A stretch of 39,535 nucleotides of DNA, from assembly GCA_944388105.1 (NCBI GenBank), contig CALXHN010000013.1:1-39535 (forward strand), given 5' to 3'. Every line of letters begins with the position of its first letter. The stretch's first letter is position 1. This stretch comes from an uncultured Gemmiger sp. (GTDB lineage Bacteria; Bacillota; Clostridia; Oscillospirales; Ruminococcaceae). A program made the position numbers and the translations under genes. Shown here piece after piece: positions 1 to 39,535 of this stretch. The notes beneath the pieces were generated by a model. That model was not told the DNA's origin, made no database searches, and saw only the letters and a program-made list of their open reading frames with translations.

Positions 1-476
1 TCCTGCTGCCAGCCGTCCACGATCTTCTGCTTGAAGATGCCGTACTCATACAGGATGGAATAGCCGGTGCCGGGGATGCAGTCGGTGGCCATGCCGTCCA
101 GATAGCAGGCAGCCAGACGGCCCAGGCCGCCGTTGCCCAGGCCGGCATCCGGTTCCTGGTTGTAGATGCTGTCGATGTTGACGCCGGCCTTTTCCAGCAC
201 GGCTTCGGCGACCTTGTTCAGCCCCAGGTTGAACAGGCTGGTGCGCAGGCTGCGGCCCATCAGGAACTCCATGCAGAGGTAATAGACCTGCTTTTTGCCT
301 TCGCCCAGGGTGCGGGCCTGGAACTTCTTCTGCTGATCGGACATGATCTGACGGACGATGGCGGCCATGCAGCGGTAGATCTGGTCCACCGAGGCCACAT
401 CGAGGGTGACGTTGCACTCGCTCATCAGGGTATCCTTGAGCAGCTTATCAAACTCTTTTTCCGTATATTTCACCAA
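1..476 (-). CDS. glgP: Glycogen/starch phosphorylase, N-terminal part (cut by window edge)
   Basis: Glycogen phosphorylase (GT35) releases glucose-1-phosphate from alpha-1,4-glucans in the cytoplasm, using PLP. Reading the minus strand gives about 158 residues with two hallmark stretches: YYLCMEFLMGRSL near residue 80, and EPDAGLGNGGLGRLAACYLD followed by MATDCIPGTGYSILYEYGIFKQ. These are the usual N-terminal family signatures, so the identification is firm although the PLP-lysine region lies outside the window. No ATG is well placed. A TTG at 476 lies 9 nt after the GGAG of AAAGGAG, and a GTG at 473 lies 12 nt after it, so TTG is preferred. The gene has its own promoter (609-637) and a leader of roughly 120 nt, and it is divergent from zapA. 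Confidence 0.93.
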   Translation of the reverse strand, partial: MVKYTEKEFDKLLKDTLMSECNVTLDVASVDQIYRCMAAIVRQIMSDQQKKFQARTLGEGKKQVYYLCMEFLMGRSLRTSLFNLGLNKVAEAVLEKAGVNIDSIYNQEPDAGLGNGGLGRLAACYLDGMATDCIPGTGYSILYEYGIFKQKIVDGWQQ

Positions 477-608
477 AACGGCTCTCTCCTTTTACAGATT
501 TTCTCGTTTTTGCCAAGCCGCACCTGCGGGGCCAAAAGCCAGCCGGCGGGCCGCATTGGGGTACTGAATCCGGGGTTTGACACTTGTTCAGCAAACCACT
601 TGATTTTC

Positions 609-637
609 ATTATAGTAAAATTTTTCCCTTTTAGCAA
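609..637 (-). promoter_or_regulatory. Sigma-A-type promoter for glgP
   Basis: On the minus strand TTGCTA (637-632), a 17-bp spacer and TATAAT (614-609) precede the glgP leader. The rest of the 477-802 interval holds the leader, including a GC-rich segment at 500-560 that can fold, and the zapA promoter. No gene is seen between glgP and zapA. Confidence 0.7.
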
Positions 638-685
638 GGGTTTTTGCCCCCATCGCGTGAATTTTGCATTTTTACACAAAAGGGC

Positions 686-714
686 TTTTTCTCGGGGCGA
701 AATTATACTATAAT
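686..714 (+). promoter_or_regulatory. Promoter for the zapA operon
   Basis: A perfect TATAAT at 709-714, inside ACTATAATAG, has only a weak -35 match (TTTTTC, 686-691) 17 bp upstream. It would give a 5' untranslated region of about 80 nt before zapA. Confidence 0.6.
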
Positions 715-802
715 AGAGTATATCTGTGGATACTAGCGTAAGAGTCTGCTTTGACGGTAAAAATTTGTGCATCAAAAATTTATGTTGCAAAGGAGTTTCC
801 AT

Positions 803-1168
803 ATGCCTACTTCGAAAGTACGTTTGAATATCTGCGGTTCCAGCTATGTGATTTCCACCACCGAGAGTGAAGACTATATGCAGAACCTGGCCGACCGCCT
901 GAACCTGGACATGAACGAGCTGATGTCCTCCTCCAACACCGTGTCCATCACCACCGCTGCCGTGATGACCGCCCTGAGCTACCGCGATGAGCTGGAAAAG
1001 GCCAGCGGCAGCGCCGACAACATGCGCCGCCAGATCAAGAATTATCTGGAGGACGCGGCTTCCGCCAAGATGGCCGCCGAAGAGCTGCGCCGGGAAAACG
1101 ATGCCCTGCGCAAGCAGGTGGATGATCTGCGCCGCCGCCTGAACCTGCGGGACGCCGCTCTGAACTGA
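803..1168 (+). CDS. zapA: Cell division protein ZapA
   Basis: ZapA binds and crosslinks FtsZ filaments at the division site in the cytoplasm. The 121-residue product has the family layout: an N-terminal globular part (MPTSKVRLNICGSSYVI, with DYMQNLADRLN near residues 25-37) and a C-terminal coiled coil rich in E, R, L and A (about 70-118, ending LRRRLNLRDAALN). The start at 803 is preferred over an upstream in-frame TTG at 767 because AAAGGAG lies 7 nt before this ATG. The stop overlaps the next start as TGATG, so it is translationally coupled to the U32 gene, a pairing I recall as common in clostridia. Confidence 0.88.
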   Translation: MPTSKVRLNICGSSYVISTTESEDYMQNLADRLNLDMNELMSSSNTVSITTAAVMTALSYRDELEKASGSADNMRRQIKNYLEDAASAKMAAEELRRENDALRKQVDDLRRRLNLRDAALN

Positions 1169-3246
1169 TGAGCCTGCCCATCCAAACGCCGCGGCCGGAG
1201 ATCCTGGCCCCGGCCGGAAACGCACAGATGCTTAGCGCCGCTGTGTTCAGCGGCGCTGATGCTGTTTATCTGGGCCTGACGGGATACAACGCACGGCGCA
1301 GCGCCGGCAATTTCACGCCGGAGGAGCTTTGTGACGCCGTGCGCTTTTGTCATGCCCGTGGGGTGCGGGTCCATGTGACCCTGAACACCCTGGTGTTCGG
1401 ACCGGAACTGCCCGGTCTGGCCGATGCGGTGCGCGCCGTGGCCGAAGCCGGCGCCGACGCGGTGATCGCCGACGATCTGGCGGTGGCGGCCCTGGTGAAA
1501 CAGATGGCCCCCGAAGTCCATCTGCACGCCTCCACCCAGATGACCATCCACACCCCCGAGGGAGCCCGACAGATGGCCGAAATGGGCTACGACCGGGTCA
1601 TTCTGGCCCGGGAGCTCTCTTTGGAGGAGATCCGGGCGGTGGTCAAGGCCAGTCCCATCGAGGTGGAGGTGTTCATCCACGGAGCCATGTGCATGGCGGT
1701 GAGCGGACAGTGCATGATGAGCGCCTTTCTGGGCGGACGCAGCGGCAACCGCGGCGCCTGCGCCGGCCCCTGCCGCCTGCCCTTTGACGCCACCCCCGGC
1801 CTGCGTCCCGGTCAGCCCGGGACGGCCTGCCATCTGAGCCTGAAGGACATGGATCTGGTGCCTTATATGGCACAGCTCATGGACGCCGGCGTGGCCAGCG
1901 TAAAAATTGAAGGCCGGCTGCGTACCCCCGAGTATGCCGCCGCGGCCGTGACCGCCTGCCGGTGCGCCCGGGAAGGCAAGGCCTACGATGAAGCCCTGCT
2001 GCGGGACATTTTCTCCCGTTCCGGCTTCACCGATGGGTATCTGGTGGGCCGCAACGGCAAGAACATGTTCGGCGTGCGCACCCAGGCAGATGCCGACGCC
2101 ACCCGGGCCGCCACCCCCAAAGCCCGGGAATTGTTCCGGCGGGAACTGTCCCGGATCCCGGTGACCTTCCGTGTGGAAGTATTGCCCGACGGCATCGCCC
2201 TCACTGCCGAGGACGGGGAAGGCCGCGCTGCCCGGGCTGTGAGCCGCACCGCGCCCCAGGCCGCCCAGAAGGACCAGAGCGATGCCATCACCCGGGCTTT
2301 GTCCAAGACCGGCGGCACTCCCTTCTGTGTGGGCGAAATCAAGCTGCCCGAAGAGGCGCACACCGCCTTTTTGCCCGGAAGCGAGTGGAACGAGCTGCGC
2401 CGGGAGGTCCTGGAGCGGCTGCTGGAATTCCGCAGCGCCCCCGCCCCCAAGTCTGTGCAGCCCTGTTCCCTGCCTGTCTGGGCACCCCGCCGCCCCGGTG
2501 TACCCACCCTGGCTGCCCGGTTTGAGCGGGCGGAGCAGATCCCCGCAGATCTGACCGACAGGCTGGCTTTTCTGGTGCTGCCGGTGAGTCAGGCCGCCCA
2601 GCTGCCTGAAGCTCTGCGTTCCCGCACCCTGCTGGAACTGTCCCGGGTGTGCTTCGGCGCTGCCGAGGAGGCGGTCAAGACCGCCCTGGCCGGCTGCGAG
2701 GGACAGGGATTCCGGGGCGTGGTCCTGAACAATCCCGCCCACCTGCGGTACGCCACTTCCCTGCCCCGGTACGGCGGCATGGGCCTGAATGTGACCAACC
2801 CGGTGGCTGCCGGACGCTGGCGGGAGCTGGGGCTGCAGGGGATGCTGGTCCATCCCGAAACGCCCCTGCCCGCCATGCGGCTCCTGGACCCCGGCGTGCC
2901 CACCGCCGCCCTGTGCTACGGGCACATGCCCCTGATGCTGACCCGGGCCTGTCCCCTGCGCAACGTGCGGGACTGCAAGGGCTGTCCCCACAGCGGCAGC
3001 CTGCGGGACCGCAAGGGCCGGGATTTCCCGGTGCGGTGCTCGGCGCCGGGTATGGCCGGTATCCGCACCGTCTACAATCCGGTGCCCCTGTACATGGGCG
3101 ACCGGCTGGGCGAACTGCCCGCCGATTTTGCCCTGGCCGCCTTCACACTGGAAGCCCCCGACCGGGTGCACCAGATTTTGGAGATGCTGCTGGCGGGCCG
3201 GGGATTTGACAGCGAGTTCACCCGGGGATTATACTATACTGGTTAA
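1168..3246 (+). CDS. U32 family peptidase-like protein (RlhA/YhbU group)
   Basis: The product has 692 residues and opens with EILAPAGNAQMLSAAVFSGA, the start of the U32 'collagenase-like' family. The U32 signature is clear near residues 166-184 (EVFIHGAMCMAVSGQCMMS), followed by GNRGACAGPCRLPF, whose cysteines are typical. The C-terminal half carries another cysteine group (CPLRNVRDCKGCPHSG). Long U32 members of this type include RlhA, which hydroxylates 23S rRNA C2501 in E. coli, and the related TrhP, which acts on tRNA. RNA hydroxylation is therefore more likely than proteolysis, but the substrate cannot be read from the sequence. The gene overlaps zapA by one base. The promoter for dut lies inside its last codons. 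Confidence 0.85.
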   Translation: MSLPIQTPRPEILAPAGNAQMLSAAVFSGADAVYLGLTGYNARRSAGNFTPEELCDAVRFCHARGVRVHVTLNTLVFGPELPGLADAVRAVAEAGADAVIADDLAVAALVKQMAPEVHLHASTQMTIHTPEGARQMAEMGYDRVILARELSLEEIRAVVKASPIEVEVFIHGAMCMAVSGQCMMSAFLGGRSGNRGACAGPCRLPFDATPGLRPGQPGTACHLSLKDMDLVPYMAQLMDAGVASVKIEGRLRTPEYAAAAVTACRCAREGKAYDEALLRDIFSRSGFTDGYLVGRNGKNMFGVRTQADADATRAATPKARELFRRELSRIPVTFRVEVLPDGIALTAEDGEGRAARAVSRTAPQAAQKDQSDAITRALSKTGGTPFCVGEIKLPEEAHTAFLPGSEWNELRREVLERLLEFRSAPAPKSVQPCSLPVWAPRRPGVPTLAARFERAEQIPADLTDRLAFLVLPVSQAAQLPEALRSRTLLELSRVCFGAAEEAVKTALAGCEGQGFRGVVLNNPAHLRYATSLPRYGGMGLNVTNPVAAGRWRELGLQGMLVHPETPLPAMRLLDPGVPTAALCYGHMPLMLTRACPLRNVRDCKGCPHSGSLRDRKGRDFPVRCSAPGMAGIRTVYNPVPLYMGDRLGELPADFALAAFTLEAPDRVHQILEMLLAGRGFDSEFTRGLYYTG
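3206..3235 (+). promoter_or_regulatory. Promoter for dut inside the end of the U32 gene
   Basis: TTGACA (3206-3211), an 18-bp spacer and TATACT (3230-3235) form a near-consensus promoter within the last codons of the U32 gene. Transcription would start near 3242, about 30 nt before dut. Confidence 0.65.
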
Positions 3247-3270
3247 GCCTTTTTGAAAAAAGGAGACAAT

Positions 3271-3720
3271 ATGGAACGCAAGACCGTTAAATTCAAGCGG
3301 CTGGATCCGGCCGCCAAGGCCCCCGCCTACGCCACCGCCGGTGCGGCGGCCGCCGACCTGTGCGCTCTGCTGGACGCACCCCTGACCGTGGAACCCATGC
3401 AGCGGGTACTGGTCCCCACCGGTCTGGCCATTGAACTGCCCGGTCCCGAATGTGTGGCCCTGGTGTATGCCCGCAGCGGGCTTTCCATCAAGCACGGGCT
3501 GTGCATGGCAAACGGTGTGGGCGTGGTGGACAGCGACTACCGCGGGGAACTGAAGGTGCCCATGGTGAACCTGGGCACCGAAGCCTACACCATTGCACCC
3601 GGAGAACGGGTGGCCCAGCTGTGCATTGCCCCGGTATGGCAGGCGGACTTTGTGGCCGCCGACACCCTGGGCGACACCGCCCGCGGAGAAGGCGGCTTCG
3701 GCTCCACCGGCCGGGGCTGA
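3271..3720 (+). CDS. dut: Deoxyuridine 5'-triphosphate nucleotidohydrolase (dUTPase)
   Basis: dUTPase hydrolyses dUTP to dUMP and pyrophosphate, keeping uracil out of DNA and feeding dTMP synthesis. The 149-residue protein has all five motifs of the trimeric family in order: AAAADLCA (motif 1), ARSGLSIKHGL (2), NGVGVVDSDYRGELKVP (3, with the catalytic Asp), GERVAQLCIAP (4) and the C-terminal glycine-rich GEGGFGSTG (5). The ATG at 3271 follows AAAAAAGGAG at a normal distance; an earlier in-frame TTG at 3253 would overlap that site. The stretch CCTTTTT at 3248-3254 can pair with AAAAAGG at 3257-3263, partly covering the ribosome-binding site. A weak terminator overlaps the stop codon. Confidence 0.95.
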   Translation: MERKTVKFKRLDPAAKAPAYATAGAAAADLCALLDAPLTVEPMQRVLVPTGLAIELPGPECVALVYARSGLSIKHGLCMANGVGVVDSDYRGELKVPMVNLGTEAYTIAPGERVAQLCIAPVWQADFVAADTLGDTARGEGGFGSTGRG

Positions 3721-3736
3721 GGGACGGGCCGTTTTT
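3708..3736 (+). terminator. Possible weak terminator after dut
   Basis: CGGCC (3708-3712) can pair with GGCCG (3727-3731), followed by TTTTT. The stem is only 5 bp with a 14-nt loop and it overlaps the dut stop codon, so it may be leaky. Confidence 0.35.
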
Positions 3737-3755
3737 GGTCTGTGCCCTAGATTTC

Positions 3756-3786
3756 GTCAGAATTTGATCTGACAGCGCTATATAAT
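3756..3786 (+). promoter_or_regulatory. maf promoter region with an inverted repeat
   Basis: TATAAT at 3781-3786 is a good -10, but no convincing -35 stands 16-18 bp upstream. Instead there is a perfect inverted repeat, GTCAGA (3756-3761), 6-bp spacer, TCTGAC (3768-3773), just where a -35 factor or regulator would bind. An activator or repressor site is inferred only. Confidence 0.45.
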
Positions 3787-3808
3787 AGCCAACGAAAGGA
3801 AACATCCC

Positions 3809-4369
3809 ATGTCTTTGATCCTTGCCTCCGGCAGCCCCCGCCGCCGGGAACTGCTTGCCCTGATCACCAAGAATTTCACCGTCTGTGCCAGCGATGTGGA
3901 TGAAAGCAAGATCGCAGCCGACTGCCCCGCTCATCTGGCCCAGGCCCTGGCCGTGGCCAAGGCCCGGGCGGTATCGGTCCAGCACCCGGAGGATATCGTT
4001 CTGGGCTGCGACACGGTGGTGGAATGCGAGGGGGAGGTCTTTGGCAAACCCCGGGACGAGGCGGATGCCGCCCGCATGCTGCGGGCCCTGTCCGGCCGCA
4101 CCCATCTGGTACATACGGGTGTCTGCGTCTGCGGCAGCGGCCATGCCGCCTACTGTGTGGAAACGTCCCGCGTCCACTTTGCCCCTATTGCGGAGGAAGA
4201 CCTGCTGCGCTATGTGCGCACGCCGGAACCCTATGACAAAGCCGGCGCCTATGCCATTCAGGGACACGCCGCACTGTGGTGCAGCGGCATTGAGGGATGT
4301 TATTACAACATTATGGGTCTGCCCGTCCACCGTACGGCACAGCTGCTGAGCCAGTTCATGGCGCTGTGA
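3809..4369 (+). CDS. maf: Maf-family nucleotide pyrophosphatase
   Basis: Maf proteins hydrolyse non-canonical or modified nucleoside triphosphates (dTTP/UTP or 7-methyl-GTP, depending on subgroup), and are linked to cell division control in Bacillus. The 186-residue product starts with the family signature LILASGSPRRRELL and contains SDVDES, VLGCDTVVE and GKPRDEADAARML, then YDKAGAYAIQG and SGIEGCYYNIMGLPV. These cover the phosphate-binding and catalytic positions of the dTTP/UTP pyrophosphatase (YhdE) type. The start ATG follows GAAAGGAAACATCCC. It is followed 40 bp later by mreB, the usual maf-mre neighbourhood in Firmicutes, though radC, mreC and mreD are absent here. Confidence 0.92.
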   Translation: MSLILASGSPRRRELLALITKNFTVCASDVDESKIAADCPAHLAQALAVAKARAVSVQHPEDIVLGCDTVVECEGEVFGKPRDEADAARMLRALSGRTHLVHTGVCVCGSGHAAYCVETSRVHFAPIAEEDLLRYVRTPEPYDKAGAYAIQGHAALWCSGIEGCYYNIMGLPVHRTAQLLSQFMAL

Positions 4370-4374
4370 CCGCC

Positions 4375-4400
4375 CTTTGTGCCGGGAACCCGGCGCAAAG
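4375..4400 (+). promoter_or_regulatory. Hairpin abutting the mreB ribosome-binding site
   Basis: CTTTGTGCCGGG (4375-4386) and CCCGGCGCAAAG (4389-4400) are complementary over 12 bp, with one G-U pair. The 3' arm ends inside AAAGGAG, the Shine-Dalgarno of mreB. The spacing to the ATG is normal. There is no T-run, so it is not a terminator; control of mreB translation is an inference. Confidence 0.5.
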
Positions 4401-4409
4401 GAGAGTATC

Positions 4410-5483
4410 ATGGCAAATTTTCTGACCCGATTTTTTCACAGCATCAGCGAGGGACTGCACAACATGTTTACCAAAGATATCGGCATCGACCTGGGCACCG
4501 CCAACACCCTGGTGTACATGAAAGGCCGCGGCATCATCATGCGGGAACCCAGCGTGGTGGCGGTGGATACCCGCACCGACGAACTGCGGGTGCGCAGCGT
4601 GGGCCACGAAGCCAAGGCGGTCATCGGCCGGGCGCCGGGGTCCATTGTGGCGGTGCGCCCCCTGAAGGACGGCGTCATCGCCGACTTTGACATCACCGCC
4701 GCCATGCTCCAGAGTTTCATCCGTCAGGCCTGCGGCAAAAGCCTGTTTGCCCGTCCCCGGGTGGTCATCTGCGTGCCTTCCGGCGTGACTGAGGTGGAGC
4801 GTCGGGCCGTGCGGCAGGCTGCTGTACGGGCGGGTGCCAAACAGGTCACGGTGATCGAGGAACCCATGGCCGCCGCCATTGGTGCCGGCCTGCCTACCAC
4901 CGACCCGGTGGGCAGCATGATCGTGGATATCGGCGGCGGCACTGCCGAGGTGGCGGTGATCAGTCTGTCCGGTATTGTGGCCAGCCGCAGCGTGCGCTGT
5001 GCCGGCGACGCCCTGGACCAGAGCATCATTGCCTTTATCAAGCGGAAATACAATCTGCTGGTGGGCGAACGCACCGCCGAGCAGATCAAGATGGAGATCG
5101 GCTCCGCCTGTCCCCAGGACCCCGAGACCTCCATGGAGATCAAAGGACGCAATCTGGTAGACGGTCTGCCCAAGGACATCCTGATCCGCTCCGAGGAGGT
5201 GCGGGAGGCCATGAATGAGTGCCTGCTGCGCATTGTGGACGCCATCAAGGATACCCTGGAATGCACCCCGCCGGAACTTTCCAGCGACATCATCGACCGG
5301 GGCATCATGCTCTCCGGCGGCGGTGCCCTGCTGCGCGGGCTGGACACCCTGATCCAGAACGAGACCGGCATTGAGGTGCACATTGCCGAGGCGCCCCTGG
5401 ACTGTGTGGCCCTGGGCGCCGGTGCCGTGCTGGACCGTCCTTCCCTGGCCGGTCAGCGGCGGGAGGAACCCAGCTACCTGTAA
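4410..5483 (+). CDS. mreB: Rod-shape-determining protein MreB
   Basis: MreB is a bacterial actin that forms membrane-bound filaments and guides lateral wall synthesis. The 357-residue protein has the actin-fold nucleotide motifs: phosphate 1 DIGIDLGTANTLVY near residues 23-36, the connect region EEPMAAAIGAGLP, phosphate 2 IVDIGGGTAEVAVI, and GIMLSGGGALLRGLD for the adenosine region. The N-terminus is longer than in typical MreB (which begins about 6-8 residues before IGIDLG): MANFLTRFFHSISEGLHNMF looks like an amphipathic membrane-binding helix. Start chosen from AAAGGAG 7 nt upstream. It is the last gene of the run; mreC and mreD are not next to it, while a RodA-type protein sits at 20757-21923. 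Confidence 0.93.
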   Translation: MANFLTRFFHSISEGLHNMFTKDIGIDLGTANTLVYMKGRGIIMREPSVVAVDTRTDELRVRSVGHEAKAVIGRAPGSIVAVRPLKDGVIADFDITAAMLQSFIRQACGKSLFARPRVVICVPSGVTEVERRAVRQAAVRAGAKQVTVIEEPMAAAIGAGLPTTDPVGSMIVDIGGGTAEVAVISLSGIVASRSVRCAGDALDQSIIAFIKRKYNLLVGERTAEQIKMEIGSACPQDPETSMEIKGRNLVDGLPKDILIRSEEVREAMNECLLRIVDAIKDTLECTPPELSSDIIDRGIMLSGGGALLRGLDTLIQNETGIEVHIAEAPLDCVALGAGAVLDRPSLAGQRREEPSYL

Positions 5484-5512
5484 AGGGTCCTTTTCCCTCC
5501 TCCAACAACAGC

Positions 5513-5550
5513 AAAAGAGGCTTCCCTTCAGAGGGAAGCCTCTTTTTTTA
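5513..5550. terminator. Bidirectional terminator between mreB and the Hsp70 gene
   Basis: AAAAGAGGCTTCCCT (5513-5527) pairs perfectly with AGGGAAGCCTCTTTT (5532-5546) across a 4-nt loop. T-runs occur on both strands, so it can end the two convergent transcripts. Confidence 0.92.
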
Positions 5551-5558
5551 TTTGGTTC

Positions 5559-7349
5559 TTACTGGGGAGCGGTGCGCTGTTCCGTCTCCCAGGCGCTGAG
5601 CAATGAAGCCGCCGCCTGTTCCAGATTTTCCCGGGCAGTGACCACCGCCTGGGTGTCCGCCGGAGACATGGTCTCGGCTTTCTTGCGGCGGGTCTGCTTT
5701 TCCAGCGCTTTTTCCGCGTCCTTGATGCGGCCTTTGCTCTCCCGGTCCAGGGCTTTGCCCGCCTTGCTGCCCAGCGCCATGTTCACCCGGTACAGGGCGC
5801 TTTCGGCGGCATTCAGCGCCTCCACAGCGGCCTTGCGCTCCTTGTCCTGTCCGGCGTACATGGCCGCGTCCCGCATGGCCCGCTGGATCTCCTCCTCGCT
5901 CAGGTTGGAGGTGCCGGTGATGGTGATGCTCTGCTGCTTGCCGGTGCCCAGATCCTTGGCACTGACCGTCACGATTCCATTGGCGTCGATGTCAAAAGTC
6001 ACTTCGATCTGCGGCACACCGGCCCAGGCCCGCTTGATGCCTTTCAGGGTAAAGGTGCCCAGCAGCTTGTTGTCCCGGGCAAACTCCCGCTCCCCCTGCA
6101 GCACCTTGATTTCCACGGTGGACTGGAAGGGGGCGGCGGTGGTGAAGATCTTGGAAAACCGGGTGGGAATGGTGGAGTTGCGCTCGATCAGGTGGGTGGC
6201 CACACCGCCCACCGTCTCGATGGAAAGGGTCAGCGGCGTCACATCCATGAGCAGCAGGCTCTCTCCCCCGCTGGCCAGCACCTCGCCCCCCAGCCGTCCC
6301 CCCTGTACGGCAGCTCCCAGGGCCACACATTCATCCGGGTTCAGGGTCTTGGAGGGTTCCAGATCCACCATCCGCATTACCTTGGCCTGCACCGCGGGGA
6401 TGCGGGTGGAACCGCCCACCAGCAGTACCTGGTCCAGGTCGTTGGCCGCCAGCCCCGCGTCCCGCAGGGCGTTTTTCACCGGCAATGCGGTCCGCTCCAC
6501 CAGATCGGAGGTGAGCTCGTCGAACTTGGCCCGGGTCAGGGTACGCTGCAGATGCAGGGGGCCGGTGGCGGTGGTGGCAATGAAGGGCAGGTTGATCTCC
6601 ACCTGTCGGGCGCTGGATAGTTCTTTTTTGGCCTTTTCCGATTCCTCCCGCAGGCGCTGGACCGCCACAGGGTCATTGTGCAGGTCGATGCCGTGCTCGG
6701 TGCGGAAATCTTCCATCAGCCAGTTGGCAACACGCTCATCAAAGTCGTCGCCGCCCAGATGGTTGTCGCCGCAGGTGGCCAGCACCTGCACGATGCCGTC
6801 CCCGATCTGGATCAGGGAGACATCAAAGGTCCCGCCGCCCAGGTCGTAGACCATGACGGTCTGGGCCTTGCCGTTGTCCAGCCCGTATGCCAGGGCCGCG
6901 GCCGTGGGTTCATTGATGATGCGCCGGACATTCAGGCCGGCAATGCGTCCGGCATCTTTGGTGGCCTGCCGCTGGGCATCATTGAAGTAGGCCGGCACGG
7001 TGATGACGGCCTCGGTCACCGGTTCGCCCAGATAGGCCTCGGCGTCCGCCCGCAGTTTCTGCAGGATCAGGGCGCTGATCTCCTGGGGTGTATAGCATTT
7101 TCCATCAATGGGGATGCGGACATCACTGCCCATCCTTCGCTTGACGCTGCTGACGGTACGGTCCGCATTGGTGACGGCCTGCCTCTTGGCAGGGTCCCCC
7201 ACCAGGCGTTCCCCCGTTTTGGTAAAGGCCACCACCGAAGGTGTGGTGCGCTGGCCTTCCCTGTTGGGGATGACGACCGGACGGCCGCCTTCCACCACCG
7301 CCACACAGCTGTTGGTGGTGCCCAAATCAATTCCGATGATCTTGCCCAT
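5559..7349 (-). CDS. dnaK: Hsp70 chaperone, DnaK family
   Basis: Hsp70 chaperones bind exposed hydrophobic peptides in an ATP-driven cycle with DnaJ and GrpE. The 596-residue protein opens with [19 protein letters not shown] and has [40 protein letters not shown] and [11 protein letters not shown] of the nucleotide-binding domain (1 to about 365). The linker and substrate-binding start [12 protein letters not shown], and a helical lid follows. It is shorter than the usual 610-640 residues and ends [10 protein letters not shown], without an acidic EEVD-like tail. It stands alone: no hrcA, grpE or dnaJ is near, and I found no CIRCE element upstream. It may be a second, non-canonical DnaK, or the only one moved away from its operon. 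Confidence 0.93.
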
Positions 7350-7369
7350 TGCGTGTAAGTTCCTTTCCG

Positions 7370-7393
7370 AAAAAAGCCGGCCCGCAATGCCGG
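7370..7393 (-). promoter_or_regulatory. Terminator-like hairpin in the Hsp70 leader
   Basis: On the minus strand CCGGC (7393-7389) pairs with GCCGG (7380-7376) and is followed by six T residues, directly before the ribosome-binding site GGAAAGG of the Hsp70 gene. The stem is short, so it is at most a weak attenuator. Confidence 0.35.
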
Positions 7394-7523
7394 TTCGGTA
7401 CGGCAGCCCCGCAGACTCCGCACCCTGTTTACCCTTATTTTAGCGCGCAGGCCCTCCGAATGTGTTGCCAAATCGTAAACAGTATGCGAAAATTGCGGGA
7501 CTGCGCTCTCCAGGCCCTTTGGG

Positions 7524-7564
7524 TTGACGATGCAGCATGGGAATGGTATATTTTGTACTATACC
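7524..7564 (+). promoter_or_regulatory. Promoter and probable operator of the GntR operon
   Basis: TTGACG (7524-7529), a 17-bp spacer and TATATT (7547-7552) form the promoter. A perfect inverted repeat GGTATA (7545-7550), 8-bp spacer, TATACC (7559-7564) covers the -10 box and start point. TGTAC...GTACA at 7554-7578 gives a second imperfect dyad. GntR/FadR-type proteins often bind such GT...AC dyads, so autoregulation is likely. Confidence 0.65.
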
Positions 7565-7601
7565 TTATATGGTGTACATATCAGAACAGGAGCCGTTTTT
7601 C

Positions 7602-8324
7602 GTGACGCAAAATTATACAAGCCGTGATATTTACAAGCAATTATACAGCGAGATCATGTCTCTGCAGCGCAAACCGGGCGCTGTGCTGCGGGAAAATGCC
7701 CTGTGCGAGGAGTTCGGCGTTTCCCGCACTCCCATCCGCAGCGTGCTCCAGGAGCTGCGCATTGCCGGCCTGATCGAGGTCACCCCCTACAAATCCACCC
7801 ATGTGACCCGCCTGGATTTTGATACCATCAGCCAGCAGATCTATCTGCGGGTGGCGGTGGAGACCGCGGTGCTGCTGGACTTCTGCGCCCTGTGTACCCC
7901 GGAGCAGATGGAACAGCTGCAGGCACGCAACAACGCCCTGCGGCGGCTGGTGGCCCAGCCGGATCCCGTACCGGAGGCGTTCTATCATCTGGACAGCTGC
8001 CTGCACGAATACTGGTTCACCGCCACCGGCAAGGATCAGCTGTGGAAGCTGATCCAGACCAACCAGAACAGCTATTCCCGGTTCCGGATGCTGGATCTGG
8101 TGGAAGCCCGCAATTTCGAGGAGATCGTGCGGGAGCATGACGACCTTTTGCAGGCCATCGCCGACAAGGATGCTGACCGGGTCCGGGCGGTGTGTTCCAA
8201 GCATCTGTACGGCGGTGTGACCCGCCTGGGCCAGGAGCTGCCCACCAAATTTGCCGACTACTTTGTGCCCGGGACCCGCTGGCCGGACCCGGCACGGAAA
8301 AAAGATACGGCCAGCCAATCATAA
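7602..8324 (+). CDS. GntR-family (FCD/FadR subfamily) transcriptional regulator
   Basis: The 240-residue product has an N-terminal winged helix-turn-helix of GntR type (about residues 5-72: SRDIYKQLYSEIMSLQRKPG, then LCEEFGVSRTPIRSVLQEL and GLIEV). A helical FCD-type ligand domain follows, with RVAVETAVLLDF, FYHLDSCLHEYWF and EHDDLLQAIADKDADRV, the last two carrying the usual acidic/His positions for metal or acid ligands. The GTG at 7602 is chosen because AGGAG lies 9 nt upstream and the longer in-frame TTG at 7524 is part of the promoter. It is the first gene of a run with hisB, glyA and threonine aldolase, so it probably controls them. The ligand is unknown. Confidence 0.85.
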   Translation: MTQNYTSRDIYKQLYSEIMSLQRKPGAVLRENALCEEFGVSRTPIRSVLQELRIAGLIEVTPYKSTHVTRLDFDTISQQIYLRVAVETAVLLDFCALCTPEQMEQLQARNNALRRLVAQPDPVPEAFYHLDSCLHEYWFTATGKDQLWKLIQTNQNSYSRFRMLDLVEARNFEEIVREHDDLLQAIADKDADRVRAVCSKHLYGGVTRLGQELPTKFADYFVPGTRWPDPARKKDTASQS

Positions 8325-8337
8325 AGGAGGGATGGAT

Positions 8338-8925
8338 ATGGGACGTTCGGCAACGGTGACCCGCCAGACCCGGGAGACCCGTGTGACCGTGACCATCGAT
8401 CTGGACGGAACGGGGCGCGCCGACCTGCACACCGGCATCGGTTTTTTCGACCACATGCTGGACGGGTTTGCCCGCCACGGGCTGTTCGACCTGACCGTCA
8501 AGTGTGAGGGCGATCTGTTTGTGGACAGCCATCACACCATCGAGGACACCGGCATCACCCTGGGCATGGCCATTGCCAAGGCCCTGGGCGACAAGGCGGG
8601 GATCGTGCGGTACGGCAGCTGCATGCTGCCCATGGACGAGACCCTGGCCCTGTGCGCCGTGGACCTGGGCGGCCGGCCGTACCTGGTGTACGATGCGGCG
8701 TTTGCCGCCCAGAACTGCGGCGGCATGGACACCCAGATGGCCCGGGAGTTTTTCTATGCCGTGTCCTACACGGCAGCCATGAACCTGCACCTGAAGGTGC
8801 TGTACGGTGAAAACGACCACCACAAACTGGAGGCGCTGTTCAAGGCCTTTGCCAAGGCCCTGGACGCCGCCACCCGCCAGGATCCCCGCATTGAGGGGGT
8901 CCTTTCCACCAAGGGCAGCCTGTGA
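8338..8925 (+). CDS. hisB: Imidazoleglycerol-phosphate dehydratase
   Basis: HisB converts imidazole-glycerol phosphate to imidazole-acetol phosphate, a late step of histidine synthesis, with two Mn ions. The 195-residue monofunctional protein shows GIGFFDHMLDGFARHG, DSHHTIEDTGITLG, the hinge CAVDLGGRPYLV and ENDHHKLEALFKAFAKALD, which together hold the metal-binding His and Glu residues. The ATG at 8338 lies 7 nt after AAAGGAGG; an ATG at 8332 is too close to it. The gene starts 13 bp after the GntR gene and ends 27 bp before glyA. No other his gene is present, which is unusual because hisB normally sits in a his operon. Confidence 0.95.
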   Translation: MGRSATVTRQTRETRVTVTIDLDGTGRADLHTGIGFFDHMLDGFARHGLFDLTVKCEGDLFVDSHHTIEDTGITLGMAIAKALGDKAGIVRYGSCMLPMDETLALCAVDLGGRPYLVYDAAFAAQNCGGMDTQMAREFFYAVSYTAAMNLHLKVLYGENDHHKLEALFKAFAKALDAATRQDPRIEGVLSTKGSL

Positions 8926-8952
8926 CCGCCCGCCTGATGAAAGGAGCTTGCC

Positions 8953-10206
8953 ATGTACCAGGATATGATGAACACCATCGGCTTTGTGGAAGCCGCCGAC
9001 CCCGAACTGGGCGCCGCCATGCAGCGCGAACTGGGACGCCAGCGCCAGAACATTGAGCTGATTGCCAGCGAGAACATTGTCTCCCCCGCCGTCATGGCCG
9101 CCATGGGCAGTGTGCTCACCAACAAATATGCCGAGGGTTACCCCGGGCACCGCTATTACGGCGGCTGCCAGTATGTGGACGAGGTGGAGAACATCGCCAT
9201 CCGCCGTGCCTGTGAGCTGTTCGGCGCCAAGTACGCCAACGTACAGCCCCATTCCGGCGCCCAGGCCAACCTGGCCGTCTACTTTGCCCTGCTCAATGTG
9301 GGGGATACCGTCATGGGCATGGATCTGTCCCAGGGCGGGCACCTGACCCACGGTTCCCCGGTGAACATGAGCGGCAAGAACTACCACTTCGTCTCCTACG
9401 GCGTCAACGAGAACGGATTCATCGACTACGATGCCCTGGCCAAGCAGGTGGCCAAGGTCCGGCCCAAGCTGCTGGTGGCCGGCGCTTCCGCCTATCCCCG
9501 GGCCATCGACTTTGAAAAGCTGGGCCAGATCGCCCACGGCTACGGCGCCATGCTCATGGTGGATATGGCCCACATCGCTGGCCTGGTGGCCGGCGGCATG
9601 CACCAGAACCCGGTTCCGTACGCCGATGTGGTGACCACCACCACCCACAAGACCCTGCGCGGTCCCCGGGGCGGCCTGATCCTGACCAACAACGAATACA
9701 TTGCCAAGCGCATCAACTCCGCCATCTTCCCCGGCACCCAGGGCGGCCCGCTGGAACATGTGATCGCCGCCAAGGCGGTCTGCTTCGGGGAAGCCCTCTC
9801 CCCCGCCTTCAAGGAGTATGCCCGCAAGATCGTGGAGAACGCCGCGGCCCTGGCTGACGGCCTGACCGCCCGGGGTGTGAAGCTGGTGTCCGGCGGCACC
9901 GACAACCACCTGATGCTGGTGGACCTGAGCGAGGAAAACTGCACCGGCAAGGAGCTGGAGCACAATCTGGACGAGGTGCACATCACCGCCAACAAGAACA
10001 CCGTTCCCGGTGAAAAGCGCAGTCCTTTTGTGACCAGCGGCGTTCGTCTGGGCACCCCCGCCGTGACCACCCGCGGCATGGGACCTGCGGAAATGAAGAT
10101 CATTGCCGACTGCATTGCCGACTGCATCTTCGACTTCGACAACAAGAAAGAGGACGTGGCGGCACGGGTGGCTGATCTGACCGCGCGGTTCCCCCTGTAT
10201 GAATAA
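8953..10206 (+). CDS. glyA: Serine hydroxymethyltransferase
   Basis: GlyA interconverts serine plus tetrahydrofolate with glycine plus 5,10-methylene-tetrahydrofolate, the main source of one-carbon units. The 417-residue product has the usual length and motifs: [56 protein letters not shown], and [14 protein letters not shown] with the PLP lysine near residue 233. FPGTQGGP and the C-terminal [14 protein letters not shown] follow. AAAGGAG stands 7 nt before the ATG. It lies between hisB and a threonine aldolase gene, so this operon can make glycine from serine or from threonine. Confidence 0.97.
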
Positions 10207-10230
10207 ATAAAGTGAGGCGTATACCCTTTT

Positions 10231-11277
10231 ATGATCCGTTTTGAATGTGACTACGGCGAGGGTGCGGCCGCCCCGGTACTGGACGCACTCTGCCGCACCA
10301 ATCTGGAACAGACCCCCGGCTACGGGGAGGACACCTACTGCGAACAGGCCCGGGCGCGCATCCGCACCCTGTGCGACGCTCCCGATGCCGATGTACAGTT
10401 CCTGGTGGGCGCCACCCAGGCCAATTTCACGGTAATCGATGCCGCTCTCAAGCCCTGGCAGGGGGTTCTGTGCGCGGACAGCGGGCACATCCATGTGCAC
10501 GAGACCGGCGCCGTGGAGGCCACCGGCCACAAATGCCTGACCCTGCCCAACCATGACGGCAAGATCAGCGCCGCCCAGGTGCGGGCCGCCGTGGAAGCGC
10601 ACCGGGCCAATCCCAGCCATGAACACGAAGTCCAACCCGGCATGGTGTACATCTCCAACCCCACCGAATGGGGCACCCTGTACTCCAAGAGCGAGCTGGC
10701 CGAGCTTTCTCAGGTCTGCCGCGACTGCGGGCTGTACCTCTTTGTGGACGGCGCCCGCATGGCCTATGGTCTGACCAGTGAGGCCAACGACCTGGCCCTG
10801 AAGGATTACGCCGCTTTGTGTGATGTCTTCTACCTGGGCGGCACCAAATGCGGGGCCCTTTTCGGCGAAGCGCTGGTGCTGGTCAATCCCGCATTGCAGA
10901 AGGATTTCCGCTATGCCATCAAACAGCACGGCGGCATGCTGGCCAAGGGCCGGCTTCTAGGTCTGCAGTTCCTGGCCCTGCTGGAAGGCGAGGGCGACGC
11001 CATGCCGTATCTGGCTCTTGCCAAAAAGGCCGACGCCCAGGCCATGCGCATCCGGGACGCCTTTACGGCCAAGGGCTGCACCATGCGGTATGACTCCCCC
11101 ACCAACCAGCAGTTCCCCGTCCTGCCGGACGGCTGGCTGCAGAAGCTGAAGGAAAAGTACAGCGTCAGCGAGATGGGCAGCGTGGAGTCCGGCAAGACCC
11201 TGGTACGGTTCTGCACCAGCTGGGCAACCCGGGACGAGGATGTGGATGCCCTGCTCCGGGATATTGCCGCCCTGTAA
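10231..11277 (+). CDS. ltaE: Low-specificity threonine aldolase / beta-eliminating lyase family
   Basis: Threonine aldolase splits threonine or allo-threonine to glycine and acetaldehyde with PLP. The 348-residue protein has the fold-type I pattern: DYGEGAAAPVLDAL and GYGEDTYCEQA at the start, FLVGATQANFTVI and HVHETGAVEATGHK, then LYLFVDGARMAYGL, and YLGGTKCGALFGEA, with the PLP lysine near residue 206. The closely related clostridial proteins are usually annotated as threonine aldolase or amino acid beta-eliminating lyase, so substrate is not fixed by sequence. The ribosome-binding site is weak (GAGG about 13 nt before the ATG), suggesting coupling to glyA, which ends 24 bp upstream. A strong terminator follows. 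Confidence 0.88.
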   Translation: MIRFECDYGEGAAAPVLDALCRTNLEQTPGYGEDTYCEQARARIRTLCDAPDADVQFLVGATQANFTVIDAALKPWQGVLCADSGHIHVHETGAVEATGHKCLTLPNHDGKISAAQVRAAVEAHRANPSHEHEVQPGMVYISNPTEWGTLYSKSELAELSQVCRDCGLYLFVDGARMAYGLTSEANDLALKDYAALCDVFYLGGTKCGALFGEALVLVNPALQKDFRYAIKQHGGMLAKGRLLGLQFLALLEGEGDAMPYLALAKKADAQAMRIRDAFTAKGCTMRYDSPTNQQFPVLPDGWLQKLKEKYSVSEMGSVESGKTLVRFCTSWATRDEDVDALLRDIAAL

Positions 11278-11294
11278 CCTTCCCATAGGTATCA

Positions 11295-11342
11295 AACACA
11301 AACCCCCGCCTTCCGTGGCCACGGAAGGCGGGGGTTTGTGTT
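11295..11342. terminator. Long perfect palindrome, terminator of the GntR-hisB-glyA-ltaE operon
   Basis: A 48-bp perfect palindrome with 24-bp arms and TGGCCA at its centre starts 18 bp after the aldolase stop. Each strand ends in GGGGGTTTGTGTT rather than a pure T-run. It is symmetric, so it can act in both directions. Confidence 0.8.
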
Positions 11343-11515
11343 GCTTGCCATATGTAAGGGGGAATGTATATGAAGCCGGTTGGGGACCGGCATTGTTGGT
11401 TGTCTGGCCTTTGCCGGATCTTTGGCCGCGATTGCGGCCGGTCCTCGCATTGGCAAAGGGCGCAGTAAGTAGGTTTCGGCACCGGGGCCGTTTGTCTTTT
11501 GTTTTTCAGTTCCTT
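11343..11515 (-). ncRNA. Candidate structured small RNA in a gene-free interval
   Basis: The 11343-11627 interval lies between two convergent transcription units and has no convincing protein gene. It contains GCCGGT-TGGGG-ACCGGC (near 11373-11389) and a larger element in which CTTTGCC pairs with GGCAAAG around an inner GGCCGC-GATT-GCGGCC hairpin (about 11409-11461). A promoter on the minus strand (11522-11550) would drive a transcript across it into the 11295-11342 palindrome. Strand and existence are inferred; it matches no RNA family that I can recognise. Confidence 0.35.
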
Positions 11516-11521
11516 TTGATA

Positions 11522-11550
11522 GTTATAAGTATACAGGGAGAATGTGGCAA
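11522..11550 (-). promoter_or_regulatory. Orphan promoter on the minus strand
   Basis: TTGCCA (11550-11545), a 17-bp spacer and TATAAC (11527-11522) read towards the structured interval. No protein gene with a ribosome-binding site lies downstream on that strand before the palindromic terminator. Confidence 0.45.
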
Positions 11551-11626
11551 ACGTTTAAAAGGGGTTTGAAGAAATTGGTAACAAAATTTGAACGAATTGT
11601 GACCGACAAAATCTGCCCCATCCGAA

Positions 11627-11663
11627 GAAAAAGCCCGCCGCCGGCGGTCTGCCGGGGACGGGC
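11627..11663 (-). terminator. Terminator after metI
   Basis: On the minus strand GCCCG (11663-11659) and CGGGC (11637-11633) close a GC-rich hairpin, followed by TTTTTC. It ends the metQ-metN-metI transcript. Confidence 0.75.
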
Positions 11664-11688
11664 GTTGCTGTATGGAAACGATTGCCGG

Positions 11689-12387
11689 TTACTTGCGCAG
11701 GCGCTTGTCACAGCGGACGGCCAGCCAGGTGCCGATGGACTGGAAGATCTGCACCATGACCACCAGCAGCACGGTGGCCACCACCATGATAAGGTACTTG
11801 TAACGGTAGTAGCCGTAGTTGATGGCGATCTGGCCCAGACCACCGCCGCCGATGATGCCGGCCATGGCCGAGTAACCCAGGATGGTGGTCATGGCGATGG
11901 TGGCGTTGGCGATCAGACTGGGCAGGCTTTCGGGGATCATCACCTTGGTGATGATCTGCATGGGAGTGGCACCCATACTCTGGGCCGCTTCGATCACGCC
12001 GCCGTCCACCTCCCGCAGGCTGGTTTCCACCAGGCGGGAGACGAAGGGGAAGGACGCAATGAACAGCGGGATGATGGAAGCCGGGGTGCCGATGGAAGTG
12101 CCCAGCACAAACATGGACAAGGGCAGCACCGCGATCATCAGGATCAAAAAGGGTACACTGCGCAGCAGGTTGATGACCGCATTGAGCAGGGTCATGAGCC
12201 AACCGGGCAGCGGCAGGACGCCGTCCTTCTCCCCTGCCACCAGCAGCACGCCCAGGGGCAGGCCCACCACCATGGCCAGCAAGGTGGAGATGGCAGTGGC
12301 GTAAAAGCTTTCCCAGGTGGCGAAAGGCAGGTTGGGCAGATTGTCCATCAGGACCTGCCATTCATCCGAAGCAAACAGAAATTCCAT
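11689..12387 (-). CDS. metI: D/L-methionine ABC transporter permease MetI
   Basis: MetI forms the membrane channel of the methionine uptake transporter MetNIQ. The 232-residue protein has about five hydrophobic segments (for example ISTLLAMVVGLPLGVLLVAG, LILMIAVLPLSMFVLG, YLIMVVATVLLVVMVQIF). It also carries the EAA coupling loop, VIEAAQSMGATPMQIITKVMIPESLPSL, and the MetI-typical YSAMAGIIGGGGLGQIAINYGYYRY. Its ATG overlaps the metN stop by one base (TAATG), so the two are translationally coupled. A terminator follows at 11627-11663. Confidence 0.95.
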   Translation of the reverse strand: MEFLFASDEWQVLMDNLPNLPFATWESFYATAISTLLAMVVGLPLGVLLVAGEKDGVLPLPGWLMTLLNAVINLLRSVPFLILMIAVLPLSMFVLGTSIGTPASIIPLFIASFPFVSRLVETSLREVDGGVIEAAQSMGATPMQIITKVMIPESLPSLIANATIAMTTILGYSAMAGIIGGGGLGQIAINYGYYRYKYLIMVVATVLLVVMVQIFQSIGTWLAVRCDKRLRK

Positions 12388-13388
12388 TATGCCTGTACCT
12401 CCTCATACGTCAGACCGGGATAGGTGCGGATATAGGCGATGGCCTTTTCGGCCTCATCAGCGTTATCGGGCAGAGCCAGGAGCATGCTGCCCAGGGTCTG
12501 GCCGTTGACGATACGGGTGTCCGCCGCCACGATGGAGACCAGGGCCCCGCACTCGATGGCCAGACTGGCCACCAGAGGCTTGTCGGTGGTCTGGGTACCG
12601 TTGAAGGCCACCCGGACCAGACGGTGACCGGCGGGCAGTTCGCCCTGGGGCGCGCCGGCCGGGAAGACCAGACGGCGGGCCGCCGGGGTCTTGGGGTTGG
12701 AGAAGATCTCCGCCACGGAGCCCTGCTCCACCACCTTGCCGGCATCCAGGATGGCCACATTCTGGCAGACCTGTTCCACCACGCTCATCTGATGGGTGAT
12801 GATGACCACCGTGATGCCCAGCTCCTTGTTGATGTTCTGGATCAGCTGCAGGATGGCATGGGTGGTGTTGGGGTCCAGGGCACTGGTGGCTTCGTCGCAC
12901 AGCAGGACCTTGGGGTCGGTGGCCAGGGCACGGGCGATGGCCACCCGCTGTTTCTGGCCGCCGGAAAGCTGGGCCGGGTAGCTTTCGGCCTTATCGGGCA
13001 GGCCCACCAGTTCCAGCAGTTCCCGGGCACGGGCTTCGGCCTTCTCCTTGGGAACACCGGCCAGCTCCATGGGGAAGCAGACGTTTTTCAGGCAGTTGCG
13101 CTGCATAAGCAGGTTGAACTGCTGGAAGATCATGGCGATCTCCCGCCGCGCTTCCCGCAGGCCGCGGGCATCCAGGGTCTCCATCCGGCGTCCGTTGACG
13201 ATGACGCTGCCCTCGTCCGGCTTTTCCAGCATATTGATGCAGCGCACCAGGGTGGACTTGCCTGCACCGGACATACCGATGATGCCGAAGATATCCCCGT
13301 CCTGGATGGTCAGGGAGATATCCTGAAGTGCGACCAGCGTGCCCGCCTTGGTGGCAAACCGTTTGGTCAGATGTTGCAGTTCGATCAT
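12387..13388 (-). CDS. metN: Methionine ABC transporter ATP-binding protein MetN
   Basis: MetN powers methionine import. The 333-residue product has Walker A GMSGAGKST (residues 38-46), a Q-loop MIFQQFNLL, the signature LSGGQKQRVAIARAL, Walker B VLLCDEATSALD and the switch His in VIITHQMSVVEQV. The last 90 or so residues resemble the NIL/ACT domain that binds methionine and inhibits transport in trans (VRVAFNGTQTTDKPLVASLA... ). The start at 13388 is preferred over longer frames because homology begins with MIELQHLTKRF and GGGAGG lies about 10 nt upstream. A terminator and a second hairpin separate it from metQ, so its level probably depends on read-through. Confidence 0.95.
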   Translation of the reverse strand: MIELQHLTKRFATKAGTLVALQDISLTIQDGDIFGIIGMSGAGKSTLVRCINMLEKPDEGSVIVNGRRMETLDARGLREARREIAMIFQQFNLLMQRNCLKNVCFPMELAGVPKEKAEARARELLELVGLPDKAESYPAQLSGGQKQRVAIARALATDPKVLLCDEATSALDPNTTHAILQLIQNINKELGITVVIITHQMSVVEQVCQNVAILDAGKVVEQGSVAEIFSNPKTPAARRLVFPAGAPQGELPAGHRLVRVAFNGTQTTDKPLVASLAIECGALVSIVAADTRIVNGQTLGSMLLALPDNADEAEKAIAYIRTYPGLTYEEVQA

Positions 13389-13416
13389 GGTTGTGATTCC
13401 TCCCACAGGGCTTGTG

Positions 13417-13434
13417 CCAGGGCCTACGCCCTGG
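13417..13434 (-). promoter_or_regulatory. Hairpin between the metQ terminator and metN
   Basis: CCAGGGC (13434-13428 on the minus strand) pairs perfectly with GCCCTGG (13423-13417) across a 4-nt loop. It lies about 30 nt before the metN start and has no T-run, so it may protect the processed 5' end of the metNI message. That role is inferred. Confidence 0.45.
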
Positions 13435-13460
13435 GCCGCAGACAGCCGCGTTGTGTTTTC

Positions 13461-13494
13461 ATAAAAAGGGGAACGCCGGGTACCGGGCGTTCCC
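13461..13494 (-). terminator. Intercistronic terminator between metQ and metN
   Basis: GGGAACGCC (13494-13486) pairs with GGCGTTCCC (13477-13469), followed by CTTTTTAT on the minus strand. It sits 21 bp after the metQ stop and should lower metNI expression relative to the binding protein. Confidence 0.85.
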
Positions 13495-13515
13495 GCTTTT
13501 ATGCTATCATGTTTT

Positions 13516-14451
13516 TCAGAAAATGGCAACCACAGCGCCGTGGTAGGTATCGGTGATGTAGTCCTTGACCTTCTGGCTCTTGAGGGCGGCGATGAGGGCC
13601 TTGGTGGCGGGTGTCTCCTCGTTGCCTTCCTTCACCACCAGCACGTTGGCGTAGGTCTGGGCAGCTTCGCTGTCGGCATCCTCGGCGGCAATGGCGTCAT
13701 CGGCAGAATAGAAGCCGGCTTCGGTGGCGTAGTTGCCGTTGATGACGGCCATATCCAGAGAGGCCAGCTGACGGGGCAGCTGGGCAGCCTCCATCTCCAC
13801 GATGTTCAGGTTCTTGGGGTTGTCCACGATATCGTTCTTGGTGGCGGTCAGACCGGCGCCGTCCTTCAGGGTGATCAGGCCCTGGGCAGCCAGCAGCTGC
13901 AGGGCGCGGGCTTCGTTGGTGGTGTCGTTGGGCACGCCGATCTGGGCGCCGTCGGCCAGCTCATCCAGGGTCTTGGTCTTGCCCGGGTACAGGCCCAGGG
14001 GCTCGTAGTGGATGGCGGCCACACTCACCAGGTGGGTGCCGTTCTCCTCATTGAAGTTTTCCAGGTAGGGGCCGTGCTGGAAGTAGTTGGCATCCACTTC
14101 CCCGTTCTCGGTGGCCTTGTTGGGCTGGATGTAATCGGTGAATTCCACCACTTTCAGGTTGATGTCGGCTTCGGCCAGGATCTCACCCGCCACCTTCAGG
14201 ATCTCGGCGTGGGGAACCGGAGAGGCAGCCACCGTGATGGTGGTGCCCTTGAGGGCCTCATAGTCCACGGTGGAGTCGAATCCATCCCCGGTCAGGGAGG
14301 TGGTTTCGGAGGTGGCGGTGTCGGAGGTGGCGGCGGTGCTGTCGGAAGCAGGCGCAGAGGTGCTTTCGGAAGCGGGTGCGCTGCCGCAGGCAGCCAGGCT
14401 CAGGGTCAGGGCGGCGGCCAGCAGGCCGGACAGAAGTTTCTTCTTTTTCAT
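13516..14451 (-). CDS. metQ: Methionine-binding lipoprotein MetQ
   Basis: MetQ is the membrane-anchored receptor that delivers methionine to MetNI. The 311-residue protein starts with a lipoprotein signal peptide (MKKKKLLSGLLAAALTLSLAAC) with the lipidated cysteine at 22. A Ser/Thr/Ala linker to about residue 58 comes next, then the NlpA/MetQ domain: ITVAASPVPHAEILKVAG, VVEFTDYIQPN, VDANYFQHGPYLENFN, HYEPLGLYPGKTKTLDEL, IGVPNDTTNEARALQLL. AAAGGAG lies 8 nt before the ATG. It is the first structural gene of metQ-metN-metI. Upstream is a leader with a Met/Cys-rich reading frame and a strong terminator, so expression is probably controlled by attenuation. Confidence 0.95.
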   Translation of the reverse strand: MKKKKLLSGLLAAALTLSLAACGSAPASESTSAPASDSTAATSDTATSETTSLTGDGFDSTVDYEALKGTTITVAASPVPHAEILKVAGEILAEADINLKVVEFTDYIQPNKATENGEVDANYFQHGPYLENFNEENGTHLVSVAAIHYEPLGLYPGKTKTLDELADGAQIGVPNDTTNEARALQLLAAQGLITLKDGAGLTATKNDIVDNPKNLNIVEMEAAQLPRQLASLDMAVINGNYATEAGFYSADDAIAAEDADSEAAQTYANVLVVKEGNEETPATKALIAALKSQKVKDYITDTYHGAVVAIF

Positions 14452-14510
14452 GATGTGTTCTCCTTTATAATTCTATGGATTTGCACAAAGTGCGGGGACG
14501 GGGCGTTTTT

Positions 14511-14564
14511 TCAGCGGCGGCACATTCGCACACCGGGCTGACGGCACTTGGGGCCGGTCTTCAT
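14511..14564 (-). CDS. Possible second small leader ORF before metQ
   Basis: A 17-codon frame (MKTGPKCRQPGVRMCRR) starts 7 nt after AAGGAGGAG, one of the best ribosome-binding sites in the window. It lies after the leader terminator and 59 bp before metQ. It contains two Cys and one internal Met but no run of them. It could be a second leader peptide, a coupling ORF, or chance; the strong ribosome-binding site is the main support. Confidence 0.4.
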   Translation of the reverse strand: MKTGPKCRQPGVRMCRR

Positions 14565-14604
14565 AAGAGCTCCTCCTTTTTCATACAGGCAGGGACAGAC
14601 AAAC

Positions 14605-14640
14605 AAAAAAGCGGCAGGGCGCTTTCGGCGCCCTGCCGCT
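14605..14640 (-). terminator. Attenuator terminator in the metQ leader
   Basis: AGCGGCAGGGCGC (14640-14628) pairs perfectly with GCGCCCTGCCGCT (14622-14610) across a CGAAA loop, then TTTTTG. It lies between the leader peptide gene and metQ on the same strand, so it must be bypassed for metQ to be expressed. Confidence 0.9.
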
Positions 14641-14714
14641 GCTGTTTCCTGCCTCAAGCCCCGAAAAACGGGCAAGGGGAAACATGCGCAGGTTGCCGAA
14701 GCCCACTGCACATG
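14632..14714 (-). promoter_or_regulatory. Alternative pause and antiterminator stems of the metQ attenuator
   Basis: Arm A CATGTGCAG (14714-14706) pairs with arm B CTGCGCATG (14691-14683), nine pairs with one G-U, over a loop containing TTCG. Arm B with its flanks can pair with region C instead: CCTGC (14692-14688) with GCAGG (14636-14632), and TGTTTCC (14684-14678) with GGAAACA (14649-14643). GCAGG is part of the 5' arm of the terminator, so B:C excludes the terminator. Arm A overlaps the Met/Cys codons. A small hairpin (14673-14658) fits in the B:C loop. Pairings were found by eye. Confidence 0.65.
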
Positions 14715-14752
14715 CACATCATCATACCATCACGGCGTTCGTTACAAGTCAT
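14654..14752 (-). CDS. Met/Cys-rich leader peptide of the metQ-metN-metI operon
   Basis: A 32-codon frame begins MTCNERRDGMMMCMCSG and ends PFFGA before TGA. Codons 10-15 are ATG ATG ATG TGC ATG TGC (14725-14708): four Met and two Cys in six codons, two scarce amino acids in bacterial proteins. It starts about 35 nt after the predicted transcription start, with AGGAAAGGGG 8 nt before the ATG, a Shine-Dalgarno form also seen at other genes here. Its stop lies 13 nt before the terminator stem. The layout equals that of trpL or hisL: ribosome stalling at the Met/Cys codons would free arm B to form the antiterminator. I infer a regulatory peptide with no other function. Confidence 0.7.
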   Translation of the reverse strand: MTCNERRDGMMMCMCSGLRQPAHVSPCPFFGA

Positions 14753-14793
14753 GACAGCATCCCCTTTCCTGCAATTTCGGTTGGAATGCTGAC

Positions 14794-14822
14794 AGTATAC
14801 CCCCTTTGTCTGCCTGTGTCAA
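14794..14822 (-). promoter_or_regulatory. Promoter of the metQ leader
   Basis: TTGACA (14822-14817), a 17-bp spacer and TATACT (14799-14794) form a near-consensus promoter on the minus strand. The predicted start is near 14787. CAGCAT (near 14790) and ATGCTG (near 14758) can also pair around the leader ribosome-binding site. Confidence 0.85.
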
Positions 14823-14883
14823 GCCTTTCGCCGCAAAAAAGAAGCGGGAAGCAAAGTTTTCCTATATTTTTTCTATGTTTTGC

Positions 14884-14912
14884 TTGCCTGAAGGCCGTAA
14901 AGTTGGTATGAT
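14884..14912 (+). promoter_or_regulatory. Promoter of the Rrf2 regulator gene
   Basis: TTGCCT (14884-14889), a 17-bp spacer and TATGAT (14907-14912) precede the regulator gene. About 60 bp separate it from the divergent metQ leader promoter. Confidence 0.65.
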
Positions 14913-14945
14913 AAGGGTGCTATCCTTTTGGAAGGGAGAATCCCC

Positions 14946-15383
14946 ATGAAATTTTCGACCAAAGACCGCTATGCCCTGCGCCTGATGGTGGAACTGGCCA
15001 ACCGCGGGCCGGAGGAAACCCTTTCCCTGAAAAGTGTGAGTGACAGCCAGGGCATCAGCCAGAAATATCTGGAACAGATCGTTACGCCCCTGTCGCGTGC
15101 CGGTCTGGTCAGCAGCAGCCGGGGCAGCCAGGGCGGGTACCGTCTGACCCGTCCGGCATCCGGCATCACGGCCGGGGATATCCTGCGCGCCATCGAGGGC
15201 GACCTGGTGCCCATCCCCTGTCTGGCCAGTCAGGCCGAAGTCTGTCCGCGCCGGTCCCAGTGCCATACCATCGGGTTTTGGGATGGGCTGCGTCAGGTCA
15301 TCGACCAGTATGTGGACGGAATCACCCTGGAGCAGCTGTGCTCCATGAAGGCAGAAGATCTGCCCCTGCCCGATCTGGAATAA
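14946..15383 (+). CDS. Rrf2-family transcriptional regulator with IscR-like cysteines
   Basis: Rrf2 proteins are winged-helix regulators that sense Fe-S clusters (IscR), nitric oxide (NsrR) or cysteine supply (CymR). The 145-residue protein has MKFSTKDRYALRLMVELA and a helix-turn-helix (LKSVSDSQGISQKYLEQIV, wing SSSRGSQGGYRLTRP). It then has C92, C100, C106 and H107, against C92, C98, C104 and H107 in E. coli IscR, so cluster binding is plausible. The ATG at 14946 follows GGGAG; an in-frame upstream start at 14928 lacks a site. No iscS or iscU is adjacent. Because it is divergent from the methionine transporter, control of sulfur amino acid genes is worth considering. Confidence 0.88.
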   Translation: MKFSTKDRYALRLMVELANRGPEETLSLKSVSDSQGISQKYLEQIVTPLSRAGLVSSSRGSQGGYRLTRPASGITAGDILRAIEGDLVPIPCLASQAEVCPRRSQCHTIGFWDGLRQVIDQYVDGITLEQLCSMKAEDLPLPDLE

Positions 15384-15388
15384 GAACC

Positions 15389-15425
15389 AAAAATGCCACC
15401 GGCCGGAATGGTCGGTGGCATTTTT
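15389..15425. terminator. Bidirectional terminator between the Rrf2 and SGNH genes
   Basis: AAAAATGCCACCG (15389-15401) pairs with CGGTGGCATTTTT (15413-15425), giving T-runs on both strands between two convergent genes. Confidence 0.9.
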
Positions 15426-15431
15426 GTATGT

Positions 15432-16895
15432 TCAGGCCGCGGGGGTCTGGTCAACGTTTTCGGTGGTGGTCTGATCCGCGGGGACCTGGTTTTCGGGAGA
15501 CTGGTTATCCGTGTTCTGCGCGGGAGTTTCCACAGGCTGTACCGTCTCCGTCGGCGTTTGCGTCTGAGAAGAATCCGGCTGGCTGGGCTGAGAATCCGGT
15601 GTTGTGGTGCTGCTGGAAGAGTCCGGCGGTGTACTGGAACTCTGTCCGCCGGAGCTTTGATCGTTGGAAGACGGCGGTGTAGTCAACTGCGCACCACAGC
15701 GGTCACACTTGCCTTCCGCATTGGGTGCGGTATGGCCCAGCGCTGCCACATATGTGTCATTATAGTTTTGGCTGGAATCTTCGTTGCAGATATGTTTGGT
15801 GTAACCCTGTTCGGTACAGGTCGGATTCACAACTTCGGTCCGCCAGCTGTAACTGGGCGATACCACAGGCTGCTCGGTGGGAGTCTCGGTGGCCTGCGCC
15901 TCACTGGAAGAGGAGGTGCTGCTGGAAGAGGACGGCGTGGTGGTGGTCACGGTGGAAGCCGTGCTGGCGCTCACGTCCTTGTCCTCAATGTGCTTGGGCA
16001 CGCTGGTCAGGGTCGGGCGGTCGTCCTCGGTGATATAGCTGTGGGTGCGGATGTATTCAAACAGCGCATCCATGGCCGTGCGGGTCAGATGGATGCCGTC
16101 GCTGGTTTCCACATAGCCGCTCTTGGCGTATCCGGTGGAAGAATCCTTCAGCACTTCGGCACTGTTGAGGAACTTCCAGTCGTTTTCCTGGCACATCTCT
16201 ACGATAGCCTTGTTGTATTCGTCCACCTGGGTCTGGGTCAGGCTTTCGTTGGAATGCTGCTTGCCCAGAGGCGGAATGGAGTTGATGATGATGTCCACGC
16301 TGGGATAGGCTTCCTGCACCGCCTTGATGCCCTTTTCATAGCTTGCAATAAAATTGTCGGTGCTGTTGGAAGGGCTCAGATCGTTGGTGCCGAAGGTGAT
16401 GATGACTCGCCGGGGCTGCATGATGGCCACCGCTTCGGGCATGGTCTTGTAGCCGGAAATCCCCTGGAACTTGACGCATTCATAGGTGGCCAGGGACCTC
16501 GCCGACATGCCCACAGACCCGATGGCATTATCGTAGGTGCAGTAATCGAACATGCGATACATACGCGCTGTATTGGAATCGCCCAGGAACAGGGTCTCGT
16601 CCACATACTCCTGACCGGCATCATCGCTCTGTTCCAGAATGGTGGAAGTATATTGGGCGGTGTCAATGGTATTCTGGTCCTTGTCGTAGCCCTGTTCATC
16701 CACCATTGCCTCGGTCCCCTGGCTGTCGGCGGAGTCCCCTGCCGGAAGGCTGAGCCCGTGCACAATGAGGAATGCCACCAGTGAAGTGACAAAAACCACG
16801 GCACAGCAGATGCCCAGTACAAAATACATTTTGCCCCTGGCATTGAGCCGGGACCAAAATCCCTGTTTTGTATTTCTCTTTTGTTTGCTTGACAT
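15432..16895 (-). CDS. Membrane-anchored SGNH/GDSL hydrolase with Ser/Thr/Pro-rich C-terminal region
   Basis: The 487-residue protein has a basic N-terminus and one membrane segment (about 23-47, MYFVLGICCAVVFVTSLVAFLIV), then an extracellular SGNH domain. The catalytic blocks are visible: FLGDSNT (block I Ser107), GTND (169-172, block III) and DGIHLT (266-271, block V Asp/His). Such enzymes are esterases or deacetylases, often acting on cell-wall or polysaccharide acetyl groups; the substrate is not evident. After about 295 come Ser/Thr-rich linkers around a module with paired cysteines (NPTCTEQGYTKHICNE... GKCDRCGAQL), a pattern found in clostridial surface proteins, then a Ser/Thr/Pro/Gln tail. 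It is a single-gene unit between two terminators. Confidence 0.82.
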   Translation of the reverse strand: MSSKQKRNTKQGFWSRLNARGKMYFVLGICCAVVFVTSLVAFLIVHGLSLPAGDSADSQGTEAMVDEQGYDKDQNTIDTAQYTSTILEQSDDAGQEYVDETLFLGDSNTARMYRMFDYCTYDNAIGSVGMSARSLATYECVKFQGISGYKTMPEAVAIMQPRRVIITFGTNDLSPSNSTDNFIASYEKGIKAVQEAYPSVDIIINSIPPLGKQHSNESLTQTQVDEYNKAIVEMCQENDWKFLNSAEVLKDSSTGYAKSGYVETSDGIHLTRTAMDALFEYIRTHSYITEDDRPTLTSVPKHIEDKDVSASTASTVTTTTPSSSSSTSSSSEAQATETPTEQPVVSPSYSWRTEVVNPTCTEQGYTKHICNEDSSQNYNDTYVAALGHTAPNAEGKCDRCGAQLTTPPSSNDQSSGGQSSSTPPDSSSSTTTPDSQPSQPDSSQTQTPTETVQPVETPAQNTDNQSPENQVPADQTTTENVDQTPAA

Positions 16896-17052
16896 AACGT
16901 TTCCTTCCTATGTGGGTTGGCAAAGCGCGTATGCGGCATTTCTTTTGTCGGTAACCGTTTTATTTTACACCTTTTTTCGGCAGGATGCCAGTGGTTTGCG
17001 GATTTTTACATAAATTGCACAAAAAAAGAACGTGTCTTCGCCCACAAGTATA

Positions 17053-17100
17053 AAAAGAGGCCGCCCGTCCGGCCGTTTCTGCGGTTGGGGACGGGCGGCC
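17053..17100 (-). terminator. Terminator after the PepV-type dipeptidase gene
   Basis: GGACGGGCGGCC (minus strand 17070-17059) is complementary to GGCCGCCCGTCC (17100-17089), followed by TCTTTTTATAC. The remaining 16896-17052 interval carries no gene that I can support. Confidence 0.88.
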
Positions 17101-17123
17101 GGACGGCTGCGGGAAAGAACCGG

Positions 17124-18518
17124 TTACAGTTCGATCTCCTGCAGGCGCAGCAGCGCCAGGATATAGATCTTCAGCGCTTCGATAAGTTTGTCGAAGTTGG
17201 CACCCTCGTTGGCACCGTGCATGGGGCCGGCAAATTCCGGCAGGGGCAGGTCGGCGTGTTCGGGGCCGAAGCTCACCGCATAGGGGAAGTGACGGGCATA
17301 GGTGCCGCCGCCCATGGTGAAAGGCTTCTGGTTTTCCCCGGTGACCTCGTTGTAGGTGTTGATGAGGGTCTGGATGGCCGGACTGCCGGCGTCGATATAG
17401 AAGGGTACCCGGCTGGTGAGGTTTTCCAGCTTGGCGGCAGTGCCGCACACCGCCTGCATGGCGGCGGTCAGCTTGTCGGCATCGGTGTTGGTGGGATAGC
17501 GGCAGTCAAATGTCTGGCGCAGGCAGCCATCCTTGCATTCGATGGTGCCGCCGATGATGGTCAGCGGGGTGAACAGGCCGTCATCCGCCGCAATGCCCAG
17601 GGCACTGCCGTCGGTGGAGGCATGCAGCTTGGCCAGGACCTGCAGATAGGCAGTCTCGGTCTCGGAGCAGACACCGCTTTCCAGCAGGCAGCTGACAATG
17701 AGGCTGATGGCGTTGATGGTGCCTTCCGGCGTGGCGGCATGGCCGCTCTTGCCCACGGCACGGATGGTGGTCAGGCCGTTCTCCTCGGTGAAGGTCAGGC
17801 CGGCGCCTGCCTTCAGGCGGGAAGCCGGTACCGCCACCACGCAGAAAGCCCGGTCGGGCACGGCGTTGTGGGCCACACCGCCTGCAAAATCGCGGATGAT
17901 GCCGCCTTCCAGCACCGGCGACACAAACTCGCCGTTGAAACCGCCCTTTTCGCCGTTGCACACCGGGAACTCGGCGTCCGGGGTGAAGCAGAAGGCAGGC
18001 TGCTCATAGTGTTCGGCGTAGTAGTCCACATCTTCCATACGGGTCTCCTCGTTCACGCCCAGCAGGGCACGCACGGGATACTTGAGCGCCACGCCGTTGT
18101 CCTTGAGGTACTTCAGGGCGTACAGGGTCAGAATGGCAGGGCCCTTGTCATCGGCCACACCGCGGCCCAGCAGCCAGCCGTCCCGCACCCGGACGGTGTA
18201 GGGGTCGGCATCCCAGCCATTGCCCTCGGGCACCACATCGCAGTGGGTGATGGTGGCCAGGTATTTCTGGCCATCGGCCACGGGGCCGGTCTCGGCCCAG
18301 CCGATGTAGCCGTCGGCATTGTGGGTGGCAAGACCCAGTTCAGCGGCAATTTCCAGCGCCTTGTCCAGGGCGGCGCGGGGTCCGGGGCCAAAGGGCGCAC
18401 CGGGAGCAGGCGTGCCCTCCACGCTGGGCACAGCCACCAGACGGGTGATATCCCGCAGGATGGCGTCCCGGTTCTGTTCGGCAAAAGCATCGATCGATGC
18501 AAAACGCGGATCGTTCAT
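17124..18518 (-). CDS. pepV: M20 family dipeptidase, PepV type
   Basis: PepV-type M20 enzymes are cytoplasmic two-zinc dipeptidases that finish peptide breakdown. The 464-residue product has the family's size and metal motifs: YLATITHCDVVPEGNGW (His, Asp), GRGVADDKGPAIL (bridging Asp), LLGVNEETRMEDVDYY (Glu pair), FTPDAEFPVCNGEKG, and a C-terminal MHGANEGANFDKLI with the last zinc-binding His. The ATG at 18518 lies 8 nt after GGAGGG; longer in-frame starts lack a site. It has its own promoter with an extended -10 (18584-18589) and a leader containing CCGGCCATGGCCGG (18547-18560). It is divergent from the ACT-PFL pair. Confidence 0.93.
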   Translation of the reverse strand: MNDPRFASIDAFAEQNRDAILRDITRLVAVPSVEGTPAPGAPFGPGPRAALDKALEIAAELGLATHNADGYIGWAETGPVADGQKYLATITHCDVVPEGNGWDADPYTVRVRDGWLLGRGVADDKGPAILTLYALKYLKDNGVALKYPVRALLGVNEETRMEDVDYYAEHYEQPAFCFTPDAEFPVCNGEKGGFNGEFVSPVLEGGIIRDFAGGVAHNAVPDRAFCVVAVPASRLKAGAGLTFTEENGLTTIRAVGKSGHAATPEGTINAISLIVSCLLESGVCSETETAYLQVLAKLHASTDGSALGIAADDGLFTPLTIIGGTIECKDGCLRQTFDCRYPTNTDADKLTAAMQAVCGTAAKLENLTSRVPFYIDAGSPAIQTLINTYNEVTGENQKPFTMGGGTYARHFPYAVSFGPEHADLPLPEFAGPMHGANEGANFDKLIEALKIYILALLRLQEIEL

Positions 18519-18583
18519 GCAATATCCCTCCATGCAGACAAATGGTCCGGCCATGGCCGGGCCTTTGTGATTTATACGGCGCC

Positions 18584-18589
18584 ATTATA
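18584..18589 (-). promoter_or_regulatory. Extended -10 promoter of the dipeptidase gene
   Basis: TGGTATAAT on the minus strand (TATAAT at 18589-18584) is an extended -10. No clear -35 is seen. The 18519-18735 divergent interval also holds an inverted repeat, CGGGGCA (18619-18625) with TGCCCCG (18640-18646). Confidence 0.6.
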
Positions 18590-18681
18590 CCACAATTATG
18601 CGCATTTTGCACACATGCCGGGGCACCGGGCGCAATTTTTGCCCCGCGGAGGGAAAAAAGATATCCAAACCGGGAAATATC

Positions 18682-18690
18682 TGGTATAAT
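18682..18690 (+). promoter_or_regulatory. Extended -10 promoter of the ACT-PFL genes
   Basis: TGGTATAAT at 18682-18690 is a perfect extended -10 about 45 bp before the ACT gene. The -35 position is not conserved. Confidence 0.6.
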
Positions 18691-18735
18691 AGCAAGGTCA
18701 AAACAAACCGAACATGCTAAAAGAGGTGCTTAACC

Positions 18736-19005
18736 ATGAAAGCTGTCATCACTGTCATCGGGCGGGACACCGTGGGTGTCGTGGCCAAGGTCAGCGCTGT
18801 GTGCGCCGAGCTGAACATCAATATTGAGGACGTGACCCAGAGCATCATGCAGAACATGTTCTGCATGATCATGCTGGTCAATCTGAGCGCCTGCACCGTG
18901 GAACCCGGTGCGGTGCGCGAGCACTTTGCCGCCCTGGGTGAACAGATGGGCATGCAAGTCACCTTTACGCGTCAGGAAGTGTTTGACGCCATGCACAAGG
19001 TGTAA
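18736..19005 (+). CDS. ACT-domain protein, UPF0237 family
   Basis: The 89-residue protein is a single ACT domain: MKAVITVIGRDTVGVVAKVSAVCAELNINIEDVTQ, then a beta strand with Met-rich MQNMFCMIMLVNL. ACT domains bind amino acids or similar small ligands and regulate a partner. Members of UPF0237 are nearly always followed by a PFL/UPF0210 gene, as here, 18 bp downstream. It probably forms a ligand-sensing unit with that product, but the biological role of the pair is not established. AAAGAGG precedes the ATG. Confidence 0.9.
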   Translation: MKAVITVIGRDTVGVVAKVSAVCAELNINIEDVTQSIMQNMFCMIMLVNLSACTVEPGAVREHFAALGEQMGMQVTFTRQEVFDAMHKV

Positions 19006-19023
19006 GGGAAAGGCGGCAGACAG

Positions 19024-20391
19024 ATGAAAATTTTGAACAGCGGCGACATTATGGAAACCATCGAGATGCTCACCGCCGAGAATCTTGACGTGCGCACCGT
19101 CACCATGGGCATCAGCCTGTTGGACTGCATTGACCCCGACGGCAAGAAAGCCTGCGAAAAGATCTACAACAAGATCACCACCCGGGCCAGGGACCTGGTG
19201 AAGGTGGTGGACGGCATTTCGGATGAGTACGGAATTCCCATCGTGAACAAGCGCATCAGCGTGACTCCCATCGCCATGCTGCTGGGAGCTGCCCCCGACG
19301 CCGACCCGGTGGACTACGCCAAGGCCCTGGACGCCGCCGCCAAGACGGTGGGCGTCAACTTCATCGGCGGCTACGGTGCCCTGGTGCACAAGGGCTTTTC
19401 CGCCGGGGATACCCGCCTGATCAAGAGCATTCCCCGCGCCCTGGCTGAAACCGATCTGGTGTGCTCCAGCATCAATGTGGGTTCCACCAAATCCGGCATC
19501 AACATGGACGCGGTGGCCCTGATGGGGCAGGTGGTCCGGGAAACCGCCGAACTGACCAAGGACAACATGTGCATGGGTGACGCCAAGCTGGTGGTCTTCT
19601 GCAATGCGCCGGAGGACAACCCCTTCATGGCGGGCGCCTTCCACGGTCCCGGTGAGCCGGACTGTGAAATTCACGTGGGCGTTTCCGGCCCCGGTGCCGT
19701 GCGCGCCGCCCTGGCCAAGCTGCCCAAGGACGCCCCCATGGACGAAGTGGCCGAACTGGTCAAGCGCACCGCCTTCAAGATCACCCGTCTGGGCCAGCTG
19801 GTGGCCAATCTGGCCAGCGAACGCCTGGGCGTGCCCGCGGGCATCATCGACCTGTCCCTGGCCCCCACCCCGGCCATCGGCGACAGCGTGGCCAACATCC
19901 TGGAGGAGATGGGCCTGGAAAGCTGCGGCTGCTGCGGCACCACCGCCTGTCTGGCCCTGCTCAACGACGCCGTCAAGAAGGGCGGCGTCATGGCCTCCAA
20001 CCATGTGGGCGGGCTGTCCGGCGCCTTTATCCCCGTCTCGGAGGATGACGGCATGATCAAAGCCGCCGAATGCGGCAGTCTGACCCTGGAAAAGCTGGAA
20101 GCCATGACCGCCGTCTGCTCGGTGGGCATCGACATGGTGGTGATCCCCGGCGACACCCCCGCCGAGGTCATCAGCGCCCTGATCGCCGACGAGGCCGCCA
20201 TCGGCATGGTCAACAGCAAGACCACCGCCGTGCGCGTGATTCCCGCCATCGGCCACAAGGCCGGAGATGTGCTGGACTTCGGCGGGTTGCTGGGCCACGC
20301 CCCCATCATGCCCATCAGCAAGTTCAGCCCCGCGGTGATGATCCATCGCGGCGGACGGATCCCCGCTCCCATGCAGGCTTTGAAAAACTGA
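19024..20391 (+). CDS. PFL-family protein, UPF0210 (DUF711)
   Basis: The 455-residue protein matches the UPF0210/DUF711 family, which shares the fold of the glycyl-radical pyruvate formate-lyase superfamily but lacks a clear radical-bearing glycine segment. Recognisable parts are [35 protein letters not shown] at the start, [46 protein letters not shown] and a cysteine-rich [18 protein letters not shown] near residues 300-317. The C-terminus has [27 protein letters not shown]. Its biochemical activity is not known. It is coupled to the ACT gene and is followed by a terminator that overlaps the ribosome-binding site of the next gene. Confidence 0.92.
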
Positions 20392-20401
20392 TGGTATAAA
20401 G

Positions 20402-20443
20402 ATCCCCTTTCCGGCAAAGACTAAAACCGGAAAGGGGATTTTA
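20402..20443 (+). terminator. Terminator after the PFL gene, containing the next ribosome-binding site
   Basis: ATCCCCTTTCCGG (20402-20414) pairs perfectly with CCGGAAAGGGGAT (20427-20439) across 12 nt, followed by TTTATC. The 3' arm contains GGAAAGGGG, the apparent Shine-Dalgarno of the DUF378 gene at 20446. Confidence 0.8.
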
Positions 20444-20445
20444 TC

Positions 20446-20685
20446 ATGTTTCGTTCTATGTTTTCCAAAGTACTGCTGCTGCTTTTGATCGTCGGCGGCC
20501 TGAACTGGGGCGTGTACGGCATTTGGGGCCTGAACGCCATCGGCTGGCTGCTGGGCGGCAGCCTGGGCTGGCTGGCCCGCACCATCTTCATCGTGGTGGG
20601 CGTGGCCTCCCTGGCGCTGATCCCGGCCCTGTTCTACCAGGAACCGGAAGCGCGCCGTGCCGGTCCGGAACCCCACGCGCCGTAA
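20446..20685 (+). CDS. Small membrane protein, DUF378 family
   Basis: The 79-residue protein has two membrane helices: FSKVLLLLLIVGGLNWGVYGIW (about 6-27) and LARTIFIVVGVASLALIPALF (about 44-64). GGLNWGVYGI followed by a loop of small residues is the hallmark of the DUF378 family (as in B. subtilis YuzA). The function is unknown. It ends with a short charged, Pro-rich tail. The ribosome-binding site lies in the 3' arm of a terminator hairpin, so transcripts that read through would hide it. No separate promoter is seen. Confidence 0.85.
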   Translation: MFRSMFSKVLLLLLIVGGLNWGVYGIWGLNAIGWLLGGSLGWLARTIFIVVGVASLALIPALFYQEPEARRAGPEPHAP

Positions 20686-20702
20686 CTGCGGCCCCACAGA
20701 AA

Positions 20703-20744
20703 AACCGCCCTGCGGGAAGGATCCCCGCGGGGCGGTTGCTTTTT
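20703..20744. terminator. Terminator between the DUF378 and rodA genes
   Basis: AACCGCCC (20703-20710) pairs with GGGCGGTT (20730-20737), with an inner TGCGGG/CCCGC stem, followed by GCTTTTT. The minus strand reads GGCGGTTTTTC, so it can also end the convergent rodA transcript. Confidence 0.85.
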
Positions 20745-20756
20745 GTCTGTCTGGGG

Positions 20757-21923
20757 TCACTCGATGGGCACAGCCAGACCGGCGCTGCGGCGGGAAGTGA
20801 GGCCCACGCTCATGACCAGGCCCACACTGAGGTAGACCATGACCACGCTGGACCCGCCTGCCGAGAAGAAAGGCAGGGTGACACCGATGACCGGCAGCAC
20901 CTGCAGGTTCATGCCGATGTTGATGATGCACTGCCAGAACAGGGCGGCAAAGACACCGGTACAGATCAGCCGCCCCAGCAGATCCACGCTGCGGTATGCG
21001 GTGCGCAGGGTGCGGGCCATAATGCCGAAGAGCAATACCAGCACCAGGATGGCTCCCAGGAAGCCGGCGGCGTTGGCCAGATAGCTGTAGATGAAATCGT
21101 TCCAGGCGTTGGGGATGAAGATGCTCTCATCCCGGAACAGCCCCTGCCCTGTCAGCCCGCCGGTACCGATGGCCATTGCGGCCTTGTTCTGCTGGTAGGC
21201 GATATCGGACAAAGCCGGATCCTCCGGGGTGAGAACTGCCAGGATCCGCTGGAACTGATACCCTTTCAGGATGCCCGGGTTGGTGATGAGCAGGGCTGTC
21301 CCCCCGGCAATGGCTGCCGCCAGCCCGCCCAGGGCCAGAGGGATGCTTAGGCCACCCGCAAAGAGCATGACCACGCCGATGCCCGCAAAGACCAGGGCGG
21401 TGCCGTCGTCCCCCTGGATATGGATGGCCGCCACCGGCAGCGCCACATGCAGCAGCAACAGCAGCAGGTTCAGCGGACGGTTGACCTTGCCCCGCACCCG
21501 GTCCAGATGCCAGGCCAGGGTGAGGATAAAGCTGATCTTGGCCAGTTCGGCAGGCTGGAAGGTCATGCCGCCGATCTTGTACCAGCTGTAATTGGAGGTG
21601 CCGCCCGCATCATACCCGATGACCACAAATCCGGCCCGCACATTGTGCAGGAACAGGGTGGGCAGCACCATCCCCCAGGTGACCACCGCATGCAGCGGCC
21701 AGGCATGGGCCAGAGCACGGTAATCCACCGTGGAACCGATGACGGCCAGCATCACGCCCAGCAGACTGGCGATCACCTGCACCGAAGCCTTGCTGTAAGC
21801 CCCGCCAAGCTGGCTGCGTTCCACCGACATCAGCACCAGGACGCTGAGGGCGGAACACACCATGCACATGGCAAGGTACAGGGCATCGGCACGGCGCAGA
21901 TACCGGCGGGCAAGGGTGAGCAT
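20757..21923 (-). CDS. rodA: RodA/FtsW/SpoVE-family (SEDS) peptidoglycan glycosyltransferase
   Basis: SEDS proteins polymerise lipid II with a partner class B penicillin-binding protein. The 388-residue protein has about ten membrane segments and the usual motifs: SNYSWYKIGGMTFQPAELAKISFIL, YQQNKAAMAIGTGGLTGQGLF, WNDFIYSYLANAAGFLGA, and the C-terminal LPFFSAGGSSVVMVYLSVGLVMSV (family form ISYGGSS). The FQPAELAKI and WNDFI versions resemble RodA more than FtsW. The start at 21923 follows AAGGAG and is the first plausible one; the frame stays open for over 3 kb upstream but that part is antisense to other genes. MreB is encoded elsewhere in the window. Confidence 0.9.
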   Translation of the reverse strand: MLTLARRYLRRADALYLAMCMVCSALSVLVLMSVERSQLGGAYSKASVQVIASLLGVMLAVIGSTVDYRALAHAWPLHAVVTWGMVLPTLFLHNVRAGFVVIGYDAGGTSNYSWYKIGGMTFQPAELAKISFILTLAWHLDRVRGKVNRPLNLLLLLLHVALPVAAIHIQGDDGTALVFAGIGVVMLFAGGLSIPLALGGLAAAIAGGTALLITNPGILKGYQFQRILAVLTPEDPALSDIAYQQNKAAMAIGTGGLTGQGLFRDESIFIPNAWNDFIYSYLANAAGFLGAILVLVLLFGIMARTLRTAYRSVDLLGRLICTGVFAALFWQCIINIGMNLQVLPVIGVTLPFFSAGGSSVVMVYLSVGLVMSVGLTSRRSAGLAVPIE

Positions 21924-21999
21924 AGGGAGTCTCCTTTCCGGGAAATTCGGGACGCATCCGGCCCCGCCGCCTTTTGTGCAAACGGTTCCGGTTGGGTCT

Positions 22000-22005
22000 A
22001 TTATA
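22000..22005 (-). promoter_or_regulatory. Probable -10 box for rodA
   Basis: TATAAT on the minus strand (22005-22000) lies about 77 bp before the rodA start. The -35 is not clear. The sequence GGCGCAATTTGCGCC just upstream is a perfect dyad. Confidence 0.45.
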
Positions 22006-22053
22006 GCGCAGCGGCGCAAATTGCGCCAGATACCCCCGCACGTGGGGTAAAAT

Positions 22054-22082
22054 TTTACAAATATCCCCAAACGGTGTATAAT
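22054..22082 (+). promoter_or_regulatory. Promoter of the tsaE-tsaB-rpiB operon
   Basis: TTTACA (22054-22059), a 17-bp spacer and TATAAT (22077-22082) lie 40 bp before tsaE and are divergent from the rodA promoter. Confidence 0.75.
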
Positions 22083-22121
22083 GAATCCGTCTGAGTTTTC
22101 ACCACAAGGAGTATGCGCGCC

Positions 22122-22544
22122 ATGCAGGAATATATGACACACAGCCGCGAAGAGACCGTGGCTTTGGGGCGCCGTCTGGCCCCCACCCTGGCTCCCGGGA
22201 CCCTGATCGCCTTCACCGGCGGACTGGGCGCGGGCAAGACCGCCTTCTGCCAGGGTCTGGCCGAAGGGCTGGGCTGCACCGACCCGGTGTCCAGCCCCAC
22301 CTTTGCCATTGTGAACTATTACCGCGGGCCCCGGCCGCTGGCTCATTTTGATCTGTACCGCATCCATACCGAGAATGATCTGGCTTCCGCCGGGTTCTAC
22401 GATTATCTGGACAGCGGGGCCATTGTGGCCGCCGAATGGAGCGAGAACTGCGCCGACATCCTGGCACTGGAACATCCCATGCGCATCCACATCGAGCGCC
22501 TGGACGACACCACCCGCCGGATCACCATTGAAGACCCGGCGTAA
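22122..22544 (+). CDS. tsaE: tRNA threonylcarbamoyladenosine biosynthesis ATPase TsaE
   Basis: TsaE is the ATPase that resets the TsaB-TsaD complex making the t6A modification at A37 of ANN-decoding tRNAs. The 140-residue product has Walker A FTGGLGAGKTAFCQGLAEGLG near residues 32-52, then the family segment VSSPTFAIVNYYRG and LAHFDLYRI, and EWSENCADIL near the C-terminus. The ATG at 22122 is 10 nt after AAGGAG; the ATG at 22113 is too close to that site. It is followed 12 bp later by tsaB, the usual arrangement. tsaD is not in this window. Confidence 0.94.
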   Translation: MQEYMTHSREETVALGRRLAPTLAPGTLIAFTGGLGAGKTAFCQGLAEGLGCTDPVSSPTFAIVNYYRGPRPLAHFDLYRIHTENDLASAGFYDYLDSGAIVAAEWSENCADILALEHPMRIHIERLDDTTRRITIEDPA

Positions 22545-22556
22545 AGGGAGGAAACC

Positions 22557-23261
22557 ATGAACATTCTGGCCATTGATACCGCCGGACGCACCGCCGCCGT
22601 GGCGGTGATGCGGGACGACACCCTTTTGTATGAATGCAACACCAACACCGGTCTGACCCACAGCGAGACGGTGATCCCCATGGTGGACGCCGCCCTGAAA
22701 GCCTGCGGCCTGCGCTGCAAGGACATTGACCTGTTCGGCGTGACCGCCGGACCGGGCAGCTTTACCGGGCTGCGCATCGGGCTTTCCGCCGTCAAGGGCA
22801 TGGCCTTTGTGGGAGATGTGCCCTGTGCCGGGGTTTCCACCCTGGAAGCCCTGGCGTTTGGCATGAGCGGAGAAGGCACCGTGGTGGGCGCTCTGGACGC
22901 CCGCCGGGGCCAGGTCTACTGGGCCGGATTCGATCTGGCCACCCATGAGCGGCTGACCCCCGATGCCGCCGCCCCGGTGGACAGCCTGGAAAAATTTGTG
23001 GCCGACTGCAAAAAGCCGCTGATTTTTGTTGGCGACGGCGCCGGGTTGTGTTACAATAGGTTTGGAAATACCGACGGCGTGCTGGACTGCCCGGTGCCTC
23101 TGCGTGTCTTGCGCGGGGCCGGGGTGGCGCTGGCCGCCCGCCGGATGTGGGAAAATGGACTTGCCGTGCCCCCTGCCCAGCTGCTGCCGGAGTATCACCG
23201 GCTGAGTCAGGCCGAGCGGGAACGGGCCGAACGGGAAGCCCGGACACACAGCGATGTGTAA
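22557..23261 (+). CDS. tsaB: tRNA threonylcarbamoyladenosine biosynthesis protein TsaB
   Basis: TsaB is the ASKHA-fold partner of TsaD in t6A synthesis. The 234-residue protein begins MNILAIDTAGRTAAVAV and has HSETVIPMVDAALKACGL, the very characteristic GVTAGPGSFTGLRIGLSAVKGMAF, and ALDARRGQVYW. The ATG follows AAAGGGAGGAAACC. The rimI gene often found next is missing; rpiB follows 24 bp downstream instead. The last 25 residues are highly charged (QAERERAEREARTHSDV). Confidence 0.94.
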   Translation: MNILAIDTAGRTAAVAVMRDDTLLYECNTNTGLTHSETVIPMVDAALKACGLRCKDIDLFGVTAGPGSFTGLRIGLSAVKGMAFVGDVPCAGVSTLEALAFGMSGEGTVVGALDARRGQVYWAGFDLATHERLTPDAAAPVDSLEKFVADCKKPLIFVGDGAGLCYNRFGNTDGVLDCPVPLRVLRGAGVALAARRMWENGLAVPPAQLLPEYHRLSQAERERAEREARTHSDV

Positions 23262-23285
23262 AAAAACAGAGGAGCAACAGAAAGT

Positions 23286-23744
23286 ATGAAGGATTTCCGC
23301 ACCGCCCCCGTGGCGCTGGCTGCCGATCACGGCGGCTTTGCGCTGAAAGAAGCCATCAAAGCCCATCTGGAGAGCCAGGGCATCCCTTACCGCGACTTTG
23401 GCACCCACAGCACCGAAAGCTGCGACTATCCCGATCTGGCCGCGCCGGCCTGTGACGCGGTGGTCGCCGGTGAGTGTTCCGCCGCCATCCTGTGCTGCGG
23501 CACCGGCGTGGGCATGTCCATGTGCGCCAACAAGATCCACGGCATCCGTGCCTGCTGCTGCAGCGACACCTTCAGCGCCGAATTCACCCGCCGCCACAAC
23601 GACGCCAACGCCCTGTGCATGGGCGGCCGTGTGGTGGGAGAAGGTCTGGCGCTGGCCATTGTGGACATCTTCCTGAACACCCCCTTTGAGGGCGGCCGTC
23701 ACACCCGCCGCGTGGAAAAGGTCATGGCCCTGGAAACGCGCTGA
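23286..23744 (+). CDS. rpiB: Ribose-5-phosphate isomerase B
   Basis: RpiB interconverts ribose-5-phosphate and ribulose-5-phosphate in the pentose phosphate pathway. The 152-residue protein has VALAADHGGFALKEAI, YRDFGTHSTESCDYPD, the active-site loop AILCCGTGVGMSMCANKIHGIRACCC with the catalytic Cys, and EFTRRHNDANALCMGGR. This distinguishes RpiB/LacAB from RpiA. Its position before upp fits supply of PRPP for uracil salvage. GAGGAGCAACAGAAAGT precedes the ATG. Confidence 0.94.
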   Translation: MKDFRTAPVALAADHGGFALKEAIKAHLESQGIPYRDFGTHSTESCDYPDLAAPACDAVVAGECSAAILCCGTGVGMSMCANKIHGIRACCCSDTFSAEFTRRHNDANALCMGGRVVGEGLALAIVDIFLNTPFEGGRHTRRVEKVMALETR

Positions 23745-23756
23745 ACCCGTACCCCG

Positions 23757-23771
23757 AACTGCCGGGCAGTT
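23757..23771 (+). repeat. Small hairpin between rpiB and upp
   Basis: AACTGCC and GGCAGTT flank a single G, a perfect 15-bp dyad. There is no T-run, so it is not a standard terminator; it may be an RNA-stability element or a protein site. Confidence 0.4.
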
Positions 23772-23804
23772 GAACATATCATTCACGAATAAGGAGCTAC
23801 CACT

Positions 23805-24434
23805 ATGAGCGTTGTTGAAATCGTCGATCATCCCCTGATCCAGCACAAGATCAGCCTGCTGCGTGACCGCAACACCGGCACCAAGGAATTCCGCGACCTG
23901 GTCAGCGAAGTGGCCATGCTGCTTTGCTACGAAGCCACCCGCGACCTGCCCACCGAGGAAGTGGAGGTGGAGACCCCCATCGCTCTGGCCCGCACCAAGG
24001 TTCTGGCCGGCCGCAAGCTGGCGCTGGTTCCCATTCTGCGCGCCGGTCTGGGCATGGTGGACGGCATGCTGAACCTGATCCCCGCCGCCAAGGTGGGCCA
24101 CATCGGCCTGTACCGCAACGAGGAGACCCTGGAGCCGGTGGAATACTACTGCAAGCTGCCCAAGGACATTGCCGAGCGTGAAGTGCTGGTCCTGGACCCC
24201 ATGCTGGCCACCGGCGGCAGCGCCAAGGACGCCATCACCCAGATCAAGAAGCGCGGCGCCAAGCACATCAAGTTCATCGGCCTGCTGGCGGCTCCCGAAG
24301 GCCTGAATGCCCTGCATGAAGCCCATCCCGACGTGGACATCTATGTGGGTGCGCTGGATGAAAAGCTCAACAGCCAGGGCTATATCGTTCCCGGCCTGGG
24401 CGACGCCGGCGACCGTATCTTCGGCACCAAGTAA
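23805..24434 (+). CDS. upp: Uracil phosphoribosyltransferase
   Basis: Upp salvages uracil with PRPP to make UMP. The 209-residue protein has the normal size and motifs: [44 protein letters not shown], the PRPP loop [12 protein letters not shown], and the C-terminal uracil-binding [17 protein letters not shown]. The ATG follows AAGGAGCTACCACT. The gene ends with a strong terminator, closing the group that begins with tsaE. Confidence 0.97.
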
Positions 24435-24468
24435 GAAAACCGAATCCCACGGGCAGGACCCGTACTTT

Positions 24469-24502
24469 CCCGCGGTGTGCCCCGGCATGCCGCGGGTCTT
24501 TT
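24469..24502 (+). terminator. Terminator after upp
   Basis: CCCGCGG (24469-24475) pairs with CCGCGGG (24490-24496), with an inner TGCC/GGCA stem, followed by TCTTTTTAT. Confidence 0.88.
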
Positions 24503-24524
24503 TATCTTGCAGGCGAGGTGCGCC

Positions 24525-25379
24525 ATGATCTATCTTTCCACTTTCCATTTTGCCACCGAAGAAGCGGAATGGCTGTTCTTTGCCGGGTTCCAGCGGACCT
24601 GCTACGATTCCTTCTACCCCTTCCAGATCTTCCCCCAGCGGGGTCTGCATGCTCTGGATCTGGCAGACATCACCATCCTGTACGGCGGCAACGGGTCGGG
24701 CAAGACCACCGCCCTGAACGTGATGGCCGAAACGCTGCACCTGCGCCGGGGCGCCCCTTTCAACGGCACCAGCTTTTTCAAGCCCTACTGTCAGCTGTGC
24801 TCCCCGCACCTGCTCCATCCCCTGCCAGACGCCAGCTGCATCCTGACCAGCGACGACGTGTTCGACACCATGCTGGACATGCGGGCCATCAACGAGGGGG
24901 TGGACCGGCGCCGGGATGAACTGCTGGCCGAGGCCAAAGAAGCCCGCAATGCCCAATTCCAGATGCACAGCCTGGAGGATTACGACCGGCTGAAACAGGT
25001 GGCCGAAGCCCGCCGCACCAGCCAGTCCCGGTATGCCCGACGGCGGGTGATGCCCAACGTGCGCACCCATTCCAACGGGGAGAGTGCCTTTCTCTTCTTC
25101 ACCCAGAAGATCCGGGACGGGGCCTTGTACCTGCTGGACGAACCGGAAAACAGCCTTTCGCCCCGGCGGCAGATGGAACTGGCCCAATTCCTGCAGGAAT
25201 CCGCCCGCTTTTACGGCTGCCAGTTCGTGCTGGCCACCCACTCCCCCTTCCTGCTGGCCATGCCGGGAGCGCGGGTGTATGATCTGGACAGCGACCCGGT
25301 CCGGCCCCGCCGCTGGACCGAGCTGGAAAATGTGCGGGCCTACTATGACTTTTTCAAGGAACACGAGGAGGAATTCTGA
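24525..25379 (+). CDS. AAA/ABC-type ATPase of unknown role
   Basis: The 284-residue protein has a full ABC-like ATP-binding fold without membrane parts: Walker A ILYGGNGSGKTTALNVM near residues 53-69, a charged helical insert (about 120-175, DRRRDELLAEAKEARNAQF), a signature-like HSNGESAFLFF, Walker B ALYLLDEPENSLSP and the H-loop FVLATHSPFLL. This is the pattern of small stand-alone ATPases related to RecF, SMC and OLD proteins. No nuclease or TOPRIM domain is present. The ATG at 24525 is preceded by GAGG. Its TGA overlaps the ATG of a pentapeptide-repeat gene, so the two are made together. Function unknown. Confidence 0.82.
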   Translation: MIYLSTFHFATEEAEWLFFAGFQRTCYDSFYPFQIFPQRGLHALDLADITILYGGNGSGKTTALNVMAETLHLRRGAPFNGTSFFKPYCQLCSPHLLHPLPDASCILTSDDVFDTMLDMRAINEGVDRRRDELLAEAKEARNAQFQMHSLEDYDRLKQVAEARRTSQSRYARRRVMPNVRTHSNGESAFLFFTQKIRDGALYLLDEPENSLSPRRQMELAQFLQESARFYGCQFVLATHSPFLLAMPGARVYDLDSDPVRPRRWTELENVRAYYDFFKEHEEEF

Positions 25380-25963
25380 TGGCTTCCAAGCTGCGGCGGC
25401 AGGGTGAGGTCCTGTCCGCCTTTGACCCCGGTGCCGAACTGCGGGACACCGAATTCATTGACTGTACGTTTGAGGGCTGCCGCTGGAACGGGGTGCGGGT
25501 GCAGAACTGCACCTTCTCCGGCTGCCGGTTCCTGCGGTGCCAGTTTTCGGCGGTGGTGTTCAGCTTCTGCCTGATGAAGGATGCGGTCATGGAAGGCTGC
25601 GCCTTCCGGGGCATCTCCTGGGGCGGTCTGCAGGGGCGCAGCGCCCTGGTGCAGCCCTTTGCCAGACTGAAAAACTGCGTGTTTCAGTACAACGAATTTT
25701 CCGGCATGGCGCTGGCCGGGTTCGATTTTTCCACCTGCCAGTTCCGGGAATGCGTGTTCGACGACTGCAAACTCACCGGGGCGGGATTCCATGGCGTCCC
25801 CCTGGGCCGCACCGCTTTTTCCCGGTGCGACCTGCAGAAAGCGGATTTCCGCATGGCGGAGGCTTACGCCATCAACCCCACTGACAACCGGATGAAGGGG
25901 GCCCGGTTCAGCTTTCCCGATGTGGTGGCTTTGCTGGACAGCAGCGGCATTCAGATTGAATAA
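25379..25963 (+). CDS. Pentapeptide-repeat protein
   Basis: The 194-residue product is a run of A(N/D)LXX-like pentapeptides, Cys- and Phe-rich: LRDTEFIDCTFEGCRWNGV, NCTFSGCRFLRCQFS, LAGFDFSTCQFRECVFDDCKL, RCDLQKADFRMAE. It should form a right-handed quadrilateral beta helix. The end, AINPTDNRMKGARFSFPDVVALLDSSGI, matches the conserved C-terminus of Qnr-like and related proteins. Some such proteins mimic DNA and protect gyrase, but that cannot be assumed here. It overlaps the ATPase gene as TGATG; its ribosome-binding site (GAGGAGG) is inside that gene. Confidence 0.88.
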   Translation: MASKLRRQGEVLSAFDPGAELRDTEFIDCTFEGCRWNGVRVQNCTFSGCRFLRCQFSAVVFSFCLMKDAVMEGCAFRGISWGGLQGRSALVQPFARLKNCVFQYNEFSGMALAGFDFSTCQFRECVFDDCKLTGAGFHGVPLGRTAFSRCDLQKADFRMAEAYAINPTDNRMKGARFSFPDVVALLDSSGIQIE

Positions 25964-26004
25964 AAAAACGGCCCGACCGGAACTGGTTATCCGGTCGGGC
26001 CGTT
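25960..26004. terminator. Terminator between the pentapeptide and YggS genes
   Basis: AACGGCCCGACCGG (25967-25980) pairs perfectly with CCGGTCGGGCCGTT (25991-26004). The T7 run is on the minus strand, so it mainly ends the yggS transcript; the plus strand has only GTTGTGTTG. Confidence 0.88.
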
Positions 26005-26021
26005 GTGTTGTCGGAACAAAC

Positions 26022-26741
26022 TTATTTGGAATAATCCCGAGCGCCGTAAATGGCTGTACCGATGCGCACGATGGTGGCACCTTCCTTGATGGCGGCAATG
26101 AAGTCGCCGCTCATGCCCATGGACAGGATGGTCAGTCCCACACCGTACTGTTCCCGGGCATGGTTCAGCAGTTCCCGCATATCGGAGAAAAAGGCGCGGG
26201 TCTGGCTTTCGGTGGCATCGGCCGGGGGAATGGCCATCAGGCCCCGCAGTTCCACATGGTCCCGGGCGGTGGCCTGGTCCAGCAGGTCCCACAGCTCCTT
26301 CTCCCCTACCACGCCGCTCTTGGATGCTTCGCCGCCGATGTTCACCTCCACCAGGATCTGCTGCTTGACACCGGCAGCCTGGGCGGCATGGTCGATCTTG
26401 TCCAGCAGGCGCACACTGTCCACACTCTGGATCAGGGCTGCACGCCCCACCACCTTGTTGACCTTGTTGGTCTGCAGATGGCCGATGAAGTGGGCCAGCT
26501 TGTCCCCATAGGCACCGGCATCGTACTTTTCCACCAGTTCCTGGACATGGTTTTCGCCGAACACATCAATGGGCAGGTCGGCACTGGCACGGACTTCCTC
26601 CACCGTGCGGGTCTTGCAGGCCGCGCACAGAAGGATATCATCCGGGTAACGTCCGGCCTCCCGGGCGGCCTGGTTGATCTCTTCCCGGATGCGGGCAACG
26701 TTTTCGGCCATACGGGCCACATATTCCTGACTAAGCAACAT
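26022..26741 (-). CDS. YggS/PROSC-family PLP homeostasis protein
   Basis: YggS-type proteins bind PLP and balance vitamin B6 and amino/keto acid pools; they have no known catalytic activity. The 239-residue protein has DDILLCAACKTRTVEEV with the PLP lysine at 43, DVFGENHVQELVEKY, HFIGHLQTNKVNKVVG, QILVEVNIGGEASKSG, and LSMGMSGDFIAAIKEGATIVRIGTAIYG. The ATG follows GGAAAGG, a site that lies over the end of the previous gene, two bases upstream. In Firmicutes it is often followed by sepF and ylmG, which are missing here. Confidence 0.94.
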   Translation of the reverse strand: MLLSQEYVARMAENVARIREEINQAAREAGRYPDDILLCAACKTRTVEEVRASADLPIDVFGENHVQELVEKYDAGAYGDKLAHFIGHLQTNKVNKVVGRAALIQSVDSVRLLDKIDHAAQAAGVKQQILVEVNIGGEASKSGVVGEKELWDLLDQATARDHVELRGLMAIPPADATESQTRAFFSDMRELLNHAREQYGVGLTILSMGMSGDFIAAIKEGATIVRIGTAIYGARDYSK

Positions 26742-26743
26742 GA

Positions 26744-27304
26744 TCACCTTTCCTGATAAACCGCACGACAGCCGCCGATGTAAGGCGGACGGGTGCGTGC
26801 ACACAAAATATTGGCACAGCCGATCTGGTTCAGGCTGAGCCGCACCGGCACCGCCACGCGGCGCAGGTGCATCCCGATGAGCGTGCCGCCGATGTCAATG
26901 CCGGCACCGGCGCGGACCTCTTCCACCAGAACGGGGTCACTGAATTTCTGCCAGCAGTTGGTGGCCCAGCTTCCGCCCGCATGAGGCTGCGGGATGGCGT
27001 TGACCTCGGTATAGCCGTACTTTTCGGCCGCTGCCCGCTCCAGGACAATGGCCCGGTTCAGATGTTCGCAGCACTGGGCCGCCAGATACAGCCCCTGCGC
27101 CTGCACCACCGGCAGAATGCCTGCCAGCACCGCGGCAGCGGCTTCCATACTGCTGTCCTTGCCAATATGGCCGCCCACGATCTCACTGCTGGAACAGCCC
27201 ACCACAAAGATATCCCTCGGGCGCAGCTTGGCCGCTGCCAGCAGTTCTTCGGCAGCCTGACGGCTTTGTGCCGTGATGACGGCCGGATCAAAAGTTTGTG
27301 TCAT
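26744..27304 (-). CDS. UPF0340 protein (TIGR01440, YwlG type)
   Basis: The 186-residue product matches a conserved Firmicute family of unknown function. Recognisable stretches are DIFVVGCSSSEIVGGHIGKDSSMEAA near the start, LAAQCCEHLNRAIVLER, VNAIPQPHAGGSWATN, AGAGIDIGGTLIGMHLR and TRPPYIGGCRAVY at the end. It starts after AAAGGGGG and ends two bases before yggS, so they form an operon. In other Firmicutes this family often lies near glyA and upp, both present in the window but not adjacent. Confidence 0.9.
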   Translation of the reverse strand: MTQTFDPAVITAQSRQAAEELLAAAKLRPRDIFVVGCSSSEIVGGHIGKDSSMEAAAAVLAGILPVVQAQGLYLAAQCCEHLNRAIVLERAAAEKYGYTEVNAIPQPHAGGSWATNCWQKFSDPVLVEEVRAGAGIDIGGTLIGMHLRRVAVPVRLSLNQIGCANILCARTRPPYIGGCRAVYQER

Positions 27305-27326
27305 GGTACGATCCCCCTTTGGATCC

Positions 27327-27356
27327 ATTATACCACATAAAACCCGTATAACACAA
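27327..27356 (-). promoter_or_regulatory. Promoter of the UPF0340-yggS operon
   Basis: TGGTATAAT (TATAAT at 27332-27327) is an extended -10; TTGTGT (27356-27351) stands 18 bp upstream on the minus strand. The -35 overlaps the T-run of the hairpin at 27359-27376. Confidence 0.65.
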
Positions 27357-27432
27357 AAGCCCGCTGGAAAGCGGGCCTTTGTGCATAGAGGGGTGGGAAA
27401 GTATATAAAGGTCAGTGAATGTCTTTGTTATG
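27351..27432 (-). ncRNA. Candidate short RNA ending at an intrinsic terminator
   Basis: A promoter at 27439-27466 (minus) would start a transcript near 27432. About 56 nt later GCCCGCT and AGCGGGC (27376-27359) form a perfect 7-bp hairpin followed by TTTTGTGT. The roughly 80-nt product has no ORF with a ribosome-binding site. It is either a small RNA or an attenuated leader of the UPF0340 operon. Confidence 0.4.
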
Positions 27433-27438
27433 GTTATA

Positions 27439-27466
27439 ATTATACAGTTTTCGGCTGAATTGTCAA
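27439..27466 (-). promoter_or_regulatory. Minus-strand promoter divergent from the Lrp gene
   Basis: TTGACA (27466-27461), a 16-bp spacer and TATAAT (27444-27439) form a near-perfect promoter. It faces away from the Lrp promoter, with nine bases between the two -35 boxes. Confidence 0.65.
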
Positions 27467-27475
27467 ACGAACATC

Positions 27476-27504
27476 TTGTAATTTTGTTTTCATTTTATTA
27501 TAAT
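27476..27504 (+). promoter_or_regulatory. Promoter of the Lrp-family gene
   Basis: TTGTAA (27476-27481), a 17-bp spacer and TATAAT (27499-27504) give a leader of about 135 nt. The 27380-27640 interval is strikingly AT-rich for this genome, fitting a regulator-binding region. Confidence 0.7.
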
Positions 27505-27646
27505 TAGGCCAGAAATGCTTTACTTTATTCAGCGGCAACGGTCGAATGGAGTCGTTTTCCTCTTTTGTTGTTCTGCACAAGCATTATTTTCTTCATTTTA
27601 TTTTTTTGTGCGCATTGAACAAAAAGTTGCCGTAAGGAGGTCATAT

Positions 27647-28075
27647 ATGGACGAACTGGACCGCAAAATCATCCAATTGATGCAGAAAAATGCCCGTATG
27701 CCGGTCAAGGAAATCGCCCAGCAGATCAGCCTGACCAGCCCCGCGGTATCCAGCCGTATCCATCGTCTGGAACAGGAGGGCGTCATTGGCGGATACACCG
27801 TGCTGCTGCACCGGCCGGACGAACCCAACCGGGTCCAGGCCCTGGTCTCGGTCCAGACAGCCCCTGCTGCCCGGGACGAATTTCTGGCGCTGGTGCAAAG
27901 CGAGCCGGAAGTGCTGCAGTGTTACCGGGTGACCGGTGTATATAATTTCACGGTCAAGGTCAGCTGTGCAGGCATTGAGGAGCTGGAGCACCTGCTGACC
28001 AAGCTGCAGCAGCTGGGGACCACCAACACCCAGATCATTCTGGCCACCCAGCTGGACCGTCAGCTGAATCCCTGA
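27647..28075 (+). CDS. Lrp/AsnC-family transcriptional regulator
   Basis: Lrp/AsnC proteins sense amino acids and control their metabolism, often their own gene too. The 142-residue protein has the N-terminal helix-turn-helix (MDELDRKIIQLMQKNARMPVKEIAQQISLTSPAVSSRIHRLEQEGVI, 1-47) and a C-terminal RAM ligand domain with QCYRVTGVYNFTVKVSC. The ATG at 27647 lies 7 nt after AAGGAGG. The frame is open back to 27515, but those residues look like translated AT-rich leader and lack a ribosome-binding site. Genes for a zinc-ribbon membrane protein and a glycosyltransferase follow. Confidence 0.93.
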   Translation: MDELDRKIIQLMQKNARMPVKEIAQQISLTSPAVSSRIHRLEQEGVIGGYTVLLHRPDEPNRVQALVSVQTAPAARDEFLALVQSEPEVLQCYRVTGVYNFTVKVSCAGIEELEHLLTKLQQLGTTNTQIILATQLDRQLNP

Positions 28076-28114
28076 CATCACGGATGTAACAAAAGAGGAA
28101 GGAGATCCTGTCCT

Positions 28115-28543
28115 GTGCTGATTTTCTGCAAGCATTGCGGGCTTTTGCTGCCCGCCCACGAGACGGTCTGTCCCCGGTGCGGCACCCCCGCGCCCCGGCC
28201 GTCCGCGCCGCCCGTCCGCACGCCCCTTTATGAGAGCGCTGCTCCCCAGCCGCCAAAGGAAGGCCCCCGCTATGATTCCCCTGCTGCGGAGCCCCGGAGT
28301 CCCATGGGTCTGGCCGGCTATTTCGGCTCCCTGATTTTGTTTGCGATCCCCCTGGTGGGCCTGATTTTCATGCTCATCTGGTCCATCAGTGACCGGGTGC
28401 GTCCCGAACGCCGCCGGCTGGCCCAGGCTTATCTGATCCGCACGGTGATCTTTTCGGCCCTGCTTCTGGTGGCGGCACTGGTTTTTTCGGCCATTATGAG
28501 CAGCGTGGCCTACCGGATGGTATATTATCCTTATTATTTCTGA
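28115..28543 (+). CDS. Zinc-ribbon membrane protein of unknown function
   Basis: The 142-residue protein starts with a zinc ribbon, FCKHCGLLLPAHETVCPRCGTPAP (CxxC...CxxC, residues 5-22), then a Pro/Ala-rich linker, and two membrane helices (about 67-92, GYFGSLILFAIPLVGLIFMLIWSI, and 107-131, IRTVIFSALLLVAALVFSAIMSS). This layout is common in small Firmicute membrane proteins. The start is GTG at 28115, ten nt after AAGGAG. It lies 39 bp after the Lrp gene and 16 bp before the glycosyltransferase gene. Confidence 0.8.
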   Translation: MLIFCKHCGLLLPAHETVCPRCGTPAPRPSAPPVRTPLYESAAPQPPKEGPRYDSPAAEPRSPMGLAGYFGSLILFAIPLVGLIFMLIWSISDRVRPERRRLAQAYLIRTVIFSALLLVAALVFSAIMSSVAYRMVYYPYYF

Positions 28544-28559
28544 GACAAGAGGTGCTTTG

Positions 28560-29549
28560 GTGAAAGCGAGTATCATCATTCCCAACATCAATGGAGCCGG
28601 ATGGCTGCGGGATTCCATTGAGTCTGTCTGGGCACAGACCGAGCAGGACTTTGAGCTCATCATCATTGACAACGGCTCCACTGACGAGAGTCTGGAAATT
28701 GCCCGCAGTTATTGCGGCCGCCCCAACTATACCCTGATAGAAAACAAGACCAACACCGGTTTTTCTCACGCCGTGAACCAGGGCATTGCCATCGGGAAAG
28801 GCGAATACATGGTTCTGTTCAACAACGACGCTTTTGCGGAACCGGACTGGCTGGCCGAACTGATCCGCACGGCAGACGCCGATCCCCGCATCTTTGCGGT
28901 TTCCAGCCTGATGCTGCGCTACTATGAACCGGAACTGGCCGACGATGCCGGTGACTATGTGACCCTGCTGGGCTTTGCCTGCAAGCGGGGCGACGGACTG
29001 AAGGCCAGCCGGTATCAAAAGCCTTGCCGGATCTTCTCCGCCTGCGGGGGAGCGGCCCTGTACCGCAAATCCATCCTGGACAAGATCGGCGTGTTCGATG
29101 AGCTGTTCTTTGCCTATTATGAGGATGTGGATCTGAGCTGGCGCGCCAACAATTTCGGGTACAAGAATGTCTTTTGTCCCACGGCCCGCTGCCGCCACAT
29201 CTGCGGAGCTTCCACCGGCGCGGTGCGCTACAATCCCTTCAAAAGCATCCAGAGCGGGCGGAACAGCATTCTGCTGCCCTACAAGAACATGCCGGCCCTG
29301 ATGATCCTGCTGAACATTGTCCCCCTGGTGCTGGGATATCTTCTGAAGGTATTCATGTTCCGGCTTCGCGGCTTCGGGGGCGACTACGCCAAGGGATTTG
29401 CCGAGGCCCGGGTGGCCCTGCCCAAACTGAACAAACCGAAATTCCATTGGCGCAACCTGCCCAACTATATCTGGGTGGAGTTCAGCCTGATCGTGGGACT
29501 GTTCCGGTACATCGTGTACCGGGTGCAGCGCGCCCTGAAGATCACCTGA
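28560..29549 (+). CDS. Family 2 glycosyltransferase, rhamnosyltransferase-like
   Basis: The 329-residue protein is a GT-A glycosyltransferase: ASIIIPNINGAGWLRDSIESV, LIIIDNGSTDESLEI (DNGS), LFNNDAFAEPDWL (the DxD-type metal site as NNDA), ACGGAALYRKSILDKIGVFDELFFAYYEDVDLSWRA (EDVD, base region). After about residue 235 there are hydrophobic segments (LMILLNIVPLVLGYLLKVFMF and VEFSLIVGLFRYIVYRV) that would hold it to the membrane. Such enzymes often add rhamnose or other sugars to cell-wall polysaccharides. The start is GTG at 28560; an in-frame TTG one codon earlier is also possible. Confidence 0.9.
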   Translation: MKASIIIPNINGAGWLRDSIESVWAQTEQDFELIIIDNGSTDESLEIARSYCGRPNYTLIENKTNTGFSHAVNQGIAIGKGEYMVLFNNDAFAEPDWLAELIRTADADPRIFAVSSLMLRYYEPELADDAGDYVTLLGFACKRGDGLKASRYQKPCRIFSACGGAALYRKSILDKIGVFDELFFAYYEDVDLSWRANNFGYKNVFCPTARCRHICGASTGAVRYNPFKSIQSGRNSILLPYKNMPALMILLNIVPLVLGYLLKVFMFRLRGFGGDYAKGFAEARVALPKLNKPKFHWRNLPNYIWVEFSLIVGLFRYIVYRVQRALKIT

Positions 29550-29560
29550 TTTTTCCATGG

Positions 29561-29609
29561 AAAAGACCCGTCCCATGCAGTGTCTGCACTGCGTCGGACG
29601 GGTCTTTTT
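29561..29609. terminator. Bidirectional terminator between the glycosyltransferase and yitT genes
   Basis: AAAAGACCCGTCC (29561-29573) pairs with GGACGGGTCTTTT (29596-29608), with an inner GCAGTG/CACTGC stem. Both strands end in T-runs between convergent genes. Confidence 0.9.
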
Positions 29610-29626
29610 GTATGTATGAATCGGGC

Positions 29627-30499
29627 TCAGCGGTCGTTTTTCTCGGTGTTGCCCAGGACCAGACGGCGGAAGCCTTCGCCCTGGACCTCGTTGGCCTGAA
29701 GCATGATGGTAAAGCTGTTGGGGTCGATCTTCTTGATCTCGTGCTCGATCTCATACAGCTGCTTGCTGCTGCAGGCGCACAGCACCACATCCCGGGGATC
29801 GCCCTTGTAGCCGCCGTAGGCCTTGAGCAGGGTGGAACCGCGGTCCACGGTGCGCACGATGGCATCACTGATGGCAGGGCCGTTGTCGGTCACGATCATG
29901 GCCAGCATACAGGAATTGAAGCCGAACATCATCCAGTTGATGATGTAGGAGGTCAGGAAATTGAGGATCAGACCGTAGATGATGGTATCCACATCCCGGA
30001 AGACGATCCCGTTGGCCAGGATGACCGTAAGCGCCGCCCCGAAGGTCAGGTTGCCGAAGGGCATGTGGGGATGCTTGACCTTGATGGCCATGGTGATGAA
30101 GTCCATGCCGCCGGTGCTGGAGTTCTGCATGTAGATCAGGGCATCTCCGATGCCGCTGACAACACCGCCGCAGATGGCAGCCAGCATGCGGTCCCCGGTG
30201 TAGACCGGCAGCATGGGCAGCACCCAGTCGGAAAAGACGGCAAACATGATCATGCACCACACGCTGCGCAGGAAGAAGTCCCGTCCCAGCAATTTATAGC
30301 AGAACAGCACGATGGGGATATTGAGCAGGATGTTGGAGATACCGATGGGCATGCCGAACAGGTGGTACAGGATGGCGCCGATACCGGCCACACCGGTGAT
30401 GGGCACCTGTGCGGCCACGGCAAAGCTGTACATGCCCAGGGCCGAGATAAAGCAGCCCAGTGTTTCAAGGAAGATGTGTTTCAGGCGTTTTTGGGTCAT
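29627..30499 (-). CDS. YitT-family membrane protein
   Basis: The 290-residue protein has five hydrophobic segments in the first 195 residues (e.g. FISALGMYSFAVAAQVPITGVAGIGAILYHLFG, GISNILLNIPIVLFCYKLLG), the typical SSTGGMDFITMAIKVKHPHMPFGN, and a soluble C-terminal DUF2179 domain (DNGPAISDAIVRTVDRGSTLLKAYGGY...). This is the YitT/DUF161 family, common in Firmicutes in several copies, with no proven transport substrate. It starts 37 bp after the 5'-nucleotidase-like gene, so they may be co-transcribed. Confidence 0.92.
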   Translation of the reverse strand: MTQKRLKHIFLETLGCFISALGMYSFAVAAQVPITGVAGIGAILYHLFGMPIGISNILLNIPIVLFCYKLLGRDFFLRSVWCMIMFAVFSDWVLPMLPVYTGDRMLAAICGGVVSGIGDALIYMQNSSTGGMDFITMAIKVKHPHMPFGNLTFGAALTVILANGIVFRDVDTIIYGLILNFLTSYIINWMMFGFNSCMLAMIVTDNGPAISDAIVRTVDRGSTLLKAYGGYKGDPRDVVLCACSSKQLYEIEHEIKKIDPNSFTIMLQANEVQGEGFRRLVLGNTEKNDR

Positions 30500-30536
30500 A
30501 GGGTCCTCTCTGTCTCTTTACGTTTCGTTTCGGGTC

Positions 30537-32312
30537 TTATTTTCTGCGGCGGCGATAGGTGCGTCCCCCGTCCTGGGCACGGCTGCGCAGGACCAGGACG
30601 GCCGCCGTCACACCGCCGACAAGCACCACACCGATGCCGATATACAGGGGCAGCATGCTGCTGGTCTGGCGCATCTCCTCCTGCTTTTCCAGGGTCTCGG
30701 GGTCAGGGGTGGGTTCCGGCGTGGGGCTGGGCGTGGGTGTGGGGGCCAGGGTCGGCGCGGGGGTGGTGTCCAGCAGACCGGCGGTGGGGTCCTGTACCGG
30801 GGCCGCCGTGGCCCGGGCCGTGGGGGCCGGGGTCGCCGTGGCCGGAGGCGCCGTGGGCGTGGGGACCGGGGTGGGGGTGGGATCATCCGGGCTGGTCACC
30901 GTGACCACCTGCGGGGTGGGCGTGGCCGCCGCCGGTGCCGGACTGGCCGTAGGCGTAGCGGCGGGCAGATCCTGCACGCAGGCCGCGGGAACGTTGGCCA
31001 CCGTCACTGCGGTGGAACCGGCATCCGCCGTGCCCACAAAGGTCAGGTTGCTGAGGTAGTAGGCCGGCTCCCCTGCCGCCATGGCAAAGGTATGCGAGCC
31101 GGCCGTCAGCCCCGCAATGGTCAGGCAGCCCTGGGCATCGGTGGCCGCGGTGCGGGCCGTGCCGTCCAGCAGGAAGCTGATCTGTTTGCCGGCGTAAGCC
31201 GCACCCAGCTGCACCACCGCATCATAGGTCCCGGCACCGACCGGCAGCAGGCGTCCCACACTGCCGCCCCGGGTCAGAATGGCCGTCAGGGTCTCGGCAT
31301 TCACATTCCGGGGCAGGGCGGTGATGGCGTCGGCCAGGGTCAGGGAGGCACTGCTCAGGTAATCGGTATACCCTGCCTCCGCATTCACACCGCATCGATC
31401 CAGCATGTCGGCGGGCAGGACCAGCAGCAGCGAACTCTGCTCATCCTGACCGTCCAGGCGGACGCCTTCCGCCTTTCCGGCATCGGTCAGCCAGACTTCC
31501 ACAAAGCGGGCTTCGTCGTCACTGGTCTGGTAGACGCCCCGCAGGCCGCTGACCTGCCAGAATCCGCCGTAGTTTTCGCCGGTGCTGTCGTGCATGTCCT
31601 GCAGACCGAGGGTGAGGATCTCATACAGCTTTTTGGGGGAGACCTGCACCATAGCCAGAACGGTATTTTCGTCCACACAGGCAGCGGCCTGAGTGAGGCT
31701 TGTTCCCGCCGCCACATTGCCGGTCAGGCTGGCGCCGTCAACCAGTGCTGCCACCGGCAGGCCGCGCAGACCGTCCGCGACCTCGCCGGTCTGCTGCCCC
31801 AGCCATGCTGCGGCAGCGTTGGCAGCGGCGTCTGCGGCAAGGTCACCGAAGTTGGTTTCTTCCCGGTTGGCGGGACGCAGGGTTGTCCCCGCCGTCAGGT
31901 CCACGCTGGCCCACTGCTGCACCGTCACGGTGCTTTCGGCCGGCGTTTCTGCCGAGAGTGCCTGGGCGGTATCCGGCGGATAGCCCACGCCGGTCTGCAC
32001 ACTTCCCTGCATCCAGGAGGCGGGGAAGGAAGTCCAGGCGGTTTCCGGAGTCACCCGCAGGGGATTGGCGTTCTCCGGGGTGGCCGTTTCCGCGGTGGCG
32101 CTCTCCATGGTGGCGGCCTCGTCCGTGCCCTCTTCCTTTTCGGCGCCGGTGATCAGCCGGACAAGGTCCCCCAGCACGGGGACTTCCAGCAGGTTTTGAA
32201 ACCAGCCTCCCTTGCCGCTGTCGGCGGAAGCCGCCAGCGCTGGGACCGGGGCCGCACAAAAGACGGTGGCCGCCAGCAGCAGGCTGGTCATACGCAGTTT
32301 CCAGTTGGTCAT
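30537..32312 (-). CDS. Surface protein with only the 5'-nucleotidase C-terminal domain
   Basis: The 591-residue protein has a signal peptide (1 to about 27, ending ALA-AS), then RPANREETNFGDLAADA..., VDGASLTGNVAAGTSLTQ and MVQVSPKKLYEILTLGLQDM. These correspond to the substrate-specificity domain of 5'-nucleotidases (PF02872: ETNLGNL..., LPF..., L.G..L...LE). The metallophosphatase domain that normally precedes it is absent. Next comes a carbohydrate-binding-like region (about 335-450), a long Thr/Pro/Ala repeat region (about 460-545, TPTPxPT), one membrane helix (LPLYIGIGVVLVGGVTAAVLVL) and a basic tail, RTYRRRRK. The start at 32312 follows AAAGGAGGGA. Probably binding or structural rather than catalytic. 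Confidence 0.72.
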   Translation of the reverse strand: MTNWKLRMTSLLLAATVFCAAPVPALAASADSGKGGWFQNLLEVPVLGDLVRLITGAEKEEGTDEAATMESATAETATPENANPLRVTPETAWTSFPASWMQGSVQTGVGYPPDTAQALSAETPAESTVTVQQWASVDLTAGTTLRPANREETNFGDLAADAAANAAAAWLGQQTGEVADGLRGLPVAALVDGASLTGNVAAGTSLTQAAACVDENTVLAMVQVSPKKLYEILTLGLQDMHDSTGENYGGFWQVSGLRGVYQTSDDEARFVEVWLTDAGKAEGVRLDGQDEQSSLLLVLPADMLDRCGVNAEAGYTDYLSSASLTLADAITALPRNVNAETLTAILTRGGSVGRLLPVGAGTYDAVVQLGAAYAGKQISFLLDGTARTAATDAQGCLTIAGLTAGSHTFAMAAGEPAYYLSNLTFVGTADAGSTAVTVANVPAACVQDLPAATPTASPAPAAATPTPQVVTVTSPDDPTPTPVPTPTAPPATATPAPTARATAAPVQDPTAGLLDTTPAPTLAPTPTPSPTPEPTPDPETLEKQEEMRQTSSMLPLYIGIGVVLVGGVTAAVLVLRSRAQDGGRTYRRRRK

Positions 32313-32370
32313 CAGGGTCCCTCCTTTGGATTTGATCTTCCTGTATAATTGAGAACGAATCTTCCCCAAA

Positions 32371-32412
32371 AAACAAAAAACGGGGCGCGCGCTTTGGCTC
32401 GCGCGTGCCCCG
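32371..32412 (-). terminator. Terminator after the PrsA-like lipoprotein gene
   Basis: On the minus strand CGGGGC (32412-32407) and GCCCCG (32386-32381) close a GC-rich stem with GCGCG/CGCGC inside, followed by TTTTTTG. Confidence 0.85.
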
Positions 32413-32417
32413 CTGTT

Positions 32418-33554
32418 TTATGCGGTTGTCTTGATTTTCGAGGCCTTGTAGGTGTTCATGGCCGAGGTATCCAGGTTCTGTTCCATGGCCGCACCGTCGG
32501 CGTAGAACTGGGCTTCCAGCTCCTCTTTCTTGAGCAGGCTGAGCAGGTCGTAGTTGGTCTTGAAGTTTTCCAGGGTATCGGCATCCAGAGGATTCACGTC
32601 GCACATGACGCCGATGCTCATGCCCAGGTCCACGGTGGTCCACACGCCCTTGCCGGCTGCATCCAGGGCATCGGTGAGGGTGGTGCCGTAGCTCTTCAGG
32701 GTATCGGGGGTGAGCAGCTGGCTGCCCACATAATAAGCGCCCATACCGGATTCCGGCGTGGCGCCCAGGGCTTCGATGGCCTGGGGCACATACTGGTCGG
32801 CGGCTTCATACATGGAGGTGAAGCGCTCGCTGCGGCCACTTTCGGAGGTAGCCCATTCATTCAGGGTGGCGGCGCATTCCTCCGCCAGGGCCTTGATCTG
32901 GGTGCTCTGGTCTTCGTCCGCGAAGGCATAGGAGGCGGAATCATACAGCGGCAGCTGCACCACATCCACATACCGGCATTCGTTGTTCAGGAAATCCAGG
33001 TAGTCTTCGTCGGTGACCGGGGTCTGGCCGTTCGCACCGTAAAGCAGTTCCAGGCAGGCGTCGGCCTTGGCACTGTTCAGCTCATACAGTTCCAGGGTGG
33101 CCTGACTGATGCCGTTGGCCTTGTACACATCCCCGTCGGATTCCCACATGGAGGCAGCGGTGTCGGCTGCTTCGGAGGTGGCGGCGTCTTCCAGGGTGGC
33201 GCCCAGCTCGGCAAACTTGGTCTCCACCGCCGCATAATACTGCAGGCTGCGCAGGGTCAGGCGCTGGAGGTAATCGGCGCCGTCGGTGGTGACTTCCTCA
33301 TCCCCGATGGTGCCGGTGCATTCGGCCTTGAGCACCGCCTTCACGTTGTCGGCGGTCTCTCCGGTGGCCAGGTCGGCCAGGTCAGAGACGGTCTGATAGG
33401 CGTTGTACTGCGCCAGCAGGTAGATGCCGGCCGGGATCTCCACACCGCCGATGGTGCCCACCGTGGCGGGGGTGCTGATGGTGCAGCCGGTCACGCCCAG
33501 CAGCATGGCCAGGGCCAGCCCCAGGCTGAGGAATCTTGCATGTAAGGACTTCAT
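32418..33554 (-). CDS. PrsA/SurA-like lipoprotein next to mfd
   Basis: The 378-residue protein has a lipoprotein signal (MKSLHARFLSLGLALAMLLGVTGC, lipidated Cys24). Then GTIGGVEIPAGIYLLAQYNAYQ resembles the SurA/PrsA N-terminal chaperone segment, and a long helical region rich in Ala, Glu and Thr follows. A lipoprotein foldase of this kind commonly follows mfd in clostridia, as here. I do not see a clear parvulin domain, so peptidyl-prolyl isomerase activity is uncertain. The ATG at 33554 lies about 12 nt after GGAG, rather far. It has its own promoter (33613-33641). Confidence 0.65.
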   Translation of the reverse strand: MKSLHARFLSLGLALAMLLGVTGCTISTPATVGTIGGVEIPAGIYLLAQYNAYQTVSDLADLATGETADNVKAVLKAECTGTIGDEEVTTDGADYLQRLTLRSLQYYAAVETKFAELGATLEDAATSEAADTAASMWESDGDVYKANGISQATLELYELNSAKADACLELLYGANGQTPVTDEDYLDFLNNECRYVDVVQLPLYDSASYAFADEDQSTQIKALAEECAATLNEWATSESGRSERFTSMYEAADQYVPQAIEALGATPESGMGAYYVGSQLLTPDTLKSYGTTLTDALDAAGKGVWTTVDLGMSIGVMCDVNPLDADTLENFKTNYDLLSLLKKEELEAQFYADGAAMEQNLDTSAMNTYKASKIKTTA

Positions 33555-33612
33555 ATACGATAAACGCTCCTTTATACCTTTCGCTTGCGCTCCGCGGCGC
33601 ATATATGAAGTG

Positions 33613-33641
33613 ATTATACCGCTTTTTGGACTTCTTTGCAA
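33613..33641 (-). promoter_or_regulatory. Promoter of the PrsA-like gene
   Basis: TTGCAA (33641-33636), a 17-bp spacer and TATAAT (33618-33613) on the minus strand, between mfd and the lipoprotein gene. Confidence 0.75.
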
Positions 33642-33686
33642 GCAAAAGGGACTTTGGAACGCTCAGCTTTCACAAAAACGGCATAT

Positions 33687-36600
33687 TCATCCCTTGGCAC
33701 CGGGCAGAAGGGCTACCCCGTCCCGCAGAATGACCAGAGGGTCCTCCCCTTTCAGCACATGCAGGCTGACGTAAGGCCGGCCCACCGCACTGTACAGGAC
33801 CCGGTGCGGCATGGCGTCCATCAGCGGGCCCAGCTGCGCCGGTCCCACCACATCGGAGTACAGGATCAGATCGTCGCCCTTTTGTACGATCTCCACAATG
33901 CCTGCCCGGGCAGCGGTGACGCGCACCAGCGAGACATCCACCAGGCTCTGCACGCACTTGGGCGGATCGCCGTAGCGGTCGATGAGTTCGTCCAGCACGT
34001 CCTCGGCCCCCGCGGCATCCTCGATGGCCGCAATGCGCTTGTACGCTTCGATGCGGCCTGCCGCATCGGGAATGTAGGTTTCGGGCAGGTAGGCATCGGC
34101 GGTCACATCCACCAGGCAATCGCTCTTGTCCGGTTCCGGAGGGCGCCCCTTGGCGGCGGCAATGGCCTGGTTCAGCATCTTGACATACAGTTCGTAGCCC
34201 ACGGCTTCCATATGACCGTGCTGGCTGTGTCCCAGCAGGCTGCCGGCGCCCCGGATCTGCAGGTCACGCATGGCAATGCGGAAGCCGGACCCGAACGCGG
34301 TGAATTCCCGGATGGCCGAAAGGCGTTTGGCGGCGATTTCGGTCAGAACCGCATCCCGCCGGAAGGTGAAGTAGGCATACGCCTTGCGGGAGGAACGGCC
34401 CACCCGGCCGCGGATCTGGTACAGCTGGGAAAGGCCCATGCGGTCGGCATTCTCGATGACCAGGGTGTTGCAGTTGCGCACGTCCACACCGGTTTCGATG
34501 AGGGTGGTGCAGACCAGGATGTCGATCTCGTTGTCCAGCAGCTGGCGCCACACCACCGAGATCTGTTCCTCGGTCATCTTGCCGTGGGCAATGCCGATGC
34601 GGGCCCCGGGCGCCATCTTGCCCACCCGGGCGGCACATTGTTCGATGTCGTCCACCCGGTTGTGCAGATAGTAGACCTGCCCGCCCCGGGCCAGCTCCTT
34701 GCGGATGGCTTCCGAAAGGATGCCTTCGTCGTATTCCAGCACATAGGTCTCCACCGGCTGGCGCTCAATGGGCGGCTGCTCGATGGTGGACATATCCCGG
34801 ATCCCGGACAAGGCCATATTCAGGGTGCGGGGAATGGGCGTAGCGGACAGGGTGAGCACGTCCACCCCCACAAAGTTTTCCTTGAGTTTTTCCTTGTGCT
34901 TGACGCCGAAACGCTGCTCTTCATCAATGATGAGCAGGCCCAGGTCCTTGAATTTCACGTCGTCGGACAGCAGGCGGTGGGTGCCCACCACAATATCCAC
35001 GGTGCCGTCCCGGAGTCCCCGCAGAGTCTCCTTCTGTTCCCGGGCGCTGCGGTAGCGGGAGAGCAGGCCGATGCGGATGGGAAACGCCTCCATGCGGGCC
35101 ATGGCGGTGTTGAAATGCTGCCAGGCCAGGATGGTGGTGGGGGCCAGAATGGCACATTGCTTGCCGCCCATAACGCACTTGAAGGCAGCCCGCAGGGCCA
35201 CCTCGGTCTTGCCCACGCCCACGTCGCCGCAGAGCAGCCGGTCCATGGGCCAGGGCTGTTCCATATCGTGTTTGATCTCGGCGGTGCTGGTCAGCTGGTC
35301 GGGGGTCTCATCGTAGGCAAAGCGCTGTTCAAAGTCTCCCTGCCAAGTGTCGTCACAGGGGAAGGCATAGCCGTGGGCCTGCTTGCGTCGGGCATAGAGC
35401 TCAATGAGTTCTTTGGCCATGGCTTCGGTGGCGGCCCGCACCTTTTTGCGGGTCTTGGCCCATTCCCCGCCGCCCAGGCGGTTGAGCTTGACGTTTTCCG
35501 CATCGCCGGGGGCCGTATACCGGGAGAGCAGGTCCAGCTGGGTGACCGGCACATACAGGGCATCTCCCTTGGCGTACTCGATGCGCAGATAGTCCTTGAT
35601 GACCCCCTGCACCTCCATGCGCCGGATGCCCGCATAGCGGCCGATGCCGTGGTTCTGGTGCACCACCAGGTCACCGGGGGTGATATCGGTGAGGCTGTCC
35701 AGCGCATCCTTGTTCCGTCGGATTTTCCGTTTTGCGGTGCCGCTCTGGCCGAAGGCACGGGCGGTCAGCAGCGCATATTTGGCAAAAGGCAGTTCACATC
35801 CGGCAGACAGCTGACCGGGCAGCACCTGCACCAGGCCGGGAGCGGCCGGGGTGTCCGGGTCGGTGGAGACCGTGCATCCCCTTCCCCGCAGGTCCTGGGC
35901 CAGACCGGCCACGGCGCGGGCGGTACCGGCCAGAACGGTGACCCCAAACCCGCGGCTGCGCAGGGGTTCCAGCTCCTCCCACAGAGCCGCCACCTCCCCG
36001 TTCCAGGAAGGCAGGTTGTGGGCGGGTGCATTGATGATCTCCTTCAGGGGCTGGTCCGGAATGCTGCGGGCAAAATTTTCGGCCAGCAGGGTGCGGCATT
36101 GTCCGGTTCTGCTCCACAGCCAGCCCGCATCGGCATACAGGTGATCCAGGCCCGCACAAAGAACGCCGTCCTCAAACAGGGCGGAAAACTCCTCGCCCCG
36201 GCGATAGTTGGCGGCGCGTTCGGCCTCCCGCACCGAGGCGGGTTCCTCCACGCAGAGCAGCGGGTCCTCAAAATAATCCAGCAGCGTGGCGGGCTGGGGA
36301 TACCGCACATTCAGGTACTTGTCCATGGAGACCGGCAGGATCCCCGCATCCAGCTGGGCCAGATCGGGCGCCATGACCTGTTCCATGGCGGCGCGTTTTT
36401 TTCCGCGCTGGCGTTTCCAGTAAGCGCGCAGGGCTTCGGCCGCCTGGGCCGTGGCACCGAAAAGCACCTCCCGGGCGGGGCTGAGGTAGATCTTTTCCAC
36501 CGGCTCATCCCGGCGCTGGGTGGACAGATCGAAGCTGTTCATGGTATCGATCTCATCCCCCCAGAATTCCACACGCACGGGGGATTTCATCTCGGGCGTG

Positions 36601-37136
36601 TACAGGTCCAGGATATCCCCGCGGATGGAAAACTGGCCCGGGCCTTCCACCCGGTCCCGGCGCACATAGCCTGCATCCAGCAGCATGGTGTTCAGTTCCT
36701 CCCGGGGAAGGGTGTCCCCGGGGCGCAGGGTGCGGGTATTGCGGCAGAAATCCTCTTTCGGGGTGGTGAACTGGGTCAGCCCCTCAACAGGCACGCAGAC
36801 GGCCTGCAGGCGGCCGCCCACCAGGTCGCCCAGCACAGCCAGACGGCGGTACTCGTATTCCCGGGCGGTCCCCTCAATGGGGCGCAGCACATAGTCCCGG
36901 GCCGGGAACACCGCGGCCGGCACTCCTAGCGTGTTCAGGTCGGCGGCAAAGCGGGTGGCCTCGGCTTCGCCGGGGGTGACCACACACAGCGGGCGGTCCA
37001 GTTCCCGGGAAAGGGCCGCGTACACCTGGGCCCTGCCGGCGGCCGGCAGACCGAAAAGCGCACTGGCCCCCTTGCCGGACAGCGCATTGATGAGTTTTTT
37101 ATGTTCCTGTGTTTGCTGGAAAAGTTCGTAAAACAT
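33687..37136 (-). CDS. mfd: Transcription-repair coupling factor
   Basis: Mfd removes RNA polymerase stalled at DNA lesions and recruits UvrA. The 1149-residue protein has the full domain order: UvrB-like N-terminal part (about 1-350, with [13 protein letters not shown] and [21 protein letters not shown]); the RNA-polymerase interaction domain (about 480-555, [22 protein letters not shown]); the helicase domains with Walker [18 protein letters not shown] near 635-650, [15 protein letters not shown] near 735 and [52 protein letters not shown]; and the C-terminal domain after 1000. The ribosome-binding site is weak, and a small ORF overlaps its start, so coupling to upstream translation is possible. 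Confidence 0.97.
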
Positions 37137-37263
37137 AGAAGCAACCCATTTTCAGAAATATGAAATCCATCCTGCGGCAGATGCCGTCGATGGGCGTATA
37201 CCCAAAAATCCCGGCCACCACGGCGGCGGCCAGGATCAGGAAAACAGAGTTGTATGTGCCCAC
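37099..37263 (-). CDS. Possible small membrane peptide between pth and mfd
   Basis: A GTG-started frame of 54 codons begins 10 bp after the pth stop and ends 38 bp inside mfd. It has one hydrophobic segment, NSVFLILAAAVVAGIFGY (about 5-22), and then a mixed stretch. The ribosome-binding site is poor (AGGCGGG). It could be a real small membrane protein that carries ribosomes to the weak mfd start, or chance. No family recognised. Confidence 0.3.
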   Translation of the reverse strand: MGTYNSVFLILAAAVVAGIFGYTPIDGICRRMDFIFLKMGCFYVLRTFPANTGT

Positions 37264-37273
37264 GGCCCGCCTG

Positions 37274-37867
37274 TCAATGGTTGCAGCGGTTCTGGGCCTC
37301 GCCCAGCTTGCCATCCATGATCAGGCGGCAGGCGGTTTCAATATCAGGATAACGGTCGGTCATGGCCTTGGCCGCTTCCGGGGGAAACTTGCCCAGTACC
37401 CAGGCGGCCAGATCATATTCGGGATGGGGCTTGGCACCTACGCCGATGCGCACCCGGGGGAAGTCCTCCCCGCCCAGGCTCTGGATGATGCTCTTCAGGC
37501 CGTTATGCCCGCCGGCAGAGCCGCTGGCACGGATGCGCAGGTGACCGGGTTCCTGGGTGATGTCATCGCACAGGACGATCACATGGTCATGGGGGATCTT
37601 GTAAAACTGGGCCGCCGGGGCAATGCTCTGGCCGCTCAGGTTCATATATGTCAGAGGTTTGAGCAGCATGACCTTGTGGTCTCCCACCGTGGTCACACCG
37701 TACAGCCCCTGCCACTTGGATTTGGCAATATCGCATTTCCACTGTGCGGCCAGATAGTCCAGGGCCGCAAATCCGGCGTTGTGGCGGGTGCCTTCATATT
37801 TGGATTCCGGGTTGCCCAGACCGGCAATCAGCCAATCTGCCCCGGAAGTGTTGCTGAAAAATGACAT
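37274..37867 (-). CDS. pth: Peptidyl-tRNA hydrolase
   Basis: Pth recycles peptidyl-tRNAs released from stalled ribosomes. The 197-residue protein has LIAGLGNPESKYEGTRHNAGFAALD (catalytic His in GTRHN), LLKPLTYMNLSGQSIAP, DDITQEPGHLRIRASGSAGGHNGLKSIIQSLG and FPRVRIGVGAKPHPEYDLAAWVLGKF. The ATG at 37867 lies 14 nt after AAAGGAG, but GAAGAA and TTCTT between them can form a small hairpin that shortens the effective distance. The pth-mfd order is the standard Firmicute arrangement. Confidence 0.95.
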   Translation of the reverse strand: MSFFSNTSGADWLIAGLGNPESKYEGTRHNAGFAALDYLAAQWKCDIAKSKWQGLYGVTTVGDHKVMLLKPLTYMNLSGQSIAPAAQFYKIPHDHVIVLCDDITQEPGHLRIRASGSAGGHNGLKSIIQSLGGEDFPRVRIGVGAKPHPEYDLAAWVLGKFPPEAAKAMTDRYPDIETACRLIMDGKLGEAQNRCNH

Positions 37868-37965
37868 AAAGAAGGGTTCTTCTCCTTTGGATATAATACC
37901 GTTTTTTCCGGCTGCGGTTCGCCACCACACCCGGTACGCCCCGGCGAATCCCGCCGCACGGCAAC

Positions 37966-37971
37966 ATTATA
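37966..37971 (-). promoter_or_regulatory. Probable -10 box for pth-mfd
   Basis: TATTATAATG on the minus strand (TATAAT at 37971-37966) lies just after the GlmU-like gene stop and about 100 bp before pth. No good -35 is seen. A second AT-rich box, TATTAT at 37898-37893, lies nearer pth. Confidence 0.4.
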
Positions 37972-37988
37972 ATAAGAACAGGGCGGGT

Positions 37989-38720
37989 TCAGCCTTTCTT
38001 TTCGGCTTCCAGCTTCTGCTTCTTGGCAATGTACTTCTGCAGCTTTCGTTCGCCCCAGGACGGCACATTGGCCTGTTTGGCGCGCTCGATACCCAGCGCG
38101 CCTTCCGGCACGTCCCTGCCGATGGTGGAACCGGCTGCCGTAAAGGCATGGTCCCCCACCGTGACCGGTGCCACCAGGTTGGTGTTGCAGCCAATAAAGC
38201 AGTAATCGCCGATGGTGGTGTGGAACTTGTCCTCGCCGTCATAGTTGCAGGTGACGGTGCCACAGCCGAAGTTGCAGTACTTGCCCACGGTGGCATCGCC
38301 GATGTAGGTCAGGTGGCTGACGGTGTTGCCCTCGGCAAAATCGGCATTCTTGGTCTCCACATAGGCTCCCAGGTGGACCCCCTCCCCTGTCCGGGTTCCG
38401 GTGCGCACATGGGTAAAGGGACCGATCTTGTTATTGGGTCCCAGGGCGCTGTCATAGCACTGGCTGGCGTTGACGGTGGAGTTCTGTCCTACCGTTGTGT
38501 TTTCCAGAAGGGTGTTGGGGCCGATGACGCAGCCAGACTCAATGACCGTGTTGCCCTGCAGGATGCAGCCGGGCAGAATGGTGACCCCGGGAGCAATGAT
38601 CACCTCCGGGTCGATATATACGTCGTCGCTGATGAACTCGACGCCGTTTTCCAGGTGTTTCTGGAATGTTTCGGCAAACCGCTGCTTGGCAGCCAGATAG
38701 TTTTCTCTTGCAGAAGCCAT
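37989..38720 (-). CDS. GlmU C-terminal-type acetyltransferase (left-handed beta helix) without the uridyltransferase domain
   Basis: The 243-residue protein matches only the C-terminal half of GlmU, which acetylates glucosamine-1-phosphate with acetyl-CoA. It begins in the region equal to the GlmU linker (AAKQRFAETFQKHLENGVEFISDDVYIDPEVII). It then has hexapeptide repeats and the active-site stretch GEGVHLGAYVETKNADFAEGN, VSHLTYIGDATVG (catalytic His of E. coli H363), FGCGTVTCNYDGEDKFHTTIG, and IGCNTNLVAPVTVGDHAFTAAGSTI, ending VPSWGERKLQKYI. The ATG at 38720 follows AAGGAGGG, so it is not a truncated gene fragment. A separate uridyltransferase must be encoded elsewhere if this acts in UDP-GlcNAc synthesis. 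Confidence 0.85.
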   Translation of the reverse strand: MASARENYLAAKQRFAETFQKHLENGVEFISDDVYIDPEVIIAPGVTILPGCILQGNTVIESGCVIGPNTLLENTTVGQNSTVNASQCYDSALGPNNKIGPFTHVRTGTRTGEGVHLGAYVETKNADFAEGNTVSHLTYIGDATVGKYCNFGCGTVTCNYDGEDKFHTTIGDYCFIGCNTNLVAPVTVGDHAFTAAGSTIGRDVPEGALGIERAKQANVPSWGERKLQKYIAKKQKLEAEKKG

Positions 38721-38816
38721 GACAAAGGCCCTCCTTATAAATGTCGGCCATACAGGCAATCACAAACGAATCCGCCCGCAGGCGGCGCGGCGGCAGCACA
38801 ATGCTCCGCGGCTTCC

Positions 38817-38845
38817 ATTATAGCAGACGCCGCGGCAAATGAAAA
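38817..38845 (-). promoter_or_regulatory. Promoter of the GlmU-like gene
   Basis: TTTTCA (38845-38840), a 17-bp spacer and TATAAT (38822-38817) on the minus strand. Confidence 0.55.
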
Positions 38846-38849
38846 GTAA

Positions 38850-39034
38850 GACTGACCCTCGCTTGCGGCATGGGAACAGCCCTGCGGAAAACTTTTTTCG
38901 AACTTTCCGCCCATTATAATTTACCTCATTTTTGGGCAAATTGCAAGAGAAACACGCAAAAATTTCGTCACTTTTTCAGTCAAAGCATTGCGCATTTTTT
39001 TAACAATCTACTGGTAATTCGGAGTTCGGTCTGT
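38850..39034. other. AT-rich intergenic region before ppdK, no gene seen
   Basis: The 38721-39126 interval holds the GlmU-like promoter, this AT-rich segment and the ppdK promoter. ATTATAAT at 38913-38920 provides -10-like boxes on both strands, the minus one with TTTGCC 16 bp away (38940-38935). No ORF with a ribosome-binding site is present. Confidence 0.5.
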
Positions 39035-39040
39035 TATAAT
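39012..39040 (+). promoter_or_regulatory. Extended -10 promoter of ppdK
   Basis: TGTTATAAT (TATAAT at 39035-39040) is an extended -10; the -35 position reads TGGTAA (39012-39017) at 17 bp. The leader is about 80 nt. Confidence 0.65.
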
Positions 39041-39069
39041 GGACTTTGCAATAAGTCCATGACTTTGCA
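39041..39069 (+). repeat. Hairpin and direct repeat at the ppdK transcript start
   Basis: GGACTT (39041-39046) and AAGTCC (39053-39058) form a 6-bp stem. GACTTTGCA occurs twice (39042-39050 and 39061-39069). Both lie at the predicted 5' end of the message. Confidence 0.4.
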
Positions 39070-39126
39070 GGCGTGTGCCATGGGTATGCGCCGGGAAGAA
39101 ACCGTAGTACATATGGAGGTAAGATA

Positions 39127-39535
39127 TGAGCAAGAAGTTCCTTTACCTGTTCAAAGAAGGTCATGACGCCTTCGGCGGTGACCAGACCACCATGAAGAAC
39201 ATTCTGGGTGGCAAGGGCGCCGGTCTGGCCGAGATGACCCACGCCGGCATGCCGGTTCCCCAGGGCTTCACCATCACCACCGAAGCCTGCACCCAGTATT
39301 ATGCCGATCACCGCGAGATCAACGAAGAGATCCGCGCCGACATCTTCAAGTACATGGGTATCCTGGAAGAGCAGACCGGCAAGAAGTTCGGCGACATTGA
39401 GAACCCCCTGCTGGTTTCCGTCCGTTCCGGCGCCCGTATGTCCATGCCTGGCATGATGGACACCATCCTGAACCTGGGCCTGAACGACCAGGCTGTGGAA
39501 GGTCTGGCCAAGAAGACCGACAACCCCCGCTTCGC
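39127..39535 (+). CDS. ppdK: Pyruvate phosphate dikinase, N-terminal part (cut by window edge)
   Basis: PPDK interconverts pyruvate, ATP and phosphate with phosphoenolpyruvate, AMP and pyrophosphate, and in anaerobic Firmicutes often works in glycolysis. The visible 136 residues are the start of the ATP-grasp domain: [51 protein letters not shown] and [28 protein letters not shown], all diagnostic of PPDK rather than PEP synthase. The ATG is five to six nt after GGAGGT. It has its own promoter and structured leader. Confidence 0.96.

Follow-up and report, generated by a model that had tools for sequence, protein, structure and literature searches.

A probable ribosome-mediated attenuator reading charged methionine tRNA, and a second conserved uORF, upstream of metQ in an uncultured Gemmiger species

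Described leader systems and the metQ locus

Ribosome-mediated attenuators of the trp, his and leu type consist of a leader ORF with runs of cognate codons, a protector hairpin, an antiterminator, an intrinsic terminator and a stop codon near the third segment, and the methionine genes of Firmicutes are usually regulated by the SAM-I riboswitch or the T-box. Leader peptides have also been described at methionine and synthetase genes. In Streptomyces lividans TK24 a Met/Cys-rich leader, metL (MSTTSDRTPATEATTTPGARCMCRRMCAF), is located upstream of metNIQ (PMC8079986), and hisS and hisZ of bacilli are preceded by histidine leader peptides which replace T-boxes (PMC2965389). A 2005 survey reports no conserved RNA element upstream of the methionine operons of Actinobacteria (PMC1262725). 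Attenuation by ribosomes is classical, and a Met/Cys leader before metNIQ is already in print for S. lividans. Among the matches listed from the open-licence literature, none describes a methionine leader peptide in Clostridia or a uORF similar to ORF2 below. The sequence-only reading knew of no Met/Cys leader peptide in this group; the one in print for S. lividans belongs to another phylum (PMC8079986).

The window, the whole stretch of 39,535 nucleotides analysed here, comes from a genome of 2.37 Mb and carries metQ, metN and metI behind a leader with two small ORFs (Table 1). The promoter, the leader ORF (ORF1) with its Met/Cys codons, the hairpin whose first arm overlaps these codons and the 13-bp terminator with its T-run, all noticed in the sequence-only reading, were each located; metQ does follow the terminator, although the second small ORF between them (ORF2) had been overlooked. 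The best promoter site matches the consensus at 10 or more of 12 positions in all 38 leaders collected. By a criterion fixed after ORF1 had been seen (ATG ORF, 18-45 amino acids, at least four Met within six codons), ORF1 is, post hoc, the sole such ORF in the window, and one of 60 dinucleotide shuffles contained one. The MetQ protein itself is poor in methionine (0.96% of residues), and its synthesis under starvation would be easier for that.

Table 1. Positions of leader elements and neighbouring genes in the window
Feature	Positions	Strand	Basis
Sigma-70-type promoter, TTGACA-17-TATACT	14794..14822	(-)	11 of 12 consensus matches
Shine-Dalgarno (SD) sequence of ORF1, AGGAAAGGGG	14761..14770	(-)	Sequence
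ORF1, putative leader peptide MTCNERRDGMMMCMCSGLRQPAHVSPCPFFGA, 32 codons	14654..14752	(-)	Sequence; leaders of relatives
ORF1 codons 10-15, Met-Met-Met-Cys-Met-Cys, putative regulatory codons	14708..14725	(-)	Sequence; leaders of relatives
A:B hairpin, 14715-14706 with 14691-14682	14682..14715	(-)	Predicted fold with ribosome at stop; pair counts on alignment A1
X (TTCGGC), pairs with GCCGAA (14629-14624) in terminator arm/loop	14695..14700	(-)	Predicted folds; pair counts
Antiterminator 5' strand: CCTGC (14692-14688) with 14636-14632, GC (14687-14686) with 14639-14638, TGTTTCC (14684-14678) with C	14678..14692	(-)	Predicted folds; pair counts
C (GGAAACA), starts 4 nt past the ORF1 stop	14643..14649	(-)	Sequence; predicted fold
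Intrinsic terminator hairpin, 13 pairs and five further T	14610..14640	(-)	Pair counts on alignment A1
ORF2, second uORF MKTGPKCRQPGVRMCRR, strong SD, between terminator and metQ	14511..14564	(-)	Sequence; relatives
ORF2 codons 13-15, CGA-ATG-TGC	14528-14520	(-)	
metQ, MetQ-family substrate-binding lipoprotein	13516..14451	(-)	NF008285 1.8e-56, TIGR00363 6.6e-56, both below curated cut-off
metN, methionine ABC transporter ATPase	12387..13388	(-)	Best model TIGR02314 8.4e-108, below curated cut-off
metI, methionine ABC transporter permease	11689..12387	(-)	Best model NF008049 9e-58, below curated cut-off
Rrf2-family regulator gene, divergent to metQ	14928-15383	(+)	TIGR00738 above cut-off; CymR model 1e-31, below its cut-off

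The metQ leader shares with the trp, his and leu attenuators the ORF with cognate codons, the protector hairpin, the antiterminator, the terminator and the stop codon near the third segment. It is unlike them in that the cognate amino acid is methionine, the genes behind it encode an importer or an aminoacyl-tRNA synthetase, pairing of the antiterminator extends into the terminator loop, and a second uORF lies past the terminator; the invasion of the loop and the uORF in tandem are what sets the attenuator apart from the known kind. With metL it has in common a short Met/Cys-rich ORF upstream of a methionine importer, a likeness by description, whereas metL belongs to Actinobacteria and is reported with a leaderless transcript, no typical intrinsic terminator and, in the part of the paper available, no second uORF (PMC8079986). 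The hisS and hisZ leaders, compared likewise by description, are ordinary leader peptides which also accompany synthetase genes in Firmicutes, but use His codons (PMC2965389).

Nothing in the window matches an Rfam family at its gathering score, and the nine matches of a permissive scan of positions 14200-15100 all lie below it, so that the earlier statement that no SAM riboswitch or T-box is visible holds, and SAM-I (RF00162) and T-box (RF00230) were rejected for the leader. Both nevertheless occur in the genus, one SAM-I riboswitch in 32 of 35 genomes (upstream of metK at L223 and L224, the two loci read) and 3-12 T-box matches per genome. Among 19 metQ loci from outside the genus compared with Rfam, a T-box was found upstream of metQ only in L022 (2602-2845); an OLE RNA lies downstream of metQ in L028 (3827-4440).

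Distribution, Met codons and conserved pairings

The gene metQ was searched in 61 relatives and is present in 32 of the 35 genomes of the genus; it is missing from G018, G029 and G024, the last of which retains a copy of the device at metG. ORF1, promoter and terminator occur together in 29 of 29 metQ upstream regions of the genus (L081-L109; the incomplete L110 was left out), ORF1 starting with TTG in L088. The metG loci of 30 of the 35 genomes were examined, 29 of them readable (L176 lacks a start), and they contain the ORF1 device in 7 cases, ORF2 in 7, neither in 15 and both in none; 14 of the 15 loci with neither lack an Rfam match at gathering score. The gene behind the metG-type leaders encodes MetRS (TIGR00398 above cut-off).

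A covariance model (R1) built from 35 leaders gave at least 39 strong matches in the 35 genomes of the genus, of which 31 lie beside metQ, seven before metG and one at a contig end in G001, where metQ sits at the end of a different contig. Training sequences make up 35 of the 39, and the new matches are the metQ leaders of G027, G020 and G011 together with the one in G001. As R1 scored at most 105 of the 1454-3663 first-look candidates per genome, extra copies of the leader could be missed, and weak matches (1.5e-4 and weaker) were left out of these counts.

Looser cases were found outside the genus. One is MGRFGQNSNMMMCMCGMMMRSALFGVLRSRRV upstream of metF (TIGR00676 1.2e-84, just below cut-off) in another genus (L146), and the other is MTFRNTMMMRMLFSRACNMARCFGMRCCTPENNA upstream of metQ in an Oscillospiraceae record (L038); both were detected through their Met runs, so that their Met codons are no independent evidence, and their energetics are weaker than those of the genus leaders. 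L038 is the only one taken further of seven rows (L007, L036, L038, L041, L060, L065 and L080) from a scan for short Met/Cys ORFs with an SD upstream of metQ at 76 loci of other Clostridia (L005-L080), in which the scanned stretch was cut short at two loci (L024 and L071) and wrongly extended at two others (L025 and L047). The exact DNA for MMMCMC occurs in one of 391 sampled genomes of the class, the window's own, which makes the device rare. A relaxed pattern matched in 13 of 396 family genomes (eight of the genus, G403 with a metF leader, and four others), the matches L152, L154, L161 and L162 being discarded as lying inside long ORFs. A one-mismatch pattern matched in 8 of 148 genomes, where L145 and L149-L153 were discarded because inspection by eye placed them within other coding sequence or on the strand opposite it.

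Four Met codons within six are found in 29 of 29 metQ leaders, a set chosen without regard to Met codons, so relatives keep the ORF and its Met codons alongside the terminator. The Met run is preceded by 6-10 codons, and it shares its frame with the SD-equipped start although the spacing varies by up to four codons. In L175 an insertion puts the sequence behind the Met codons into another frame, and in L171 the part behind them is shorter, yet both retain the terminator and much of the leader RNA, so that the downstream peptide looks dispensable. This points to a constraint on ORF1 that would consist of the Met codons and the RNA pairing, not of the remaining peptide.

The sequence-only reading had given cysteine an equal part, and it is this half of the proposed signal that fares less well. 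At least one Cys codon is present in the cluster of every metQ leader, both in 22 of 29; in the other seven, one is replaced by Arg or Tyr with the Met codons kept. The seven metG leaders all have 2-3 clustered Met codons, together with one Cys in five and none in two, and the cluster of L038 lacks Cys. As the TGC codons of ORF1 lie within or beside the A arm, part of their retention could be explained by pairing. That charged tRNA-Cys acts as a second signal in the proposed attenuator is thus unlikely, even though the Streptomyces metL peptide is likewise described as rich in Met and Cys (PMC8079986) and codon 15 of ORF2 is a Cys or stop codon in 33 of 33 cases; there is also no obvious reason for a MetRS gene to track cysteine. 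Methionine is the likelier signal on these codon counts, and a response to tRNA-Met charging would suit the two targets, a methionine importer and MetRS.

The pairings were compared on an alignment (A1) of 35 of the 38 leaders, without L146, L038 and L103, the last being very like L100. Cells are paired in 82.8% for the antiterminator core (40.9-55.6% for slid partners), in 89.4% for A:B (21.2-45.1%) and in 91.6% for the terminator (28.2-71.2%). The helix X:D with CCTG:CAGG is paired in 95.6%, one of its pairs appearing as U-A, G-C and C-G, though the X:D fit is just four of six in L099, L101, L102 and L171, and helices 3 and 4 include pairs that do not form in about half of the sequences. Eight terminator pairs show two-sided changes, and the covariation score beats 500 of 500 shuffles for antiterminator and terminator and all except three for A:B, counts in which changes common to related leaders are non-independent events. 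By two stricter measures the shuffles doing as well, out of 500, are 53 and 73 (antiterminator), 27 and 178 (A:B) and 62 and 454 (terminator). When strands were exchanged among nine clusters, the own strands of the whole antiterminator did better than in all except 12 of 2000 derangements, a result weaker for the terminator arm alone (all except 235 of 2000). For 11 of the 38 leaders, partners from other clusters give on average a stronger pairing than the own strand. The leader fold is also more stable than its shuffles (z -3.95, 0 of 200). Taken from these comparisons, a mutually exclusive antiterminator appears to have been kept by compensatory change.

Predicted folding, proposed mechanism and rival readings

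Folding was predicted for 38 leaders as shortened transcripts ending at the terminator loop, with a ribosome masked on the last clustered Met codon or at the stop codon. With the ribosome stalled, the L081 leader forms a long hairpin of TTCGGC:GCCGAA, CCTGC:GCAGG (in the terminator arm) and TGTTTCC:GGAAACA; with the ribosome at the stop, X is held by A:B and the leader no longer occupies the terminator arm. Stalled transcripts hold 8 nt or more of terminator arm or loop in 37 of 38 leaders and at-stop transcripts in 17 of 38, the mean cost of freeing the arm being 16.7 and 6.1 kcal/mol, respectively. The stalled value is the higher in 37 of 38; the exception is L038, where the last Met codon gives a difference of 0.2 kcal/mol in the wrong direction, and the difference in L146 is just 1.4. 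In the L081 fold the start of ORF1, ATGCTGTCATG, also pairs with CGTGATGGTAT (14760-14750 with 14734-14724, minus strand) in a 5' hairpin which might occlude the start and could be the reason why one clade conserves its ERRDG codons.

The B:C pairing of the sequence-only reading is present, but alone it barely overlaps the terminator, and the predicted competitor is the longer hairpin that includes TTCGGC and CCTGC. It competes with the terminator in shortened transcripts and mostly not in complete ones at equilibrium, where a ribosome on the first Met codon leaves the terminator formed in 35 of 37 leaders, and one on the last listed Met codon does so in 34. The attenuator model consequently needs kinetic control, with the decision made during transcription. 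Since 33 of the 38 shortened transcripts hold 8 nt or more of the terminator arm even without a ribosome, A:B must work by forming first.

The promoter, the ORFs with their SD sequences and Met codons, three mutually exclusive conserved pairings and the position before metQ and metG are seen in the sequence. From these, metQNI is very probably under a ribosome-mediated transcription attenuator that responds to how much charged methionine tRNA is available; that ORF1 is translated, that the ribosome stalls there, that antitermination follows and what the signal is, we infer. When Met-tRNA is scarce, the ribosome would stall at ORF1 codons 10-14 and prevent arm A from pairing with arm B, whereupon the unpaired X, CCTGC and B could pair with the 5' arm and loop of the terminator and with C as the RNA emerges, and the antiterminator so formed would let RNA polymerase read into metQ. 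With plentiful methionine, the ribosome would reach the ORF1 stop codon and mask C, A:B would re-form behind the ribosome once it had passed the Met codons and sequester X in its loop, and the terminator could form. In part of the genus metG would be under the same device. The methionine half of the attenuator read from this locus at the outset is thus well supported by conservation, and the equal role of cysteine and the details of B:C have been corrected.

Control at the promoter is the next reading to be weighed. The divergent Rrf2-family gene, whose product matches the family model above cut-off and the CymR model below it, may supply a further layer of control at the metQ promoter. That this regulator is the main controller there, with the terminator setting a basal level, would be compatible with attenuation, but it is quite improbable, as it leaves the conserved Met codons and the competing pairings unexplained and the sequence upstream of the metG copies of the device differs. 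A riboswitch for methionine or SAM on the A:B/antiterminator fold, with the ORF incidental, deserves very little credence: the RNA is structured with alternative folds and the genus does possess a SAM riboswitch, but the leader matches no Rfam family at gathering score, and the common frame of SD-start and Met run across the changes in spacing argues against an incidental ORF. Just as improbable is a nascent-chain arrest peptide in which ORF1 would sense free methionine or a drug instead of slow Met decoding, for the stretches ERRDGM, MMMCMCS and LRQP, conserved in many leaders, mostly coincide with RNA arms, ERRDG is absent from L098-L109, the downstream peptide is lost in L175 and L171, and the Met run itself varies (MMMCMC, MCM, MRM, MYM, MMRM and MVRM).

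A second uORF, ORF2, and the biology of methionine uptake

ORF2 was found in 33 cases, in 26 of 29 metQ leaders and in 7 of 29 metG upstream regions. Residues 10-14 read Pro-Gly-(Val/Ile/Phe)-Arg-Met in all 33, at the end of a 14-codon core without change in length, and the start is GTG in two. The Arg codon is CGA in 33 of 33 (codons counted by position, L167 included), although the search pattern required PGxR and not CGA and third positions vary at codons 9, 10, 11 and 12. Codon 15 is TGA in 18, TGC in 12 and TGT in three, so that each case reads CGA-AUG-UG(A/C/U). Among the Arg codons of the aligned metQ and metG coding pieces CGA accounts for 0 of 236, and for 22 of 595 in 20 long ORFs of the window, a set which includes some antisense ORFs.

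The DNA motif of ORF2 was detected in 7 of 396 family genomes, all of this genus (eight genomes of which were sampled), at nine places corresponding to metQ and metG sites. A search of 295 genomes at the order level returned just the own two sites and two unrelated coding matches (L112 and L113), the latter rejected. A similar coding stretch, QPGVRMC, was likewise rejected, as it lies inside a long gene, which we take to be rpoB, and uses CGC, CGT or CGG for Arg at the nine loci read. Part of one clade (L099, L101 and L104-L107) shows, by eye, a TTGAGGGA-like stretch in the loop of a small potential hairpin 3' of ORF2.

Arrest peptides of the TnaC and SecM type are encoded by short uORFs of fixed length with conserved residues at the stall site. 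ORF2 resembles them in being a short uORF of fixed length with conserved residues at a presumed stall site, and in its alignment a conserved C-terminal core with constant spacing from the start appears to be present, as in regulatory arrest peptides; to our knowledge it carries no recognised arrest motif. Slow decoding of CGA is reported from a his-leader assay (PMC4046918). A ribosome placed on codon 14 leaves access to the downstream SD unchanged (mean 0.47 when free and 0.49 with the ribosome, 33 cases), and a translational attenuator that sequesters the SD was rejected on this ground. At the metG loci with ORF2, the uORF follows directly behind another gene, with no terminator visible by eye. 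We think that ORF2 may be a pause-type regulatory uORF linked to methionine. That the transporter mRNA carries two methionine-sensing uORF devices in series, ORF1 acting on transcription and ORF2 on translation or stability through a methionine-dependent pause at codons 13-15, is possible, though doubtful; before metG the two replace one another.

If true, ORF2 would represent a new class of regulatory uORF, so far confined to this genus, that would sense through a rare codon together with one Met codon and a codon for a weak stop or for Cys. The leader as a whole would provide a concrete example of methionine control by a classical attenuator with a leader peptide, in gut Clostridia which retain SAM riboswitches and T-boxes elsewhere: metK probably reads SAM, whereas charged tRNA-Met appears to be what is read at metQ and, in part of the genus, at metG. 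The comparison also brings to light a second conserved uORF with an invariant rare codon, whose function can be tested directly.
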